DNA from: Kineococcus endophyticus | Lineage (GTDB): Bacteria; Actinomycetota; Actinomycetes; Actinomycetales; Kineococcaceae | Reading direction: 5' to 3' | Length of the DNA: 64,000 nucleotides | Assembly (NCBI RefSeq): GCF_040796495.1 | Contig: NZ_JBFNQN010000016.1 | Location: 1 to 64,000 of the forward strand | Part shown: piece by piece, positions 1-64,000 of the stretch | Layout of the letters: every line of letters starts with the position of its first letter | Numbering within the stretch: position 1 is the first letter of the stretch | Notes under the pieces: generated by a model | Databases searched by the model: none | The model's input: only the letters and a program-made list of their open reading frames with translations | What the model was told of the DNA's origin: nothing | Position numbers and translations under genes: made by a program

Positions 1-187
1 GCGACAACGCGTTCGGCTGGGCGAAGTTCGGGTTCAACCCGGTGAACACCACCACCGCGATGACCAGGATGATCGCCGGCGACACCGCCGGGTAGGAGTG
101 CAGCACGTGCTGCACCCGCTGCGCCGGACTGTGCTGGCGCTTGGCCAGTTCCGCCGCAGCGCTCACCGGTGCGTTCGTGGTCGCCAC
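1..187 (-). CDS. Sugar ABC transporter permease, N-terminal fragment
   Basis: Only the first 62 residues lie in the window; the gene continues past the left edge. It starts at a GTG one base after the stop codon of the binding-protein gene, so the two are in one operon. The fragment has a short polar cytoplasmic head, then a first membrane segment (about residues 34-49, sequence VSPAIILVIAVVVF) followed by GLNPNF, the pattern seen in RbsC/FrcC-type permeases, whose first helix is followed by a short loop before the rest of the channel. It would form the inner-membrane channel for a sugar taken up by the neighbouring lipoprotein. The matching ATPase should lie further left, outside the window. 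The family call rests on context plus this short segment. Confidence 0.7.
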   Translation of the reverse strand, partial: MATTNAPVSAAAELAKRQHSPAQRVQHVLHSYPAVSPAIILVIAVVVFTGLNPNFAQPNALS

Positions 188-188
188 G

Positions 189-1286
189 TCAGCCCCAGCA
201 GATCTTCGAGCCGTCGGCGGAGGTGATCGACTCCACGCCGTCGACGGGCTTGTCGGTCACCAGCGCCACGCCGGTGTCGTAGAAGTCCAGGCCCGGGCTC
301 GTCGAGGGCTTGGTGCCGTCCTTGGCGTAGTCCGCGATCGCCTTGACCCCGAGTTCGGCCATCTTCAGCGGGTACTGCTGCGCGGTCGCGCCGATGACGC
401 CGTCGGTGACCTCCTTCACCCCGTCGCACCCACCGTCGACCGAGACGATGAGCACGCCGGACTTCCCGGCCGCCTTCAGCGCGTTGTCCGCACCCGTCGC
501 GGCGGGCTCGTTGATCGTGTAGACGACGTTGATGTCGGGGTTCTTCGTCAGGCAGTTCTCCATCGCGGTGCGGCCGCCGTCCTCCGCGCCCTGCGTCGGC
601 TCGTTGCAGACGATCGTGTAGTCCCCGCCGTCGTACTTGCCCGTCTTGTCCTCGTCGCCGTTCTTCTGCTTGTCCTTGGTGTCGATCCCCATGCCGGTGA
701 GGAAACCCTGGTCGCGGTTGTAGTCGACGGAGACGACCTTGTCGTTGAACAGGTCGAGCATGGCGATCGTGGCGGGTTTCCCGGCGAGCTGGCCCTTGGT
801 CCACTGGCCGATGAGTTCGCCGGCCTTGAAGTTGTCGGTGGCGAAGGTGATGTCGACGGTGTCGGCCGGGTCCGGCGGGGTGTCCAGGGCGATGACGTAC
901 AGGCCCGCGTCGCGCGCCTTCTCGATCGCGCTGTTCACACCCGGGCCGTTGGGCGTGATGAGGATGCCCTTCTGGCCGGCCGCGATGGCGTTCTCGATGA
1001 GCTGGACCTGGCCCTGCTCGTCACCGTCCTCCTTGCCGGCACCGACCGTCAGGTCGACACCGTCCTTCGCGGCCTCGGCCTTGGCACCCTTCTGCATGGC
1101 GACGAAGAACGGGTTCGTGGAGTCCTTCGTGATGAGCGAGACGGCGACCTCGTCGCCGCCGCCCCCACCGCCGGCGTCGCTGCCGCCGCAGGCCGCGACG
1201 GTGGCCACGGCCGCCACGCAGGCGAGGACGGCCGCCGGGCCGCGGTGACGGAGCTTGCGGAACGTGGGGGTCGTGGAACGCGACAT
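189..1286 (-). CDS. Sugar ABC transporter substrate-binding lipoprotein (FrcB/RbsB type)
   Basis: 365 aa. The start ATG is preceded by AGGAGGAA at good spacing; a longer upstream reading frame has no such site. The N-terminus is a lipoprotein signal: basic head, hydrophobic run, lipobox V30-A31-A32-C33, then a glycine-rich linker. The mature part begins [23 protein letters not shown], the opening strand of type I periplasmic binding proteins for sugars, and continues with ITPNGPG and YVIALDT motifs of the same fold. The opening resembles fructose-binding FrcB, so fructose or a related monosaccharide is my guess. It would bind sugar outside the membrane and deliver it to the permease encoded next. 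A divergent LacI gene and a palindrome at 1321-1332 imply repression lifted by the sugar. Confidence 0.9.
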
Positions 1287-1320
1287 GCGATCTTCCTCCT
1301 GGCGCTGCGGTGCGCGGTAT

Positions 1321-1332
1321 GACAACGTTGTC
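1321..1332. promoter_or_regulatory. LacI-type operator palindrome
   Basis: GACAACGTTGTC is a perfect 12-bp palindrome 34 bp upstream of the binding-protein start codon, in the gap shared with the divergent lacI-family gene. A central CG with AACGTT is typical of LacI-family operators. The site probably serves the adjacent regulator; binding has not been shown. Confidence 0.7.
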
Positions 1333-1397
1333 GAGTCACGTTTGTAGTGCACGGCCCCCGCACAGGTCAACGAGGTTCCGTCGGCCGTGATGCATCC

Positions 1398-1490
1398 GTG
1401 ACAGCCGCGATCGACGACCCGATCGACGTCCCGCCCAACGAACCGCTCGACCACACGCTCGACCACACGCTCGACGAGGAGCACTTGTGA
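1398..1490 (+). CDS. Possible 30-aa leader peptide overlapping the lacI start
   Basis: A short open frame starting at GTG 1398 encodes 30 residues ending [13 protein letters not shown], and its TGA stop overlaps the GTG start of the lacI-family gene in the GTGA arrangement used for translational coupling. The frame stays open further upstream to a GTG at 1347 (47 residues). Part of it is a 12-bp tandem repeat (CTCGACCACACG twice, then CTCGAC). There is no clear ribosome binding site before 1398, so expression is uncertain. It could be a leader that sets translation of the repressor, or chance coding in repeated DNA. Confidence 0.3.
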
Positions 1491-2494
1491 CGATCCACCA
1501 GCAACCGCCGCCCCGCGCCACCATGCGCGAGGTCGCCACCGCGGCAGGGGTCAGCCTCAAGACGGTCTCGCGCGTCGTCAACGGCGAACCGGGGGTGCGG
1601 GAGGCGGTGCGTCGCAAGGTCGAGGCGGTCGTCGAGGACCTCGGCTACCGGCACCACCGGGGGGCCAGCGACCTGCGCCGCGGCGGACAGCGGACCCGCG
1701 CCATCGGCGTCCTCGTGCAGGACATCGCGAACGACTACTCGGCCCGGTTGCTGCGGTCGCTGGAGGACGCGACGCGGGAGCGGGGTTTCGTGCTGCTCAC
1801 CGCCAGCCTCGACGAGGACGCCGACCGGGAACGGCAGCTGGTGGCCGAGATGATCGCCCGCCGGGTCGACGGCCTGGTGCTCATGGCCGCCTCGGAGCGG
1901 CAGGACTACCTGGCCGCCGACGTGCGCGCCGGGCTGCCCGTCGTGTGCGTCGACCGGGTCCCGCGCGGCCTCGCCGTGGACTGCGTGACCATCGACAACA
2001 CCGGGGGGACGCGCGCGGGGACGGAGCACCTGCTGCGCCACGGGCACCGGCGCATCGCGTTCCTCGGGGACCTGCCGACCATCCCGACGGCCCGCGAACG
2101 GCTCGAGGGCTGGCGGCAGGCACTGACAGCGGCGGGCCTGGAGGCGGACCCCGCGCTCGTCCGGGACGGACTGCGCACGGTGGGCGCTGCGCGCGACGCG
2201 CTGCTGGAGCTGCTGCGGCTGCCCGATCCGCCGACCGCGGTCTTCGCGGCCCGCAACGTCCTCACCGTCGGGTGCCTGCACGCGCTGCGCGAGGAACTGC
2301 CCGGCCCGCAGCCGGAGGTCGTCGGCTTCGACGACGTGGAACTGATGGACCTGCTCGAACCCCGGACCACGGTCGTCCGGCAGGACGTCGAGGCGGTCGG
2401 CCGCGCCGCGGCCGAGCTGCTGGAGCGGCGCCTGGCGGCGCACGGCGGGCCCGTCCAGCACGTCGTCGTCCCCGCCGAACTGGTCGTCAGGTGA
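1487..2494 (+). CDS. LacI-family transcriptional regulator
   Basis: 335 aa. GTG start with GAGGAG six bases upstream. The N-terminus carries the LacI helix-turn-helix ([20 protein letters not shown], about residues 10-29) followed by the hinge helix region. The rest is a periplasmic-binding-protein-like sensor domain: [18 protein letters not shown] opens the first lobe and VVGFDDVEL is the usual motif before the second lobe. It faces the sugar ABC transporter genes and most likely represses them until the transported sugar binds. The GACAACGTTGTC palindrome at 1321-1332 is the likely binding site. Confidence 0.9.
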
Positions 2495-2539
2495 CGTGTC
2501 CTGCTCCGCGCGAAGGGGTCCGTGGTCCAGGCTGACCCC

Positions 2540-2785
2540 ATGGCGGACGACCTGCTGGCCGACCCGGGCAACTTCCCGGAACTGATGCTGCTGCCGCACC
2601 TGGACGACGAGTGGACCGAGGTGCGGCTGGGGCGCCGCAGCGACGGGGCGTGGGAGGTCTACGTGACCATCCGCGTGGACGAGGGCTACCGCAACGAGGC
2701 GGCGGCCCAGGCCGTCGCCGACCACTACCGGGAGAACCTCGAGGCCTTCGTCGAGCACCGGCGGCGCAAGCGCCGACGCCCCTGA
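2540..2785 (+). CDS. Small acidic/basic hypothetical protein
   Basis: 81 aa from ATG 2540; a GTG at 2522 would add six residues and has AAGGGG just before it, so the start is uncertain. The protein opens MADDLLADPGNFPELMLLPHLDD, has a predicted alpha/beta body, and ends in an extremely basic tail (HRRRKRRRP). No membrane segment or signal peptide is visible. It lies 27-45 bp after lacI and points toward the convergent CAP-domain gene. I do not recognise the family. GC-rich codons and few rare codons support its being expressed. Confidence 0.55.
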   Translation: MADDLLADPGNFPELMLLPHLDDEWTEVRLGRRSDGAWEVYVTIRVDEGYRNEAAAQAVADHYRENLEAFVEHRRRKRRRP

Positions 2786-2798
2786 GGCGGTCCGGGCC

Positions 2799-3443
2799 TC
2801 AGGCGCGGTCGCGCAGCTCGCGGTCGAGCTCGGGCGCGGCGGCGAAGGACGGGGCCTGGACCTCCTGCGGAGCCGCCTGCGCGGCGGGCTGCGCGACGGT
2901 CTGGGCGGGAGCGGCCTGCGGTGCGGGGTGGAAGCCGGCGACCGGACCGTTCGGCTGCTCGAAGACCTGGACCACCCACAGGCGACCGTCCTGCGAACGG
3001 ACGGCACCGAGGCCCATGACGCTGACCTCGGAGCGCAGGATGTTGGCGCGGTGGCCCGGGGAGGCCATGAAGGCGCCCTGCAGCTGGTCGGAGTCGGCGC
3101 CGACGCCCACGTTCTCCGCGACCAGCGACCAGCCCTGCAGCTGACGCGACAGGTCCGGGTTGTGCTTGAGCTGCGCGTCGCCGGCCATCCGGAACGCCCA
3201 GTCGGTCGCGATGCGGTTGGCCTCGTCGGTCAGGCCCAGCGCCGGCAGCCCCGCCTGGGTGCGGGCCGCGTTGACCAGCTCGTAGGAGCGCCACGCCTGG
3301 CCGCCGTCACCGACGAGACCCGGGCCGTCCGCGTGCGCGGCCCCCGCCCCGGCGACGCCGATCGCGGCGGCCACGGCGACAGCTGCCCCGAGGAGGCGGT
3401 GGCGACGGGTGGTGCGGCGGGGCGTGCGGGCGGTGGTGTCCAC
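2799..3443 (-). CDS. Secreted CAP (SCP/PR1-like) domain protein
   Basis: 214 aa. A twin-basic head (TPRRTTRRHRLLG) and hydrophobic stretch end at AHA/D near residue 38, a signal peptide for export. The CAP domain follows: NAARTQAGLPAL, HNPDLS with GWSLVAENVGVG, and SPGHRANILRSEVSVMGLGA carry the conserved CAP1 and CAP2 motifs, with the histidines of the cavity present. The C-terminal 45 residues are rich in Ala, Pro and Gln, like a wall-spanning linker. In bacteria such proteins are secreted and often wall-associated; their activity is usually unknown. It is transcribed alone from the 124-bp gap before the XRE regulator gene. Confidence 0.85.
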   Translation of the reverse strand: MDTTARTPRRTTRRHRLLGAAVAVAAAIGVAGAGAAHADGPGLVGDGGQAWRSYELVNAARTQAGLPALGLTDEANRIATDWAFRMAGDAQLKHNPDLSRQLQGWSLVAENVGVGADSDQLQGAFMASPGHRANILRSEVSVMGLGAVRSQDGRLWVVQVFEQPNGPVAGFHPAPQAAPAQTVAQPAAQAAPQEVQAPSFAAAPELDRELRDRA

Positions 3444-3567
3444 GATGTCCTCCGGACGATCTGGGCTGCGGGGGGTGTCGTTGCTCCCCCACTGCCTCGG
3501 CCGTCCGGCGCGGTTCCTGTAGCCCGATCGGGCGACGAGCTGTAACGCGGGTGCGCCGGAACCGTCC

Positions 3568-4425
3568 TCAGGACGACGGCGCGAGGTCCTGAACCCCCAC
3601 CACCCCGAGGAGTGCGATGCGTTCGGCGGTCCCGGTCCCCGGCCGCGGCCGGAACAGGACGAGGCTCTGGCCCGACGGCGGGCTGACGACGACGTCGCAC
3701 TCGAGGTCGAGGCGCCCGACCTGCGGGTGGTTCAGCACCTTGCGGGTCGTCCGTCGCGTCGCGACCTCCTGCAGCGCCCAGATCCGGCGGAACTCCTCGC
3801 TGGTGGACTCCAGCGTGCCGACGAGATCCCGCACGTCGGCGTCGCCGGGCCGGGCTCCGCTGGCCCGGCGCAGGTCCGCGACGTACTCGCGGCCCAGCTG
3901 GTCGTGCTGGGCCGGGTCGTACCGACCGCGGAGGTCGGGGTCGGTGAACCAGCGGTACACGAACGCCCGGCGCAGTCCCCGCTCCGCGGCGATCGGCCCC
4001 AGGAGGGCCACGTTCAGCGGGTTCTGCGCGACGACGGTGCTCAGGTCGTCGGTGACGAGCGCGGGCACGTTCGGGGCGAGCGCGTCCAGCACGCACATGA
4101 GCCCGGCGTCCGCGTACCCCTGGGACCGGTGCCGCGCAGGCGGTTCGAGGCCCGCGAGGTGGTGGACGTGGTCGCGTTCGTCCAGCGTGAGGCGCAGGGC
4201 ACGGCAGATCGCACCGAGGACCTCGGGCGACGGACGCGCACCGCGGGCCTGCTCGATGCGTTCGTAGTGGTCGGTGGAGATGGCCGCCAGCACCGCCACC
4301 TCGTCCCGGCGCAGACCCGGGGTGCGCCGCCGCCCGCCGGGGACCAGACCCACGTCGGACGGGGACAGCTGCTCGCGGCGGTGGCGCAGGAAGGCGGCCA
4401 GGGCCTGCCGGTCTCCGGGGGTCAT
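3568..4425 (-). CDS. XRE-family regulator with MmyB-like ligand domain
   Basis: 285 aa from ATG 4425. The N-terminal third is a helix-turn-helix of the XRE type: FLRHRREQLSP, RRRTPGLRRDEVAVLAAISTDHYERIEQ. This GxRRTPGLRREEVA signature is typical of the actinobacterial regulators that carry a PAS-like MmyB ligand-binding domain, which fills residues about 105-275 (VAQNPLNVALLG, DLVGTLESTSEEFRRIWALQEV, KVLNHPQVGRLDLEC). It is divergent from the short-chain dehydrogenase gene. Many members control a neighbouring reductase, so the SDR is its probable target. A 10-bp-arm inverted repeat at 4456-4480 lies between them. Confidence 0.88.
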   Translation of the reverse strand: MTPGDRQALAAFLRHRREQLSPSDVGLVPGGRRRTPGLRRDEVAVLAAISTDHYERIEQARGARPSPEVLGAICRALRLTLDERDHVHHLAGLEPPARHRSQGYADAGLMCVLDALAPNVPALVTDDLSTVVAQNPLNVALLGPIAAERGLRRAFVYRWFTDPDLRGRYDPAQHDQLGREYVADLRRASGARPGDADVRDLVGTLESTSEEFRRIWALQEVATRRTTRKVLNHPQVGRLDLECDVVVSPPSGQSLVLFRPRPGTGTAERIALLGVVGVQDLAPSS

Positions 4426-4455
4426 GACCACAGTCTGGCCAGGACGCCGGTCCGC

Positions 4456-4480
4456 AGCCCCGGACAGCGCGTCCGGGGCT
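4456..4480. promoter_or_regulatory. Inverted repeat between XRE regulator and SDR
   Basis: The arms AGCCCCGGAC and GTCCGGGGCT are perfect 10-bp complements around a 5-bp centre, in the 127-bp gap between the divergent regulator and dehydrogenase genes. It may be the regulator's operator, or a stem in an RNA leader. Its GC content makes chance pairing easier, so the role is uncertain. Confidence 0.5.
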
Positions 4481-4552
4481 GGACCGTACGCGGCGGACCG
4501 GCGGGGACCGGCCCACGATGGTCCGGCACGCACCGTTCCAGGAGGAGACACC

Positions 4553-5311
4553 GTGACCGACCAGAAGATCGTCCTCGTCACCGGCGCCAGCCGCGGCCTC
4601 GGCCGCAGCGCGGCCCGCCACCTCGCCCAGGCCGGGTTCGGCGTGGTCGGGACGTACCAGTCGAACGCCTCGGAGGCGCAGGCGATGGTCGCGGAGGTGA
4701 CCGCGCACGGCGTCCCGGGCACCGCGCTCCAGCTCGACGTGGCCGACGCCTCGACCTTCGAGGCGTTCGCCGGCGCCGTCCGTGACGCGCTGACCGCCTC
4801 GGGTGCCGAGCACCTCCACGCGGTCGTCCACTTCGCGGGGTACGGCGTGCACGCGCCGTACGCCGAGACGAGTGCCGCGCAGCTCGAGGACATGCTGCGC
4901 GTGCACGTCACCGCGCCGTTCCTGCTCACGCAGCTGCTGCTGCCGCTCCTGAGGAACGGCAGCCGCGTCCTCAACGTGTCCTCCGGCCTCACCCGGTTCA
5001 CCGGCCCCGGCTACGCCGCCTACGCGGCGGCCAAGGGCGCCGTCGAGGTGCTGACGAGGTACCAGGCCGCCGAGCTCGGGGACCGCGGGATCCGCGTCAA
5101 CACGCTGGCGCCCGGCGCGATCGCGACCGACTTCGGCGGCGGGGCGGTGCGCGACGTCGCCGCCGTCAACGACGCCGTCGCCGCCGCGACCGCCCTCGGC
5201 CGGGTCGGCCAGCCCGACGACATCGGCGCGGCCCTGCCGGCGCTGCTGTCCGACGGGATGGGCTGGGCGTCGGGGACGCGCATCGAACTGTCCGGCGGAC
5301 AGTCGATCTGA
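4553..5311 (+). CDS. Short-chain dehydrogenase/reductase (SDR)
   Basis: 252 aa; GTG start with AGGAGGAG upstream. Classical SDR layout: nucleotide-binding TGASRGLG near residues 10-17, the NNAG-like position as HFAGYG, catalytic Ser in NVSSGL, and YAAYAAAKG supplying the Tyr-x3-Lys pair, followed by RVNTLAPGAIATDF. The C-terminal SGG is usual. Length fits the family. The substrate is not evident; FabG-like carbonyl reductases look similar. It is divergent from the XRE regulator and followed after seven bases by the convergent EamA gene. Confidence 0.9.
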   Translation: MTDQKIVLVTGASRGLGRSAARHLAQAGFGVVGTYQSNASEAQAMVAEVTAHGVPGTALQLDVADASTFEAFAGAVRDALTASGAEHLHAVVHFAGYGVHAPYAETSAAQLEDMLRVHVTAPFLLTQLLLPLLRNGSRVLNVSSGLTRFTGPGYAAYAAAKGAVEVLTRYQAAELGDRGIRVNTLAPGAIATDFGGGAVRDVAAVNDAVAAATALGRVGQPDDIGAALPALLSDGMGWASGTRIELSGGQSI

Positions 5312-5318
5312 CGCGCCC

Positions 5319-6209
5319 TCAGCCGGCGGGTGTCGTGAGGTCGACCCTCTCGCGCCCGTCGGCGCCCTGGCGCCGCTCCCGCCCGGCGGTCCCGGTCGCC
5401 CCGGCGGAGGCGAGGACGACGAGCACGACCCCGAGGCCGCCGAGCAGCGTCATCCGCTGTCCCAGCAGCGCCCAGCCGGCGAGGGAGGCGATGACGGGTT
5501 CGAGGCTGAGGAGGATGCCGAACGTGCGCTGCGGCAGCCGGCGCAGCGCCGCGAGTTCGAGGGAGTAGGGCACCACGCTGGCCAGGAGCGCCGTGCCCAG
5601 CGCCCACCACAGCCCGTTCGGGGTCCCGAGGGCGTGCACGGCGCCGCCGGCCCCCAGCGGGACGAGCGCCAGCGCCCCGACCGCGGTGGCGACCGCCAGG
5701 CCGCCGTGACCCGGCACGAGCCGGCCGACCCGCGCGCTGGCCATGATGTAGGCCGCCCAGCAGGCGCCGGCCAGCAGGGCGAAGACCACGCCGACGGGGT
5801 CGAGGGATCCGCCGTGGTGCTCACCGGTGAGCCCGAGGACGAGGACCCCCGCGAGCGCGAGCCCCACCCACAGCAGGTCCCGCAGCCGGCGGCTGAGGAC
5901 GGCCGAGAGCGTCAACGGCCCGAGGAACTCGATGGTGACGGCGGTGCCGAGGTCGATGCGGGAGATGGCCGCGTAGAAGCAGCCGTTCATGGCCCCCAGG
6001 CTCAGACCGAGCATGACCGCGGCCCGCCACTGCAGACCCGTCCAGGCGCGGACGCGCGGGCGGACGACCACCAGCAGCACGAGCGCGGCGAGGCCCAGGC
6101 GCAGCAACGTCGTCCCGGTGCTCCCGCCGAGGGCGAAGAGGTGGACGGCGAGCGCGGCGCCGACCTGGAGCGACGTGCACGAGCCGATGACGAGGAGGAC
6201 GGGACCCAC
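5319..6209 (-). CDS. EamA/RhtA-type drug/metabolite exporter
   Basis: 296 aa from GTG 6209. About ten hydrophobic helices in two EamA repeats: the first starts at VLLVIGSCTSLQVGAALAVHLF, the second at PVGVVFALLAGACWAAYIMASARVG. The motif SLEPVIASLAGWALLGQRMT near the end is typical of the RhtA threonine/homoserine exporter branch. The C-terminal tail is polar and rich in Arg and Gly. It sits in the inner membrane and probably exports an amino acid or similar small metabolite. It is divergent from a LysR regulator 85 bp away, a pairing common for amino-acid exporters. Confidence 0.85.
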   Translation of the reverse strand: MGPVLLVIGSCTSLQVGAALAVHLFALGGSTGTTLLRLGLAALVLLVVVRPRVRAWTGLQWRAAVMLGLSLGAMNGCFYAAISRIDLGTAVTIEFLGPLTLSAVLSRRLRDLLWVGLALAGVLVLGLTGEHHGGSLDPVGVVFALLAGACWAAYIMASARVGRLVPGHGGLAVATAVGALALVPLGAGGAVHALGTPNGLWWALGTALLASVVPYSLELAALRRLPQRTFGILLSLEPVIASLAGWALLGQRMTLLGGLGVVLVVLASAGATGTAGRERRQGADGRERVDLTTPAG

Positions 6210-6294
6210 GCGTCCAGTCTGCCTGCCGGGAACGGCCTGTCCAGCGAACGTTCTGCGGCTGTACCGTTCAGTTCTGCTGACGGATGGGGGTCCC

Positions 6295-7230
6295 GTGCTC
6301 GACGTCCACCGGCTCCGCCTGCTGCGGGAGCTCGACCGTCGCGGAACGCTGGCCGCGGTCGCCGCCGCCCTGGGGTACAGCCCCTCGGCGGTCTCGCAGC
6401 AGTTGTCGCAGCTCGAGGTCGAGGCGGGGACGGTGCTGCTGGAGAAGTTCGGCCGCGGCGTCGTGCTCACCCCCGCAGCCCGCATCCTGGTCCAGCACGC
6501 CGACGTCGTGCTCGCCCAGCTCGAGCAGGCCGAGACCGACCTCGCCGCGATGGCCCGGGAGGCGACGGGCGTGCTGCGCGTCGCCAGCTTCCAGACGGTC
6601 CTCTTCGCGCTCGTGCCGCGGACGCTGACGCTCCTGGCCGAGAGGTTCCCCGCGCTGCGCGTCGTCATCGACCACCAGGAGGCGGTGCCCGCGTTCTCGG
6701 CGCTGGCCGCTCACGACGTGGACCTCGTCCTCGGCGAGGAGTACCCCGACCGGCCGAACCCGCGCTCGGCCGACGTCGACGAGGAGGACCTCGTCCACGA
6801 CCGGCTGCGGCTGGCCGTCCCCGCGGACGGCCCCTGGGCGCAGGCCTCCCGCATCGAGGACCTCGCGACGGCGTCGTGGGTCCTGGAACCGGACGGCAGC
6901 GATCCCGGTGACTGGGCGCTCGGCCGGTGCCGGCGGGCGGGGTTCGAACCCGACGTCCGCATCCGCACCCCGGACGCCCTGCTGCACGTGCACCTCGTCG
7001 AGACGGGGCACGCGGTCGCGCTGCTGCCCGACCTCGTCCGGGCCGGCCGCCCGCGGGTGCGGGTCGTGGACCTGCCCGAGGCTCCGAGCCGTCGCCTCTT
7101 CACGGGCGTCCGGCGGGGCGCGGGCGGTCGGCCGGCGGTCCGGGCGTTCCGCGCGGCTCTGCGCGAGGTGGCGGCGGGAACCACCGGATCGATCACGGGA
7201 GGCGGCGGGAACTCCTCGGCCCTACTGTGA
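6295..7230 (+). CDS. LysR-family transcriptional regulator
   Basis: 311 aa from GTG 6295 (GATGGGGG upstream). The N-terminus is the winged helix-turn-helix LDVHRLRLLRELDRRGTLAAVAAALGYSPSAVSQQLSQLE, and the rest is a LysR substrate-binding domain with VASFQTVLFALVP and the usual DVDLVLG motif. It is divergent from the EamA exporter gene and probably activates it in response to the exported metabolite. The 85-bp gap contains GTTC/GAAC half-sites but no clear single palindrome. The C-terminus ends in a Gly-rich tail that may be flexible. Confidence 0.88.
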   Translation: MLDVHRLRLLRELDRRGTLAAVAAALGYSPSAVSQQLSQLEVEAGTVLLEKFGRGVVLTPAARILVQHADVVLAQLEQAETDLAAMAREATGVLRVASFQTVLFALVPRTLTLLAERFPALRVVIDHQEAVPAFSALAAHDVDLVLGEEYPDRPNPRSADVDEEDLVHDRLRLAVPADGPWAQASRIEDLATASWVLEPDGSDPGDWALGRCRRAGFEPDVRIRTPDALLHVHLVETGHAVALLPDLVRAGRPRVRVVDLPEAPSRRLFTGVRRGAGGRPAVRAFRAALREVAAGTTGSITGGGGNSSALL

Positions 7231-7340
7231 CGCACATCACGTTGTTGAGCGCGTGAGGTTCATGCGGGTTCCGACTCCAACCCACTGAACGCGAACGGAC
7301 CGGCCGCACCGTGCGGCCGGTCGAGACGGAGGAGGAACCC

Positions 7341-7808
7341 ATGTCCGACGCGACCACCAGCACGAACCGTCCCGGTGCGGCCACCCGGAACTCCTCGGCG
7401 GGCGCCGGTCTCGGCAGCGACCACGGCGCCACCACCATCGCCGACACCGTCGTCTCCAAGATCGCCGGCATCGCCGCCCGCGACATCTCCGGCGTCCACG
7501 CCCTCGGCGGTGGCGCCGCCCGCGCCGTCGGTGCCCTGCGCGAGCGCATCCCCGGCGGCCGCACCAACCACTCCCAGGGGGTTTCGGTCGAGGTCGGCGA
7601 GCGCCAGGCCGCCGTCGACATCACGCTGATCGCCGAGTACGGCGTCCCCATCGCCGACCTCGCCTCCGCCGTGCGCCGCAACGTCATCGCCTCCGTCGAG
7701 CGCATGACCGGCCTGGAGGTCACCGAGGTCAACCTCGAGGTCTCCGACGTCCACCTGCCCGAGGACGACGACGAGGACGCCGAGCAGACCCCCGCCCGGG
7801 TCCAGTGA
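7341..7808 (+). CDS. Asp23/Gls24 family envelope stress protein (paralogue 1)
   Basis: 155 aa; ATG with GGAGGAGGA upstream, first gene of a six-gene operon. After a flexible Ser/Thr/Gly-rich head comes the Asp23 core: IADTVVSKIAGIAARDISGVHAL, VSVEVGERQAAVDITLIAEYGVPIADLASAVRRNVIASVERMTGLEVTEVNLEVSDVHLP. The tail is strongly acidic. Asp23 proteins sit beneath the membrane, tethered by AmaP, and are induced by cell-wall or alkaline stress in Firmicutes. All three Asp23-type proteins here are encoded next to the predicted membrane anchors, so the same arrangement is likely. Confidence 0.9.
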   Translation: MSDATTSTNRPGAATRNSSAGAGLGSDHGATTIADTVVSKIAGIAARDISGVHALGGGAARAVGALRERIPGGRTNHSQGVSVEVGERQAAVDITLIAEYGVPIADLASAVRRNVIASVERMTGLEVTEVNLEVSDVHLPEDDDEDAEQTPARVQ

Positions 7809-8206
7809 CGAGCCCCGACCCCGCCGACACCGCAGCGGGAACTCCCGGAGCGCAGGTCACGGTCGAGCAGCTGGCCGACGACCTCGCCGACGTCGTCCGG
7901 GCCGTCCCCGGGGTCAGCGACCTGCACCCCGGGGCCCTGGGCGAGATCGGGACCTACCTGCCCGGTCGTCGCGTCGCCGGCATCCGCCTGCGCGACGAGG
8001 CGCTCTCCGGGGCCGCGGGTTCCGCGGAACCGAACCGCTACCCGGTCGAGGTGCACGTGGTCCTGCAGGCGGGAGCACCGATCCGGGAGACGGCGCACGC
8101 GGTGCACGCCGCCGTGGCACAGCGCCTCGCGACCGCGGGCCTGCACCCCGCAGTCCTCGTCAACGTGGCGGACATCGCCGCCGACCTGACGGTCCCCGCC
8201 AGCTGA
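7805..8206 (+). CDS. Asp23/Gls24-like protein (paralogue 2)
   Basis: 133 aa. The GTG start overlaps the preceding stop codon (GTGA), implying translational coupling. It keeps the Asp23-like order: VEQLADDLADVVRAVPGVSDLHPG, then YPVEVHVVLQAGAPIRETAHAVHAAVAQRL and VLVNVADIAADL. It is shorter and more divergent than paralogue 1, lacking the typical Ala-rich first helix. Partner proteins are the neighbours in this operon. No membrane segment is present. A hairpin at 8243-8275 follows it. Confidence 0.75.
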   Translation: MTSPDPADTAAGTPGAQVTVEQLADDLADVVRAVPGVSDLHPGALGEIGTYLPGRRVAGIRLRDEALSGAAGSAEPNRYPVEVHVVLQAGAPIRETAHAVHAAVAQRLATAGLHPAVLVNVADIAADLTVPAS

Positions 8207-8242
8207 CCGAGCCGCCCGGGCCCCTGGCTCAGCGCCGGCTCC

Positions 8243-8275
8243 GGGCCACGGGAGTTCTCCGGAACCCCGTGGCCC
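8243..8275 (+). promoter_or_regulatory. Stem-loop inside the Asp23 operon
   Basis: Perfect 10-bp arms GGGCCACGGG and CCCGTGGCCC flank a 13-nt loop in the 102-bp gap between paralogue 2 and the DUF2273 gene, the only sizeable gap in the operon. There is no U tract. It could attenuate transcription or protect the 3' end of the upstream message, giving different levels of the two halves of the operon. Confidence 0.55.
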
Positions 8276-8308
8276 GTCCCCACCCACCACTCTCCTCGAG
8301 GAGTCCCC

Positions 8309-8488
8309 ATGTCGTCGTCCACCACCGGTCTCCTGGCCGGCCTGCTGCTCGCCCTCATCGCCGGCACCGCCGGCGCCGGCTGGTTCCTGCTGGCCCTGCT
8401 GTTCGCCGCCATCGGCTACGGCATCGGGGCTCACCTCGAAGGCCGGATCGACCTGAGCTCCCTCATCCCGGGACGCAGCCGTGGCTGA
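8309..8488 (+). CDS. DUF2273-like small membrane protein
   Basis: 59 aa, shorter than usual ORF cut-offs. ATG with CGAGGAG upstream. It is almost wholly one long hydrophobic hairpin: GLLAGLLLALIAGTAGAGWFLLALLFAAIGYGIGAHLEG, then a short polar tail. Small two-helix DUF2273 proteins sit beside asp23 and amaP in Firmicutes operons, and position, size and the GxxxGxxxG-rich helices match. The stop codon lies inside the next gene, whose GTG is at 8481, so the two overlap by 8 bp. Probably a membrane partner for the Asp23 proteins. Confidence 0.8.
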   Translation: MSSSTTGLLAGLLLALIAGTAGAGWFLLALLFAAIGYGIGAHLEGRIDLSSLIPGRSRG

Positions 8489-8933
8489 CACGCAGACCCT
8501 CCAGGGGACGGCCGCACCGACCGACCCGACGCAGCAGCGGGGTCGGACCGACGTCGCCGACCGCGTGGCCGAGCGCATCGCGACCCACGCCGCCGCGGAG
8601 GTCCCGGGCTCGGTCCGGACCGGCAGCGGCAGCGGTTCCGCAGGTGGTTCCAGCACGGCCGACCAGGCCCGCAAGGCCGTCGGCGGGGCCGTCGACAGCG
8701 TGCTGGGCCGGTCCCTGCCGAACGTCGACTGCACCCGCGCCGGGGACCGCGTCCGCGTCCACGTCCACGTGGCCGCCGTCTGGCCGACCCCGGCCGCCGA
8801 ACTCGCCACCGCCGTGCGCGACCACGTCCGCGGCCAGCTGAACCGCCTCGGCGGTTACACGGTCGACGCCTGCGACGTCACCGTCGACCGCTACGTCCTG
8901 CCCGAGCACGACACCGGAAGGAGGGTCCTGTGA
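8481..8933 (+). CDS. Asp23/Gls24-like protein (paralogue 3)
   Basis: 150 aa; the GTG start overlaps the DUF2273 gene. A flexible Thr/Gln/Ser/Gly-rich head contains VADRVAERIATHAAAEVPG, the first Asp23 helix; the core continues with VDCTRAGDRVRVHVHVAAVWPTPAAELATAVRDHVRGQLNRLGGYTVDACDVTVDRY. Thus three divergent Asp23-type proteins are encoded in one operon. Stop overlaps the GTG of the next gene. Likely location is the inner face of the membrane, bound to the two membrane proteins that follow. Confidence 0.78.
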   Translation: MADTQTLQGTAAPTDPTQQRGRTDVADRVAERIATHAAAEVPGSVRTGSGSGSAGGSSTADQARKAVGGAVDSVLGRSLPNVDCTRAGDRVRVHVHVAAVWPTPAAELATAVRDHVRGQLNRLGGYTVDACDVTVDRYVLPEHDTGRRVL

Positions 8934-9541
8934 GCACCCCCACCGACCTCTCGAAGGGCCCCGCGAACGGCTCCGCGGGGGAGGCCCGGCCCCTGACGCC
9001 CGCGTCCGCCCCCACCGGCGCCGGCCGCATCGGAGCCATCGGGCCCGTCCTGGCCGTCCTGCTCCTCGCCGTCGCGGTGGTCCTGGGCCGCGAGGCGCTC
9101 GTCGCCTGGGGAACCCTGTCCGGCAGCAGCTGGCTCGCCCCGGCGGCCGACGGGGTCGACGGCCTGCGCCGCACGACGCCGGCCGTGCTCGCCGGCGGCA
9201 TCGTGGCGGTCGTCGTCGGGCTCTGGCTGCTCGTCAGCGCCTTCGCCCGCCGCTCCCGCCGCGCCCTGACCCTCAGCGGCGCGGGCTCCGGCGTCACCAC
9301 CAGCACGCGCGACCTGGCCCGGCTGGCCACGACGACGGCCACCGGCACCGACGGGGTGCTCAAGGCCAGCAGTTCGGCGACCCGCCGTTCGCTGGAGGTC
9401 CACGCGCACGCCACGTCCGGCGACGTCCGCGGTCGCCTCGAGCAGTCCCTCGCCACCCTCGTCAGCGGCCTGGACCCCCAGCCCCGCGTCAAGCTGCACG
9501 TGCACACGCCCCGCGCGGGCGGGAAGGACGGGAACCGATGA
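8930..9541 (+). CDS. DUF6286-like two-helix membrane protein
   Basis: 203 aa; GTGA overlap with the previous gene. Residues about 30-60 and 85-105 are hydrophobic helices (IGPVLAVLLLAVAVVLG and AVLAGGIVAVVVGLWLLVSAF). The cytoplasmic C-terminal part (RALTLSGAGSGVTTSTRDLARLATTTATGTDGVLKASSS, then VKLHVHTP) resembles the domain annotated DUF6286, found in actinobacterial Asp23 clusters, and is related in layout to the AmaP protein encoded next. It probably anchors an Asp23 protein to the membrane. The family name is from memory. Confidence 0.7.
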   Translation: MSTPTDLSKGPANGSAGEARPLTPASAPTGAGRIGAIGPVLAVLLLAVAVVLGREALVAWGTLSGSSWLAPAADGVDGLRRTTPAVLAGGIVAVVVGLWLLVSAFARRSRRALTLSGAGSGVTTSTRDLARLATTTATGTDGVLKASSSATRRSLEVHAHATSGDVRGRLEQSLATLVSGLDPQPRVKLHVHTPRAGGKDGNR

Positions 9542-10113
9542 GCCGCAAGGTGCTGGGCCTGGACCGCTTCCTGACCTTCCTGCTGGGCCTCGTCCTCCTC
9601 GTCGGCGGGGCCGCCGCCATCGCCTGGTGGGGCGGCTGGCTGGCGCAGGTGTTCCCGGGCGTGGGCGACCGGCTCGGCTCCGGCGCCGGGGACGCCGTCC
9701 GCGCCGGGTGGTTCGCCGCCGCCGCGGCCGCGGCCGCCGTCGTCCTGGCGGTCCTCGCGCTCTGGTGGCTCCTGGCCCACCTGCCGCGCCGCGGCACCGA
9801 GGACCTGACCCTCGCTGGCAGCGACTCCGCCGGCCGGCTCCGCCTCGACGCGGACGCCCCGGCCCGCACGGCCGCCGACCTGCTGGCCACCCAGCCTGGT
9901 GTGCGTGGAGCCAAGGGCCGCACCATCACCGACCGCGGTGAGGTCGTCCTGGAACTGCGCGCCACCTGCGAGCCGACGGCCGACCTGCACGAGGTCGCCG
10001 CCGCTGCGAACCGGATCAGCGCCCAGACGCGCCGGGTCCTGGGTCGCGAGGACGTCCACGGTCGCGTGGTGCTCTCGATCGCCCGCCACGACCGCAGCAG
10101 CCGCGTCCGCTGA
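9538..10113 (+). CDS. amaP: AmaP-like Asp23 membrane anchor protein
   Basis: 191 aa; ATGA overlap with the previous gene. Two N-terminal helices (FLTFLLGLVLLVGGAAAIAWWGG and AAAAAAAAVVLAVLALWWLLA), then a soluble alpha/beta domain with VRGAKGRTITDRGEVVLELRATCEPTADLHEV and VHGRVVLSIA. The layout matches AmaP, the protein that tethers Asp23 to the membrane in Staphylococcus. The opening MSRKVLGLDRFLTFLLGLVLL is typical of the actinobacterial form. Last gene of the operon, followed by a strong hairpin at 10137-10172. Confidence 0.82.
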   Translation: MSRKVLGLDRFLTFLLGLVLLVGGAAAIAWWGGWLAQVFPGVGDRLGSGAGDAVRAGWFAAAAAAAAVVLAVLALWWLLAHLPRRGTEDLTLAGSDSAGRLRLDADAPARTAADLLATQPGVRGAKGRTITDRGEVVLELRATCEPTADLHEVAAAANRISAQTRRVLGREDVHGRVVLSIARHDRSSRVR

Positions 10114-10136
10114 GGCGCGGACGAACAGGCGACGAA

Positions 10137-10172
10137 CGCCGCGGCGGATCCCGGAGGGGATCCACCGCGGCG
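10137..10172. terminator. Bidirectional hairpin terminator
   Basis: Sixteen-base arms (CGCCGCGGCGGATCCC and GGGATCCACCGCGGCG, one mismatch) flank a 4-nt loop between the end of amaP and the end of the convergent hydrolase gene. No U run follows, which is usual for high-GC actinobacteria. It can serve both converging transcripts. Confidence 0.8.
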
Positions 10173-10197
10173 TCGTCGTGTCCGGGGAGGGGACGGG

Positions 10198-11088
<891 letters not shown>

Positions 11089-11096
11089 CTACAGTA

Positions 11097-11112
11097 GAGA
11101 ACGCTGGTTCTC
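11097..11112. promoter_or_regulatory. TetR operator 2
   Basis: GAGAAC-GCTG-GTTCTC, the same half-sites as operator 1 with a 4-bp centre, 20 bp before the TetR GTG start codon and directly after a TACAGT sequence that could be a -10 element. Binding here would block the regulator's own promoter. Confidence 0.65.
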
Positions 11113-11131
11113 AGCGCAAGGGGGGAAGCTC

Positions 11132-11707
11132 GTGACCGATGCAGTGACCGACCGGGAGCGCGTCGTCGCGGCCGCGGACCGGCTGTTCTACGCCCGCGGC
11201 GTGCAGTCCGTGGGGATGGACGCCGTGCGGACCGAGGCCGGTGTGCCGCTCAAGCGCCTCTACGCGGCCTTCGGGTCCAAGGACGACCTCGTCGTCGCCG
11301 TCCTGGAGCACCGCAGCCGCACCTGGGACGAGGGGGTCGCGCGCGCCTCCGCCGGGGCCCGCACCCCCCGCGAGCGCCTGCTGGCCGTCTACGACTTCCT
11401 CGACGGCTGGTTCCGCAGCGACGACTTCCGCGGCTGCGCCTTCGTCAACGCCTACGGCGAGCTGGGAGGTGTCTCACCGGCTGTGGCGCAGGCGGTCCGG
11501 GCCCACAAGCTGTCCTTCGCGCAGTACGTCGACGACCTCGTGGCCGACCTGGGAGCCGAGCGCGCGCTCGGGGCCCAGCTCGTCCTGCTGGCCGAAGGGG
11601 CGCAGACGACGGCCGCCATCACGGGGGCCGACCACGTCGCGGAGGACGCGCGCAGGGCGGCGGAGGTGCTGATCGACGCCGCGGTCAGGCGGGGGCCGGG
11701 CGCCTGA
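11132..11707 (+). CDS. TetR-family transcriptional regulator
   Basis: 191 aa; GTG preceded by AAGGGGGGAAG. HTH at about residues 25-47 (VGMDAVRTEAGVPLKRLYAAFGSKDDLV). The ligand domain carries FRGCAFVNAYGELGG, a motif shared with the TetR protein encoded at 56099, so the two are paralogues of the same subgroup (many of which respond to electrophiles or drugs). It likely represses the divergent hydrolase and itself through two operators. Its 3' end overlaps the convergent ribD end by 23 bp. Confidence 0.88.
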   Translation: MTDAVTDRERVVAAADRLFYARGVQSVGMDAVRTEAGVPLKRLYAAFGSKDDLVVAVLEHRSRTWDEGVARASAGARTPRERLLAVYDFLDGWFRSDDFRGCAFVNAYGELGGVSPAVAQAVRAHKLSFAQYVDDLVADLGAERALGAQLVLLAEGAQTTAAITGADHVAEDARRAAEVLIDAAVRRGPGA

Positions 11708-12743
11708 CGGGCCGGCCCGACACCCGCACGTCCCCGCCGACGACCTCGACCTCGTCGACGTCGAGCCGCACGGCGTCCGCGATCGTCCCGACGCCGGCCG
11801 ACCCCAGGGCGGCACGCCCCTCCCCCAGCAGGGCGGGGGCGACGTAGGCGACGACGCGGTCGACGAGCCCGGCCGCGAGGAACGCGCCCGCCAGCGTCGG
11901 CCCGCCCTCCAGCAGGACGGAGACGACACCGCGGGAGTGCAGCTCCCGCAGGAGGTCCGCGGGCGAGGCGGCGCTCGAGACGTGGGTCGGGGCGACGTCG
12001 TCGAGGACGCGCGCCGTGGCGGGCACCCGGCCGCGGCGGTCGAGGACGACGCGCAGCGGCTGGCGCTCGTCGAGGACACCCTCGGCCGAGCGGGCGGTCA
12101 GGTGGGGGTCGTCGGCCAGCACGGTGCCCGACCCGGCCACGACCGCGTCGACCCGGCGGCGCAGGTCGTGCACCTGGGCGCGAGAGGCCTCCGAGGAGAT
12201 CCAGCGGCTCGTGCCGTCGGCCGCGGCCGAGCGCCCGTCGAGCGTCGCGGCGAACTTCCACAGCACGTGGGGCCGCCCCTGCCGGGCCGAGGTGAGCCAC
12301 GCCTCGTTGACCCGTTCGGCCTCCCCGGCGAGCACCCCGCCGAGCACCTCGACGCCCGCGGCCCGCAGCCGTGCCGCTCCCCCGCCCTGGACGGCCCCCG
12401 GATCGGCGACGGCGTAGACGACGCGACGGATCCCCGCGTCCAGCAACGCCTCCACGCACGGGCCCGTGCGCCCGCGGTGGTTGCACGGTTCCAGGGTGAC
12501 GTAGGCGGTGCCGCCGCGGGCCCGCTCACCCGCGCCCGCGAGGGCGTTCACCTCCGCGTGCGGACCGCCGGCCCGTTCGTGCCACCCCTCCCCCACCACG
12601 ACCCCGTCGGACGCGACGACGACGCACCCGACGACGGGGTTCGGCGACGTCGTCCCGAACCCGTGCTGAGCCAGGCCCACGGCGCGCCGCAGGAACCGCT
12701 CGTCGACCGGACCTGCGGGATCGACCGGGAGGGGAGGCGCCAC
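11685..12743 (-). CDS. ribD: Bifunctional riboflavin deaminase/reductase RibD
   Basis: 352 aa. N-terminal zinc deaminase: H62-A-E64 and PC87NHRGRTGPC96 are the zinc ligands and proton shuttle; C-terminal dihydrofolate-reductase-like domain from WKFAATLDGRSAAADGTSRWISS with LLEGGPTLAGAFL. The two activities deaminate the pyrimidine made by RibA and reduce its ribose side chain. GTG start two bases after the ribA stop, so ribA and ribD are co-transcribed. The rest of the riboflavin pathway (ribE, ribH, ribB) is not in the window. Confidence 0.95.
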   Translation of the reverse strand: MAPPLPVDPAGPVDERFLRRAVGLAQHGFGTTSPNPVVGCVVVASDGVVVGEGWHERAGGPHAEVNALAGAGERARGGTAYVTLEPCNHRGRTGPCVEALLDAGIRRVVYAVADPGAVQGGGAARLRAAGVEVLGGVLAGEAERVNEAWLTSARQGRPHVLWKFAATLDGRSAAADGTSRWISSEASRAQVHDLRRRVDAVVAGSGTVLADDPHLTARSAEGVLDERQPLRVVLDRRGRVPATARVLDDVAPTHVSSAASPADLLRELHSRGVVSVLLEGGPTLAGAFLAAGLVDRVVAYVAPALLGEGRAALGSAGVGTIADAVRLDVDEVEVVGGDVRVSGRPVRRPAPA

Positions 12744-12745
12744 GG

Positions 12746-13363
12746 TCAGCCCGCCAGGTCCAGGGTGTGGGCGGTGTGGTCGCGCTTGGCGCGCAGGTAG
12801 CGCGCGTTGGCCGCGGACAGGTGCACGCCCGTCGGCACCCGCCGTTCCACGACGATGCCGTGGTCGGCGAGCTGGTCGGCCTTGTCCGGGTTGTTGCTCA
12901 GCAGGGCGATGCCCTCCACGTCGAGCGCGGCGAGCATCTGCGCGGCCACGGTGTAGTCGCGTTCGTCCTCGCCGCGACCGAGCGCGACGTTGGCCTCGTA
13001 GGTGTCCAGACCGCTGTCCTGCAGGGCGTACGCGTCGAGCTTGGCGTACAGCCCGATGCCCCGGCCCTCCTGGCGCAGGTAGAGCAGGACGCCTCCGGCC
13101 GTGGCGATGCGCTCGACGGCCTCGCGGAACTGCGGGCCGCAGTCGCAGCGCTCGGAGCCGAAGACGTCACCCGTGAGGCACTCGCTGTGCGGACGCACGA
13201 GGGGGGTCCGGCCCTCCCAGTTCCCCAGCGAGAGGGCGAGGTGCTCCTTGCCGTCGACGAGCCCGTCGAAGGTGTGGACGCGGGCCGTCGTGCGGTAGCC
13301 GTCCGCGAAGCGCAGGGGGACGTCGACGGCGGTGCGGACGGTCGCGACGGGAGTCTGGGTCAC
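12746..13363 (-). CDS. ribA: GTP cyclohydrolase II
   Basis: 205 aa from GTG 13363, with GAGAGGAAAG upstream. Zinc ligands C62, C73 and C75 (HSECLTGDVFGSERCDCG), substrate and catalytic loop LRQEGRGIGLYAKLDAYALQD, then the nucleotide-binding NNPDKADQL. It is the free-standing form without a RibB domain. It opens GTP to the first riboflavin intermediate. It lies 11 bp after the dioxygenase gene and 2 bp before ribD, so this is a dioxygenase-ribA-ribD operon under MarR control. Confidence 0.95.
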   Translation of the reverse strand: MTQTPVATVRTAVDVPLRFADGYRTTARVHTFDGLVDGKEHLALSLGNWEGRTPLVRPHSECLTGDVFGSERCDCGPQFREAVERIATAGGVLLYLRQEGRGIGLYAKLDAYALQDSGLDTYEANVALGRGEDERDYTVAAQMLAALDVEGIALLSNNPDKADQLADHGIVVERRVPTGVHLSAANARYLRAKRDHTAHTLDLAG

Positions 13364-13374
13364 GATCTTTCCTC

Positions 13375-14238
13375 TCAGGAGACCTGCAGGGACCGCTTGG
13401 CGAACCCCATCTGGAAGTCGTCGATGACGGTCTTCGGGCGGGCGGCCGGGTCGGTCGCCGCGCCCAGTGTGATGAACAACGGTGTGAAGTGCTCGACGGT
13501 GGGATGGGCGTACGGCATCCCGGGAGCCCGCCGGAAGTCGGCCAGCGCGTCGACGTCGCCCCGGTCCAGCCCGTCGGCGACCCAGGCGTCGAACTCGTGC
13601 GACCAGGTCGGAACCTCGTTGTACAAGAACATCTCCCGGGTCGCGTACTGCAAGCCGTGCGTCATGAACCCCGAACCCACGACGAGCACGCCCTGTTCCC
13701 GCAGCGGCCGCAGGCGGCGGCCGAGCTGCAGCAGCCGGGCGGGGTCGTGGGTGGGCATGCTGAGCTGCAGGACGGGCACGTCGGCGTCCGGGTACATGAC
13801 CTTCAGGGGCACCCACGCCCCGTGGTCCAGGCCCCGGGCGGCCGTGTGCAGGGGTTCGTCGTCCGGCAGGAGCGAGGCCACGAGCCCCGCGAGCACGGAG
13901 GCGTCGGGCGTCTCGTACCGCATCCGGAAGTAGCGCGGGTGGAAGCCGCCGAAGTCGTACACCAGCGGCGTGCCCGCCTCGGGCGAGCTGAGGACGGCCC
14001 GTTCGGACTCCCAGTGGGCGCTGACGATGAGGACGCCGCGCGGCCTGGGCAGGGACACCGCCCAGTCCGAGAGCTGCCGGATCCACAGCGGGTCGTCGAA
14101 GACGGGCGGGGCGCCGTGGCTGAGGTAGAGCGCGGGCAGGGGCCCGTCGGCCGGCGTCCAGTCCCGCAGGGCGGGTCGGCCCGCGGCCAGGAAGTCGTCG
14201 TACGCCCCACCGGGGACGGCGGGATCCATGATCGACAC
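13375..14238 (-). CDS. LigB-type extradiol ring-opening dioxygenase (DODA/YgiD-like)
   Basis: 287 aa. GTG 14238 chosen because GGAGGACCGAG precedes it; an ATG nine bases in has poorer spacing. Family motifs: YLSHGAPPVF (metal-binding His), VSAHWES, GLDHGAWVPLKVMYP, GSGFMTHGL and HPTVEHFTPLF. These cupin-unrelated class III dioxygenases open catechols with iron or zinc. The substrate is unknown. First gene of an operon with ribA and ribD and divergent from a MarR gene; redox or aromatic stress response is a guess from this arrangement. Confidence 0.88.
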   Translation of the reverse strand: MSIMDPAVPGGAYDDFLAAGRPALRDWTPADGPLPALYLSHGAPPVFDDPLWIRQLSDWAVSLPRPRGVLIVSAHWESERAVLSSPEAGTPLVYDFGGFHPRYFRMRYETPDASVLAGLVASLLPDDEPLHTAARGLDHGAWVPLKVMYPDADVPVLQLSMPTHDPARLLQLGRRLRPLREQGVLVVGSGFMTHGLQYATREMFLYNEVPTWSHEFDAWVADGLDRGDVDALADFRRAPGMPYAHPTVEHFTPLFITLGAATDPAARPKTVIDDFQMGFAKRSLQVS

Positions 14239-14263
14239 CTCGGTCCTCCCTCCTCGTCGTCAC

Positions 14264-14275
14264 TTGATGCTTCAA
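14264..14275. promoter_or_regulatory. MarR operator half-site pair 1
   Basis: TTGA-TGCT-TCAA, an inverted repeat 26 bp before the dioxygenase start codon. A second copy lies at 14295-14308. Both share TTGA-N4-TCAA, a typical MarR spacing. Confidence 0.65.
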
Positions 14276-14294
14276 TCGACAGTAGGCCCGCGGA

Positions 14295-14308
14295 CTTGAA
14301 GCGTCAAG
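14295..14308. promoter_or_regulatory. MarR operator half-site pair 2
   Basis: CTTGA-AGCG-TCAAG, a 14-bp inverted repeat just before the MarR start. Together with the site at 14264 it would let the regulator control both itself and the dioxygenase-ribAD operon. Confidence 0.65.
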
Positions 14309-14324
14309 CATCATGGAGGTGGCA

Positions 14325-14789
14325 GTGGACCAGCAGTGGCTCGACCCCCAGGAGCAGGCGGCCTGGCGGAGGATCGTCGGGCTCATGACGGCCCTGCCCA
14401 CCGCCCTCGACGGCCAGCTGCAGCGCGACTCCGGGCTCACGCACTTCGAGTACTGGGTGCTGTCCGCGCTCTCGGAGGCCCCCGACCGGACCCTGCGCAT
14501 GGGCTGCCTGGCCGGCTCGGCCCACGGGTCGCTGTCCCGCCTGTCCCACGTGGCCGGGCGCTTGGAGCGGCGCGGCCTGCTGGCCCGGCGCCCGGACCCG
14601 GACGACGGCCGCTCCACCCTGGCGACGCTCACCGACGCGGGCTGGGACGTCGTGTCCGGGGCGGCCCCCGGACACGTGGCCGCCGTGCGCCGCCTGGTGT
14701 TCGACCCCCTCACGCCGGAGCAGACGCAGCTGCTCGCCGAGATCGGCGACCGGGTGCGCCGATCGGTGGAGGCCGAGCGTTCGCCGTGA
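14325..14789 (+). CDS. MarR-family transcriptional regulator
   Basis: 154 aa from GTG 14325, which has GGAGG five bases upstream; ATG 14313 in the same frame has no such site. Winged HTH: LTHFEYWVLSALSEAPDRTLRMGCLAGSAHGSLSRLSHVAGRLERRGLLARRPDPDDGRSTLATLTDAG, the DxR wing being intact. Divergent from the dioxygenase-ribA-ribD operon, with two TTGA-N4-TCAA sites between, so it likely represses both sides and responds to a phenolic or oxidant ligand. Confidence 0.88.
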   Translation: MDQQWLDPQEQAAWRRIVGLMTALPTALDGQLQRDSGLTHFEYWVLSALSEAPDRTLRMGCLAGSAHGSLSRLSHVAGRLERRGLLARRPDPDDGRSTLATLTDAGWDVVSGAAPGHVAAVRRLVFDPLTPEQTQLLAEIGDRVRRSVEAERSP

Positions 14790-14809
14790 GCGGGCGGTAC
14801 GTTCGAGGG

Positions 14810-15517
14810 GTGGAACAGCCGCAGGGACGAGCGTTGCGAGCGATCAGCTACAACCTCCACGAGGGACGGGCGACGGCGGAGCTGGCGGCGCTCGCCGAGA
14901 TCCACGACGTCGACGCGCTGTGCCTGCAGGAGTGCGACACCCTGCGACTGCCCGAGGCCGTCGGACCGCTCGTGCTGGCGGGCGCCACGCAGCGCAACCG
15001 GCTGGGCCTGGCGCTCTACTACAACCCCGACCGGCTGCGCGCCCACGGCCACGAACTGCGGCCGCTGCGGCGGTCCATGCACGACCGCTTCCTGTCCCCG
15101 GCGCACGAGCGGCTGCTCGCCGTCCGCTTCGAGGACCTGCAGGACGGCGGGGCGCTGCTGACGCTGGCCTCCATCCACACCGCGCCCCTGTCGGCGACCA
15201 ACGCCATGCGCCGGCACCAGATCACCGAGGCCCTCGGGGCCATCCGGGCGGCGGCCCACGGCACGGCCGCCCTCGTCGTCGGGGACTTCAACTACCCGTG
15301 GTTCGCGAGTTCCCTGGCGCGCCGGTTGTCCGAGCAGGGCTTCGAGGTCTCGCACAGCGACCTGCCCACGTACGTGCGCCGCCGGTTCCGGGGGCACTTC
15401 GACTTCGCGATCTCCGAGGGCATGCACATCGAGCGGGTGAAGACGTTGCAGCAGGCCGGGTCCGACCACCTCCCGGTGCTCGTCGAGGCCCGCGTCAAGA
15501 CGCCCGTCCCGGCCTGA
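14810..15517 (+). CDS. Endonuclease/exonuclease/phosphatase (EEP) family protein
   Basis: 235 aa from GTG 14810. An in-frame GTG at 14786, overlapping the MarR stop, would add 8 residues; neither has a strong ribosome binding site. EEP motifs are complete: LQECDT (metal Glu), SIHTAPLS, VVGDFNYP, and GSDHLPV with the catalytic Asp-His. No signal peptide, so cytoplasmic. Such small members cleave phosphodiester bonds of nucleic acids, lipids or inositols; the substrate is unknown. Confidence 0.85.
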   Translation: MEQPQGRALRAISYNLHEGRATAELAALAEIHDVDALCLQECDTLRLPEAVGPLVLAGATQRNRLGLALYYNPDRLRAHGHELRPLRRSMHDRFLSPAHERLLAVRFEDLQDGGALLTLASIHTAPLSATNAMRRHQITEALGAIRAAAHGTAALVVGDFNYPWFASSLARRLSEQGFEVSHSDLPTYVRRRFRGHFDFAISEGMHIERVKTLQQAGSDHLPVLVEARVKTPVPA

Positions 15518-15587
15518 GGGAAACCCCGCCCGAGCGCTGTCACAGCTGCCACACTGGCCTCTCCAGCACCAGCCCCAGGAGGCCCCT

Positions 15588-16667
15588 GTGATCCGCTCCA
15601 CCCTGCGCCGCGCCGCCCTCGCACCGTTGGCCGCCGCGACGCTCGCCGCCGCCACCGTGGGGCTGGCCGGGACGGCCTCGGCCGCGCCCGCGGCCGGGTT
15701 CGAGACGCTCACACCGGTCTGCTCCGCCCAGCTGCCGATCACCCACCCGGGCTGCGTCGCGGGCACGTCCTACCGCGGCGCCCCGCTGCCGGACGGGACG
15801 CCGAACCAGATCGTCCAGCTCAGCGGGGACGACCGGTTCGCCACGGCCGCGGCCATCGCCGAGCACGGGTTCCCCGAGGCCGACGTCGCCGTCCTGGTCA
15901 GCGGTGAGGACCGCCACCTCGTCGACGCGCTGTCCGCGGCCCCGCTGGCCCGCAGCCTCGCCGCGCCCGTGCTGCTCGGGACGCGCGACTCCGTGCCCGC
16001 CGCCACCGCCTCCTACCTGCAGAAGCACCAGGTGAAGGCCGTGCTGCTCGTCGGCGGCGCCGACGCCCTCGGCGAGGCGACCACCGGCCGCCTGCAGGCG
16101 CTGGGGGTCACGAGCGTGGCGCGCGTGGCCGGCGTCGACCGCTACGCCACCTCGCGCGCCCTCGTCGCCCTCATGCCGAAGTCCACGCACGGCTGGGCGG
16201 CCTCGGGTGAGGACGCCCACCTCGTCGACGCCCTCGCGGCGTCCGGCCCGGCCGCGCGCCTGGCCGAACCGCTGCTCCTGGTCGCCGACGCCGACCCGCT
16301 GCCCGCGGCCGCCTCCCTGACGGCTCTCGGGGTGACGTCGACGACCGTGGCCGGCGGCCCGGAGGGCGTGGCGCCCGAGGCGCTGGCCCCGCTGCCCGCG
16401 CCGCAGCGGGCCGCCGGCACCGACCGCTACGGGACGGCGGCCGGGCTCGCCGCCGAATCGGTGGACCGCGGGGTGGACGCCGACGACCTGCTCTTCGCGC
16501 CCGGGGTGACCGGGCACCTCGTCGACGCCCTCGCCGCCGGTCCCCTGGGCCGGGCCACGCTGCTCGTCGGGGACGTCGACTCCTCCTACGACGTCGTCGA
16601 GGCGTGGTTCGACACGTACGGCGCCGGCCGGGTCACCGCGGTGGGCGCGGTCGAGATCGACGGCTGA
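15588..16667 (+). CDS. Secreted cell-wall-binding repeat (CWB2) protein
   Basis: 359 aa; GTG preceded by CAGGAGG. Signal peptide ends at ASA/A near residue 33. The mature part has three consecutive CWB2 (PF04122-type) repeats, each beginning R-x2-G-x-DR(Y/F)xTA: LSGDDRFATAAAIAEHG, VAGVDRYATSRALVAL and AAGTDRYGTAAGLAAES, each with a later HLVDAL(S/A)A motif. In clostridia and actinobacteria such repeats bind wall glycopolymers non-covalently. No catalytic domain is present, so it is probably a structural or adhesive wall protein. Confidence 0.87.
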   Translation: MIRSTLRRAALAPLAAATLAAATVGLAGTASAAPAAGFETLTPVCSAQLPITHPGCVAGTSYRGAPLPDGTPNQIVQLSGDDRFATAAAIAEHGFPEADVAVLVSGEDRHLVDALSAAPLARSLAAPVLLGTRDSVPAATASYLQKHQVKAVLLVGGADALGEATTGRLQALGVTSVARVAGVDRYATSRALVALMPKSTHGWAASGEDAHLVDALAASGPAARLAEPLLLVADADPLPAAASLTALGVTSTTVAGGPEGVAPEALAPLPAPQRAAGTDRYGTAAGLAAESVDRGVDADDLLFAPGVTGHLVDALAAGPLGRATLLVGDVDSSYDVVEAWFDTYGAGRVTAVGAVEIDG

Positions 16668-16685
16668 GAACTCCCCGGTGAGGGG

Positions 16686-17153
16686 TCAGGTCCGGTCGAG
16701 CAGTTCCAGCAACCGGTCGACGAACACGACCTGACCCTTCACCAGCTTGTCCCGCGCGTCCTGCGGGGAGAACCACTGCGCGCGGTCGACCTCCGGGAAC
16801 TCCGCCGTGCGTCCCGAGCGCGGGGGCCACTGCATCGTGAACGTCCCGGGGACGATCGTCGACACGTCGAGGTCCGCGCGGCCCGCCCACACGGTGACGA
16901 CCTTGCCGGAGGACTGGCGGGCCTGCCCGATGTCGACGAGGTCGACGTCGGGGACGGGCAGCCCCAGTTCCTCGGAGAACTCCCGGCGCGCGGCGTCGAG
17001 CAGTTCCTCGCCCTCCTCCGGCTCCCCCTTGGGGATCGTCCAGGCGTGCTCGTCCTTGCGCTCCCACAGCGGCCCACCCATGTGCGCGAGGAGGAGTTCC
17101 ACCCCGGTCCCGGTCTCGCGGTGCAGCAGGACACCGGCGCTCTGCTTCGGCAT
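16686..17153 (-). CDS. NUDIX hydrolase
   Basis: 155 aa from ATG 17153 (MPKQSAGVLLHRE, the usual family start); a GTG at 17207 would give 173 aa. The Nudix box GEPEEGEELLDAARREFSEELGL fits GX5EX7REUXEEXGU. The pattern DEHAWTIPKGEP upstream is typical of small pyrophosphohydrolases acting on nucleoside or dinucleoside polyphosphates. Probably a housekeeping or sanitising enzyme. It is divergent from the pirin gene. Confidence 0.88.
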   Translation of the reverse strand: MPKQSAGVLLHRETGTGVELLLAHMGGPLWERKDEHAWTIPKGEPEEGEELLDAARREFSEELGLPVPDVDLVDIGQARQSSGKVVTVWAGRADLDVSTIVPGTFTMQWPPRSGRTAEFPEVDRAQWFSPQDARDKLVKGQVVFVDRLLELLDRT

Positions 17154-17273
17154 CCCGGCAGTGTCGCGTCCCGCGGCAGCGCCCGCCGCGCCGGGGCGAG
17201 GTGACACCCTGGACAGAGGTCAGCGGACGGACCACCCGGGCCCGTCGCCACCCCGCCCCGGAGGACCACCCGC

Positions 17274-18260
17274 GTGAGCAACCTCGAGCAGGACCCCGAC
17301 CTCGTGCACTGCTCCGACGGCGGCGGGACGCCGGGGCTCGAACTCCTCGCCCCGCGCGACGTCCCCCTGGGTGGGCCCCGCGCGATGACGGTGCGCCGGA
17401 CGCTGCCGCAGAAGCAGCGCAGCCTCATCGGCGCCTGGTGCTTCGTGGACCACTACGGTCCCGACCACGTCGCCGGCAGCGGGGGCATGCGCGTGCCCCG
17501 GCACCCGCACACCGGGCTCGCCACCGTCAGCTGGTTGTTCTCCGGGGAGATCGACCACCGCGACTCCGCCGGGTTCGCCGCCGTCGTGCGCCCCGGCGAG
17601 GTGAACCTCATGGTCGCCGGCCGGGGCATCTCGCACCAGGAGTTCTCCACGCCCGGGACCGAGGTCCTGCACGGGGCCCAGCTCTGGTACGCGCTGCCCG
17701 ACAGCACCCGCCACATGGCGCCGACGTTCTCGCACCACGTCCCCGACCCGGTCGTGGTCGACGGCGCCGAGATCCGGGTGTTCATCGGTTCCCTCGCCGG
17801 CGCCACCTCCCCCGTGCCGACGCACACCCCGCCCCTGCTGGGGGCAGAGATCACCCTCTCCCCCGGAGCCCGCGTGGAATTGGCCGTCGACCCCGGGAAC
17901 GAGCACGGCGTCCTCCTGGACAGCGGCGACCTGCGCCTCGGCGGAACGCAGGTCCCGCGTGACCACCTGGCCCACGTCCCGACCGGACGCACGCAGCTCG
18001 TCCTGGAGGCCGGCCGGGAACCGGTCCGCCTGCTGCTGCTCGGCGGCCGGCCCCTCGGGGAGCAGATCGTCATGTGGTGGAACTTCGTCGGCCGCGACCA
18101 CGACGAGATCGCGGCCCACCGGGCCGCCTGGCAAGCCGAGATCGGCGCCGAGGCGGGCGAGCGCGGTGCGCCCCCGCGCTTCGGCACGTTCCCCGACGGG
18201 ATGCCCGCGCCCCTGCCCGCTCCCGACCTGCCCGGGGTCCGCCTGCGCCCCCGCGGCTGA
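17274..18260 (+). CDS. Pirin family protein
   Basis: 328 aa; GTG after GGAGGACC. The N-terminal cupin has the metal-site pattern RHPHTGLATVSWLFSGEIDHRDSAG with the conserved His residues and GISHQEFS; the C-terminal cupin starts near residue 185 (ITLSPGARVELAVDPGNEHGVLLD). Pirins are iron-binding cupins; some bacterial ones have quercetinase activity or bind pyruvate dehydrogenase. The length (328) exceeds typical pirin by a C-terminal proline-rich tail. Convergent with prpC, ends 8 bp apart. Confidence 0.88.
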   Translation: MSNLEQDPDLVHCSDGGGTPGLELLAPRDVPLGGPRAMTVRRTLPQKQRSLIGAWCFVDHYGPDHVAGSGGMRVPRHPHTGLATVSWLFSGEIDHRDSAGFAAVVRPGEVNLMVAGRGISHQEFSTPGTEVLHGAQLWYALPDSTRHMAPTFSHHVPDPVVVDGAEIRVFIGSLAGATSPVPTHTPPLLGAEITLSPGARVELAVDPGNEHGVLLDSGDLRLGGTQVPRDHLAHVPTGRTQLVLEAGREPVRLLLLGGRPLGEQIVMWWNFVGRDHDEIAAHRAAWQAEIGAEAGERGAPPRFGTFPDGMPAPLPAPDLPGVRLRPRG

Positions 18261-18267
18261 CCCGGGG

Positions 18268-19416
18268 TCAGGCCCCGCGCGCCGGGACGTGCCGCAGTCC
18301 CGGACCGTCGTACGCCGACAGCGGGCGGATGAGGGAGTTCGCGGCGCGCTGCTCCACGACGTGCGCGGTCCAGCCGACGACGCGGGCCGCGACGAAGACC
18401 GGCGTGAACAGGTCGGTGTCCAGACCCAGCAGGTGGTAGGCGGGGCCCGCGGGGTAGTCGAGGTTCGGCTGGATGTCCTTCGCCTGCACCATCGCGGCCT
18501 CCAGCGCGTCCGAGAGTTCCAGCAGGTCCTCCCGGCCCCGGGCCGAGGCGAGGTCGCGCAGGGCGGCCTGCATGGTGGGGACGCGGGAGTCGCCGTGCCG
18601 GTAGACGCGGTGCCCGAACCCCATGACCTTGCGGTGGTTCTCCAGGGCGTCGGCGAGCCAGGCACGCGCTCGGTCCGGCGCCCCCTCCCCCGGGCCGATC
18701 TCCTCGAACGCCGCCCACACGGCTTCGTTCGCCCCACCGTGCAGCGGGCCCTTGAGCGCACCGACGGCAGCCGTGACCGCTGAGTGCAGGTCCGACAGGG
18801 TGGACGTGACGACGCGGGCGGCGAACGTCGAGGCGTTGAAGGAGTGCTCGGCGTACAGGACGAGCGAGGTCTCGAACGTGCGGACGGCGACCTCGTCGGG
18901 TTCCTCGCCCGTGACCGCCCAGAGGAAGTTCGCCGCGTACCCCAGGTCCTCGCGCGGGGCGGGCAGCTCCTGGCCGCGGCGCCGGCGCTGGGCGTACGCG
19001 ACGACGGCCGGCAGCGCGGCGAAGAGGCGTTCGGCCTTGGCGAGTTCCGCGGCCGGGGAACTGTCCTCGGCCTGCGGGTCCAGCGCGCCCAGGACGCTGA
19101 CGGCGGTGCGGACGACGTCCATGGGGTGCGCCGTCGTCGGCAGGTCGTCGACGACGCGACGGACCCGGTCGTCGAGCGCGCGCCCGGCCCGTTCGCGGTC
19201 GCGAAAGGCGTCGAGGGTCCCGGCGTCCGGCAGGTCACCGTCCCACAGCAACCGGGCGACCTCGTCGAACGAGCACCGCGTCGCCAGCTCCTGCACCGGG
19301 TACCCCCGGTAGAGCAGGGAGTTCGTGTCAGGGTCGACCTTCGAGATCGCGGTGGTGTCCGCGACGACCCCCGCCAGACCCTTGCTGATCGTCGGCTGGA
19401 CGTTCGGGTGGGTCAT
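18268..19416 (-). CDS. prpC: 2-methylcitrate synthase
   Basis: 382 aa. Citrate-synthase fold with GPLHGGANEAVW and GFGHRVYRHGDSR supplying the two catalytic histidine loops, and NLDYPAGPAYHLLGL around the active-site Asp. The opening ISKGLAGVVADTTAISKVDPDTNSLLYRGYPVQELA is typical of PrpC-type short synthases. It condenses propionyl-CoA with oxaloacetate. The start ATG overlaps the prpB stop (ATGA); it is the last gene of the gntR-prpD-prpB-prpC operon. Confidence 0.93.
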   Translation of the reverse strand: MTHPNVQPTISKGLAGVVADTTAISKVDPDTNSLLYRGYPVQELATRCSFDEVARLLWDGDLPDAGTLDAFRDRERAGRALDDRVRRVVDDLPTTAHPMDVVRTAVSVLGALDPQAEDSSPAAELAKAERLFAALPAVVAYAQRRRRGQELPAPREDLGYAANFLWAVTGEEPDEVAVRTFETSLVLYAEHSFNASTFAARVVTSTLSDLHSAVTAAVGALKGPLHGGANEAVWAAFEEIGPGEGAPDRARAWLADALENHRKVMGFGHRVYRHGDSRVPTMQAALRDLASARGREDLLELSDALEAAMVQAKDIQPNLDYPAGPAYHLLGLDTDLFTPVFVAARVVGWTAHVVEQRAANSLIRPLSAYDGPGLRHVPARGA

Positions 19417-20321
19417 CCCCGGTTCCCTTCCAGGCTGAAGTCGTACACGGAGGAGTCGAAGTCGCCGTAGCCGGCGTAGTCGACGAGGTCGTACAGCTCG
19501 GCGCGGGTCTGCATGTCGCCGACCACCGGTTCGAGGGTTCCGGAGGCGGTCAACCCCGCCAGCGCGCGGTCGGCCGCACCCATCGCGAGCCGCAGCAACG
19601 AGACGGGGTGGATGACGATGCGGACGCCGGCGTCGCGCAGCTGGGCGTGGGTGAACAGGTCGCTGCGCCCGAACTCGGTCATGTTGGCCAGGACGGGGAC
19701 GTCGAGGGCGGTGCAGATCGCCTCGAACTCCGACAGGTCGGCCATGGCCTCGGCGAAGACCACGTCGGCGCCCGCGTCGACGAGGGCCTGGGCGCGCCGC
19801 ACGGTCGCGTCGAAACCCTCCACCCCGCGGACGTCGGTGCGCGCGACGACGAGGAAGTCGGGGTCGCGCCGGGCGTCGACGGCGGCCCGGACGCGACGGA
19901 CGGCGGTCGCCTCGTCGACGACCTGCTTGCCCTCCAGGTGCCCGCAGCGCTTGGGGTTGACCTGGTCCTCGACGTGGAGTCCCGCCACACCGGCGTCCTC
20001 CATGACCTGCACGGTGCGGGCGACGTTGAGGGGTTCACCGAACCCCGTGTCGGCGTCCACGAGGACGGGCAGGTCGGTGACCCGCGCGACCTGCGCGGAC
20101 CGGCCCGCGACCTCGGTCAGCGTCGTCAGCCCGACGTCGGGCAGGCCGAGGTCGGCCGACAGGACGGCCCCGGAGACGTAGACGCCCTCGAACCCGTGCC
20201 GCTGCACGAGCCGGCCGGACAGGGGGTTGAAGGCACCGGGGAACCGCAGCAGTTCCGTCCCGGCCAGGGCCTGGCGGAACGCGGCGCGCTTGGCGCTCGG
20301 CGTCGTCGACGAGTACAGCAC
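19413..20321 (-). CDS. prpB: 2-methylisocitrate lyase
   Basis: 302 aa; GTG start 10 bp after the prpD stop. The catalytic loop with the active cysteine is PKRCGHLEGK, and VLVDADTGFGEP, VVARTDVRG and VFAEAM are the Mg2+ and substrate loops of the isocitrate lyase superfamily. It splits 2-methylisocitrate into pyruvate and succinate, the final step of the 2-methylcitrate cycle for propionate. It is translationally coupled to prpC through a 4-bp overlap. Confidence 0.94.
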   Translation of the reverse strand: MLYSSTTPSAKRAAFRQALAGTELLRFPGAFNPLSGRLVQRHGFEGVYVSGAVLSADLGLPDVGLTTLTEVAGRSAQVARVTDLPVLVDADTGFGEPLNVARTVQVMEDAGVAGLHVEDQVNPKRCGHLEGKQVVDEATAVRRVRAAVDARRDPDFLVVARTDVRGVEGFDATVRRAQALVDAGADVVFAEAMADLSEFEAICTALDVPVLANMTEFGRSDLFTHAQLRDAGVRIVIHPVSLLRLAMGAADRALAGLTASGTLEPVVGDMQTRAELYDLVDYAGYGDFDSSVYDFSLEGNRG

Positions 20322-20331
20322 GGGGTTCTCC

Positions 20332-21861
20332 TCAGAACAGGCCGACGGGCAGGGGGACGGTCTCGAGCAGTTCCGGGGGCGCCACGACCTGCAGGTCGCG
20401 CACCTCCTCGGCGGTCAGTTCCGGCAACCGGCGGGCGAGGGCGGTGAACCGGGCGACCTCCTCGTCGGGCAGCACACCGGTCGCGAGGGTCGCGAGCTTG
20501 GCCTCGTACTGGGACCGCGTGAACGGGTGGGCACCCAGCGGGTGCGCGTCGGCGACGGCGATCTCGTCGACGACCGTCCGGCCGTCCGTGAGGCGGGCCT
20601 CGACCCGGGCGCCGAACGCCTTCCGGGCCGGGTCGGTCGCGTGGTAGCGCTCGGTCCACTCCGGGTCCTCGACGGTGGAGACCTTGCGCCACAGGGCGAC
20701 GGTGTCGCGCCGGCCGGCGCGGGTGGAGGCGTAGGAGTCCACGTGGTGCCAGCCCCCGTCCTGCAGCGCCACGGCGAAGATGTACGGCACCGAGTGGTCC
20801 AGGGTTTCCCGGCTGGCCGTCGGGTCGTACTTCTGCGGGTCGTTCGCGCCGGACCCGATGACCACGTGGGTGTGGTGGGAGGTGTGCAGGACGATGCTCT
20901 CGACGTTCTGCGGGTCGCGCAGTTCCGGGTGCTCGTGGTGCAGGCGCCGCGCGAGGTCGATGACGGCCTGCGCCTGGTACTCCGCGGAGTGCTCCTTGGT
21001 GTACGTGTCGAGGATCGCCCGGCGGGACTCCCCAGGTTCTGGCAGTTCCACGGTGTAGTGCGCGTCGGGGCCGTCGAGCAGCCAGGCGATGACGCCGTCC
21101 TCGCCCTCGTAGATCGGCGCCGGGCTCGTCTGCCCGCGCATCGCCCGGTCCACGGCCTCGACCGCGACCTTGCCCGCGAACGCCGGCGCGTGCGCCTTCC
21201 AGGTGGAGATGGCGCCCTTGCGCGACTGCCGGGTGGCCGTGGTGGTGTGCAGGGCCTGGCCGATCGCCTGGTGGACGACCTCCGTGCGCAACCCGAGCAT
21301 CGTCCCGAGCCCGGCCGCGACGGACGGCCCGAGGTGGGCGACGTGGTCGATCTTGTGGCGGTGCAGGGAGATGGCGCGCACGAGGTCGACCTGCACCTCG
21401 TAGGCCGTCACGATGCCGCGCAGCAGCTGCTCGCCGTCGCAGCCGACGTGCTGGGCGACCGCCAGCAGGGCAGGGACGTTGTCCCCGGGGTGGGAGTACT
21501 CGGCGGCGAGGAACGTGTCGTGGAAGTCGAGTTCACGGACCGCGACGCCGTTCGCCCACGCCGCCCACTCCGGCGACGTGGTCTCCGTCGTGCCGACGAC
21601 GCGCGCCCCGTAACCTCCGCGCGACGGCGGGTGGTCCAGCGCCTGCGACCGCGCCGCGACCACCGGGGGTCGCAACAGGGACGCCGCACTCACTGCGGCG
21701 TTGTCCACGATCCGGTTGACGACCATCTCCGCGACGTCGTCGTCGACCGGGCCGCGGACGGCGATCTCGTCCGTCGCGAGCCGGGCGAGCTGCCAGGCGA
21801 GTTCGGCCTCGCGAGCGAACTCCTCGTCGCTGCGGTGGACGCGGACCTCGTGCTGCTTCAC
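20332..21861 (-). CDS. prpD: 2-methylcitrate dehydratase (MmgE/PrpD family)
   Basis: 509 aa, full length for PrpD. Recognisable motifs: [73 protein letters not shown], and [24 protein letters not shown]. It dehydrates 2-methylcitrate to 2-methyl-cis-aconitate. The GTG start overlaps the gntR stop by 4 bp, so the regulator and pathway genes are one transcript. The second half of the reaction is normally done by an aconitase, not present here. Confidence 0.93.
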
Positions 21862-22541
21862 GCGCTCTCCTCGTCGTGCTGGTGGTGGGACGGGGTGTTC
21901 AGGTGTTCCCGGAAGTGCGACCGGCTGCGGTGCAGGTGGACGTGGACGGCGTGCGCGGCCAGGTCGGCGTCACCGGCGGCCAGCGCCTCGGCGATGAGCT
22001 GGTGCTCGGACGCGGCGGCGAGGAGCCGGGCGGGGTCGTGCCGGGCCAGGCGTCGGATGCGGACCAGGTGGGTGCGGACGTCGCTCAGCGCGCGGACCAG
22101 CCAGGGGTTCGCGACGGCCTCGTCGACCGCTGCGTCGAACTCCGCCGTGACGGCGTAGTAGCGGTCGAGCTCCCCGGCCCCGACGAGGGCCGCGGCGTGC
22201 CCGAAGCGGTCGGCGAACTGCGCGAAGACCGCGCGGCCCGGAGCCCGGGCGGCGAGGCGGGCGGCCTTGACCTCCAAGGCCTCGCGCACGTCGTAGAGCT
22301 GGTCGAGGTCGCCGAGGTCCAGCGGGGCGACGACGAGCCCGCGCCCGCCGACCGGTCGGGCCAGACCGTCGTGGACGAGCTTGGCGAAGGCCTCGCGGAC
22401 GGGGGTGCGGGAGACGCCGAGCCGTGCGCTCTGCTCCAGCTCGGCCAGCACGGCACCGGGTGGGAGCTCGCCGTCGAGGACGTCGGCGCGGAGCTGGGCG
22501 TACGCCCGCTCGGTCGCCCCGCCACGTCGTTGTGCATGCAT
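21858..22541 (-). CDS. GntR-family (FCD) regulator of the propionate operon
   Basis: 227 aa from ATG 22541. N-terminal winged [64 protein letters not shown]-terminal FCD ligand domain with [31 protein letters not shown] and [24 protein letters not shown] (metal-binding His). It is the first gene of the operon with prpD, prpB and prpC, so it probably senses a methylcitrate-cycle intermediate. An inverted repeat at 22579-22596 and a shared TGTGCATGCA element overlap its promoter and start. Confidence 0.9.
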
Positions 22542-22578
22542 ACGGACACCATCACTCCAGTCGAAGCGTTCGTCAAGG

Positions 22579-22596
22579 GTTCTGTGCATGCAGAAC
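22579..22596. promoter_or_regulatory. Candidate GntR operator upstream of the prp operon
   Basis: GTTCTG-TGCATG-CAGAAC, perfect 6-bp arms around a 6-bp centre, 38 bp before the gntR start and 33 bp before the divergent SUKH gene. Its core TGTGCATGCA recurs at 22531-22540, over the gntR start codon. Two copies of one element suggest autoregulation. Confidence 0.6.
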
Positions 22597-22628
22597 TGCC
22601 GGTTCAGCGGTCTCGGTAGCTTCGGGCC

Positions 22629-23276
22629 ATGACCGACGAGAGCGACAGCGCAGGCGTGGTCGAGCGGACGCGGGCGGCGTTCGAGCGGGTGCTGCGCCTG
22701 GTGCCGGGAGACCCGCTGCTGAACCCACCGGCCACCGACGCCCAGCTCGACGCGGCGCAGGCCCACCTCGGCCGGTCGCTGCCGGCCGACGTCCGCGCCC
22801 TCTACCGACTCACCGACGGTCAGGTCCAGTACCGGCACGACGACCCGCGGTGGGCCGCGGGCCTGGTCGCCGGCGAACCCCTGCTGCCGCTCGCCGAGGT
22901 GCTGCTGCAGTGGGACCAGTGGGCGGGGTTCGAGGGCGAGACCGGCTTCGACGAGTTCGCGTCCTCGGCCCCGGAGGGCTTCGTCCACGCGAAGTACTCG
23001 GTGCGCGGCTGGATCCCGCTGACCCACGACGGCGGTGGCAACCACGTCGGCGTCGACCTCGACCCCGACGTGCGCGGGACCGTCGGGCAGGTCATCACCT
23101 TCGGCCGCGACGACGACCAGCACCAGGTGCTGGCTCCGTCCCTGCTCTCCTACCTCGACCAGCTCGCCGACCTGCTGGAGCAGGGGCTCGGCGTCCCGGG
23201 TGACGAGGACGGACCGTGGAGCCTGCGGGTGCCGCCCCGGACGTCGCCGTACTCGCTGTTCCGCGCGGAGGGGTAG
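22629..23276 (+). CDS. SUKH (SMI1/KNR4) family protein
   Basis: 215 aa. The fold signature is present: PATDAQLDAAQAHLGRSLPADVRALYRLTDGQ, the classic SMI1/KNR4 entry helix and turn, followed by LLPLAEVLLQWDQWAGFEG and WIPLTHDGGGNHVGVDLDPD with GTVGQVITFGRDDDQ. SUKH proteins are most often immunity proteins against secreted or contact-dependent toxins, but also occur as free intracellular regulators. No toxin gene is seen nearby. Two small related proteins follow in the same orientation. Divergent from the prp operon. Confidence 0.85.
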   Translation: MTDESDSAGVVERTRAAFERVLRLVPGDPLLNPPATDAQLDAAQAHLGRSLPADVRALYRLTDGQVQYRHDDPRWAAGLVAGEPLLPLAEVLLQWDQWAGFEGETGFDEFASSAPEGFVHAKYSVRGWIPLTHDGGGNHVGVDLDPDVRGTVGQVITFGRDDDQHQVLAPSLLSYLDQLADLLEQGLGVPGDEDGPWSLRVPPRTSPYSLFRAEG

Positions 23277-23279
23277 GCG

Positions 23280-23678
23280 GTGGTGGACATCGTCGTGGAG
23301 GTCGGCGACTGGGAGCACGAGTGCTGCGGCCCCGCCTACGAGCGCGGTCAGGTGGTCGACCTGACCTGCATGGTGGTCACGACGCGCGACGGCACCACGT
23401 CCCTGGTCGAGACCCGGCACGAGCTCGGCGTCACCTGGCCGGTCGAGCACGTGCGCGGTCGAGTGGTCGACGTCGAGGTGGTCCTGGAGGACGGGACCCC
23501 GCGCTCGATCCTGCGGGTTCCCGATGGGTCGGCGCTGTGCGGGTTCAGCGAGGACGACGGCCACCTCGAGGATCCGTGGACCGGGGAGGTCGTCCTGCGC
23601 ACGCGCAACGAGTTCCGGGTCACCGTGCGGGTCCCGGGCTCGCGGGTGCCGGGCGCGCCGTCGCCCTACCGCACCTGA
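23280..23678 (+). CDS. WE..CC domain protein 1 (DUF6578-like)
   Basis: 132 aa, starting 3 bp after the SUKH stop (GTG 23280). It opens MVDIVVEVGDWEHECCGP, with a W11-E12-x2-C15-C16-x-P pattern, then a beta-rich body (QVVDLTCMVVTTRD, RVVDVEVVLEDG, VVLRTRNEFRVTVRVPG). The family, which I recall as DUF6578, has no known function. The paired cysteines could bind metal. It is translationally close to the SUKH gene and is paired with a second member at 23813, which keeps the same W-E-x2-C-C-x-P pattern. Confidence 0.65.
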   Translation: MVDIVVEVGDWEHECCGPAYERGQVVDLTCMVVTTRDGTTSLVETRHELGVTWPVEHVRGRVVDVEVVLEDGTPRSILRVPDGSALCGFSEDDGHLEDPWTGEVVLRTRNEFRVTVRVPGSRVPGAPSPYRT

Positions 23679-23812
23679 GAACCTCCCGGAACGCCCGACG
23701 GGACACCGGAACCGTGGCGCCGGGGACCCTGACGGGGTTACCCTCGAGTCGTCGGGTACCCCGCGCCCGGAGCCTTCGTGCCCCGGTTCGCCGAGATCGC
23801 GGGGCTTTCGAG

Positions 23813-24334
23813 ATGACGCACCACCGGACCATGCGCTTCCACGTGTCCTCCTGGGAGATCGGCTGCTGCTCACCGAAACCCTTGGTGGGACAGCGGCTTG
23901 AGGGTTACCGGCCGCTCGTCGTGCCCGCCTCGCCGGGGGACGGCTGGGACGACCTCGCCGAGGAACTGGACCTCGACGCCCTACCGCCCGAGGTGCGACG
24001 GCCTGACGGCGCCCACGGGGTCGTGCGCGGGTTCCTGCTCGGGGAGTTCCACGTCACCGAGCAGGCGCCACCACCACCGGTCCGGGGCACCGTCCTGCGG
24101 GTCCGGGTGACATCGCTGGACCGGCGCCTGGAAGGTCGCGGTGACACCTGGCCGAACGGGGAACCGCAGATCTGCTGGTACCCGGTGGCGGGGAGCCTGC
24201 GCTACCGGGAGGTCACCACCCCCGACTGGGAGTTCTCCCCGCACGTCCCCCGCGGGGACGCCGCGGTCGGTGACGTTGCGCCGGGACAAGAGGACGGGGT
24301 CCTCGTCGACCTCCTCCTCGACGCGGCCCACTGA
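23813..24334 (+). CDS. WE..CC domain protein 2 (DUF6578-like)
   Basis: 173 aa from ATG 23813; another ATG at 23831 is possible. It opens with MRFHVSSWEIGCCSPKP, sharing W-E-x2-C-C-x-P with the preceding gene, then continues with a longer beta-rich body (VVRGFLLGEFHVTEQ, GTVLRVRVTSLDRRLEG, ICWYPVAGSLRYREV) and an acidic C-terminus. Probably a diverged tandem duplicate of protein 1. The 134-bp gap before it is open in this frame but has no convincing start codon. Function unknown; an immunity-like role is only a guess from the SUKH neighbour. Confidence 0.6.
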   Translation: MTHHRTMRFHVSSWEIGCCSPKPLVGQRLEGYRPLVVPASPGDGWDDLAEELDLDALPPEVRRPDGAHGVVRGFLLGEFHVTEQAPPPPVRGTVLRVRVTSLDRRLEGRGDTWPNGEPQICWYPVAGSLRYREVTTPDWEFSPHVPRGDAAVGDVAPGQEDGVLVDLLLDAAH

Positions 24335-24351
24335 CCGTGCCCGGGGGACCG

Positions 24352-24876
24352 TCAGGAGTTCACATTCAGGTCCCCCACCCCGTCGAACCAGTCGAGCACG
24401 GCCCTTTCGTAGCGCAGCCCGAAGTCCAGGGTCACGAGGTCGAGACGGCCGGCTCCGGCCGCGCGCGACTGCTCGTCCTGGAGCCGGTAGGCCTCCCACC
24501 GCGCCTGGTGGATCGCGCGGTGGGTGGCGAGGAACTCGGCGAGCCGCTCCGGCGGGAGGTGGCGGGCGAAGGCCAGCGTCAGCAGGAGCGGGTAGCGGAT
24601 GTTCTCCTCGCCGGGGGTTTCCGCGATCCACGCGCGGAACACCTCCCGCCCCTCGTCGGTGAGCCGGTAGACCCGACGGTCTCGAGCCCCGGTCGAATCG
24701 GTCTCGATGAGACCGGAGTCCGCCATCGCCGCGAGTTCCCGGTACACCTGGCTGCGGGTCAGGGACCAGAAACCCCCGATGCGGACCCGCGCGGTCTCCA
24801 TCAGGTCCCACCCCGACTGCGGTCCTTCGTGCAGGAACCCCAGGAGCGACCCCACGGTCGCGTTGACGCCGGACAC
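24352..24876 (-). CDS. PadR-family transcriptional regulator
   Basis: 174 aa from GTG 24876, with GGGGGAG upstream. N-terminal PadR winged helix: LLGFLHEGPQSGWDLMETARVRIGGFWSLTRSQVYRELAAMADSGLIETDSTGARDRRVYRLTDEGREVF, including the typical wing. The C-terminal helical part (Vir_C / PadR_C type) contains RYPLLLTLAFARHLPPERLAEFL. Divergent from a four-helix membrane protein and a methyltransferase; a perfect palindrome GTCCAC-T-GTGGAC lies between. It probably represses that pair in response to an aromatic or membrane-active compound. Confidence 0.88.
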   Translation of the reverse strand: MSGVNATVGSLLGFLHEGPQSGWDLMETARVRIGGFWSLTRSQVYRELAAMADSGLIETDSTGARDRRVYRLTDEGREVFRAWIAETPGEENIRYPLLLTLAFARHLPPERLAEFLATHRAIHQARWEAYRLQDEQSRAAGAGRLDLVTLDFGLRYERAVLDWFDGVGDLNVNS

Positions 24877-24893
24877 CGCACTCCCCCTTGACA

Positions 24894-24906
24894 GTCCACT
24901 GTGGAC
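24894..24906. promoter_or_regulatory. PadR operator candidate
   Basis: GTCCAC-T-GTGGAC, a perfect 13-bp palindrome, follows directly after TTGACA (24888-24893), a consensus -35 for rightward transcription. A half-site GTCCAC recurs at 24926. It sits in the 70-bp gap between padR and the membrane protein gene, the expected place for PadR binding. Confidence 0.7.
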
Positions 24907-24946
24907 AGACGACGTTGGTACGACCGTCCACAAGGGAAGGTACGAC

Positions 24947-25411
24947 ATGGATGCGCACGCACTGCTGCTCGGCACGCACATCGCCGCCGGGTGCACCGGT
25001 CTGGTCGTGGGCGCTGCGGCGCTCGCGGTCCCCAAGCGCCGCGGCTGGCACGTGCGCTGCGGTCGCGCCTACCAGGTGGTCGTGGCCGTCATGACCTCCT
25101 CGGCCGTGGTCCTCGCCGTCACCGCTCCGCGGACGCTGTGGGGTCTGCTCGTCATCGCCGTCGCCACCGAGACGGCCGCCCTGGCCGGGTGGGTCGTGGC
25201 CCGCCGGCGGCGACCGGGCTGGCTCCCGGTGCACGTCTCGCTGGTGGCCGGGTCCTACGTCTCCTTCGTCACGGCGGCGCTCGTCGTGAACTGGTCCAGC
25301 CCCCTCGCGTGGGTGCTGCCGACACTCGTGGGCTCCCCGCTCATCGCGTGGACCGCACGCCGCGTGGGCCGCGCCGGTCCACGCCGGGAACTCGCTACCG
25401 TGCCGCGGTGA
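24947..25411 (+). CDS. Four-helix membrane protein of unknown function
   Basis: 154 aa from ATG 24947, with AAGGGAAGG upstream. Four hydrophobic helices: HIAAGCTGLVVGAAALAV, VVVAVMTSSAVVLAV, LWGLLVIAVATETAALAGWVVA and VSLVAGSYVSFVTAALVVN, with a polar loop (WHVRCGRAYQV) between the first two. The layout resembles the DUF2306-like membrane proteins. The stop overlaps the GTG of the methyltransferase gene. Co-regulated by the divergent PadR protein; a role in tolerance to a membrane-active compound is possible but not shown. Confidence 0.7.
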   Translation: MDAHALLLGTHIAAGCTGLVVGAAALAVPKRRGWHVRCGRAYQVVVAVMTSSAVVLAVTAPRTLWGLLVIAVATETAALAGWVVARRRRPGWLPVHVSLVAGSYVSFVTAALVVNWSSPLAWVLPTLVGSPLIAWTARRVGRAGPRRELATVPR

Positions 25412-26010
25412 GTTCCGACCGCGTCCGGCAGGCCTACTCGGCGATGGCCGGCGTCTACCTCGAGCGGCTCGCGACGATGGACGTCGTCCACCCCGACGAC
25501 CGACGGCTCATCGAGCGGTTCCTGACGGACCTGGGCGGGCCCGTGCTCGACCTCGGCTGCGGTCCGGGTCACCTCTCGGCGCACCTGCACGCCGCGGGTT
25601 GCGACGTGACGGGCCTCGACCTGGTCCCGGAGTTCCTGGCGCACGCCCGCGCGACGTACCCGGACGTCCCGTTCCTGCAGGATTCCCTCACGGCCCTGGA
25701 CCGACCGGACGGATCGGTGGCCGGCGTCCTCAGCTGGTACTCCCTGATCCATCAGGAGCCGGAGGAACTCGACGGGTCCCTCGCCGAGGTCCGGCGTGTG
25801 CTGGCACCCGGCGGTGCACTCGTCATCGGTTTCTTCGAGGGACCGGTGCGGGAACCGTTCGCGCACCGCGTCACGACGGCCCACCGCTGGCCGGTGGAGG
25901 AGATGTCGGCGCGGCTGGCGGCGCACGGTCTCGCCGAACGGGAACGGCTGTTCCGCGGCCAGGACGGGGAACGGCGACCGCACGGGGCGATCGCGGCCGT
26001 GGCCGTCTGA
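25408..26010 (+). CDS. Class I SAM-dependent methyltransferase
   Basis: 200 aa; GTGA overlap with the preceding membrane protein gene. The SAM motifs are clear: motif I VLDLGCGPGHLSAHL, DVTGLDLVPEFLAHAR, and post-motif GSVAGVLSWYSLIHQEPEEL, with RRVLAPGGALVIGFFEG. It falls in the Methyltransf_11/25 group, acting on small molecules. The substrate is unknown. Coupling to a membrane protein and a PadR repressor suggests a small detoxification or modification unit. Confidence 0.85.
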   Translation: MSSDRVRQAYSAMAGVYLERLATMDVVHPDDRRLIERFLTDLGGPVLDLGCGPGHLSAHLHAAGCDVTGLDLVPEFLAHARATYPDVPFLQDSLTALDRPDGSVAGVLSWYSLIHQEPEELDGSLAEVRRVLAPGGALVIGFFEGPVREPFAHRVTTAHRWPVEEMSARLAAHGLAERERLFRGQDGERRPHGAIAAVAV

Positions 26011-26117
26011 CGCCGGGTCACCTCGGGGCCACCGGCTCCACACGCGCAGTTCACGCCGCGGCCGACGGGATGCGCGATCTTGTGCGGCACCCGTCCTCCG
26101 ACCCCTCGGGAGTTCCC

Positions 26118-27389
26118 GTGTCCGTCACCGCCACGGCCCTGCGCGGTTCCGCCGCCGCCCTCGCGCTCGCCCTGCTGCCGATCTCGTCCGCGTCCGCCGC
26201 ACCCGCACCGCGGTGGGCCACCGTCGGGCCGACCGCCGCGACCCCGTCGGTCCACGACGACACCGCGGGCGGGAAGGCCGACGCCGACGACCCGGCGATC
26301 TGGGTCTCGCCCACGGCTCCGGCGGACTCCGTCGTCCTGGGCACCCTCAAGAACGGTGGCCTCGACGTGTACACGCTCGACGGTTCACTGCTGCAGCACG
26401 TCGACGCGGGCGAGGACGGCCGCTGGAACAACGTCGACGTCGTCCAGGGCGCACGCATCGGCGACCGGGTCCTCGACCTGGCGGTGGTGAGCGACCGCGG
26501 CCGCGACCGGTTGCGCGTCTTCGCGATCGATCCGCGCGGAGCGGCCGCCGGGGCTCGAGTGGTCCGCGACGTCACGGCCCCCGACGCATCCCGGGTCTTC
26601 AGCGCGACCGAGGCGGACGTGGCGGACCAGGAGACGGCCTACGGCGTCGCGGCCGGACGCCTGTCCGACGGGTCGGTGCGCGTCCTGGCGACGCGCCGCC
26701 ACAGCACGGACTTCGCCGTCCTCGACCTCGTCCCCGGCCCGGCCGGCACCGTCGGCTACCGCCAGCGGCTGCGCAGTTCCCTGCCCGGTTCCTTCGCCGT
26801 CCCCGGCGGCTCGTGGTCGCCGTGCGAGGAACCCGGCGAAGGTCCGCAGATGGAGGGGTCGGTGTTCGACCCGACGTCGGGCGACTGGTTCGTGGCGCAG
26901 GAGGACGTCGGGATCTGGCGCATCTCGGGCGACACCTGGAGCCGGTGGCTCGTCGACCGCGTCCGCGACTTCGGGGTTCCCGCGACGTGGGACGAGGCCT
27001 CGGAGTCCTGCCGCATCACCGGAGCCGACCCCGGTCTGGGCGGGACGCGGCTGTCGGCCGACGCGGAGGGCCTGACGATCGCCCACGACCGCCGCGGGAC
27101 GCACCTGTTCGCCTCCAGCCAGGGCGACAGCACCTTCGCCGTCTACTCGCTGCGCGGTCGCTCGGCCGCGTACACCGGGGGTTTCGCCGTCGTCGACTCC
27201 CCGACGGCGGACGGCGCCCAGCACAGCGACGGCGCCGCCGTCACGACCGCGGCCCTCGGACCGCGCTTCCCGCACGGCCTGTTCGTCACGCAGGACGGGG
27301 AGTCGACCCGTCCCGGCGACGAGGACCGCGTGAGCACGGGGTTCCGCTTCGTCCCGCTGGAGAGGATCGCCACGCCGCTGGGGTGGTGA
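26118..27389 (+). CDS. Secreted beta-propeller phytase
   Basis: 423 aa from GTG 26118, TCGGGAG upstream. Signal peptide ends at ASA/A near residue 27. The mature enzyme shows the phytase propeller signature: DDPAIWVSPTAPADSVVLGTLKNGGLDVYTLDGSLLQHVDAGEDGRWNNVDV, then repeated blades with GDRVLDLAVVSDRGRDRLRVFAID, EGSVFDPTSGDWFVAQEDVGIWRI, ADAEGLTIAHDRRGTHLFASSQGDSTFAVY and QHSDGAAVTTAALG. Calcium-binding acidic loops are intact. It releases phosphate from phytate outside the cell. Transcribed alone. Confidence 0.9.
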   Translation: MSVTATALRGSAAALALALLPISSASAAPAPRWATVGPTAATPSVHDDTAGGKADADDPAIWVSPTAPADSVVLGTLKNGGLDVYTLDGSLLQHVDAGEDGRWNNVDVVQGARIGDRVLDLAVVSDRGRDRLRVFAIDPRGAAAGARVVRDVTAPDASRVFSATEADVADQETAYGVAAGRLSDGSVRVLATRRHSTDFAVLDLVPGPAGTVGYRQRLRSSLPGSFAVPGGSWSPCEEPGEGPQMEGSVFDPTSGDWFVAQEDVGIWRISGDTWSRWLVDRVRDFGVPATWDEASESCRITGADPGLGGTRLSADAEGLTIAHDRRGTHLFASSQGDSTFAVYSLRGRSAAYTGGFAVVDSPTADGAQHSDGAAVTTAALGPRFPHGLFVTQDGESTRPGDEDRVSTGFRFVPLERIATPLGW

Positions 27390-27398
27390 CCGGCGACC

Positions 27399-28250
27399 TC
27401 AGCGGAAGACGACGGTGCTGTGCCCGTTGAGCAGCACCCGCTGCTGGCAGTGCCACTTCACCGCGCGGGACAGCGCCAGCGCCTCCGCGTCCCGGCCGAC
27501 CGTCGCGAGGGCGGCCGGGTCGTGGGTGTGGTCGATGCGGATGACCTCCTGCTCGATGATCGGGCCCTCGTCGAGGTCCGGCGTCACGTAGTGGGCGGTC
27601 GCGCCGACGAGCTTCACGCCGCGGTCGAACGCCTGGTGGTAGGGCTTGGCGCCCTTGAACCCCGGCAGGAAGGAGTGGTGGATGTTGATGGCGCGTGCTC
27701 GCAGGGCGCGGCACGCGTCGTCGGAGAGCACCTGCATGTAGCGAGCGAGCACGACGAGGTCCGCGTCGTACTCGGCCACCAGGTCCAGCAGCCTCGCCTC
27801 CGCCTCGGGTTTCGTCGCGGCCGTGACCGGCACGTGGACGAACGGCAACCCGGCCGCCTCGGCCATGGGGCGCAGGTCCTCGTGGTTGGAGACCACCGCC
27901 ACGATCTCGCCGCCGAGACTGCCGGACCGCCAGCGGAACAGCAGGTCGTTCAGGCAGTGCCCCATCTTCGAGACCATGACGAGGATGCGCGGCTGCCGGT
28001 CCCCGCCGAACTGGAACTCCATGTCGAACGACGACGCCGTCGCCGCGAACTCCTGGGTGAGGCGCTCGACGTCGATGTCCCCCGAGACGCTGCTGAACGC
28101 GGTGCGGGAGAAGAACCGGCCGGTGTGGACGTCGTCGAACTGCTGGTGCTCGGTGATGTCGCAGCCGTGCTGGTAGACGAACGACGTGACGGCGTTGACG
28201 ATGCCCGGCCGCTGGGGGCAGCTGAGGGTCAGGACGGCGGTGCTGGTCAT
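27399..28250 (-). CDS. purU: Formyltetrahydrofolate deformylase
   Basis: 283 aa from ATG 28250, CAGGAG upstream. ACT domain in residues 1-80 (LTLSCPQRPGIVNAVTSFVYQHGCDITEHQQF), then the formyltransferase fold: RILVMVSKMGHCLNDLLFRWRSGSLGGEIVAVVSNH, AINIHHSFLPGFKGAKPYHQAFDRGVKLVGATAHYVTPDLDEGPIIEQ with the catalytic Asn-His-Asp set. It hydrolyses 10-formyl-THF to formate and THF. Last gene of the sarcosine operon, 47 bp after dimethylglycine oxidase, where it would regenerate free THF as demethylation loads the pool with one-carbon units. Confidence 0.95.
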   Translation of the reverse strand: MTSTAVLTLSCPQRPGIVNAVTSFVYQHGCDITEHQQFDDVHTGRFFSRTAFSSVSGDIDVERLTQEFAATASSFDMEFQFGGDRQPRILVMVSKMGHCLNDLLFRWRSGSLGGEIVAVVSNHEDLRPMAEAAGLPFVHVPVTAATKPEAEARLLDLVAEYDADLVVLARYMQVLSDDACRALRARAINIHHSFLPGFKGAKPYHQAFDRGVKLVGATAHYVTPDLDEGPIIEQEVIRIDHTHDPAALATVGRDAEALALSRAVKWHCQQRVLLNGHSTVVFR

Positions 28251-28297
28251 GGCTGCTCCTGGACGGTCGGTACGGGCTGCGACGGGGCGAGAGGCGA

Positions 28298-31438
<3,141 letters not shown>

Positions 31439-31446
<8 letters not shown>

Positions 31447-34318
31447 CGCGACGGGCTCCTTCGGGGTCGACGAGGACGGGACCGGTGACCTCGACGGCCA
31501 CCAGGCGGTTCCCCACGGGCACGTGGAGGGTCTCCCCGTGCCGGGAGGCACCGCCCTTCAGGAGGGCCAGCGCGAAGGGACGGTCCAGGAACGCGCTGCG
31601 GTAGCTGGAGGTCACGTGCCCGAGCATCGGCACCGGCGGCGGGGGCAGTTCCCCGTCCTCCTGGAACGCGATGAGCTGCGACCCCTCCGGCAGGACGGTG
31701 TCGCGGTCCACCGGCAGCACCCCGACGAGCTGCTTGCGGTCGGTGCGCTGGTTCTCGGCGCGGGCGAAGGACCGCTTGCCGACGAAGTCGGGCTTCTTCT
31801 TCGACACCACCCACGACATGCCCAGGTCCTGCGGCGTCACGGTGCCGTCGGTGTCCTGGCCGATGATCGGGTAGCCCTTCTCGGCGCGCAGGACGTGCAT
31901 CGTCTCGGTGCCGTAGGGCGTGATGCCGAACCGCTCCCCCGCGGCGACGAGACGCTCCCACACGGCCGGCGCGTACCAGCCGTTGACGTGGACCTCCCAG
32001 GCGAGCTCGCCGGAGAAGCTGATGCGCGCGAGTCGGACGGGGACGCCCTCGAACTCGACGCCGCGCCAGGTCATGAACTCGAACGCCTCGGCGGAGGCGT
32101 CGACGCCGAACACCTCGCCGATGACGTCGCGCGATCGCGGACCCACGACGGGGAACGCCGCCCACTGCTCGGTGACCGAGGCGAGGTGGACGCGCAGGTC
32201 GGGCCACTCCGTCTGCAGCCACTCCTCCATCCAGTCCAGGACCTTCGCGGCGCCGCCCGTCGTCGTCATGACGAGGAACCGGTCGTCGGCGACGCGCAGC
32301 ACCGTGCCGTCGTCGAGCACCATGCCGTCGGCCCCGCACATGACGCCGTAGCGGACCTTGCCGACCTTGAGGGAACTCATGAGGTTCGTGTAGAGCCGGT
32401 CGAGGAACTCCCCCGCGTCCGGTCCCTGCACGTCGATCTTGCCGAGGGTCGAGCCGTCGAGGATGCCCACGCCCGTGCGGGCGGCGGCGCACTCGCGCAG
32501 GACGGCGGCCTCCATGTCCTCACCGGGCTGCGGGTAGTACCGCGGGCGCTTCCACTGGCCGACGTCCTCGAAGACGGCGCCGTGCAGCACGTGCCAGTCG
32601 TGCAGGACGGTCGTGCGGACGGGGTCGAACAACTCCCCGCGGTCGCGGCCGGCGAGGGTCGCGAACGACACGGGCGTGTAGGGCGGGCGGAACGTCGTGG
32701 TGCCCACGGCCTCCGGACCGCGGCCGAGGAGTTGCCCGAGGATCCCCGTGGCGACGATCCCGGACGTCTTGCCCTGGTCGTGCGCCGTGCCGATCGTCGT
32801 GTACCGCTTGACGTGCTCGGGCGAGCGGAGCCCGGCACCCACGGCCCGCTCGATGTCGGCGACCGTCGCGTCGCGCTGGACGTCCACGAACTGGCGGCTG
32901 GAGTCGCCGTCGGGGTCCGGCACGAACCACAGCAGCGCCGGCGGCTGCGTCGGTGCCTGGGCCGCGGCGACGGGCAGGTCGTCCTGGTCGGCCGGGTCCA
33001 GGTCCAACGCCTCCAGGACGGAACGGGTCTCCTCCCGGCCCTGGGTCAGCGCCCCGGCGAGGCTGAACTCGCCGCTCGCGGCCCCCACGACCGTCAGACC
33101 GGACAACCTCTCGGCGGGCAGGAACGCCCCGAGCCCGGCGTCGAACCGGAGACGGCCCCTCGCCTGGCTGAACAGGTGGACGGCGGGGTTCCAGCCCCCG
33201 CTGACGAGCAGCAGGTCGCAGTCGAGGTCGGTGGGGTCCGAACCGTCGCGTCCGGCGACGACGGCTCCGCCGACCCGGTCGGTTCCACGGGTCCCCGTCA
33301 CGACCGCGCCGGTCCGCAGCGGGATCGAGCGCCGCTGGAGTTCCGCGGCCCAGCCGGTGGGAGCCTCCTGGCGGACGTCCACGACGGCGGCGACCTCGAC
33401 ACCCGCGTCGGCGAGGTCGACGGCCGCGGCGTACGCGGAGTCGTTCGTGGTGAAGACGACCGCGCGGGACCCCGGCAGGACCCCGTAGCGGTGCAGGAAC
33501 GTGCGCGCCGCGCCGGCGAGCATGGTGCCGGGGCGGTCGTTGTCGGTGAAGACGACGGGCCGCTCGTGGCTGCCGGTGGCGACGAGGACGTGCTCGGCGC
33601 GGATGCGGTGCACCCGTTGGCGCGAGAGGTTCTCCGGCGCCTGCGCGCCGAGGTGGTCGGTGCGTCGTTCGACGGCGAGGACGAACCCGTCGTCGTAGAC
33701 GCCGAACGCGGTCGTGCGCTGCAGGTGGGTGACGTCGGCGTACCCGGCGAGCTCGGCGGTCGCGCGTGCCACCCAGTCGGTGGCGGGGGCGCCGTCGAGG
33801 ACGTCGGTCGTGCCGAGCAGGGACCCGCCGGCCTCGGACTGCTCGTCGACGAGCGCGACCCGCGCGCCGGCCCGGGCGGCGGTCAGCGCGGCCTGCAGAC
33901 CGGCCGGCCCGGCGCCGATGACGAGCACGTCGACGTGCAGGTGGCGGCTGTCGTAGCGGGCGGTGTCCGCGATCTCCGCCAGTCGCCCCTGGCCCGGGAT
34001 CCCCTCGACCGCGAGGCCGTCGAACACCTCGACGGTGGTGGCGAGCAGCATGGGCTCGGGGAACGGTTCCTCGACCTGGAGCAGACCGCCCGGGTCCTCG
34101 GCCCAGGCGGCACCGATCCCGCGGGGACGGCCCAGCTTGATGCTCGTCCCGACCTGGTGGCGGCCGTGGGCGAGCAGGGCCGAGGCGACGGTGTCGCCCG
34201 GGTGCGCCGTCAGGGTCTCGCCGCCGAACCGGAACTCCAGCACGCGGCTGCGGTCGATGCGGCCGCCGTCGGCGGTGCGGAAGGGTGCGTGCGCCGTGGG
34301 CGAGGTGTCGGTGCTCAC
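31439..34318 (-). CDS. soxA: Sarcosine oxidase, alpha subunit
   Basis: 959 aa from GTG 34318, overlapping the soxD stop by 4 bp. Regions in order: an N-terminal small domain resembling ferredoxin fold (FRFGGETLTAHPGDTVASALLAHGRHQVG), an NAD-binding FAD-type domain with VLVIGAGPAGLQAALTAARAGARVALVDEQ, and a C-terminal GcvT-like THF domain (GILDGSTLGKIDVQGPDAGEFLDRLYTN, ISFSGELAWEVHVNG, LRAEKGYPIIGQDTDGTVTPQDLG). Together with SoxB it oxidises sarcosine to glycine, passing the methyl to THF. Full length. Confidence 0.95.
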
Positions 34319-34593
34319 CGGACCACCGGTCCCTTCTCCTGCGCGGTGTAGACCCGCGTGAACTGGTAGGTGACGGTGTCGCGTTCGGCGTTGAACCACC
34401 GCCGGCAGCCGGCCGCGTGCGACCAGCGCTCGCGGAACAGGCCCTTGGGGTTGTCCCGGAAGAACAGGTACTCGGCCCACTCGCGGTCGTCCAGCGCGGC
34501 GGGCTCGGCGGGGTAGGCGACGTGCGCCTGGCCGCCGTAGTGGAACTCGACCTCTTCCCGCGGCCCGCACCAGGGGCACTCGATCAACTGCAC
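34315..34593 (-). CDS. soxD: Sarcosine oxidase, delta subunit
   Basis: 92 aa; GTG 34593 with GAGAGGAG upstream. Contains the zinc-ribbon-like start LIECPWCGPREEVEFHYGGQAHVAYP and WSHAAGCRRWFNAERDT, typical of SoxD, which binds zinc and completes the tetramer. Position between soxB and soxA, overlapping soxA by 4 bp, is the canonical order. Short enough to be missed by automated callers. Confidence 0.95.
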   Translation of the reverse strand: MQLIECPWCGPREEVEFHYGGQAHVAYPAEPAALDDREWAEYLFFRDNPKGLFRERWSHAAGCRRWFNAERDTVTYQFTRVYTAQEKGPVVR

Positions 34594-34606
34594 GTCTGGA
34601 CTCCTC

Positions 34607-35908
34607 TCAGTGCGCCACGGCGGCGGCGCCGTGCTCGTCGACCAGCCGGCCCGTCACGAACCGGTCGAGCGTGAACGGCGCGTTGTACTCGTGCGGTGCG
34701 TCGTGGGCGATGGTGTGGGCGAAGGTCCACCCGACGCCCGGGGTCGCCTTGAACCCGCCCGTCCCCCAGCCGCAGTTCAGGTAGACGTTGTCGTAGGGCG
34801 TCTTGCCGACGATGGGCGACGCGTCCGGCGTGACGTCCACGATCCCGCCCCAGGTGCGCAGCAGGTGCGCGCGGGCGAAGACGGGGAAGAGTTCGACGGC
34901 CGCGGCCATCTGCCGTTCGATGATGTGGAACGCGCCGCGCTGGCCGTACCCGTTGTAGGAGTCGACCCCGGCGCCCATGACGAGCTCGCCCTTGTGCGCC
35001 TGCGAGACGTACACGTGCACGGCGTTCGACATGACGATCGTCGGGTGGACCGGTTCGAGCAGCTCGGAGACCAGCGCCTGCAGGGGGTGGGACTGGATCG
35101 GCACCCGCAGGCCGAGCTTGTCGGTGAGCACCGACGTGGATCCCGCCGAGGCCAGCGCGACCTGTCCGCAGGCGATGTCGCCCTTGGTGGTGCGGACCCC
35201 GACGACGCGGTTCCCCTCGCGGAGGAAGTCGGTGACCTCGCAGTCCTGGATCAGGTCGACACCGGCCTCGGAGGCGCGGCGGGCGAAGCCCCAGGCCACG
35301 TAGTCGTGCTTGGCGATGCCGGCCCGTGGTTGGTACGTCGCGCCGAGGACGGGGTAGCGGATGTCGGAGGACGTGTTGACGATGGGGCAGATCTTGCGGA
35401 CCTCGTCCGGCTCGACCCACTCGGCGTCGATCCCGTTGAGCCGGTTCGCCTCGACGCGACGGACCGAGTCGCGCACGTCCTGCAGCGTGTGGGCCAGGTT
35501 CAGGACGCCGCGCTGGCTGAACAGGATCGGGTACCCGAGGTCCTCCTCGAGGCCCTCCCACAGCTTGAGGGAGTGCTCGTAGATCCCGGCCGACTCGTCC
35601 CACAGGTAGTTCGAGCGGATGAGCGTGGTGTTGCGGGCCATGTTCCCGCCGGCCAGCCAGCCCTTCTCCAGCACCGCGACGTTCGTGATGCCGTGGTTCT
35701 GCGCCAGGTAGTGCGCGGTGGCCAGGCCGTGCCCTCCGCCACCGACGATGACGACGTCGTAGGACTTCTTCGGTTCCGGCGAGCGCCAGAGGAAGTCGGG
35801 GTGCTCGGGCAGGTCGGCACCCGGGGTGCGCGGGGACTTCGTCCCGGGCGCCGGGGTGTGCGGGACGGCGTCGTCCGGGTCGGTGGAGAACGCGTCGACG
35901 GTGGTCAC
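34607..35908 (-). CDS. soxB: Sarcosine oxidase, beta subunit
   Basis: 433 aa; GTG 35908 overlaps the glyA stop. FAD domain [39 protein letters not shown] carries the His to which FMN is attached covalently in the family; [21 protein letters not shown] closes the FAD site. It is the catalytic oxidase subunit. The N-terminal head (about 45 residues, Pro-rich) is longer than some homologues but has no signal peptide. First sox gene after glyA. Confidence 0.95.
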
Positions 35909-37263
35909 CGGGAGACCTCCTGCACCAGGACGGGAACGGGGCGGGGAGCGGGGCCGGACAGGGTCGGGTAGAGCGGGTGGCGGGCCGCGAGCGCCGTGAC
36001 CCGGTTGCGCAGGGCGATGAGGCCGAGGGTGTCGGTCTCGGGTCGCAGGGCGGTCGCGATGACGTCGGCGACCTCGGTGAAGTCGGCCTCGTCGAAACCG
36101 CGCGCCGCGAGGGCCGGGGTCCCGATGCGGACGCCGGAACTCACCATCGGCGGGCGCGGGTCGAAGGGGACGGCGTTGCGGTTGACGGTGATCCCGATCT
36201 CGTGCAGCCGGTCCTCGGCCTGCTTCCCGTCGAGCGTGGAGTTCCGCAGGTCGACGAGGACGAGGTGGACGTCGGTGCCGCCGCTGACGACGGCGATCCC
36301 CGCCGCGGCGGAGTCGGAGGCGGTCAGCCGGTCCGAGAGGATCCGCGCCCCGGTGAGCGTGCGACGTTGCCGGTCGGCGAACGCGGGTTCGGCGGCGAGC
36401 TTGAACGCGACGGCCTTGGCGGCGATGACGTGTTCCAGCGGGCCGCCCTGCTGGCCGGGGAAGACCGACGAATTGAACTTCTTCGCCAGGTCGCCCTGGG
36501 CGAGGATCACCCCGCCGCGCGGGCCGCCGAGGGTCTTGTGGGTGGTGGAGGTGACGACGTGCGCGTGCGGCACCGGCGAGGGGTGCAGGCCCGCGGCGAC
36601 CAGCCCGGCGAAGTGGGCCATGTCGACCATGAGGTACGCGCCGACCTCGTCGGCGATCGCGCGGAACCGCGCGAAGTCGAGGTGGCGGGGGTACGCGGAC
36701 CAGCCGGCGACGATCAGCTTCGGCCGGCGGTCGCGGGCGAGGCGTTCGACCTCGTCCATGTCGACGCGGTGGTCGTCCTCGCGCACGTGGTAGGCCGCGA
36801 CGTCGTAGAGCTTCCCGGAGAAGTTCAGCTTCATGCCGTGCGTGAGGTGCCCGCCGTGGGCCAGGTCGAGCCCGAGGATCGTGTCGCCCGGCGACAGCAG
36901 CGCGGCCATGACGGCGGCGTTCGCCTGGGCGCCGGAGTGCGGCTGGACGTTGGCGTACTCGGCGCCGAACAGGGCCTTGAGCCGGTCGATCGCGAGCTGC
37001 TCGACGACGTCGACGTTCTCGCAGCCGCCGTAGTACCGGCGTCCCGGGTACCCCTCGGCGTACTTGTTGGTGAGGACCGACCCCTGGGCCTCCATGACGG
37101 CCAGCGGCGCGAAGTTCTCGCTGGCGATCATCTCCAGGGTCGACTGCTGGCGGTGCAGCTCGGCGTCGACGGCGGCCGCGACCTCCGGGTCGACGTCGGC
37201 GAGGCGACCGGAGAGGACCGGGTCGCCGGCCGGGGCCGCGGGGTGGTCGAGCTGCAGGGTCAC
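35905..37263 (-). CDS. glyA: Serine hydroxymethyltransferase
   Basis: 452 aa; GTG 37263. PLP-binding [16 protein letters not shown] supplies the Schiff-base Lys; [22 protein letters not shown] and [11 protein letters not shown] are all present. It interconverts glycine and serine using THF one-carbon units. Being first in the sarcosine operon, it would consume methylene-THF made by the oxidases and turn the glycine product into serine. It may be a second, catabolic copy; a housekeeping glyA is expected elsewhere. A palindrome lies 28 bp upstream. Confidence 0.94.
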
Positions 37264-37290
37264 GCCAACCTCCAGGACTACGACTGAGTG

Positions 37291-37304
37291 ACTGGTATAT
37301 CAGT
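37291..37304. promoter_or_regulatory. GntR-type operator before glyA
   Basis: ACTGGTATATCAGT is a nearly perfect 14-bp inverted repeat (ACTG-N6-CAGT with TATAT core), the pattern bound by many FCD-type GntR regulators. It lies 28 bp upstream of the operon's first gene, in low-GC surroundings rare in this window. No regulator gene is adjacent, so the binding protein must be elsewhere. Confidence 0.65.
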
Positions 37305-37345
37305 TGGCTGCACAGTAGGACGGTGGCAGAGGAGGGGTCAAGGGG

Positions 37346-37999
37346 TCAGGGACGCGGCCGCGGAGTCAGCCGGCGGTCCAGGAGGCGGAACAGGCTGAGC
37401 AGCGCCACGGAGAGCAGGACGACGAACCCGACGTTCCGCAGCGCGACGGCGTACCCGAGCTGGCTGACGTCCAGGAACGGGTACGGGTACCAGTCGGCGA
37501 CGGCCCCTCGGACGAGCGTGTAGACCGTCCACCCCACGGGCCAGACGAACGCCCACCCGAACGTCCGACCGTCGACGCGCGGCCGCGGCCCGAAGAGCAG
37601 CCAGCTCACGACGGCCAGCACCGGCGAGACGTAGTGGAACCCGGCGTTGATCCACCAGGCCACGCCCGTCGGGTGGACGTACGGGGCGAGCACCGCCCCG
37701 AAGACGAGACCCGTCACCGTGATGCCCAGGAGCGCGTCGAGGCGCACCACGCGCCAGAACCGGCCGTCCCGCGCGGGGTCGATGACCAGCGAGACCGCCG
37801 CGACGAGGACCAGCAGGTTGCTCTGCACGGTGAAGTAGCTGAGGAGGCGGACGAACCGGGTCACCCCCGGCACCGGATCGGCCTGGCCGGAGTTCGCGTC
37901 GGCGCCCCCACCGAGCAGGAGGACCACCTGGGCGCAGAAGGCGGCGAGGACGACCAGCGCTAGGACGGCGTGGACGGTGCGGGAGGGGCGCTGGGTCAC
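37346..37999 (-). CDS. Pr6Pr-family multi-pass membrane protein
   Basis: 217 aa. Six predicted membrane helices: VLALVVLAAFCAQVVLLLG, YFTVQSNLLVLVAAVSLVI, LLGITVTGLVFGAVLAPYVH, FHYVSPVLAVVSWLLFGP, WAFVWPVGWTVYTLVRG and VGFVVLLSVALLSLFRLLD. The opening FTVQSN and conserved WINAGFHYVSP, with Trp and His within helices, fit the Pr6Pr (FAR-17a/AIG1-like) family. Function unknown. It follows the ECF sigma-factor pair with a 15-bp gap but is not obviously coupled to it. Confidence 0.8.
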   Translation of the reverse strand: MTQRPSRTVHAVLALVVLAAFCAQVVLLLGGGADANSGQADPVPGVTRFVRLLSYFTVQSNLLVLVAAVSLVIDPARDGRFWRVVRLDALLGITVTGLVFGAVLAPYVHPTGVAWWINAGFHYVSPVLAVVSWLLFGPRPRVDGRTFGWAFVWPVGWTVYTLVRGAVADWYPYPFLDVSQLGYAVALRNVGFVVLLSVALLSLFRLLDRRLTPRPRP

Positions 38000-38014
38000 C
38001 GGGTCATCCTGCCC

Positions 38015-38719
38015 TCAGGACCGGCCGCCCTCGGCGACCACGGACCCGAAGGCGTCGGTCGCCGTCCAGGTGACGTCGGCGAACTGGTCGGGCCCGACGA
38101 GCAGGGTGGTCCACCAGTAGCCGCCGGAGGTCAACGCGACGGCGGACCGGCCGGGGGCGCTCACGACGACCCGGGTCGCCGTCGGCGGGAGGAACCCGAA
38201 GGCGGAGACCATCGTGTCGCCGTTCTCCGCGACCGTGGTCCCGCCCAACGTGGAGTTCCGCACGGGCCCGGTGTCCGTCCCGTCCGGGGCGACCGGGCCG
38301 TCCACGAGGGCTCCCCCCAGCCGCGAGCAGAAGTGCAGCCGGCCGTCCCGCAAGCGGTAGAGAACCGCCTCCACGGCATCGGTCCTCCCCGCGAACACGG
38401 GAGTGACGTCGTCGTCCTCATCGACCGTGCGAGCGCACTCCTGGGCGACGCTCACGAGGGTTCCGGGCGCGACGAGGCGGGGCACGGTCGGGTCGGGAGC
38501 TGCCGGCTGGATCCGGACGACGTCCCCCGCGGGGTGCCACGACAACGCGACGACGACAGCCGCCGCAGCGGCGAGTCCGGCGAGGACGACACCGCGCACC
38601 CGGCGTTGCCGGGTCCGGCTGCGCACCAGGGCGACGTTCCGCGCCCAGTCGGCGGGCGTCGCCTCCTCCGCGGGAAGCGCTGCGGCGTCGAGACGTCGCT
38701 GCAGGTCGGCGGGGTTCAC
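38015..38719 (-). CDS. Membrane protein, likely anti-sigma partner of the ECF factor
   Basis: 234 aa; GTG 38719 overlaps the sigma-factor stop by 4 bp. A cytoplasmic head of about 38 residues, one membrane segment (RGVVLAGLAAAAAVVVALSW), then an extracytoplasmic domain of about 170 residues without a known signature. No zinc-binding HxxxCxxC motif of ZAS anti-sigma factors is visible. Coupling and topology suggest an anti-sigma or sigma-regulating protein. The extracellular part would sense the signal; its nature is unknown. Confidence 0.65.
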   Translation of the reverse strand: MNPADLQRRLDAAALPAEEATPADWARNVALVRSRTRQRRVRGVVLAGLAAAAAVVVALSWHPAGDVVRIQPAAPDPTVPRLVAPGTLVSVAQECARTVDEDDDVTPVFAGRTDAVEAVLYRLRDGRLHFCSRLGGALVDGPVAPDGTDTGPVRNSTLGGTTVAENGDTMVSAFGFLPPTATRVVVSAPGRSAVALTSGGYWWTTLLVGPDQFADVTWTATDAFGSVVAEGGRS

Positions 38720-39267
38720 GAGCGCTCCTCCAGGACGGCGGCGAGGGCCCGCTGGGCCCGGGAGATCAACGACTTGGCGGTGCCGACGGGGACGTCGAGG
38801 GCGTCGGCCACCTCCGCGACGGGCAGGTCGATCCAGTAGCGCAGGACGAGCGCCTCCCGCTGGCGGGCGGGGAGGGACCGGACGGCGACGAGCAGTTCGT
38901 CGACGCGGGCCGCGGCGACGACGGCGTCCTCGGCGGACGCGTGGGTCCGCGGGACGTCACCGGGGGTGCGGCGGACGACGCGCAGGTGCCGCAGCCGGGA
39001 GTTCACGAGGTTCACCGTCGTCCGGCGCACGTAGGCGAGCGCCGCGGCGGGGTCGCGCAACCGGTTCCCGTGCTGGTGCAGGCGCACGAACGCCTCCTGC
39101 GCGACGTCCTCGGCGTCGTCGGCGCCGAGGAGCTGCGCCAGGTGGACGGTCGGTCGGAAGTGGCGGACGAAGAGCGCCTGGTAGGCGTCCTCCCCGTGGT
39201 GGTCCCCCGTCGCGGCGGCCAGCCCCGCAGCCGCTCCTGCTGTTCTCACACCCCCTGGACGCCTCAC
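38716..39267 (-). CDS. ECF RNA polymerase sigma factor, SigE/SigL-like
   Basis: 183 aa from GTG 39267; a start 18 bases later is possible. Region 2: YQALFVRHFRPTVHLAQLLGADDAEDVAQEAFVRLHQHGNRLRDPAAALAYVRRTTVNLVNSRLRHL, with the DAEDVAQEAF motif; region 4: LPARQREALVLRYWIDLPVAEVADALDVPVGTAKSLISRAQRAL. Length is right for an ECF factor. It is translationally coupled to the following membrane protein, its probable anti-sigma factor. Confidence 0.9.
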   Translation of the reverse strand: MRRPGGVRTAGAAAGLAAATGDHHGEDAYQALFVRHFRPTVHLAQLLGADDAEDVAQEAFVRLHQHGNRLRDPAAALAYVRRTTVNLVNSRLRHLRVVRRTPGDVPRTHASAEDAVVAAARVDELLVAVRSLPARQREALVLRYWIDLPVAEVADALDVPVGTAKSLISRAQRALAAVLEERS

Positions 39268-39323
39268 GCGGCCGAAGGTTGCACACCTTCCCCGTGTCGG
39301 ACCGGACGCCTAGGGTCCAGGAC

Positions 39324-39887
39324 ATGACGACGCTCACCGACCGTCCGGGCTCCGCCCTCCTGGTGATCGACGTGCAGCGCGGCGTGATGGCCGCCAGCGT
39401 CGACAGCGACCGCGTGGTGGCGACCATCGCGCGCCTGGTGGAGAAGGCCCGCGCGGCGGACGTCCCCGTCGTGTGGGTGCAGCACTCCAGCGACGAGCTG
39501 CCGGTGGACAGCGAGGTCTGGCAGTACGTCCCCGAGCTCGTGGCCGCCGACGGGGAACCAGTGGTGCGCAAGACGTACGGGGACTCGTTCGAGGACACCG
39601 AGCTCGAGGAGGTGCTCGCCGCCCGCGGCGTCGGCCGCCTCGTCGTGACCGGAGCGCAGACGGACGCGTGCATCCGCTCGACGCTGCACGGCGGGTTCAC
39701 CCGCGGGTACGACGTGACGCTCGTGGCCGACGCCCACACGACGGAGGACCTGTCCGAGTGGGGCGCTCCCCCGCCCGAGCAGGTCGTCGCCCACACCAAC
39801 CTCTACTGGAGCTTCCAGCGCGCCCCGGGCCGGATCGCGCAGGCCGTCCCGAGCGACGAGGTCGACCTCGTGGGGGCAGCCGGCTGA
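39324..39887 (+). CDS. Isochorismatase-like cysteine hydrolase
   Basis: 187 aa from ATG 39324. The catalytic triad is visible: Asp in LVIDVQRG, Lys in VRKTYGDSF, Cys in VTGAQTDACIRST, followed by GYDVTLVADAHTT. Members include nicotinamidase, N-carbamoylsarcosine amidase and ureidoacrylate hydrolase. N-carbamoylsarcosine or creatinine breakdown would fit the sarcosine operon, but it is 2 kb away and on the other strand, so the substrate is not known. Confidence 0.85.
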   Translation: MTTLTDRPGSALLVIDVQRGVMAASVDSDRVVATIARLVEKARAADVPVVWVQHSSDELPVDSEVWQYVPELVAADGEPVVRKTYGDSFEDTELEEVLAARGVGRLVVTGAQTDACIRSTLHGGFTRGYDVTLVADAHTTEDLSEWGAPPPEQVVAHTNLYWSFQRAPGRIAQAVPSDEVDLVGAAG

Positions 39888-39909
39888 GGTTCGCGCCCGA
39901 GGTCGTTCC

Positions 39910-40683
39910 TCAGCCGCGGGCCTGCAGCCGCAACCCGGACAGGAGGAGGTCCAGCCCGGCGCGGAACTGCTCGCCGTCGTCGTGGGTGGCGAACTCGTCG
40001 AGGACGAAGTGGACGAAGGGGAACTGCTCCTCGTCCAGGGCCCGCCAGTGCTCGACGTGCTCCTCGAGCCCGCTGTCCCGTTCGGGACCGTCGGGGGTGG
40101 GCTGGCGGCCGAGGTCGGCGGCCGTCCCGACGACGAAGCCGAGCACGGCAGAGACGGCCTCGAAGCTCTGCCGCGGCGGTAGCCCCAGGCGCATCACCTG
40201 CTGGCCGAGGCGTTCGTACAGGAGCATGCCGTTCGGCTGCTGCTCGGTGTTGCCCAGGAACCGCGCCCCCAGCCAGGGGCGGACGACGACGGCGTCGAAG
40301 AAGGCCACCGCGAGGGCCCGCACGTCGTCGAGGGGGTCCTCGGCGTGGGTCCGGCCCTCGGTGGCCGCGAGCACCGAGGCGATGACGTGGTCGCCGGCGA
40401 GGTCGACGAGCTCGTCCTTGCCCGAGACGTACCAGTAGATGCTGCCGACCCCGCCGCCGAGGCGGGCCGCCAGCGCGCGGAAGGTCAGCGCGGACTCACC
40501 CGCCTCGTCGAGCAGGGCGACGGCCTCGCTGACGACGGACTCCAGCGAGTGCGAGGCGCGCCGCCGGACCGCGCCCTCCGCCCGCGCTCCGGTGGGCCTG
40601 CCGCCGGGACCGCCCGAGCGGCCGCGGCCCACGTCGCCGGGTCGCCGTCGGGGAGGTGTCCGCGCGTCTGCCATGCCGCTCAT
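39910..40683 (-). CDS. TetR-family repressor of the adjacent MFS pump
   Basis: 257 aa from ATG 40683; ATG 40674 (254 aa) is equally possible. A basic, Pro-rich head of about 40 residues precedes the HTH: LTFRALAARLGGGVGSIYWYVSGKDELVDLAGDHV. The C-terminal ligand domain contains FLGNTEQQPNGMLLYERLGQQVMRLG. Divergent from an MFS transporter with two identical palindromes in the gap, the classical drug-pump arrangement. Confidence 0.88.
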   Translation of the reverse strand: MSGMADARTPPRRRPGDVGRGRSGGPGGRPTGARAEGAVRRRASHSLESVVSEAVALLDEAGESALTFRALAARLGGGVGSIYWYVSGKDELVDLAGDHVIASVLAATEGRTHAEDPLDDVRALAVAFFDAVVVRPWLGARFLGNTEQQPNGMLLYERLGQQVMRLGLPPRQSFEAVSAVLGFVVGTAADLGRQPTPDGPERDSGLEEHVEHWRALDEEQFPFVHFVLDEFATHDDGEQFRAGLDLLLSGLRLQARG

Positions 40684-40708
40684 CCCACCACACCCTCGAC
40701 ACCAGACC

Positions 40709-40719
40709 GAACGTCGTTC
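40709..40719. promoter_or_regulatory. TetR operator copy 1
   Basis: GAACG-T-CGTTC palindrome, 11 bp, in the gap between the tetR and MFS genes. It is preceded by ACC, as is copy 2, and is followed by TATAGT, a candidate -10 element. Confidence 0.75.
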
Positions 40720-40728
40720 TATAGTACC

Positions 40729-40739
40729 GAACGTCGTTC
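40729..40739. promoter_or_regulatory. TetR operator copy 2
   Basis: Second GAACG-T-CGTTC, exactly 20 bp from copy 1, i.e. two helical turns, so two TetR dimers could bind on the same face of DNA. It lies 37 bp before the MFS start codon. Confidence 0.75.
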
Positions 40740-40775
40740 GATAACGGACGGCACACCACCGAGAGGAGAGACGCC

Positions 40776-42266
40776 GTGAACACCACCCCTGGACCCTCGA
40801 CGCCGACCACGGCGTCCACCTACACCTCCCTGCGCGCCGCCTGGATCCCACTGCTCGCGCTGTGCCTGGCCTTCTTCGTCGAGATGGTCGACAACACCCT
40901 GCTGACCATCGCGCTGCCGACCATCGGCCGGGACCTCGGCAGCGGGACCACCGCGCTGCAGTGGGTCACCGGCGCCTACTCCCTGACCTTCGGCGGCCTG
41001 CTGCTGACCGCCGGCTCGGCCGCCGACCGCTTCGGCCGGAGGCGCGTCCTGATCCTCGGGCTGACGGTGTTCGGCGCGGTGAGCCTGCTCGCCGCGGCGG
41101 TCACCACGGCCGGCGAGCTCATCGCCCTGCGCGCCGCCCTCGGCGTCGCCGCCGCGGCCATGGCGCCGATCACCAACTCCCTGGTGTTCCGCCTCTTCGA
41201 GGAGGAGGCGCTCCGCATGCGCGCGATGACGGTGATGATCGTCGTCGGCATGAGCGGTTTCGTGCTCGGCCCGCTGCTCGGCGGCACCGCCCTGGCCCAC
41301 GTCGGCTGGCAGTGGCTGCTCCTCGTCAACGCCCCGATCGCCCTCGTGGCCGTCATCGGCGTGCGGTTCGGCGTCCCCGCAGACCGCCGCGAGGACCTGA
41401 CCGGCGACGCCCTGGACCTGCCCGGTGCAGCGCTGTCCATCGCCACCATCGGCTTCGCCTGCTACGCCCTCACCAGCGGCATCGAACACGGCTGGACGTC
41501 CCTGGTCACGATCGGTTCGGCGCTGGGCGCGGTCGTCGCGCTCCTCGCGTTCGTCCGGCGCGAGCGGACCGCCGCCCAGCCGATGCTGGACCTCGCCCTG
41601 TTCCGCAACGGGACCGTCCGCGGCGCGGCTGTCGCCCAGGTCGGCACCTCGATCGCCATGGCCGCGGTGATGTTCAGCCTGATCCTGCACTTCCAGTACG
41701 CCTACGGCTGGAGCCCGGTGCGCGCCGGACTGGCCAACCTCCCGCTGATCCTCACGATGATCGTCGCGACACCGGTCTCCGAGAAGCTCGCCCACCGGTT
41801 CGGGCACCGGAACGCGTGCCTCATCGGGGCCGGCCTGCTGGCCGCGGCCCTGGCCGGGCTCGCCGTCGGGGTGGACCACGGCTACCCCGTCATCGCCGCC
41901 TGCATGGTCGTGCTGACCGTCGGCCTGCGGACGGTCATGACGATCTGCGCCGTCGCCCTCGTCAGCGCCGCCCCGGAGAACCGCACCTCGCTCGCCGCGT
42001 CGCTGAACGACACCGCCCAGGAGGTCGGCACCAGCGTGGGCACCGCGGTCGTCGGAACCCTCATCGCGGCCCTCGTCACGGCCACCCTTCCGGCGGGAAC
42101 CTGGAGCGCCGAGCTCGTCCAGTCGTTCTTCCACGGCGAGCGCATCGCCTTCACCGTCCTGGCCGTGGTCGTCGGGGTCGTCGCCGGCCTGGGCGCCTCG
42201 TCCTTGACGAACTCCCGCAGCACCGAGGAACCCGCTGCGGCGGAGCCGGTCGGTTCCCCCGCCTGA
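40776..42266 (+). CDS. DHA2-type MFS multidrug efflux transporter
   Basis: 496 aa; GTG with GAGAGGAGAGA upstream. Fourteen predicted helices. Opening FFVEMVDNTLLTIALPTIGRDL is the D1 motif of DHA2 (EmrB/QacA-type) pumps, RFGRRRVLILGL is motif A, and GFVLGPLLGG is motif C of antiporters. Inner-membrane proton-drug antiporter, likely for lipophilic or cationic compounds. Controlled by the divergent TetR repressor through the two palindromes. Confidence 0.9.
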   Translation: MNTTPGPSTPTTASTYTSLRAAWIPLLALCLAFFVEMVDNTLLTIALPTIGRDLGSGTTALQWVTGAYSLTFGGLLLTAGSAADRFGRRRVLILGLTVFGAVSLLAAAVTTAGELIALRAALGVAAAAMAPITNSLVFRLFEEEALRMRAMTVMIVVGMSGFVLGPLLGGTALAHVGWQWLLLVNAPIALVAVIGVRFGVPADRREDLTGDALDLPGAALSIATIGFACYALTSGIEHGWTSLVTIGSALGAVVALLAFVRRERTAAQPMLDLALFRNGTVRGAAVAQVGTSIAMAAVMFSLILHFQYAYGWSPVRAGLANLPLILTMIVATPVSEKLAHRFGHRNACLIGAGLLAAALAGLAVGVDHGYPVIAACMVVLTVGLRTVMTICAVALVSAAPENRTSLAASLNDTAQEVGTSVGTAVVGTLIAALVTATLPAGTWSAELVQSFFHGERIAFTVLAVVVGVVAGLGASSLTNSRSTEEPAAAEPVGSPA

Positions 42267-42271
42267 GGACG

Positions 42272-43138
42272 TCACACGCTGACCTCCTCCTCCAGCCAGG
42301 CCCGGAGGGCGGCGGCGATCGCCGGGGAGGAGTCGTGCGGGAGGAAGTGCCTGCCCGGCACGACGACCTCCCGCTGCCGCGGCCACCGGCGACACGCCTC
42401 CAGCACGGCGCCGATGACGACGGCCCCGGGATCGCCCCGGACCAGCAGCTTCGGCAGGGAGCTCCCCGCCAGGAACCCGGCCCCCGCCGCCACGCGGTCG
42501 TGGACCTCGGGCGGGTCACCGTCGATCGGGATCTGCCGGGCCCACGTGAGCATCGCCCGCCGTCCCTCCCCCGGCTCGGCGAAGGGACGGCGGTGGGCCT
42601 CGAGCTCCGCCGGCGTCAGCATCCGCTGCGTCCCCGCCTGCAGGACGACCTCCACGAAGACGTTCTCCTGCAGCACCATCCGCTCCCCGTCCGGGCCCCG
42701 CAGCGCCCCGAACAACTCCGGGTCCGGCCCGGTCCCCTCCCGCCACGACACGGGGACGACGCCCGCCTCCAGGTGCGCCAGGGCGCGGGCGGCGCCGGGG
42801 TGCCGGCGGGCCCAGTCCGCGGCCAGCACACCGCCCCAGTCGTGGCCGACGAGCACGACGTCCCGGTCCAGGCCGAGCGCCTGCACGGCGGCGTCGAGGT
42901 ACCGGGCGTGCTCAGCAAACCCGTACCGCGCGTCCCCGGTCCCGGGCAGCCGGTCCGAATCTCCCATCCCGATGAGGTCGACGGCTGTGCAGCGGTACGC
43001 GTCGGACAGGTCGGCCACGACGTCGGCCCACAGCAGCGACGACGTGGGGTTGCCGTGGAGGAACAGGACGTCGCGGCCGCTTCCCACCCGGCGGTAGGCC
43101 ATGCGGTGACCGAGGACGTCGACGTTGGACGGCTGCAC
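42272..43138 (-). CDS. Haloalkane dehalogenase-like alpha/beta hydrolase
   Basis: 288 aa from GTG 43138. The order of motifs matches the haloalkane dehalogenase II/dhaA group: HGNPTSS with halide-binding Asn30, nucleophile Asp100 and Trp101 in LVGHDWGG, catalytic Glu124 (HLEAGVVP) and His264 (PGRHFLPHDSS). IGMGDSD is also typical. All five key residues are present, so dehalogenation is plausible; related epoxide hydrolases lack the Asn-Trp halide pair. Convergent with the MFS transporter, ends 5 bp apart. Confidence 0.7.
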   Translation of the reverse strand: MQPSNVDVLGHRMAYRRVGSGRDVLFLHGNPTSSLLWADVVADLSDAYRCTAVDLIGMGDSDRLPGTGDARYGFAEHARYLDAAVQALGLDRDVVLVGHDWGGVLAADWARRHPGAARALAHLEAGVVPVSWREGTGPDPELFGALRGPDGERMVLQENVFVEVVLQAGTQRMLTPAELEAHRRPFAEPGEGRRAMLTWARQIPIDGDPPEVHDRVAAGAGFLAGSSLPKLLVRGDPGAVVIGAVLEACRRWPRQREVVVPGRHFLPHDSSPAIAAALRAWLEEEVSV

Positions 43139-43236
43139 CCCACCAGCCTCCCGCGACGGGGCGTCCCCGCACAGCCCTCTGAGGACTGCCAGGAACTCCG
43201 TTGAAGCCCGCGACCGTGCACTCCTACGCTCGACGG

Positions 43237-43731
43237 GTGCAGGCCGGGACCAGCGTTCGCCACGCCCGGCCCACCGACGCCTCGCAGATGGCGCGGGTGC
43301 ACGTCGACGGTTGGCGGCAGACCTACCGGGGGACGGTGCCGGACGGGGTGCTGGACGATCCCGGACTCCTCGCGTCCCGGGAACGCTTCTGGCACGGGGC
43401 CCTCACCGACGAGCGGTGGGCCCGCAATGCGGTCGCCGTCGCCGAGGTCGGCGGCACCGTCGTGGGCATCGCCATGGCGGGTCCTCCTCCGGACCCGGAG
43501 GCGTGGTGGCAGGTGCAGCTGCACGTCCTGTACGTCGACCCAGACCACCACGGTTCGGGCGCTGCGGCGGAACTGCTGGACGCCGTCGTCGACCCGACCG
43601 CTCCCGCAGCGCTCTGGGTCGCCGACCCGAACCCCCGGGCCCAGGTGTTCTACCGCAAGCACGGGTTCGCCCCCGACGGGCACGCGAGGACCGAGGACGG
43701 AGTCCGGGAACTGCGGTGGGTCCGCCCGTGA
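43237..43731 (+). CDS. GNAT acetyltransferase coupled to the SET-domain gene
   Basis: 164 aa from GTG 43237; a TTG at 43201 would add 12 residues. N-terminal VRHARPTDASQMARVHVDGWRQTYRG and acetyl-CoA motif A VLYVDPDHHGSGAAAELLDAVV identify a GNAT protein. ALWVADPNPRAQVFYRKHGFAPDG is motif B. The stop overlaps the GTG of the SET-domain gene, so an acetyltransferase and a predicted methyltransferase are made together. Substrate unknown. Confidence 0.8.
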   Translation: MQAGTSVRHARPTDASQMARVHVDGWRQTYRGTVPDGVLDDPGLLASRERFWHGALTDERWARNAVAVAEVGGTVVGIAMAGPPPDPEAWWQVQLHVLYVDPDHHGSGAAAELLDAVVDPTAPAALWVADPNPRAQVFYRKHGFAPDGHARTEDGVRELRWVRP

Positions 43732-44267
43732 CGACGGACCTGCCCGGCCCCGACTGCTGGCTGAACCCCCTCGTGCGCGTGGGCCGGTCCGGTATCGACG
43801 GCGAGGGCCTCTTCGCCGAGGCTCCGATCGCCCGCGGTGAGGTCATCAGCCGTTTCGGGGGTCGGCTCGTCACGGACGCGGAACTGCGCGACCTCCTCAC
43901 CGAGGCCGCGGCCACGGGGACCTACGTCGACACCCTGTCCCTGCTCACCGACGAGAACCTCGTCCTACCGGCCGGCGCGCCCCAGCACGCCGGGAACCAC
44001 GGGTGCGACCCGAACACCTGGTGGGTCGACCCCTGCCTCGTCGCGGCCCGCCGCGACCTCGACGCCGGGGAGGAACTGACCCTCGACTACGCCACGATCA
44101 CCGACGACCCGGAGTTCGCGATGGATTGCTCGTGCGGGTCGGAGTCCTGCCGCGGTCGGGTGACGGGGTCCGACTGGCGACTGCCGCACCTGCAGGCGGC
44201 CTACGGACCGCACTGGGTCCCGGTGCTGCGGGAACGCATCGGGACGCGACCAGCCCGACGGCACTAG
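43728..44267 (+). CDS. Bacterial SET-domain protein (putative lysine methyltransferase)
   Basis: 179 aa; GTGA overlap with the GNAT gene. SET core: VRVGRSGIDGEGLFAEAPIARGEVISRFGG, then AGNHGCDPNTWWVDPCLVAARRDLDAGEELTLDYATI, the NHxCxPN pseudoknot and DY catalytic motifs, and post-SET cysteines MDCSCGSESCRG. All three elements required for SAM and zinc binding appear complete. In bacteria such proteins are uncommon; targets are mostly unknown. Convergent with the small membrane protein, overlapping it by 4 bp. Confidence 0.85.
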   Translation: MTTDLPGPDCWLNPLVRVGRSGIDGEGLFAEAPIARGEVISRFGGRLVTDAELRDLLTEAAATGTYVDTLSLLTDENLVLPAGAPQHAGNHGCDPNTWWVDPCLVAARRDLDAGEELTLDYATITDDPEFAMDCSCGSESCRGRVTGSDWRLPHLQAAYGPHWVPVLRERIGTRPARRH

Positions 44268-44500
44268 TTCCGGCGCTTGGCGACCTCGAGGCCGGCGATG
44301 ACCGCGGCGGCCACGACGAACGCGATCAGAGGCGCCACCACGGCACCGCTCCCCGTCGCGGTGAGGGACAACCGCTGCCACAGCCCCGGGCCACGCCCCA
44401 CTCCGAGGAGGACCAGGGGCACCACCCCCAGCGTCACGCCCACGAGAGCCGCGAGCCCTTGCCACGCGTCGTGCTGCTTGCTCCCGCTCCTGGTTCCCAC
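44264..44500 (-). CDS. Small two-helix membrane protein
   Basis: 78 aa. Two hydrophobic stretches: GLAALVGVTLGVVPLVLLGVG and GAVVAPLIAFVVAAAVIAGLEV, with a short basic C-terminus (AKRRN). ATG preceded by GAGGGAGGA. I do not recognise the family. It is divergent from the TetR gene at 44586 and within reach of the palindrome at 44556, so it may be regulated by it. It converges with the SET-domain gene. Confidence 0.6.
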   Translation of the reverse strand: MGTRSGSKQHDAWQGLAALVGVTLGVVPLVLLGVGRGPGLWQRLSLTATGSGAVVAPLIAFVVAAAVIAGLEVAKRRN

Positions 44501-44555
44501 GACGTCCTCCCTCGCATCGGCACACGAGCAGTGGAACCCCCAGCGGACGAGTTGT

Positions 44556-44571
44556 CAATGCGATCGCATTG
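44556..44571. promoter_or_regulatory. Perfect 16-bp palindrome, TetR operator candidate
   Basis: CAATGCGATCGCATTG is a perfect 16-bp palindrome ending 15 bp before the TetR ATG, overlapping its promoter (TACTGT, a plausible -10, follows at 44573). It is also 56 bp before the divergent small membrane protein gene. The most likely role is autoregulation by the TetR protein. Confidence 0.75.
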
Positions 44572-44585
44572 CTACTGTGCTGTCC

Positions 44586-45221
44586 ATGCCGCGTCACACC
44601 GAGCCGGGGACGCAGAAGGCGACCATCACCGACGCCGTCGGACGTCTGATCGCCCGAGGAGGCCTCGAGAGCGTCTCCTTGCGCGCGGCCGCCACCGAGG
44701 CAGGAGTTTCCATGGGGCAGGTCCAGCACTACTTCGCCACCAAGGACGACATGCTGCTCGACACCTTGCGACGCTCCTACGCGGCCATGGAGCGGCACGT
44801 GCACGAGCAACTCTCCGCCGGCCAGCAGACACCCAGCGAGGAGGGCAGTGCAGAGGACGACGTGAGCGAGCGGGACGTCCTCGTCGCCGTGCTCGACCAA
44901 CTGCTCGCCCCGGACCGGGACACGCAGAACGCCATCCGCATCGGAACGGCCTTCGCCGTCCGTGCGCGACAAGATGCACGCGTCGCGGCAGTGCTCACCG
45001 ACGGCGACGCGGACATCGTGGCCCTGGCCACGTCGGTGATCGCGGAGGGAGTCGCCGCCGGACGCGTCGCGGCGTCCGTCGACCCCGAGCTCGCCGCCCG
45101 AGGCCTGTTCGCGCTCGCCACCGGCCTCGGGGGTCAGGTGGCGCTGTACGGTGCCTCCTCCGCCGACGCTCGCGAGGTGTTGCACCATCACCTCGCCCTG
45201 GTGGCGCCCACCGACGAGTGA
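44586..45221 (+). CDS. TetR-family transcriptional regulator
   Basis: 211 aa from ATG 44586. HTH: SVSLRAAATEAGVSMGQVQHYFATKDDMLLDTLRRSYAAM, with VQHYF as usual. C-terminal domain contains VLVAVLDQLLAPDRDTQNAIRIGTAFAVRARQD, RVAAVLTDGDADIVALATSVIAEGVAAGRV and a late GLGGQVALYG helix. The GGQ pattern resembles BetI-like regulators. The divergent small membrane protein is its probable target. A perfect palindrome precedes its start codon. Confidence 0.85.
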   Translation: MPRHTEPGTQKATITDAVGRLIARGGLESVSLRAAATEAGVSMGQVQHYFATKDDMLLDTLRRSYAAMERHVHEQLSAGQQTPSEEGSAEDDVSERDVLVAVLDQLLAPDRDTQNAIRIGTAFAVRARQDARVAAVLTDGDADIVALATSVIAEGVAAGRVAASVDPELAARGLFALATGLGGQVALYGASSADAREVLHHHLALVAPTDE

Positions 45222-45282
45222 CGTCGGGCGACACCCGGAATCGAATGGCGGACGGAACTCCCTGACCGTCAGGATCTCGAGA

Positions 45283-45768
45283 GTGCTCCTTCCTGCGACG
45301 ATCGCTCTGCGCCGCGCCACCCCGGACGACGCCCCGGCGTTGGCTGACCTCAACGCCCACGTGCAGCGACTGCACGCGGACGCGCACCCCGACCAGTTCT
45401 CCCCCGTGAGCCACTCTGCGGTGCAGGCGTTCTTCGACACCGCCCTGGCGGGTGGTCCGGACCTCGCCTGGATCGCCGAAATCGCCGAGGAACCGATCGG
45501 CTACCTCTACGCGGTCGAGGCGCACCGGGACGCCAACCCCTTCACCACCGAGCAGCACACCCTCCACGTCCACCACCTCGCCGTCGCCCCCACCGCCCGC
45601 CGGTGCGGGGTGGGATCGTCCCTCCTGCGGGCCGTGGTGGGGCACGCCCGGGACGCGGGCCTCGACGGCCTGCTGCTGGACAGCTGGACCTTCAACGCCG
45701 AAGCGCACGCTTTCTTCCGGCGGTTCGGGTTCGAGCCGATGCAGACGCGGTTCGCCCTGCGCCTGTGA
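45283..45768 (+). CDS. GNAT acetyltransferase
   Basis: 161 aa from GTG 45283; the frame extends upstream into the TetR region but the real protein begins at LLPATIALRRATPDDAP. Motif A: HHLAVAPTARRCGVGSSLLRAVV; motif B: LDGLLLDSWTFNAEAHAFFRRFGFEPM. Typical of single-domain GNATs modifying small molecules or proteins. Five bases separate it from the convergent HAD gene, so both may share a terminator. Substrate unknown. Confidence 0.8.
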   Translation: MLLPATIALRRATPDDAPALADLNAHVQRLHADAHPDQFSPVSHSAVQAFFDTALAGGPDLAWIAEIAEEPIGYLYAVEAHRDANPFTTEQHTLHVHHLAVAPTARRCGVGSSLLRAVVGHARDAGLDGLLLDSWTFNAEAHAFFRRFGFEPMQTRFALRL

Positions 45769-45772
45769 CGAG

Positions 45773-46447
45773 TCACTCGACCGGGCGGGGTGGCCGACCG
45801 TGTTCCCGCCAGGCCCGCAGGTGGGGCTCGACGTCCGACAGACCGGGCACGACCACGTCCGCAGCGGCGAGCTGCTCCGGCGTGTGCGAGGTGGTCACCG
45901 CGACGACGTGCATGCCCGCACGGCGAGCGGCCTGCACCCCCGCGGGGGCGTCCTCGACGACCAGGCACCGGTGAGCAGGAACTCCCGCGGCACTCGCGGC
46001 TGCCAGGTACCCCTCCGGGTCGGGTTTCCCCCGGCGGACGGCGTGGCCGTCGACGAGGATCTCGGGAACCGGCAGGCCACCTGCGCGCAGACGGGCCCGG
46101 ACCGTCGACGCCTCACCGGACGTGACGATCCCCCACGAACCCGGCGGCAGCGCGGCCAGCACCGGAGCCGCGTCGGGGAACACGGGGAACACGCCACCGA
46201 GTTCGCGGACGAGGCTCTTGAGCCGCAGGTACTCATCCCCGGGGTCGAGCTCCGGGGCGACCTCGGCGACGGTCTCCACGGGACGACGAGCGTGCGTGGC
46301 CGCCCACACCACGTCGGCGTCCAGGCCGTGCAGCCGAGCCCACCGGTCCCACACCCGCCGGTACGCGCGGTGGGAGTCGACGAGGACCCCGTCGACGTCG
46401 AACAGCACGAGGCGTTCCGGCGGTTCGGTCCCTGGACGACGGTTCAC
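45773..46447 (-). CDS. HAD-superfamily hydrolase (phosphoglycolate phosphatase-like)
   Basis: 224 aa from GTG 46447, which overlaps the stop of the preceding gene and has AGGGGGG upstream. HAD motifs: I LVLFDVDGVLVDSH, II IVTSGE, III and IV GKPDPEGYLAAASAAGVPAHRCLVVEDAPAGVQAARRAGM. The cap is helical as in beta-phosphoglucomutase and phosphoglycolate phosphatase. Substrate not identifiable. Encoded after a membrane protein in one operon. Confidence 0.85.
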   Translation of the reverse strand: MNRRPGTEPPERLVLFDVDGVLVDSHRAYRRVWDRWARLHGLDADVVWAATHARRPVETVAEVAPELDPGDEYLRLKSLVRELGGVFPVFPDAAPVLAALPPGSWGIVTSGEASTVRARLRAGGLPVPEILVDGHAVRRGKPDPEGYLAAASAAGVPAHRCLVVEDAPAGVQAARRAGMHVVAVTTSHTPEQLAAADVVVPGLSDVEPHLRAWREHGRPPRPVE

Positions 46448-46881
46448 GATGACCCCCCTGCCTCCCGTACCCGCTGCTCGCACTCGCGGCACAGCCGTTC
46501 CACCCTCCGGTTGTCCCCCGAGAACGCGAACCCGGCGACCGCCGACATCACGATCTCGGTGCCGTCCATCCGACGGAGCGCCAGGCTCACGGTGTCGAGG
46601 GAGCTGGCCGAGTCCAGCGCCGCCAGCTCGACGGCCGCCACGTCCGTCCAGGGCACCCGGTGGGTGCGGGCGTAGCCGACGTAGACCAGTTCCGTCTGCC
46701 CGAGGCGGACGTGGCTGGCCAGCGCCCGGGCCGCCCCGTACAGGCTCCCCGCCAGGACGACCCCACCGATGATCACCCCACCAGGGGTGTGGTCGTCGAC
46801 CAGGATCGCGAGCGCGACGACCGAGAACACCAGCCAGATCCCCGCCAGCACCCACGACCACGGACCCTTCGTCCACGTCAC
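46444..46881 (-). CDS. Two-helix membrane protein of unknown function
   Basis: 145 aa from GTG 46881 with AGGA upstream; earlier in-frame starts give a 195-aa form without membrane features at the new end. Two helices: SWVLAGIWLVFSVVALAILV and GVIIGGVVLAGSLYGAARAL; then a beta-rich domain (ELVYVGYARTHRVPWTDVAAVELAAL, TVSLALRRMDGTEIVMSAVAG), resembling a bacterial PH-like domain. Translationally coupled to the HAD gene. Confidence 0.65.
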   Translation of the reverse strand: MTWTKGPWSWVLAGIWLVFSVVALAILVDDHTPGGVIIGGVVLAGSLYGAARALASHVRLGQTELVYVGYARTHRVPWTDVAAVELAALDSASSLDTVSLALRRMDGTEIVMSAVAGFAFSGDNRRVERLCRECEQRVREAGGSS

Positions 46882-46950
46882 GGTCGACCATCCTGGCAGC
46901 GCGGACTCCGGATGGGCACCGAGCGGACGGGTCTCCGGCACGATGGTCGG

Positions 46951-47625
46951 GTGCTCCTCGACGACGTGTGGCCGGTGCGCGGCCTCAAGGTGACCGGGCC
47001 GGTCGTGCAGCTCGTGGTGCCCGACGAGCAACGGCTGTCCGAACTCGCAGCTCTGGCTGCCGACGGCGTCTACGACCCGCAGAACCAGTACCTGCCGCGG
47101 TCCCCGGTGGCGGGGTGGGAGGGAGGAGAACCGCTCGAAGCGCAGCGGTCCTTCCTGCGCTACGTCTGGGCCGCGTCGGCCGACTGGTCACCCACGCGGT
47201 GGAACCTGGTGCTCGCCGCCGTGGTGGACGACCGTTGCGTCGGCGTGCAGGAGGTCGGGGCGAAAGACTTCGCGGTGACCCGCACCGTGTCCACCGGTTC
47301 ATGGCTCGCCCGGGAGCACCAGGGTCGCGGCTACGGCCGGGCGATGCGGGAGGCGGTGCTCACCCTCGCGTTCGACCTCGGCGCGGACCGCGCCGAGTCT
47401 GCGGCCTGGAGCCACAACGGACCGTCGTTGGGGGTTTCTCGCGCCCTCGGTTACCGGCCCAACGGCACCACCGTGCGGGTTTGGCGTGGACAGCGACACG
47501 AACAGGCCGACCTGGTGCTGCACCGCCGCGACTGGGTCGCGCCGCAGGGAGTGACCCTCAGCGGCCTGAGCGACGACGCACGCCGGTTCCTCGGCGCCCC
47601 GAGCCGCACGGACGGGGAGATCTGA
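46951..47625 (+). CDS. GNAT acetyltransferase
   Basis: 224 aa from GTG 46951 (MLLDDVWPVRGLKVTGPVVQLVVPDE, a usual opening of this group); an ATG at 46912 is possible. Motif A: STGSWLAREHQGRGYGRAMREAVLTLAFD; AESAAWSHNGPSLGVSRALGYRPNG is motif B. The C-terminus is longer than usual and ends PQGVTLSGLSDDARRFLG. Related to RimL/RimJ type proteins acting on N-termini or small molecules. Divergent from the membrane protein by 69 bp. Confidence 0.8.
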   Translation: MLLDDVWPVRGLKVTGPVVQLVVPDEQRLSELAALAADGVYDPQNQYLPRSPVAGWEGGEPLEAQRSFLRYVWAASADWSPTRWNLVLAAVVDDRCVGVQEVGAKDFAVTRTVSTGSWLAREHQGRGYGRAMREAVLTLAFDLGADRAESAAWSHNGPSLGVSRALGYRPNGTTVRVWRGQRHEQADLVLHRRDWVAPQGVTLSGLSDDARRFLGAPSRTDGEI

Positions 47626-47644
47626 CGACGGTAGGTTCAGCGGC

Positions 47645-48324
47645 GTGGACCCCGTCGCAACCGTCCGCGCCCGAGGCCTGCTGCCGGGGTTCCCCAACTC
47701 GGCGGACCTGGGCGGCCTCCCCCTCCCCGGCGGCCTTCGGACGCGGTACCGCAGCCTCCTCCGCGCCGACACGCCGGCTCGCCTCCTCCCCGCTGACCGC
47801 GCGGCCGTCACGTCGTTCGGCCTCACCGCCGTCGTCGACCTGCGGTCCGAGCACGAAGTCCTGACCCACCCGCACCCGCTGGCGGCCGCGGCCGGGTACC
47901 AGTCACTCCCGCTGATCGACCCCGTCGCCGAGTCCCGCGTGGACGTCACGAGGTTCGCGGGTCTGGGCGCGGTCTACGCCAGCAGCCTGCAGCGCAACGC
48001 AACGCGAAGAACATCTCAGCGATCTTCCGCGCCCTGGCCTCGACTCCGGCAGGCACGGTCCTGGTCTCGTGCCGTGCGGGACGGGACCGGACCGGCATGG
48101 TGGTCGCGCTCCTGCTCGACCTGGCCGGAGTGTCCCGGGACCTCATCGTCGAGGACTACGTGCAGGTGCCGGCCAGGTCGGAACACCGGGTTCCGGACGG
48201 AGTCCACATCCGGCAGATGCTCGAGCACGTCACCACGGAGCACGGGTCGACGCGCGGGTACCTGCGGTGGTTGGGCCTGGCGGAGGAGGACGTGACCACG
48301 CTCCAGGCTCGACTGCAGCCGTGA
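47645..48324 (+). pseudogene. Tyrosine/serine phosphatase, frameshifted by a 5-bp duplication
   Basis: A 224-codon DSP-like tyrosine phosphatase (PTP/Siw14 type) split between two frames. The first half (GTG 47645, MDPVATVRARGLLPGFPNSADLGGL ... VVDLRSEHEV) runs into another frame at 48003; reading continues in the +1 phase as AKNISAIFRALAST then the active-site loop VSCRAGRDRTGM, with the Cys and Arg of CX5R, and LLLDLAGVSRDLIVEDYVQ. The break lies at a tandem repeat GCAAC-GCAAC (47994-48003); removing one copy restores a single frame. Either a natural inactivation or a sequencing error. Confidence 0.8.
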
Positions 48325-48330
48325 GGACGG

Positions 48331-48726
48331 TCACGCGAACCGGTGCATGAACAGGCGTTCCGGTCGCCCGGCCGAGCCGCGCTCCTCGACCCGCTCGGTC
48401 GCCGTCCAACCCAACCGCTCGTAGAGGGCGACCGCCCGCGCGTTGTCGGCGATGACCCACAGCTCACACCGCTCGAATGCCTCCGTCCGCGCGCGGGTTA
48501 GTACGCTCTCCAACAACGCCCGCCCCACCCCGGCCCCCCACGCCGTGGGATCGGTGGCCAGGTAGCGGACCTCGAGAACAGGCCCCTGCGGGACCAGCAC
48601 GCAGAAACCCTCGACCGTCGGTCCGCGCCGGGCCACGAGCAACGACGCACCCGCCTCGCCCAGCGACTGCTGAACGCCGACGAGCTTCTCCGCGAGCGCC
48701 GGGACCGCGGGCAGGTGGTCCCGCAC
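48331..48726 (-). CDS. GNAT acetyltransferase, possibly N-terminally truncated
   Basis: 131 aa from GTG 48726. Motif A: YLATDPTAWGAGVGRALLESVL; motif B: CELWVIADNARAVALYERLGWTATERV. Upstream codons in the same frame (RRRPLVVEPGVGLAAQREAAGVWARAVAVRD) look like the missing first strand and helix of a GNAT fold, but no ATG, GTG or TTG begins them before an in-frame stop. The start is therefore lost or displaced. It may be a degraded gene, or a start codon may have been altered by an error in the sequence. Confidence 0.65.
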   Translation of the reverse strand: MRDHLPAVPALAEKLVGVQQSLGEAGASLLVARRGPTVEGFCVLVPQGPVLEVRYLATDPTAWGAGVGRALLESVLTRARTEAFERCELWVIADNARAVALYERLGWTATERVEERGSAGRPERLFMHRFA

Positions 48727-48903
48727 AGCGACAGCGCGCGCCCAGACACCGGCGGCTTCGCGCTGGGCGGCGAGGCCGACACCGGGCTCGACGACGAGGG
48801 GACGTCTGCGTGGGGCACCCTCCCAGCATGCCGGTTGCCGTCGGCAGCGACGTCGCCGGAACTCCGTTGATCAACTGTGCGCTGGGTAGGTAGAGAGGAC
48901 GGC

Positions 48904-49504
48904 ATGTCCCGTCTGCTCGTCATCGCTGGACCACCCGGAGCCGCCAAGACGACCGTCAGCACCCTGGTGTCCGCACGTCTGTCACCGAGCGTCCTGCTGC
49001 GCGGCGACGCCTTCTTCCGCTTCTTGGACCAAGGCGCCCGGGAGCCGTGGCGTCCCGAGGCGCAGGATCAGAACCGCACGGTGGTCCGGGCCTCCTGGGC
49101 GGCGGCCGGGCGGTTCGTCGAGGGTGGGTACGAGGCGGTCTTCGACGGAGTCCTGGGGCCATGGTTCCTCCCGACCTTCCTCGAGGCGACCGGGCTGGAG
49201 GCGGTGCACTACGCGGTGCTCCTGCCCAGTGCGGACCGTTGCGTGCGGAACGTGGCCGCGCAGGAGGGCCCACGACCGCGACGAACCCGGAACCCGGTTC
49301 ATGCACGGACAGTTCGTGCGATCGCGTCTCGACGACCGCCACCTCATCGACCCAGCGGGCTCGCCGGAGGAGGCGGCCGTGACGGTCCTGGGGCGCCTCC
49401 TCCGTGGCGACCTCGTCCGCGCGGTGGAACCCGCCCCACCCGAGGGCCCGGTGACCACTCGGCCCGCCTCCGCGACGACGCCGCCCCTGACCCCGGAGCA
49501 CTGA
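48904..49504 (+). pseudogene. P-loop kinase, frameshifted by one extra C
   Basis: A small AAA-type P-loop kinase: LLVIAGPPGAAKTTVSTLVSARL (Walker A GPPGAAKT) from ATG 48904, GDAFFRFLDQG, then VFDGVLGPWFLP. At 49269-49271 the run CCC shifts the frame; deleting one C gives VAAQEGHDRDEPGTRFMHGQFVRSRLDDRHLID and ends at TGA 49504. Without this correction the frame runs into the next gene, making a false 593-aa fusion. About 200 residues when corrected. Likely a metabolite or gluconate-like kinase. Confidence 0.8.
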
Positions 49505-49536
49505 CGTCACCTCGACTGGTCGGGCAGGATCGCAGC

Positions 49537-50658
49537 ATGCTGTCCTCCACGGACCTGCCCGGACGCACCGTCCACGTCGTGGCCCTGCGACGCGTGGACC
49601 CGCGGTGGCCGGATCCCGTCGATCGAGCGCGAGCGGTCGTCACGACCTTGGACGTCCTGCGGCCGGTCACCGGCAGTCTGGTGTTGGACATGGCCTCCGA
49701 CCGCTGGAGCGAACGGGACGGCACGCTGCTGCCCATCGACCTGCACGACCAGCAGCGGTGGGCCGAGCAGGACCTGCGCGAACTACCGGCCCCCACACGG
49801 ACGGGCCGGTGGCCCGGGGCGGTGTGGGTGGACGCCCGCGACGACGAGCTCTGGGCGGCGGCTCGCACCTACGCGACGGCCAGCCTCGGCACCCGGGTTC
49901 TCGACGACGACGAGCGGCCGCTCGCGGAGTTCGACGACGGCGGGACCGTCATCACCGCCGCCCTCACCGCCGCAGAGGTCCTGACGTTGCGGCGGACCCG
50001 TCCGGAACTCCTGGTCGCACCCGCGGACCAGCGTCGCCGTCAGGAACTCCGAGCGGTCCTGGCCGCGGAGGGGAACCGCAGGGACCGGGGTCGACCGGGC
50101 TGGTTCGACGACCTCGACGCCTACCTCGCCCACCGCCGACGAGACCGGCTCAACCGGTGGGAGCCGGCGCCTCCGGAACCCCATGCGGCAGATGCGTTCA
50201 CCGTCGACCTCACCGTCGCGACACAGGTGCACGACGGTCGCGAACCGGCCCGCGTCGTCGGGCACCTCGGCAGTGGGCGCACCGCTCGCCCCCGCACCAC
50301 CGACCACCTGGAGCGGATCCGCGAGGGCGTCTTCGCCATCGACCTGAGCGCGATCGCGGCCGGCGCGTTCCCCGACGGCGGGCACCGCGTCGAGTGCCGA
50401 GTGCTGTCCCCGTCTCGTCGCGTGACCGGCCGGGCCGCCTCGCTGCTCGTCGACCGCACGGAGGGCGATCTGGTCGACCCCGGCGGACGCCCGCCGTTGC
50501 GCGACGGGTGGGGGATGTTCGTCCCGTGGGACGGCTGGTCGGTCTACGTCGAACGCGCGGCGGAGGAGGAACTCACGTTCTCCACCCCGGTCAGCTGGGC
50601 CGGCGAGTCCGTGGCCGACGGCACCGTGACCATCACCCTGCGACTGACGCGCAGGTAG
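49537..50658 (+). CDS. Hypothetical 373-aa protein
   Basis: Starts at ATG 49537 (GGCAGGA upstream). No signal peptide or membrane helix; composition is Arg/Asp-rich. The N-terminal half begins LPGRTVHVVALRRVDPRWPDPVDRARAVVTTLD; a middle segment (VDARDDELWAAARTYATASLG) may be helical; the C-terminal part with AIDLSAIAAGAFPDGGHRVECRVLSPSRRV and FVPWDGWSVYVERAAEEELTF is beta-rich and ends with TVTITLRLTRR. I do not recognise the family. It follows the broken kinase gene. Codon use matches the other genes, so it is probably expressed. Confidence 0.65.
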   Translation: MLSSTDLPGRTVHVVALRRVDPRWPDPVDRARAVVTTLDVLRPVTGSLVLDMASDRWSERDGTLLPIDLHDQQRWAEQDLRELPAPTRTGRWPGAVWVDARDDELWAAARTYATASLGTRVLDDDERPLAEFDDGGTVITAALTAAEVLTLRRTRPELLVAPADQRRRQELRAVLAAEGNRRDRGRPGWFDDLDAYLAHRRRDRLNRWEPAPPEPHAADAFTVDLTVATQVHDGREPARVVGHLGSGRTARPRTTDHLERIREGVFAIDLSAIAAGAFPDGGHRVECRVLSPSRRVTGRAASLLVDRTEGDLVDPGGRPPLRDGWGMFVPWDGWSVYVERAAEEELTFSTPVSWAGESVADGTVTITLRLTRR

Positions 50659-50667
50659 TTCCAGACC

Positions 50668-51381
50668 TCAGCCGAGCGACCGCGTCGCCCACCTCGCCTG
50701 GTCCGCCTCCAGCAACGCGGGATCGCGCGGCGGCGCGACCTCGTCGAGGACGTCCAGCCGCCGGATCGCCTCGATGCGGAAACCCCGGATCCCCTGGCGC
50801 AGGCGGCACCAGCCGACGAGCAACCAGGCGTCGCCGCCGCGCAGGAGACCCGTGCACTCGACGTCGCGCACCGTCTCCACGGGAGAGGCGCTGCCGCCCT
50901 CCTCGCCTCCGGCGTAGGCGATCCGGACGACGCGGCGGGCGGCGATGACATCGGACAGCAGCGCCAGCGGGACGTCGGGGTCCGCCGCGGCGGAGGTGTC
51001 GATGACCCGTACCGAGCCGAGGACCTGCTGGACGGACGCGCGGTGCTCGTCCGGCAGGACGGCCTCGATCTTGGCGCGGGCCCGGCGGGCGGCGCTCTGG
51101 TACGGCGAGGAGTCGAGCAGGCCCAGACCGGCGAGCACCGCCAGGGACTCGGCCGCGGTGAGGTTCAGGGGCGGCAGCGAGTACTCCCGCAGGATCGAGT
51201 ACCCGCCCGCGGCCCCGTGGTCGGCGTAGAGGGGGACCCAGGCCACCTGGAGGGAGGCGACGTCACGTTCGACGGTCCGCGTCGAGACCCCGAACTCCCG
51301 GGCGAGCCGCGCCACGGACACCGGACGCCGCGCTCCCCGCAGCAGGTCCACGAGCGCGTACTGCCGTTCGGCGCGTTTCAC
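50668..51381 (-). CDS. WYL-domain transcriptional regulator (YafY/PafC-like)
   Basis: 237 aa from GTG 51381. N-terminal winged HTH: RQYALVDLLRGARRPVSVARLAREFGVSTRTVERDVASLQVAWVPL; then the WYL-like domain with VRIAYAGGEEG and ECTGLLRGGDAWLLVGWCRLRQGIRGFRIEAIRRL. The middle linker contains the GGYSILREYSLPPLNLTAAESLAVLAGL motif typical of these regulators. It may bind a ligand or nucleic acid via WYL. It is upstream of two SnoaL-like proteins on the same strand. Confidence 0.82.
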   Translation of the reverse strand: MKRAERQYALVDLLRGARRPVSVARLAREFGVSTRTVERDVASLQVAWVPLYADHGAAGGYSILREYSLPPLNLTAAESLAVLAGLGLLDSSPYQSAARRARAKIEAVLPDEHRASVQQVLGSVRVIDTSAAADPDVPLALLSDVIAARRVVRIAYAGGEEGGSASPVETVRDVECTGLLRGGDAWLLVGWCRLRQGIRGFRIEAIRRLDVLDEVAPPRDPALLEADQARWATRSLG

Positions 51382-51413
51382 CCGCCCAGCCTGCCAGGGC
51401 CCCCCGTCGCACC

Positions 51414-51833
51414 TCAGCTCCGCATGCTGCGCTGCCCGCCGACGGACCAGACCCGGCGGACGCGCCCGTCCGCGGCGAAGTCGAACACGTCCACTCCACC
51501 CACGAGCAGGTCACCGGCCTGCATGTCCCACAGCAGCCGGCCGTGGTCGCCGTCGATCGCGTCGGCGACGGACGTGAAGACGACGCCGGGGTGCTGTCCG
51601 TGCCACCACTGCAGGTAGCGGGCGAAGTCCTCGGCGGAACGGATGTCGTCGGCGGGGGTGGACCCGTCGGGTTCGGTCACGGCGAAGTGGATGCGGAAGT
51701 CGTCGGCGCAGAGGCTGAGCGCGAGGTCGCGGTCGCCGTTCCACATCGTGAGCCACTGGTCGAGGGCCTGCCGGGCCGTGAGGTCGGTCGTGGTGTTCCC
51801 GGTGTTCCCGGTGTTCCCGTTGTTCAAGGTCAT
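51414..51833 (-). CDS. SnoaL/NTF2-like protein 1
   Basis: 139 aa from ATG 51833. After a repetitive head NNGNTGNTGNT (from a 9-bp DNA repeat, three copies) comes an NTF2-like fold: ARQALDQWLTMWNGDRDLALSLCADDFRIHFA, SAEDFARYLQWWHGQHPGVVFTSVADAI, and VGGVDVFDFAADGRVRRVWSVGGQ. Family members are cyclases, isomerases or stress-related proteins; function here unknown. Lies 32 bp before the WYL gene and 50 bp after a second SnoaL-like gene. Confidence 0.75.
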   Translation of the reverse strand: MTLNNGNTGNTGNTTTDLTARQALDQWLTMWNGDRDLALSLCADDFRIHFAVTEPDGSTPADDIRSAEDFARYLQWWHGQHPGVVFTSVADAIDGDHGRLLWDMQAGDLLVGGVDVFDFAADGRVRRVWSVGGQRSMRS

Positions 51834-51883
51834 GCCAGCAGTCTTCGCGCCGTCCCCGACAACGGTGTGTCGGAGTTCGCGGA

Positions 51884-52279
51884 TCAGTCCGCGAGGGCGT
51901 CCCGCAGCACGGGGAACAGGTCGCCCCAGCACTCGACGATCCGCCCGTCCCGGAACCGGTAGACGACGAGTTCCTGCACGTCGACCGCCCGTCCCGTGGC
52001 GGGGATCCCGGCGAACGTCCCGCGGTGCGTCCCGCGGCCCCGCAACCGGACCGCGACGGCGTCCCCGTCGACGAGGACCTGCTGCGGTTCCCAGCGGTAG
52101 TCGGGGAACCCGGTGGTGATGGCCGCGACGCCCTCGACGTAGGCGGCGAGACCGTCGACGGGGCCGGAGCCCGTCACGTCGGCGGCGACGAACTCGCCGA
52201 GCTCGCCGTGGCGGCGGTCGTTGCAGCACGCGAGGTACCGCTCGTAGACGTCGAGGAGATCAGCGCGCGAAGGACCCAC
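51884..52279 (-). CDS. SnoaL-like ester cyclase/polyketide cyclase fold protein 2
   Basis: 131 aa from GTG 52279. SnoaL opening ADLLDVYERYLACCNDRRHGELGEFVAADVTGSGPVDGLAAYVEGVAAITTGFPDYRWEPQQVLVDGDAVAVRLRGRGTHRGTFAGIPATGRAVDVQELVVYRFRDGRIVECWGD. The pattern GRAVDVQELVVYRFRDGRIVE and GTHRGTFAGIPATGR is characteristic of SnoaL-like ester cyclases. It resembles protein 1 only in fold. Substrate unknown; likely cytoplasmic. Confidence 0.82.
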   Translation of the reverse strand: MGPSRADLLDVYERYLACCNDRRHGELGEFVAADVTGSGPVDGLAAYVEGVAAITTGFPDYRWEPQQVLVDGDAVAVRLRGRGTHRGTFAGIPATGRAVDVQELVVYRFRDGRIVECWGDLFPVLRDALAD

Positions 52280-52363
52280 CGGGGCATGGTCACACGGGGC
52301 CCGGGTGGGGGCGCGGGGAGAACTCGCTTGCGCCGCGGCGGCGTCCGGCACTGGGATGTCCCC

Positions 52364-52894
52364 GTGATCGTCCGACCCGAGGAACCCCGTGACCACGCCG
52401 CCGTGGCCGCCGTGCACCGCGCCGCGTTCGGGCCGGAGGGCGGGACGGTCGCGGCCGTCGTCGAGGGGTTGCGGCCGGGGCGGCCGGAGTCGCTCGTCGC
52501 GGAGGTCGACGGGGCCGTCGTCGGGCACGTGATGACCGGCCGGAACCTGCTCGACGCCCCGCCGCGGCTCGTCGACGTGGGAGTGCTGTCGCCGCTGGGT
52601 GTCCTGCCGGAGTTCCAGCGCCGGGGCGTCGGGACGGCCCTCGTCGCCGCGGCGCGGGAGGCAGCCGCCAGGCGCGGCTGGCCGGCGTTGTTCCTCGAGG
52701 GAGACCCCGCCTACTACGCGGGCAGGGGTTTCCGCGCAGCCGGCGAGCTGGGGTTCCGCCGTCCCTCGCTGCGCATCCCGCCCGCGGCCTTCCAGGTCGT
52801 CCTGCTGGACGACTGGGAGGGCTGGATGACGGGGACCCTCGTCTACGACCGGGTGTTCTGGGACCTCGACGCGGTCGGCCTGCGCCAGGGGTGA
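52364..52894 (+). CDS. GNAT acetyltransferase (YhbS-like)
   Basis: 176 aa from GTG 52364. N-terminal RPEEPRDHAAVAAVHRAAFG; motif A LGVLPEFQRRGVGTALVAAAREAAARRG; PALFLEGDPAYYAGRGFRAAGELGFRRPSLRIPPAAFQVVLLDDWEGWMTGTLVY is the YhbS-type C-terminal part. It converges with the GGDEF gene, ends two bp apart. One of seven GNAT genes in the window. Substrate unknown. Confidence 0.85.
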   Translation: MIVRPEEPRDHAAVAAVHRAAFGPEGGTVAAVVEGLRPGRPESLVAEVDGAVVGHVMTGRNLLDAPPRLVDVGVLSPLGVLPEFQRRGVGTALVAAAREAAARRGWPALFLEGDPAYYAGRGFRAAGELGFRRPSLRIPPAAFQVVLLDDWEGWMTGTLVYDRVFWDLDAVGLRQG

Positions 52895-52896
52895 CG

Positions 52897-54000
52897 TCAG
52901 GCGCTGCGGGTCGTGCGCCGCTTCTCCGCGTACATCGCCTCATCCGCCTCGGACAGCAGCTCGTCGGGGTCGCAGGGGTGCGAGGCGACCGCGACACCGG
53001 TGCTGGCCCCGACGGACACGACCGTGCCGTCGCCGAGGACGACGTCCTGCTCGAGGTCTCGTCGCAACCCGGCGGCCACCGCGGTCGCCTGCGAAGCGTC
53101 GGTCAGCCCGGTGAGGACGATGACGAACTCGTCGCCGCCGGTGCGGGCGACGACGTCGCCCGCCCGCCGTCCGCGGGACAACCGCGACGCGACGACCGTC
53201 AGGAGTTCGTCGCCCGCGCCGTGGCCGTGGGTGTCGTTGACCGCCTTGAAACCGTCGAGGTCGAGGTAGAGGACGGCCGTCATCGCGGCCGGGGTGGCGG
53301 CGGCCGCCGCCCGGGCGAGGGGTTCTTCCAGGCCGCGGCGGCCGAGCAGTCCCGTGAGCGTGTCGTGGGCGGCCGCGCGCTCCAGCACCTCGACGTGCTC
53401 ACGTCGTTCTGCTTCGAGCGCGTCCGCGGTCGCCTGCGCGCGCCGGGAGAACTCCACGACGTTGTTGAGGACGGGGAAGAAGAAGCAGAGCAGGGCGGTC
53501 CCGATGAGCAGACCCGGCAGTACTCCCACGATGCCGCCGACCCAGCCGAGCGCCTGCACCCCGAAGGCGAGGCCGGAGCAGCCCACGATGCACGCAATGG
53601 TCTCCAGCAACCGCCGGGTCGTCGGCACCGTGAGGACCCCGTAGACGCCGGCCGTGGCGCAAGCCCCGGGGACGACGACGCCGAGGCCGAGGGAGGTGAG
53701 GACCGTCCCGATGAGGACGCAGGAGACGACCAGCGGCCACGGCCCCCACGAGGTCGCACCCCGGTTGTCGGTGTGGACGCGCATCCGCGGCGCGCCCTGG
53801 ACGCCGAGCAGGAAACCGCCGACCACGGCGGGGACGAGGTGGACGTCGAGGCCGGCCCACCGGGCGAACAGGCCCAGCGCGGCGATGACGAGGGCGACGC
53901 CCGGAGGCCAGGCCAGGTCGGCCACCCACCCCGCGGCCCGCGGTGCAGCCACCGGACCCTCCCCGTCCGTCCACCCCGACGGCGGACCCTCGACCATCAT
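52897..54000 (-). CDS. Membrane diguanylate cyclase (GGDEF)
   Basis: 367 aa from ATG 54000; a second ATG follows at once. About six hydrophobic helices in residues 25-185 (LAWPPGVALVIAALGLFARWAG, WPLVVSCVLIGTVLTSLGLGVVVPG, LPGLLIGTALLCFFFPVLN), then a coiled-coil-like helix (SRRAQATADALEAERREHVEVLE) and a GGDEF domain DTLTGLLGRRGLEEPL ... RTGGDEFVIVLTGL with the intact GGDEF motif and DLDGFKAVND. It should make cyclic di-GMP. No PAS or EAL domain. A second GGDEF protein lies directly upstream on the same strand. Confidence 0.88.
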   Translation of the reverse strand: MMVEGPPSGWTDGEGPVAAPRAAGWVADLAWPPGVALVIAALGLFARWAGLDVHLVPAVVGGFLLGVQGAPRMRVHTDNRGATSWGPWPLVVSCVLIGTVLTSLGLGVVVPGACATAGVYGVLTVPTTRRLLETIACIVGCSGLAFGVQALGWVGGIVGVLPGLLIGTALLCFFFPVLNNVVEFSRRAQATADALEAERREHVEVLERAAAHDTLTGLLGRRGLEEPLARAAAAATPAAMTAVLYLDLDGFKAVNDTHGHGAGDELLTVVASRLSRGRRAGDVVARTGGDEFVIVLTGLTDASQATAVAAGLRRDLEQDVVLGDGTVVSVGASTGVAVASHPCDPDELLSEADEAMYAEKRRTTRSA

Positions 54001-54047
54001 CGGGGCAACGCGTGCAGCTGTGCAGGCGAACGCTCGGGCACGTCGGA

Positions 54048-55103
54048 TCAGGCCGCCGACAACCGGCCGCGGCCGGCCCGCTTCGCGACGTAGAGGGCGG
54101 CGTCCGCGCTGGCGTAGAGGTCTTCGGCGCGCGTGGCGGTCGGCGACAACGTCGCGAGACCGGCGCTGATGGACAGCGGGACGAGGGCACCGTCCGGCAG
54201 CTGCAGCGGGGTGGTCCGCACCGCGTCGACGAACTGCTGGGCGCGGCGGGCCGCGGTGTCGCGCGGGCAGTCGAGCATGAGGACGGCCAGCTCGTCCCCG
54301 CCCATGCGCGCCACGAGGTCCGCCTCGCGGCAACGCCCGGTCAGCAGGGAGGCGACGTGGGTCAGGGCGGCGTCACCGCCGAGGTGCCCGTAGGTGTCGT
54401 TGATGGTCTTGAACCGGTCGAGGTCGATGAGCACGAGGGAGGCCTCGGCGACCCGGTGCTCCACGGCCCGCGCGGTCGCCGTGTCCAGCACCCGCCGGGT
54501 CCACAGACCCGTCAGCGGGTCGATGCTCGCCTGCTGCCGCAACCGTTCCACGAGGCGCTCCTGCACGGCCTGGGCCCGGGTGAGCACGCCGCTGATGAGC
54601 AGGAACAGGACCGTCATGTAGGCGAAGTCGGTGACGGCCTGCTGCGGTTCCAGCAGCGTCCACACGACGACGGCCTCCCCCGCCGTCGTCGCGGCCGTCA
54701 CCAGCGCGACGCCGCCGACGCGCAACTGGGCGGCGGCCCACACCACCGGCACGATGAAGAACACCTGGCCGGTGAGGGTCGCGTCCCGAGTGACGAGGTC
54801 CAACCAGACCACGGTGAGGACCCCCACCAGGGGCGCCAGGACGATCAGCGGGCCCACGCGGTCGGGCGGTCTGCGCAGCAGCACGACGGACAGCGCGGCC
54901 AGGACGCCGGCGCCGCACAGCTCCGGCACCGGGACCCCGCGGGCGTTCACCGCACCCGTGGCGACGTTGGTCAGGATCGTCACCATGAGGGCCACGACGG
55001 CCCAGGTGCGGGCGGACCGCGGGTTGCGGGCGCTGAAGGAGTCGAGCAGGCGACGTCGACGGGCCACGCGGCTCTCGCCGTCGGCCCGTCGGGTTCCCTC
55101 CAC
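54048..55103 (-). CDS. Membrane GGDEF-domain protein with GGDEL motif
   Basis: 351 aa from GTG 55103. Six hydrophobic helices (RTWAVVALMVTILTNVATG, ELCGAGVLAALSVVLLRR, GPLIVLAPLVGVLTVVWLDLV and others) then a GGDEF domain: DPLTGLWTRRVLDTATA, LIDLDRFKTINDTYGHLGGDAALTHVA and MGGDELAVLML. The catalytic motif reads GGDEL, with Leu for Phe; this replacement can reduce but need not abolish activity. It lies 48 bp upstream of the other GGDEF gene and may be a partner or a regulatory paralogue. Confidence 0.82.
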   Translation of the reverse strand: MEGTRRADGESRVARRRRLLDSFSARNPRSARTWAVVALMVTILTNVATGAVNARGVPVPELCGAGVLAALSVVLLRRPPDRVGPLIVLAPLVGVLTVVWLDLVTRDATLTGQVFFIVPVVWAAAQLRVGGVALVTAATTAGEAVVVWTLLEPQQAVTDFAYMTVLFLLISGVLTRAQAVQERLVERLRQQASIDPLTGLWTRRVLDTATARAVEHRVAEASLVLIDLDRFKTINDTYGHLGGDAALTHVASLLTGRCREADLVARMGGDELAVLMLDCPRDTAARRAQQFVDAVRTTPLQLPDGALVPLSISAGLATLSPTATRAEDLYASADAALYVAKRAGRGRLSAA

Positions 55104-55132
55104 ACCTCCTCATCGGCACCTCCGGCGCGGGC

Positions 55133-56041
55133 TCAACCGCTGGACGCCACACGAACCCGCTCGGAGCAACGGTGGGAGTGCTGCAACAACGCGACCGCGG
55201 CACCGCTGACGACGAGCCCGAGCAGCGTGAGGGCCGGCGGCGTCCGGCCCAGGGTCGGGACGGCCCACAGGGTCGTCACCGCCGGCGTCAGGTAGAGGAG
55301 CGTGCTGGCCCGGTCCGCGCCGTCGCGCGCGGTGACGACGTAGTAGAGGGCGTAGCTGCTGATCCCGGCGACCACACCCCACCCGACGGCGACCCAGAAC
55401 CCGGGCGCCACCGGCGGCACCAGGTGGCCGGCGGGAGCCGCGGACCCCACCGCGAAGCCCGCGGTGACGAGCGCCTGCACGGCCAGGCCGGGCATGAGGG
55501 GGACGCTGCTGCCCGGGGGCCGGGACCACCGCTCCTGCAGCAGCGTCCCGGCGGTCAGGGCGAGCATCGCGCCGAACGGAAGGGCCATCGCGACGAGCGC
55601 GGTGCCGGACCCGAGGTCGGCCACGGCCGTCAGCGCGACGCCCGCCGTGCCCAGCAAGAGACCGCCGGCCTGGGTCCTCGTCAGCCGCCGTCCGGCCGCG
55701 AGCGCCGCGGCGACGAGGACGAGCGCCGGCTGCAGGGAGGCCACGAGTGCGGACGTGCCGGCGGGGACGCCCGCGGCGGCCGCGTGCACGACGCCGGTGA
55801 GGTACAGCGCCTGGCACAGCACCCCCACGACGGCCTGCCGCACCCAGTCGCGGCGGTCCAGCAGCCGGCAGGCCACGGGCAGCCACGGGGCGAGGACGAC
55901 GGCGGTCACCAGGCAGCGCCAGGCCAGGAGCGTGCCGGGGGCCGCGTGCGCGGCGCCGAGCTCGGCGCTGAGGAACCCCGAGCTCCAGACGACGACCAGG
56001 GCGGCTCCGCGGAGGACCCCGGAGTGCGAGGAGGTGGACAC
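55133..56041 (-). CDS. EamA-family transporter
   Basis: 302 aa from GTG 56041. Ten hydrophobic helices in two EamA repeats: LRGAALVVVWSSGFLSAELGA opens the first; ALVAMALPFGAMLALTAGTLLQERWS opens the second; LLYLTPAVTTLWAVPTLGRTPPALTLLGLVVSGAAVALLQH closes it. C-terminus ends in basic and Ser-rich residues. Divergent from a TetR gene. Probably exports a small metabolite or drug; the TetR protein likely represses it. Confidence 0.85.
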   Translation of the reverse strand: MSTSSHSGVLRGAALVVVWSSGFLSAELGAAHAAPGTLLAWRCLVTAVVLAPWLPVACRLLDRRDWVRQAVVGVLCQALYLTGVVHAAAAGVPAGTSALVASLQPALVLVAAALAAGRRLTRTQAGGLLLGTAGVALTAVADLGSGTALVAMALPFGAMLALTAGTLLQERWSRPPGSSVPLMPGLAVQALVTAGFAVGSAAPAGHLVPPVAPGFWVAVGWGVVAGISSYALYYVVTARDGADRASTLLYLTPAVTTLWAVPTLGRTPPALTLLGLVVSGAAVALLQHSHRCSERVRVASSG

Positions 56042-56059
56042 GGCGGGCAGGTAACCACA

Positions 56060-56074
56060 CCGGTCGGTATACTC
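56060..56074 (+). promoter_or_regulatory. Promoter and TetR operator between EamA and TetR genes
   Basis: The segment contains CCGGTCGG followed by a clean -10 element TATACT (56068-56073). With the preceding A this is ACCG-GT-CGGT, the ACCGNNCGGT pattern bound by many TetR proteins, overlapping the -10 of the rightward promoter. It is 25 bp before the TetR GTG start codon. Confidence 0.6.
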
Positions 56075-56098
56075 GCAGTGCACCCACGAGGAGGTCCC

Positions 56099-56737
56099 GT
56101 GCCCGTCCCCACCGTTCTCGACGACGTGACGCCGTCGGCCCTGCGCCCGGTGCTCGCGCCCCTGCCCGCACTGACCGAGGCGGGCGACCGGCTGCTCACG
56201 GCGGCCTCCCAGCTCTTCTACGACCGCGGCGTCCGGGCCGTCGGCGTCGACCTGATCGCCGACACCGCCGGGACGACGAAGAAGACGCTCTACGACCGGT
56301 TCGGCTCCAAGGACGCCCTCGTCGCGCTGTACCTGCTGCGCCGGGCGCACCGCTGGCGCGAGCACCTCGCCGCCCGGCTGACCGAGGGCGGGCGGCACCC
56401 GGTGCTGACGGTGTTCACGGCCCTGGAGACGTGGATGGGCACGCAGCACCGGGGCTGCGCCTTCGTCAACGCCTACGCCGAACTCGGTGGTGGGCCGGGC
56501 GCGCAGGACCACCCGGCCGTCGCGGTGGTCCGGTCCGAGAAGGCGTGGATGCGGGCCCTGTTCGACGACCTGACGGGCGAGGCGGAGCTGGGCGGTCGCG
56601 TGCACCTCGTCTACGAGGGGGCTCTGGTGCTGCGCACCGCGGGCGGCGACCCGGACGCGATCGCCGCCGGCCGGGACGCCGCGGCGGCGCTGCTGGCCGG
56701 AAGGTCCGACCCGCCGCAGCGGTTGTCCCCGGCATGA
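56099..56737 (+). CDS. TetR-family transcriptional regulator
   Basis: 212 aa; GTG with GAGGAGGT upstream. HTH: VGVDLIADTAGTTKKTLYDRFGSKDALVALYLLRR. RGCAFVNAYAELGGG repeats the motif of the TetR at 11132, making the two paralogues. The ATGA overlap at its end shows that it is co-transcribed with the DUF427 gene. Probably represses the divergent EamA exporter and itself. Confidence 0.87.
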   Translation: MPVPTVLDDVTPSALRPVLAPLPALTEAGDRLLTAASQLFYDRGVRAVGVDLIADTAGTTKKTLYDRFGSKDALVALYLLRRAHRWREHLAARLTEGGRHPVLTVFTALETWMGTQHRGCAFVNAYAELGGGPGAQDHPAVAVVRSEKAWMRALFDDLTGEAELGGRVHLVYEGALVLRTAGGDPDAIAAGRDAAAALLAGRSDPPQRLSPA

Positions 56738-57105
56738 GCACCCGCGAGCACCTGGAACCCGGCCCGGACCACCCGATCACCGTCACGCCGACCGACGGGG
56801 AGGTCGTCGTCCGCGTCGGCGACACCGTCGTGGCCCGCACGACGTCGGCCCTGACGCTGCAGGAGGCCGACTACCCGTCGGTGCAGTACGTCCCCCTCGC
56901 CGACGTCGACCCGGACGCGCTGCAGCCCAGCGACACCCGCACCTGGTGCCCCTACAAGGGCGAGGCGTCGTACTGGTCGCTGACCGCGAACGGCACGGAC
57001 CTGGCCGACAGCGTGTGGGGGTACCCGGACGCCTCGCCCGCGGTCGGGCGGATCGCCGGCCACGTCGCCTTCTACCCCGACCGGGTGTCCGTCACCGTCG
57101 GGTGA
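56734..57105 (+). CDS. DUF427 domain protein
   Basis: 123 aa; ATGA overlap with the TetR gene. The DUF427 signature: EVVVRVGDTVVARTTSALTLQEADYPSVQYVPLADVD, TWCPYKGEASYWSL and VWGYPDASPAVGRIAGHVAFYPDRVSV. Small soluble fold of unknown activity, widespread in actinobacteria and fungi. Coupling to the TetR gene suggests it belongs to the same response. Confidence 0.9.
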   Translation: MSTREHLEPGPDHPITVTPTDGEVVVRVGDTVVARTTSALTLQEADYPSVQYVPLADVDPDALQPSDTRTWCPYKGEASYWSLTANGTDLADSVWGYPDASPAVGRIAGHVAFYPDRVSVTVG

Positions 57106-57403
57106 GGTGTGCCCGGCGGGGTTCCGGTGACGTGTGACGCCTCAGGACACCGGCGAGCGCTGGGGTCACCCGGCGCCATGGTCCGCCCTGAGGACCGGGC
57201 GGGCGGCGGGGCCGCGCGGAGAAGCGTTCGTCGTCGAGGTGACCCAGTGGTCGCCGCAGGTGACGTCGAGAACGCACAGCACGAGCTGTTGCGTTGCGTT
57301 CCGACACCCATCGCGTCCCTACGGGTGTCAGGACGTCACACACCGCGCGACCGTGGACGTCGCCTGTCTCCCACCGGGCGAGGCGCATCCTGATCAGGTG
57401 CCC
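57106..57403. other. 298-bp region without a convincing gene
   Basis: An ATG-open frame from 57134 runs through it into the hypothetical gene at 57404, but codon content (CC, Cys, Ser rich) looks poor. It contains GACACCC-N13-GGGTGTC (57303-57329), a 7-bp stem with a long loop, possibly the terminator of DUF427 or part of a leader. No other signal seen. Confidence 0.4.
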
Positions 57404-57742
57404 ATGCTGATGGTCAAGACCGGCCTGACGCGTTGGCGCACGGGGACCACCTCGATGCGCGGGGGCGGCTTGGACGACTTCCTCGACGGTCAGCACGTGG
57501 GGTTGCACAACGTGATCGTCCACCGCCCGATCCGCCTGCCCACCGCTGTCGGTGAGCACCTGGTGGAGGTGCGTCAGACGGGGACACGGGGCGGGTGCGC
57601 GGTGACGGCGCGGCTGTCCTTCGACGTACCGGAGGACGGGGTGCAGCGGGTGATCGTGCAAGCCCGACCGGCGCGTCGGTCGTGGGTCTCGTCCGCGAAC
57701 GTCATCGACGACATCGGGATCAGTCCTCGACCGAAGGCGTGA
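57404..57742 (+). CDS. Hypothetical protein
   Basis: 112 aa from ATG 57404; the frame remains open to 57134, so up to 202 aa is possible. The likely protein begins MLMVKTGLTRWRTGTTSM, has GGGLDDFLDGQHVGLHNVIVHRPIRLPTAVGEHLVEVRQ, and RLSFDVPEDGVQRVIVQARPARRSWVSSANVIDDIGISP. Predicted beta-rich, no membrane segment. I cannot assign a family. Codons in this part have high GC at the third position, supporting a gene. It is followed by the HepT gene on the other strand. Confidence 0.5.
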   Translation: MLMVKTGLTRWRTGTTSMRGGGLDDFLDGQHVGLHNVIVHRPIRLPTAVGEHLVEVRQTGTRGGCAVTARLSFDVPEDGVQRVIVQARPARRSWVSSANVIDDIGISPRPKA

Positions 57743-57824
57743 TCTCGCGGGTGACCGGTACGTCGCCCCGCAGGGCGCCTCGAGCGATGGCCCCGGTCGG
57801 GCGCGACGAGCGTGCGTTCCGACG

Positions 57825-58157
57825 TCATTCGCCGGCGTCCTCCAGGAGACGTTCGGCGGCGCGCCGGAGCTCGGGCAGGTCCTGGGTGACGGTGGCGGTC
57901 ACGATGGAGTGGGTGGTGTCGAAGTAGCGGTGGGCGAGGAGGTCGCGCATGCGGGCGATCTCCGACCAGGGCAGGTCCGGCTCCTGGGCCAGCACCTCCT
58001 CGGGGACGGCCTTGACCGCCTCCCCGATCTCGATCAGCCGCACTCGGACCGCGTCGAAGACGAGGCCGTCGGACAGGTCGCCGCGGCGGGTGTGGGCCTC
58101 GATGGCGTCCAGAGCCGCCAGGACGTCCAGCAGGCGCTGGCGGGCGGGCCGGCTCAC
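57825..58157 (-). CDS. HepT-like toxin (DUF86)
   Basis: 110 aa. Four-helix HEPN domain: RLLDVLAALDAIEAHTRRGDL, VRVRLIEIGEAVKAVPEEVL, SEIARMRDLLAHRYFDTTHSIV. The R71-x4-H76-x-Y78 motif (RX4HXY) is intact; it marks HepT proteins, RNases in the HepT/MntA toxin-antitoxin pair. The GTG start overlaps the stop of the MntA-like gene. Toxin encoded second, as usual for this type. Confidence 0.88.
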   Translation of the reverse strand: MSRPARQRLLDVLAALDAIEAHTRRGDLSDGLVFDAVRVRLIEIGEAVKAVPEEVLAQEPDLPWSEIARMRDLLAHRYFDTTHSIVTATVTQDLPELRRAAERLLEDAGE

Positions 58158-58678
58158 AGGAGCACCAGGTCCGCTTCCACGTTCGCCCTCACGCCGGGTT
58201 TGAGCCCGTCGTCGGGGACCAGGTCGACGGGGACGCCGAGGAGGTGTTCGAGTTCACGGCGCAGGCGGCCCAGCGCGAACAGCCCCGTCCCGGCCGGGAC
58301 GTCCACGAGCAGGTCGACGTCGGAATCGGGACGTTCGGTACCTCGGGCGGTGCTGCCGAAGACCCGCACGTGGTGCACGCCGTGAGCGGCGGCAATCGCC
58401 GTGACCTTGCGTCGGTTCCGTCGCAGACGCCGACCCAGGGGCCCGGACAGCGGGGCGTTCAACGGGGAGTCGGCGGCGACCAGTGAGGCCTCGAGCAGGT
58501 GACCGCTGGCGCGCAGCAGGTGCAGCAGGACGGGCACGGAGGGTTGGCGCTGCCCGGACTCGTAGGCGCTGATGACGCTCTGGGTCACTCCAGCGCGCTG
58601 ACCCAGCTGCGTCTGGGTCAGCCCCGCACGAGCGCGCGCTTCCTTCAGCAGCACCTGGGCGGACTCGACGATGGGCAC
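58154..58678 (-). CDS. MntA-like antitoxin with N-terminal HTH
   Basis: 174 aa. Residues 6-66 are an XRE helix-turn-helix (KEARARAGLTQTQLGQRAGVTQSVISAYESGQRQPSV), and residues 85-174 a MNT nucleotidyltransferase domain with GS109-x10-D120-x-D122 (HVRVFGSTARGTERPDSDVDLLV). In HepT/MntA pairs the antitoxin AMPylates the toxin's Tyr. Here an HTH is fused, probably letting the same protein also repress the operon. Encoded first and overlapping hepT by 4 bp. Confidence 0.87.
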   Translation of the reverse strand: MPIVESAQVLLKEARARAGLTQTQLGQRAGVTQSVISAYESGQRQPSVPVLLHLLRASGHLLEASLVAADSPLNAPLSGPLGRRLRRNRRKVTAIAAAHGVHHVRVFGSTARGTERPDSDVDLLVDVPAGTGLFALGRLRRELEHLLGVPVDLVPDDGLKPGVRANVEADLVLL

Positions 58679-58805
58679 GCCTCAACATAGCGGATCGTCG
58701 ATGAGCATGCCTGGCGCGAACGCACTGGGACCGGCCTGGCCGCGACCTCCATGGCCCTGCAGCCGGCCCCACTACGGAGTGAGCCGGCGACGGTTCCCCC
58801 GGGGG

Positions 58806-59630
58806 TCAGCGATGTCCGGACCCGGAGTGGGCGCCGCTGTCCTGCGGCGGGACACCAGTTCCCGTGACGGCGTGCACGAGCGCGGTCTTCGGGTAGTCGC
58901 CGGCGGCGCTCGGCGGCGCGGTCTCGAAGAGGTCGACCATGAGCTGCAGGGGCTGGTCCAGCACCTGCGCCGAGGTGAAGACCACCTCCTCGTCGCACGC
59001 CACGACGACCCCGCGGGCGTCCCAGCGTGCCGACCACGTGTGCGGCCGCCCCGCCCCGACGGGGACGGTCACCTCGGTCATCTCGGTGCGCAGCCGCGGG
59101 TCGTGGTGGGCCTTGATCCCGACCCGGGCGGTCGTGGCGTCGGTGGTGACGGCGTCCGCGTCGACCTCGGCGAGGCAGATCTCACCGCAGTCGCGCTCGT
59201 CGAGGTGCTCGGTGCCGACGAGCCAGACCGCGAGCATGCAGCCGGGGTCGAGGCTCGCGGTGACGGTGACGTCCACCTGCCCCGACCGGGGCGCCCACAG
59301 GATCCGCTGCGGCACCGGGGTCCGGACCACGAGGCCGTCCGGGCGGTGCCGGTGGGTCCCGCGGGTGGAGCCGACGGGGCCGCCGAACGTCGCCGTCTGC
59401 AGGTTCGACACCCGCAGGGGCGCGTCCTCGGGCCGCCAGTCCGGCTGGTCGGCGTCGATCCGCAGCCGCAGCCCGGACGGGCCGACGTCCCAGCGGGCGC
59501 GCGAGCGCTCCGCGGTCGTCCACTGCGGCAGGTAGTGGTCGACCCACCGGTCCGGATGCGCTGCACCGGAGCGGAAGTCCTCCACGAACCCGGCGCTCGC
59601 CGGGTCCAGCCGGGGGAGCCTCCCGCTCAC
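58806..59630 (-). CDS. GH16-like glycosidase domain protein
   Basis: 274 aa from GTG 59630, overlapping the GH15 stop by 4 bp. The jelly-roll pattern: FVEDFRSGAAHPDRWVDHYLPQWTTAERSRARWDV, GTHRHRPDGLVVRTPVPQRILWAPRSGQVDVTVTASLDPGCMLAVWLVGTEHLDERDCGEICLAEVDADAV. GEICLAEVD is the GH16 catalytic segment ExDxxE in a variant form; one Glu position differs from the canonical EIDIxE, so activity is uncertain. No signal peptide, unlike most GH16 enzymes. Encoded after GH15 trehalase-like enzyme; might act on an alpha- or beta-glucan. Confidence 0.7.
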   Translation of the reverse strand: MSGRLPRLDPASAGFVEDFRSGAAHPDRWVDHYLPQWTTAERSRARWDVGPSGLRLRIDADQPDWRPEDAPLRVSNLQTATFGGPVGSTRGTHRHRPDGLVVRTPVPQRILWAPRSGQVDVTVTASLDPGCMLAVWLVGTEHLDERDCGEICLAEVDADAVTTDATTARVGIKAHHDPRLRTEMTEVTVPVGAGRPHTWSARWDARGVVVACDEEVVFTSAQVLDQPLQLMVDLFETAPPSAAGDYPKTALVHAVTGTGVPPQDSGAHSGSGHR

Positions 59631-61432
59631 CCCTCCTGGACCTCGTGACCGTCGGCGTCGTCGCTGCGCTCGCCCCCGCCGCTGGTGAGGTGGTGAGCGG
59701 CGACGACGAGCGGGAAGTGGCTGAACGCCTGCGGGAAGTTCCCGAGCTGACGACGCGAGACGGGGTCGTACTCCTCGGCGAGCAGGCCCACGTCGTTGCG
59801 CAGCGACAGCAGCCGCTCGAACAGCGCGCGCGCCTCGTCGCTGCGTCCGATGCCGTGCAGGGCGTCGACCATCCAGAACGAGCACGCGAGGAAGACGCCC
59901 TCGGACCCCGGCAGCCCGTCGGAGGACTCCTCCGTGCGGTAGCGCAGGACGAACCCGTCCTGCGTGAGGTCCCGTTGGATCGCCTCGACGGTCGCGACGA
60001 CCCGGGGGTCGTCGAAGGGCAGGAACCCGACGCGCGGGATGAGCAGCAGGCTCGCGTCGAGGTTGTCCGAGCCGTAGCTCTGCGTGAAGGTCCCCGTCGT
60101 CGGCGAGACGCCGTTGGCCAGGACGTCGGCGCGGATCTCCTCGCGCACCCGGCGCCAGCGCTGGACCGGGCCGGGCAGCCCGAACTCCTCGACGCTGCGC
60201 ACCATGCGGTCGGCCGCGACCCAGGCCATGACCTTGGAGTGGGTGAAGTGGCGGCGGTCCCCGCGCATCTCCCACAGGCCGTTGTCCGGTTCCTGCCAGC
60301 GCGCCTCGAGGTGGTGCATGAGCGCCTTCTGCAGGTTCCAGGAGTCGTCCTCCTTCTCCAGCCCGGCCTGGCGGGCGAGGAAGAGGCTGTCGAGGACCTC
60401 GCCCCAGACGTCGAGCTGCAGCTGCCCGGCGGCCTCGTTGCCGATGCGCACCGGCGAGGACCCCTCGTACCCCTTCAGCCACGACAGCTCCATCTCCGGC
60501 AGCCGTCGGGTGCCGTCGAGGGCGTACATGATCTGCAGGTCACCCGGGTCGCCCGCGACCGTGCGCAGCAGCCACTCCCGCCAGGCGCCGGCCTCCTCGA
60601 GGTGGCCCGAGAGCAGCATGGCCTGGAGCGTGTAGGTGGCGTCGCGCAGCCAGCAGTACCGGTAGTCCCAGTTCCGGGTGCCGCCGAGCTCCTCCGGCAG
60701 GGACGTCGTGACGGCGGCCACTATCCCGCCCGTGGGCGCGTACGTCATGGCCTTGAGGACGACGAGGGACCGGGTGACGGCCTCCTCCCAGTGCCCTTCG
60801 ACCGTCTCGGCGCGGTTCCAGTCGCGCCAGAACTCCAGGGTGTCCTCGAGGGCGTGGAAGGGGTCGGGCCGGTGCGGGGCCTTCTCGTGGCTGCGGCCCC
60901 ACGTCAGGACGAAGGGGACGCGCTCGCCCTCGCGGACGACGAAGTCGGACACGGAGCTGAGGTCGCGGCCCTCGACCGGGGCGGTGGTCCAGAACCACAC
61001 CGAGTCCGGGCCGGCGACGGCCTCCAGCTCATCACCGCGGCGGCGCACCCACGGCACGATCGAGCCGTAGTCGAAGCGCAGGGTCAGCTCGGAGGTCATG
61101 CGGACCTCGCCCTCGAGGCCCTCGACGACGCGGATCACGTCGGGGTGGTTGCCGCGCGGCGGCATGAAGTCGGTGACGCGGACGGTGCCGTCGGGGGTGT
61201 CCCACTCGGTCTCCAGGACCAGCGAGGAGCCCCGGTAGCGACGGCGGGTGCTGCGGGCGCCCCCGCTCGGGCCGAGCCGCCAGCGTCCGGCGTCCGGGGT
61301 GTCGAGCAGGGCCGCGAAGCACGCGGGTGAGTCGAAGCGGGGGAAGCACAGCCAGTCGATGGACCCCGTGCGGTCGACGAGCGCCGCGGTGTGGAGGTCA
61401 CCGATGAGCGCGTAGTCCTCGATCTTGGCCAC
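59627..61432 (-). CDS. GH15 glycoside hydrolase (glucoamylase/trehalase family)
   Basis: 601 aa from GTG 61432 (GGGGGAAG upstream). N-terminal beta-sandwich: IEDYALIGDLHTAALVDRTGSIDWLCFPRFDSPACFAALLD, then alpha/alpha-barrel: GGTRNWDYRYCWLRDATYTLQAML, GEVLDSLFLARQAG and FTQSYGSDNLDASLLLIPRVGFLP, with LLAEEYDP near the end carrying the catalytic Glu region. The WDYRYCWLRDA motif is typical of GH15 in actinobacteria, including trehalases. No signal peptide; cytoplasmic trehalose or maltodextrin hydrolysis is likely. Confidence 0.88.
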   Translation of the reverse strand: MAKIEDYALIGDLHTAALVDRTGSIDWLCFPRFDSPACFAALLDTPDAGRWRLGPSGGARSTRRRYRGSSLVLETEWDTPDGTVRVTDFMPPRGNHPDVIRVVEGLEGEVRMTSELTLRFDYGSIVPWVRRRGDELEAVAGPDSVWFWTTAPVEGRDLSSVSDFVVREGERVPFVLTWGRSHEKAPHRPDPFHALEDTLEFWRDWNRAETVEGHWEEAVTRSLVVLKAMTYAPTGGIVAAVTTSLPEELGGTRNWDYRYCWLRDATYTLQAMLLSGHLEEAGAWREWLLRTVAGDPGDLQIMYALDGTRRLPEMELSWLKGYEGSSPVRIGNEAAGQLQLDVWGEVLDSLFLARQAGLEKEDDSWNLQKALMHHLEARWQEPDNGLWEMRGDRRHFTHSKVMAWVAADRMVRSVEEFGLPGPVQRWRRVREEIRADVLANGVSPTTGTFTQSYGSDNLDASLLLIPRVGFLPFDDPRVVATVEAIQRDLTQDGFVLRYRTEESSDGLPGSEGVFLACSFWMVDALHGIGRSDEARALFERLLSLRNDVGLLAEEYDPVSRRQLGNFPQAFSHFPLVVAAHHLTSGGGERSDDADGHEVQEG

Positions 61433-61483
61433 GTCGCCATCTTCCCCCGTGCGGAGGGTCTGCGTGACCAGATCGCCCGCGTG

Positions 61484-61720
61484 TCAGCGCAAGTGGCCCT
61501 CGGTGACCGAGCGCAGGTGGCCGGTGGAGACGGAGCGCAGGTGACCGGCGGTGATCGTGACCTTGACGGCCGGGGTCTTCACGGTGACGGCGACGGCGGG
61601 CTTGGCGGAGGTCTTGACGGGGGCCTTCACGGCGGCCGAGGCGGCCGAGGCGGAGGCCGCCCCACCCAGGAGCAGCGCGCCCGAGACGAGGACGGCGGCG
61701 AACGTGCGGTGCTTGGTCAC
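61484..61720 (-). CDS. Small secreted protein with C-terminal GHLR repeats
   Basis: 78 aa from GTG 61720, GAGGGAG upstream. Signal peptide: basic head MTKHRTFAAVLVSGALLLGGAASASAA, cleavage after the second Ala-rich segment. The mature part is Lys/Ala/Val rich (VKAPVKTSAKPAVAVTVKTPAVKVTIT) and ends with three copies of GHLRSV (AGHLRSV-STGHLRSV-TEGHLR). Small and basic, likely extracellular or wall-attached; function unknown. It sits upstream of the GH15 gene. Confidence 0.65.
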   Translation of the reverse strand: MTKHRTFAAVLVSGALLLGGAASASAASAAVKAPVKTSAKPAVAVTVKTPAVKVTITAGHLRSVSTGHLRSVTEGHLR

Positions 61721-61816
61721 GGTGGTGCTCCCTCTCGTTCGTGCGTCGAGACGGTGCGTCACCGACACTCCAGGCATCGGTCCGCATTCCAGCACGCTTG
61801 AGGCGCAGATGGGTAG

Positions 61817-61846
61817 TCTAGAAGCTACTCTCCGTAATCTTCTAGA
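61817..61846. promoter_or_regulatory. AT-rich inverted repeat
   Basis: TCTAGAAG and CTTCTAGA are perfect 8-bp complements around a 14-bp spacer, in the lowest-GC stretch of the window (about 61805-61860). It lies 97 bp upstream of the small secreted protein gene. Likely a regulator's operator or promoter element. Confidence 0.5.
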
Positions 61847-61905
61847 GCATTTGAGCGACTCCCGGGCGCCCGGGTCGGGCCGACACCGGGAACGTTCGCA
61901 GAGGG

Positions 61906-62418
61906 TCAGGCGAAGACCAGCTCCATCTCGAGCTCCTCCTCCGTCGGGTCCAGCACGTACGGGACCCGCAGCCCGTTCTCGACGAACCCCCGGCGACGGT
62001 AGAACGCCTGGGCCCGCACGTTGCGCTCGTGCACGTGCAGCTTCATGCCCGACGCGCCCGGGGCGGTCCGCGCCCAGGCGAGGACCTCGGTGAGCAGCCG
62101 GTCCGCCAGCCCTCCGCCGCGGTGGGCGGGGTCGACGAAGACGGAGACGAGGAAGACGCCCTCGACCGGGTCGGTGTAGGCGCCCATCGTGCCGACCCAC
62201 CGGTCCGCCGAACCGCCCGCCTCCTCGACGCCGACCACCGTGAAGCTGCCCGGCAGCCAGGTGCGTCGCACCCGGAACCGCCACTCCGCCTCGTCGAGCG
62301 TGCGGGCCGTCTCGAGCGTCTCGGCGTACGCCTCGGGGGTGTCGGCCAGCATCCGCAGCCGCAGGTCGCGCCAGCGCTCCCACTCGGGCTCCACGGGCCT
62401 GCGCACCTGCACGGTCAC
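61906..62418 (-). CDS. GNAT acetyltransferase
   Basis: 170 aa from GTG 62418. N-terminal VRRPVEPEWERWRDLRLRMLADTPEAYAETLE; motif A VFVDPAHRGGGLADRLLTEVLAWAR; motif B LHVHERNVRAQAFYRRRGFVENGLRVPYVLDPTEEELEMEL. This ending and the RDLRLRALADAPEAF-type opening are characteristic of a common actinobacterial GNAT group. Divergent from the hypothetical gene at 62509. Substrate unknown. Confidence 0.85.
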   Translation of the reverse strand: MTVQVRRPVEPEWERWRDLRLRMLADTPEAYAETLETARTLDEAEWRFRVRRTWLPGSFTVVGVEEAGGSADRWVGTMGAYTDPVEGVFLVSVFVDPAHRGGGLADRLLTEVLAWARTAPGASGMKLHVHERNVRAQAFYRRRGFVENGLRVPYVLDPTEEELEMELVFA

Positions 62419-62508
62419 GCCCGGCAGCCTACGTCTGGCGGTGGGCCGCCCTGCGTGACAGGCTCACCGCGACAGACGATCGGATCCTCGACGACGAGGC
62501 GGTGGGCC

Positions 62509-63156
62509 GTGAAGCGACGCGTGGCCACGATGACGACGGGCGCGGTGTCGCCCCTGGACGAACTGGAACTGCGCCACGACGGCCACCGGGTCGAACCCGT
62601 CGCCGGAACACGCGCGGCCGACCTGGACGTCCGCCGGGTCCTGTTGTGGTGGAGGGGTTTCGAGCACCAGATCCGCACCCGCGCCGAGGAGCTGCACGGC
62701 GTCGGCCCGGAACTCGAGGACGGTGCGGCCGCGGCCGACGCGGTGCTGCGCGAACGGACCCCGGAACTCGCCGGCGACGTCTTCGCCGCCATCGCCGTGG
62801 GGTTCGGTGCGACGCCCGGCCTGCCGGCGCTCCTGGCCCCCTGGTTCGCCGAGTTCGCCCGGTCGTGCGGCCGCGTCGTCGGCACCCGGGACCTCGCGGA
62901 CGGGGCCCGGGCGGGACTGGCGGCCGTGCAGCGCGCCGGCGGTCCGGCCCCGGGCGCGGGTTCCCTCGTCGACGCGATGGCCCCCGCCGTCGACGCCCTC
63001 GCGGGGGCGGACGTCGCCGACGTCCCGGCCGTCGCCGCCCTCAACGCCGCCTACCGCGCGGCCGCCGACGGCACCCGGCACACCGTCGTCGACGGCACCG
63101 TCGATCCGGGGGCGCTCGCCGTGACGTGGTTCTTCGAGCGGGGGACGGTCGTCTGA
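62509..63156 (+). CDS. Hypothetical helical protein
   Basis: 215 aa from GTG 62509; ATG 62530 (208 aa) is possible. Ala-rich helical composition with many Arg, Glu and Asp residues. Segments: DLDVRRVLLWWRGFEHQIRTRAEELHGVGPELEDGAAAADAVLRERTPELAGDVFAAIAVGFG, then LVDAMAPAVDALAGADVADVPAVAALNAAYRAAADG. No membrane segment. I do not recognise the family. The C-terminus ends AVTWFFERGTVV. Convergent with a GNAT gene, ends 5 bp apart. Confidence 0.6.
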   Translation: MKRRVATMTTGAVSPLDELELRHDGHRVEPVAGTRAADLDVRRVLLWWRGFEHQIRTRAEELHGVGPELEDGAAAADAVLRERTPELAGDVFAAIAVGFGATPGLPALLAPWFAEFARSCGRVVGTRDLADGARAGLAAVQRAGGPAPGAGSLVDAMAPAVDALAGADVADVPAVAALNAAYRAAADGTRHTVVDGTVDPGALAVTWFFERGTVV

Positions 63157-63160
63157 CGCC

Positions 63161-63673
63161 TCACGCGGCGGTGTTCTCCCGCAGCGGTTTCGACAGGTAG
63201 TCGCTGGGGTCGGCGTGCGGCCGCGACCCGCCGTCGTCGAGGAGCTCGACCCACTCGTCGACGACCGGGCCGCCGTCCCAGAGGCGGTAGCCGAGCCGCT
63301 CGTACAGGCGCCGGGGTCCGGGGTCGTCGGGATCGACGGCGAGCCCGATGCGCTGGTGCCCGTCGGCGCGGGCGAGGGAGTCGGCGAGGCGGAGGAGCGC
63401 CGTCCCGGTGCCCTGCCCCTGCGGGAACGCGGCCAGCGCGTTGACCTCGGCGCAGCCCGGCCAGCGCTCGCGCACGGGTGCGTACTTCGACTGCGCCGTG
63501 AGCGAGGCCCGCCCCACGTTCACGCCGTCCCGCCAGGCCAGGAGGTAGTGGCCGCTCCCCTGAGCTTGCACGGCGAACCGCTCGCGGTGGTGGTGGGCCA
63601 GGTGCCGGGAGGTCTCCCCCGCCAGCAGCACGGCGAGGTCGTCCTCGGTGCACACGTCGACGCGCAGGCTCAC
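63161..63673 (-). CDS. GNAT acetyltransferase
   Basis: 170 aa from GTG 63673. Motif A: ALAAFPQGQGTGTALLRLADSLARADGHQRIGLAVDPDDPGPRRLYERLGYRLWDGG; N-terminal LRVDVCTEDDLAVLLAG. The insertion VVDEWVELLDDGGSRPHADPSDYLSKPL at the C-terminus is typical of a group that may act on small amines. The 169-bp gap to the YceI gene contains a palindrome. Substrate unknown. Confidence 0.83.
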   Translation of the reverse strand: MSLRVDVCTEDDLAVLLAGETSRHLAHHHRERFAVQAQGSGHYLLAWRDGVNVGRASLTAQSKYAPVRERWPGCAEVNALAAFPQGQGTGTALLRLADSLARADGHQRIGLAVDPDDPGPRRLYERLGYRLWDGGPVVDEWVELLDDGGSRPHADPSDYLSKPLRENTAA

Positions 63674-63763
63674 CCGGGCGACGGTACGGACGGGACGTCG
63701 CGGTGCCCAGCGGGTTTCGTCGTCGGGGACGCCGCGGCAGCAGACCGGGTCGGGACGCCGACA

Positions 63764-63779
63764 AAGGTGCTTGCACCTT
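63764..63779. promoter_or_regulatory. Inverted repeat before the YceI-family gene
   Basis: AAGGTGC-TT-GCACCTT, perfect 7-bp arms with a 2-bp centre, 64 bp upstream of the YceI-family start codon. A TTGAAG..TGCAA half-site pair follows at 63813. Together they resemble MarR- or TetR-type control of the gene on the right. Confidence 0.55.
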
Positions 63780-63842
63780 GAAGGAAACCGGCGTACCGTC
63801 GTCTCCAGGCAGTTGAAGATGCAAACACTTCTGGAGGACACC

Positions 63843-64000
63843 ATGGGCTGGTTCGGCGGCAAGGACAAGAACAGCGGCACCACCACGATCGAGGCGCCGG
63901 CGCAGACCGGACTGCCCGCGGTTCCCGGCTACCAGGCCGGCACGTGGACGATCGACGCCAGCCACTCCGAGATCTCCTTCACGGTCCGCCACATGGCGGT
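63843..64000 (+). CDS. YceI-family protein, 5' fragment
   Basis: Only the first 52 residues are in the window; the gene continues past the right edge. ATG with CTGGAGGAC upstream. The cytoplasmic head MGWFGGKDKNSGTT is followed by PAVPGYQAGTWTIDASHSEISFTVRHMA, the first two strands of the YceI lipocalin-like fold (W-x-ID-x-SHSxIxFxVRHM). YceI proteins bind polyprenoid or amphipathic lipids. No signal peptide, so probably cytoplasmic. Confidence 0.88.
   Translation, partial: MGWFGGKDKNSGTTTIEAPAQTGLPAVPGYQAGTWTIDASHSEISFTVRHMA

Follow-up and report, generated by a model that had tools for sequence, protein, structure and literature searches.

SET domains are known chiefly from histone-lysine methyltransferases; in one of these, MLL1, the tyrosine of the CYMF loop lines the lysine channel. 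Members of the GNAT and SET families usually act on a nucleophilic nitrogen or sulfur, using acetyl-CoA or S-adenosylmethionine. To our knowledge, the functions of the SET enzymes of free-living bacteria are largely open, BurB being one of the few for which the substrate is established. BurB of Burkholderia thailandensis belongs to the malleicyprol/DMSP pathway and methylates free methionine on sulfur; the report on this enzyme (PMC12542666) assigns roles to His93, Tyr124 and the post-SET motif and describes the residues that contact methionine as doing so by the main chain, so that a methionine pocket is unreadable from the sequence of the SET protein described below. No description of a GNAT-SET fusion or operon was found in the literature searched, which consisted mostly of papers outside subscription: the words ‘acetyltransferase' and ‘fusion' are absent from the main text of a review of bacterial SET proteins (PMC3980110), and the passages of PMC1282579 consulted describe no such fusion or operon.

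In Kineococcus endophyticus, a GNAT gene and a SET gene lie next to each other in the 64,000-nucleotide stretch of contig NZ_JBFNQN010000016.1 (assembly GCF_040796495.1) that is referred to here as the window. As the sequence-only reading of this DNA had it, the two genes share a GTGA: the GNAT-family N-acetyltransferase gene (43237-43731, + strand, 164 aa, GTG start; PF00583) ends within the start of the gene for a SET plus post-SET protein (43728-44267, + strand, 179 aa, GTG start; PF00856), with the stop/start overlap read from the sequence at 43728-43731 on the + strand. Translational coupling is possible for such an overlap. Upstream of the GNAT gene and pointing away from it is an alpha/beta hydrolase gene (42272-43138, - strand), and downstream of the SET gene is a 78-aa ORF without a Pfam match (44264-44500, - strand); with the flanking ORFs on the other strand on both sides, the pair looks like an isolated two-gene unit. 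A promoter right before the GNAT start seemed possible by eye, and a promoter scan of the region upstream of the gene gave no promoter-like site. The third-position G+C is 0.89 for the GNAT gene and 0.91 for the SET gene, close to the 0.96 of a neighbouring MFS gene and the 0.95 of the hydrolase gene. The GTG start of the SET gene is supported by a relative from the same family (G005, locus L010), in which the sole start codon before the match falls in the same alignment column. Given the Pfam matches, the invariant SET residues, the G+C content and the support for the SET start, it is very probable that the two ORFs are genuine genes.

The SET protein matches PF00856 with E 6.9e-9 (36.5 bits against a curated cut-off of 22.4) and is the only match to this family in its genome. 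The motifs that had been read as intact are confirmed, namely N90 H91 G92 C93 D94 P95 N96 (NHGCDPN), D120 Y121 and the post-SET cysteines C134, C136 and C141. All 47 SET rows of the alignment, the window included, share N90, H91, C93, D120, Y121 and the three cysteines, and R142, G147, D149 and W150 are likewise invariant in the 47 rows; the conserved C-terminal tail, TGxDWRxPxLQxxYGxHWxPxLxxRI, extends outside the Pfam match. The AlphaFold2 model (mean pLDDT 94.5, pTM 0.87) has MLL1, MLL4, NSD1 and ASH1L as its top Foldseek matches, with MLL1 (2w5z) the best at 8.1e-10, and aligns with MLL3 at Z 14.6 and an rmsd of 1.8 over 130 residues in VIA-align. BurB (9l4v) ranks 49th in Foldseek, with E 5.2e-8; it is absent from the VIA-align matches listed, which excludes nothing. 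MLL1, MLL3 and ASH1L have the same fold as the window protein and resemble it in their NHSC, DY and post-SET cysteines; the window protein differs in being bacterial, in having only 179 aa and no other domain, and in the column of the MLL1 CYMF tyrosine, which is occupied by Asp68 according to two alignments read by eye, in a loop that varies in length. In this column, D is found in 31 of the 47 rows and S in 8.

The likeness to BurB (PDB 9l4t, 9l4v) lies in the architecture and in the motifs. BurB is a compact single SET plus post-SET enzyme of 172 aa, both proteins contain DYA, CxCG, CR and ITG (DYA...FECHCG..CR..ITG), and H91, Y121 and CxC...CRGxVTG of the window protein align with BurB residues 93-152 and with DYA...CHCGAPNCRRWITG, so that the window SET protein is a compact SET protein in which His93, Tyr124 and the post-SET motif have counterparts. 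The difference is that the sequence alignment stops at ITG and never reaches the DWRxPxLQxxY...RI tail of the window protein. A profile of the whole family scores 91 bits with MLL1 and 64 bits with BurB among the solved structures, whereas for a profile of the C-terminal part, in which these four motifs are held in common, BurB is the best solved match. Sequence and fold thus leave the substrate of the SET protein unsettled.

The GNAT protein matches PF00583 (E 4.8e-12, 46.6 bits against a curated cut-off of 20.7) and PF13508 (E 1.6e-11), and its nearest solved chain by sequence is 1wk4, a ‘probable acetyltransferase' (E 2.4e-10); its scores with the NCBIfam equivalogs for RimI, phosphinothricin and ArsN1 are far under their cut-offs. 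It has orthologues in the genus and the family, with 60-67% identity in three genomes (G007, G009 and G011). The 5.04-Mb genome of the window has 68 PF00583 matches, and four more genomes, of 6.7-10.7 Mb, have between 77 and 147 each; assuming about one gene per kb, this amounts to approximately 1-2 GNATs per 100 genes. The window itself contains further GNAT genes at 45277-45768, about 47.1-47.5 kb, 48331-48726 and 61984-62277, several of them within about 20 kb of the pair, so that a chance adjacency of GNAT and SET is likelier here than elsewhere.

Among the close relatives, the pair is not kept. The SET gene is found in 4 of the 12 family genomes searched (G000, G001, G005 and G009), and of these carriers, only the window's genome has a GNAT beside it. 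SET matches are lacking in two of the genomes with a GNAT orthologue (G007 and G011); G009 has both genes, its closer GNAT orthologue lying 1.2 Mb or more away from SET. The SET copy of the congener G001 is decayed (L012, about 5642-6069): it is split over two frames, has DH for DY and has W in place of one post-SET cysteine. Seven of the 297 genomes searched in the order have SET kin; of the other six carriers, three belong to the window's genus and three to one other genus, and neither kin of the window GNAT nor any match to the GNAT model was detected in the surroundings of SET in these six (11.5-13 kb for the search for kin). On the tree, the window SET protein groups with the unlinked proteins of G005, G009 and Isoptericola (69%).

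Further afield, the picture changes. SET kin were found in 21 of 396 genomes of the phylum by a single-sequence search and in 44 of 394 genomes of the class by a profile search. An alignment-based search of genome contigs gave at least 579 stretches with SET kin, of which the best 80 were used; these loci were gathered regardless of their neighbours and are the best-scoring ones, not a random sample. A single-sequence search of the same contigs found no SET relative, its patterns probably being too specific, and phage records gave no SET match at E 1e-5. Within the best 80 of at least 579 loci, the SET frame extends upstream to include a GNAT domain in six Kribbella genomes (L096, L103, L105, L107, L112 and L114); the same is true of Umezawaea tangerina (L120) and of a Chloroflexota MAG (L124). 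Both Pfam domains exceed their cut-offs within one ORF in L096, L103, L105 and L112 of Kribbella and in Umezawaea; L107 and L114 are called fused by frame and HMM only, and the GNAT matches of the Chloroflexota fusion are just under the cut-offs (25.8 of 26, 23.8 of 25.4 and 19.5 of 20.7 bits). Two loci have the domains in separate genes on the same strand, with the GNAT upstream in Streptomyces MP131-18 (L088; 7 nt before the SET start) and downstream in Micromonospora humi (L063; 21 nt after the SET stop). Several borderline loci stayed out of these counts: L106, with a GNAT domain about 610-800 nt downstream of SET, was counted as unlinked, and the long open frames upstream of SET in L121 and L137 were judged by eye to be noise, that of L137 having just SET and a weak SAF match in Pfam. 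In the class sample, 7 of the 20 loci of the actinobacterial families f119 and f121 (L140, L141, L147, L148, L149, L154 and L177) have a same-strand ORF after SET whose second half contains a GNAT domain; these calls come from the HMM for all seven and from Pfam for three (L148, L149 and L177, 314-324 aa), and the ORF starts are uncertain.

The Kribbella fusion of locus L103 is 328 aa long. The AlphaFold2 model of the Kribbella fusion is one confident chain (pLDDT 92.8, pTM 0.84) with structure matches to PaiA in its GNAT part (E 5.1e-9) and to MLL1 in its SET part (6.0e-9); the predicted structure shows both folds whole and carries no inference to communicating sites. With its GTGA overlap, the window pair falls in with these loci as a coupled unit, in the sense of one ORF or same-strand adjacency; its GNAT does not belong to the same subfamily as that of Kribbella. 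The conclusion that the pair is not conserved, first drawn from the loci of the genus and the order alone, was overturned by a scan of 88 loci. Conservation of the pair, on which the sequence-only reading had made its proposal depend, fails within the genus, where the other carriers lack a GNAT beside SET and GNAT orthologues occur without SET; beyond the genus, there is a recurrent joining of GNAT and SET that includes one-ORF fusions.

The excess of joined loci was estimated from the GNAT density around SET. Because earlier GNAT models were biased, having been seeded with linked GNATs or kin of the window GNAT, the count was redone with a final model built on 20 GNAT domains that lie elsewhere in five genomes (the window's and four with a linked pair). 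In the far flanks (over 1.2 kb from SET) of the best 80 of at least 579 loci, there are 8 GNATs in 557,230 bases; at this density, 0.92 GNATs are expected within 400 nt of SET, compared with 10 observed among the 80 loci. All 10 are on the SET strand and 8 are in the SET frame, with Kribbella giving six of them; counted by genus-level group, the linked loci fall into 5 of 31 groups. The Poisson probability against 0.92 is 5e-8 for at least 10 and 0.0025 for at least 5, for these best 80 of at least 579 loci. On a FastTree tree of 129 of the 134 SET loci, from which fragments shorter than 120 aa were left out (L013, L014, L015, L125 and L133), GNAT linkage (18 rows) takes at least 12 changes, or seven when trust is limited to the starred branches; shuffled labels take a mean of 17.2 changes, so that linkage is the more clustered of the two. 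These change counts imply several gains of linkage, or several gains and losses. Of 38 genomes from the family group of Kribbella, 11 have the fusion (split in two in one genome), 12 have this GNAT and no SET, 3 have SET or part of it and no GNAT, and 12 have neither gene; this co-occurrence is not significant (Fisher p 0.10).

The window GNAT has no blastp match under E 0.1 with those of Kribbella, Streptomyces L088, Micromonospora L063 or Chloroflexota L124, and among seven GNATs, one per arrangement, the only matching pairs are the window and Umezawaea (5e-8, 70 residues) and Umezawaea and L149 (2.5e-4). By sequence comparison, the partner GNATs joined to the SET family are mostly non-orthologous, and with the seven compared, no single substrate is indicated.

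The other neighbours of SET vary among lineages. Crude ORF clustering detected no non-SET gene cluster that the majority of the 83 loci have in common near SET; the largest such cluster (34 loci) consists mostly of antisense ORFs over SET and distant sigma-factor-like ORFs, and some neighbours are common within families f93, f119, f121 and f122. A seryl-tRNA synthetase-like ORF cluster, recognized by eye, lies near SET in 33 of 50 loci compared by clustering; these loci are in the range L135-L178 and mostly in these four families, which suggests vertical inheritance of the place there. Picked examples, as distinct from a count, of exporter and small-molecule genes beside SET include LysE in G005, a flavin reductase in G009, an MFS gene in L013, a FUSC/ArAE-type exporter in Nonomuraea (L086), PhzF in L126 and a DegT aminotransferase in L132. 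Five Nonomuraea loci (L064, L078, L084, L086 and L087) have ORFs of similar appearance immediately before SET, the exporter assignment by Pfam pertaining to L086 only. SET is also found fused behind a D-Ala-D-Ala-ligase-like ATP-grasp domain (L032:274-1764, with NHSCDP and CxC...C) and, on plasmid pSYMBR3459 of Paraburkholderia phenoliruptrix, to a HAD hydrolase (L039:4872-6416) amid a phosphoserine aminotransferase, two SDRs and a DMT transporter. Neighbours of other kinds include a uracil-DNA glycosylase (L070), TetR (L123) and a weak methyltransferase match (L083), and that in L067 has no Pfam match.

Several explanations of the pair have to be weighed. A travelling SET gene could have landed behind an unrelated GNAT, the two perhaps being co-transcribed and functionally independent; the absence of the pair elsewhere in the genus, the different SET surroundings across the 83 loci compared, the presence of SET in just 7 of 297 order genomes and the 68 PF00583 matches in 5.04 Mb, several within about 20 kb of the pair, all fit this explanation, which is nevertheless on the unlikely side in view of the joining in 10 loci or 5 groups of the best 80 of at least 579 against 0.92 expected (P 0.0025 for at least 5) and of the one-ORF fusions in three lineages, even if fusions in other genomes are no proof for the case of the window. 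It is improbable, too, that the pair modifies a bacterial protein, with SET methylating a lysine and the GNAT acetylating either the same amine or one next to it. The PDB entries nearest in fold and in sequence are indeed lysine methyltransferases of the MLL, ASH1L and NSD types, and several plasmid records name relatives ‘SET domain-containing protein-lysine N-methyltransferase'; set against this are the Asp68 that stands in the column of the MLL1 CYMF tyrosine in the two alignments read by eye, in a loop of variable length, the different GNAT subfamilies joined to the same SET family, and a sparse distribution that would misfit a core ribosomal or chromatin target. The sequence-only reading had suggested a chromatin or ribosomal protein as the common target, and beyond the protein-lysine-type fold, nothing found points there in particular.

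A methionine S-methyltransferase of the BurB type, with the GNAT acting on S-methylmethionine or a derived amine, would agree with the small size, the Asn-His and Tyr residues, the post-SET cysteines and the ITG motif that the SET protein shares with BurB, as well as with the Foldseek E of 5.2e-8. This assignment is nonetheless highly improbable: BurB falls under MLL1 with the family profile (64 vs 91 bits) and ranks 49th in Foldseek, and the seven proteins scanned with Pfam (the GNAT, SET and five neighbours) include none of the burI, burD and burE kind, be it a decarboxylase, an aminotransferase or a dehydrogenase.

The favoured reading, to which a probability of about 40% can be attached, is that the genes form a two-gene operon, an unfused GNAT-SET unit that tailors or neutralises a small amino compound. 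Under this reading, the window genes would yield two separate chains of the same two-activity unit that is one chain in Kribbella, Umezawaea and a Chloroflexota lineage; the GNAT would move acetyl from acetyl-CoA onto an amine, and the SET protein would move methyl from S-adenosylmethionine onto nitrogen or sulfur. The substrate would most likely be a small amino compound, such as an amine, a short peptide or an amino acid, rather than a ribosomal or chromatin protein. From the fusions and the overlap, GNAT and SET would seem to be needed in equal quantities or for a single substrate, and the exporter and small-molecule genes beside or fused to SET, together with BurB, would make a small amino compound the likelier one. 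Both genes, their overlap, the intact SET motifs and the repeated joining of GNAT and SET in other genomes are observed; catalytic activity, co-transcription, co-translation, a common substrate and its small size are inferred. Against the small-compound operon are the absence of the pair from the nearest relatives (G005, G009 and Isoptericola) and the occurrence of GNAT orthologues without SET, the non-significant co-occurrence in the Kribbella family group (p 0.10), the mostly non-orthologous partner GNATs, the GNAT-rich region of the window, the nearest PDB folds and sequences being protein-lysine methyltransferases, the SET neighbours that are not small-molecule genes (L070 and L123) and the lack of a promoter-like site upstream.

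The recurrent joining outside the genus, including the one-ORF fusions, supports a functional acetyl/methyl pairing in general, and the GNAT-SET partnership may be real. It is a tentative and rather improbable proposition that there is a recurrent bacterial two-activity GNAT-SET enzyme, assembled several times independently, that places acetyl and methyl on the same substrate and that the window encodes in unfused form. The repeated fusion of SET to an acetyltransferase offers a compact protein (328 aa in L103) with which to seek a joint substrate using the two cofactors, and this makes the question of a joint substrate directly testable.
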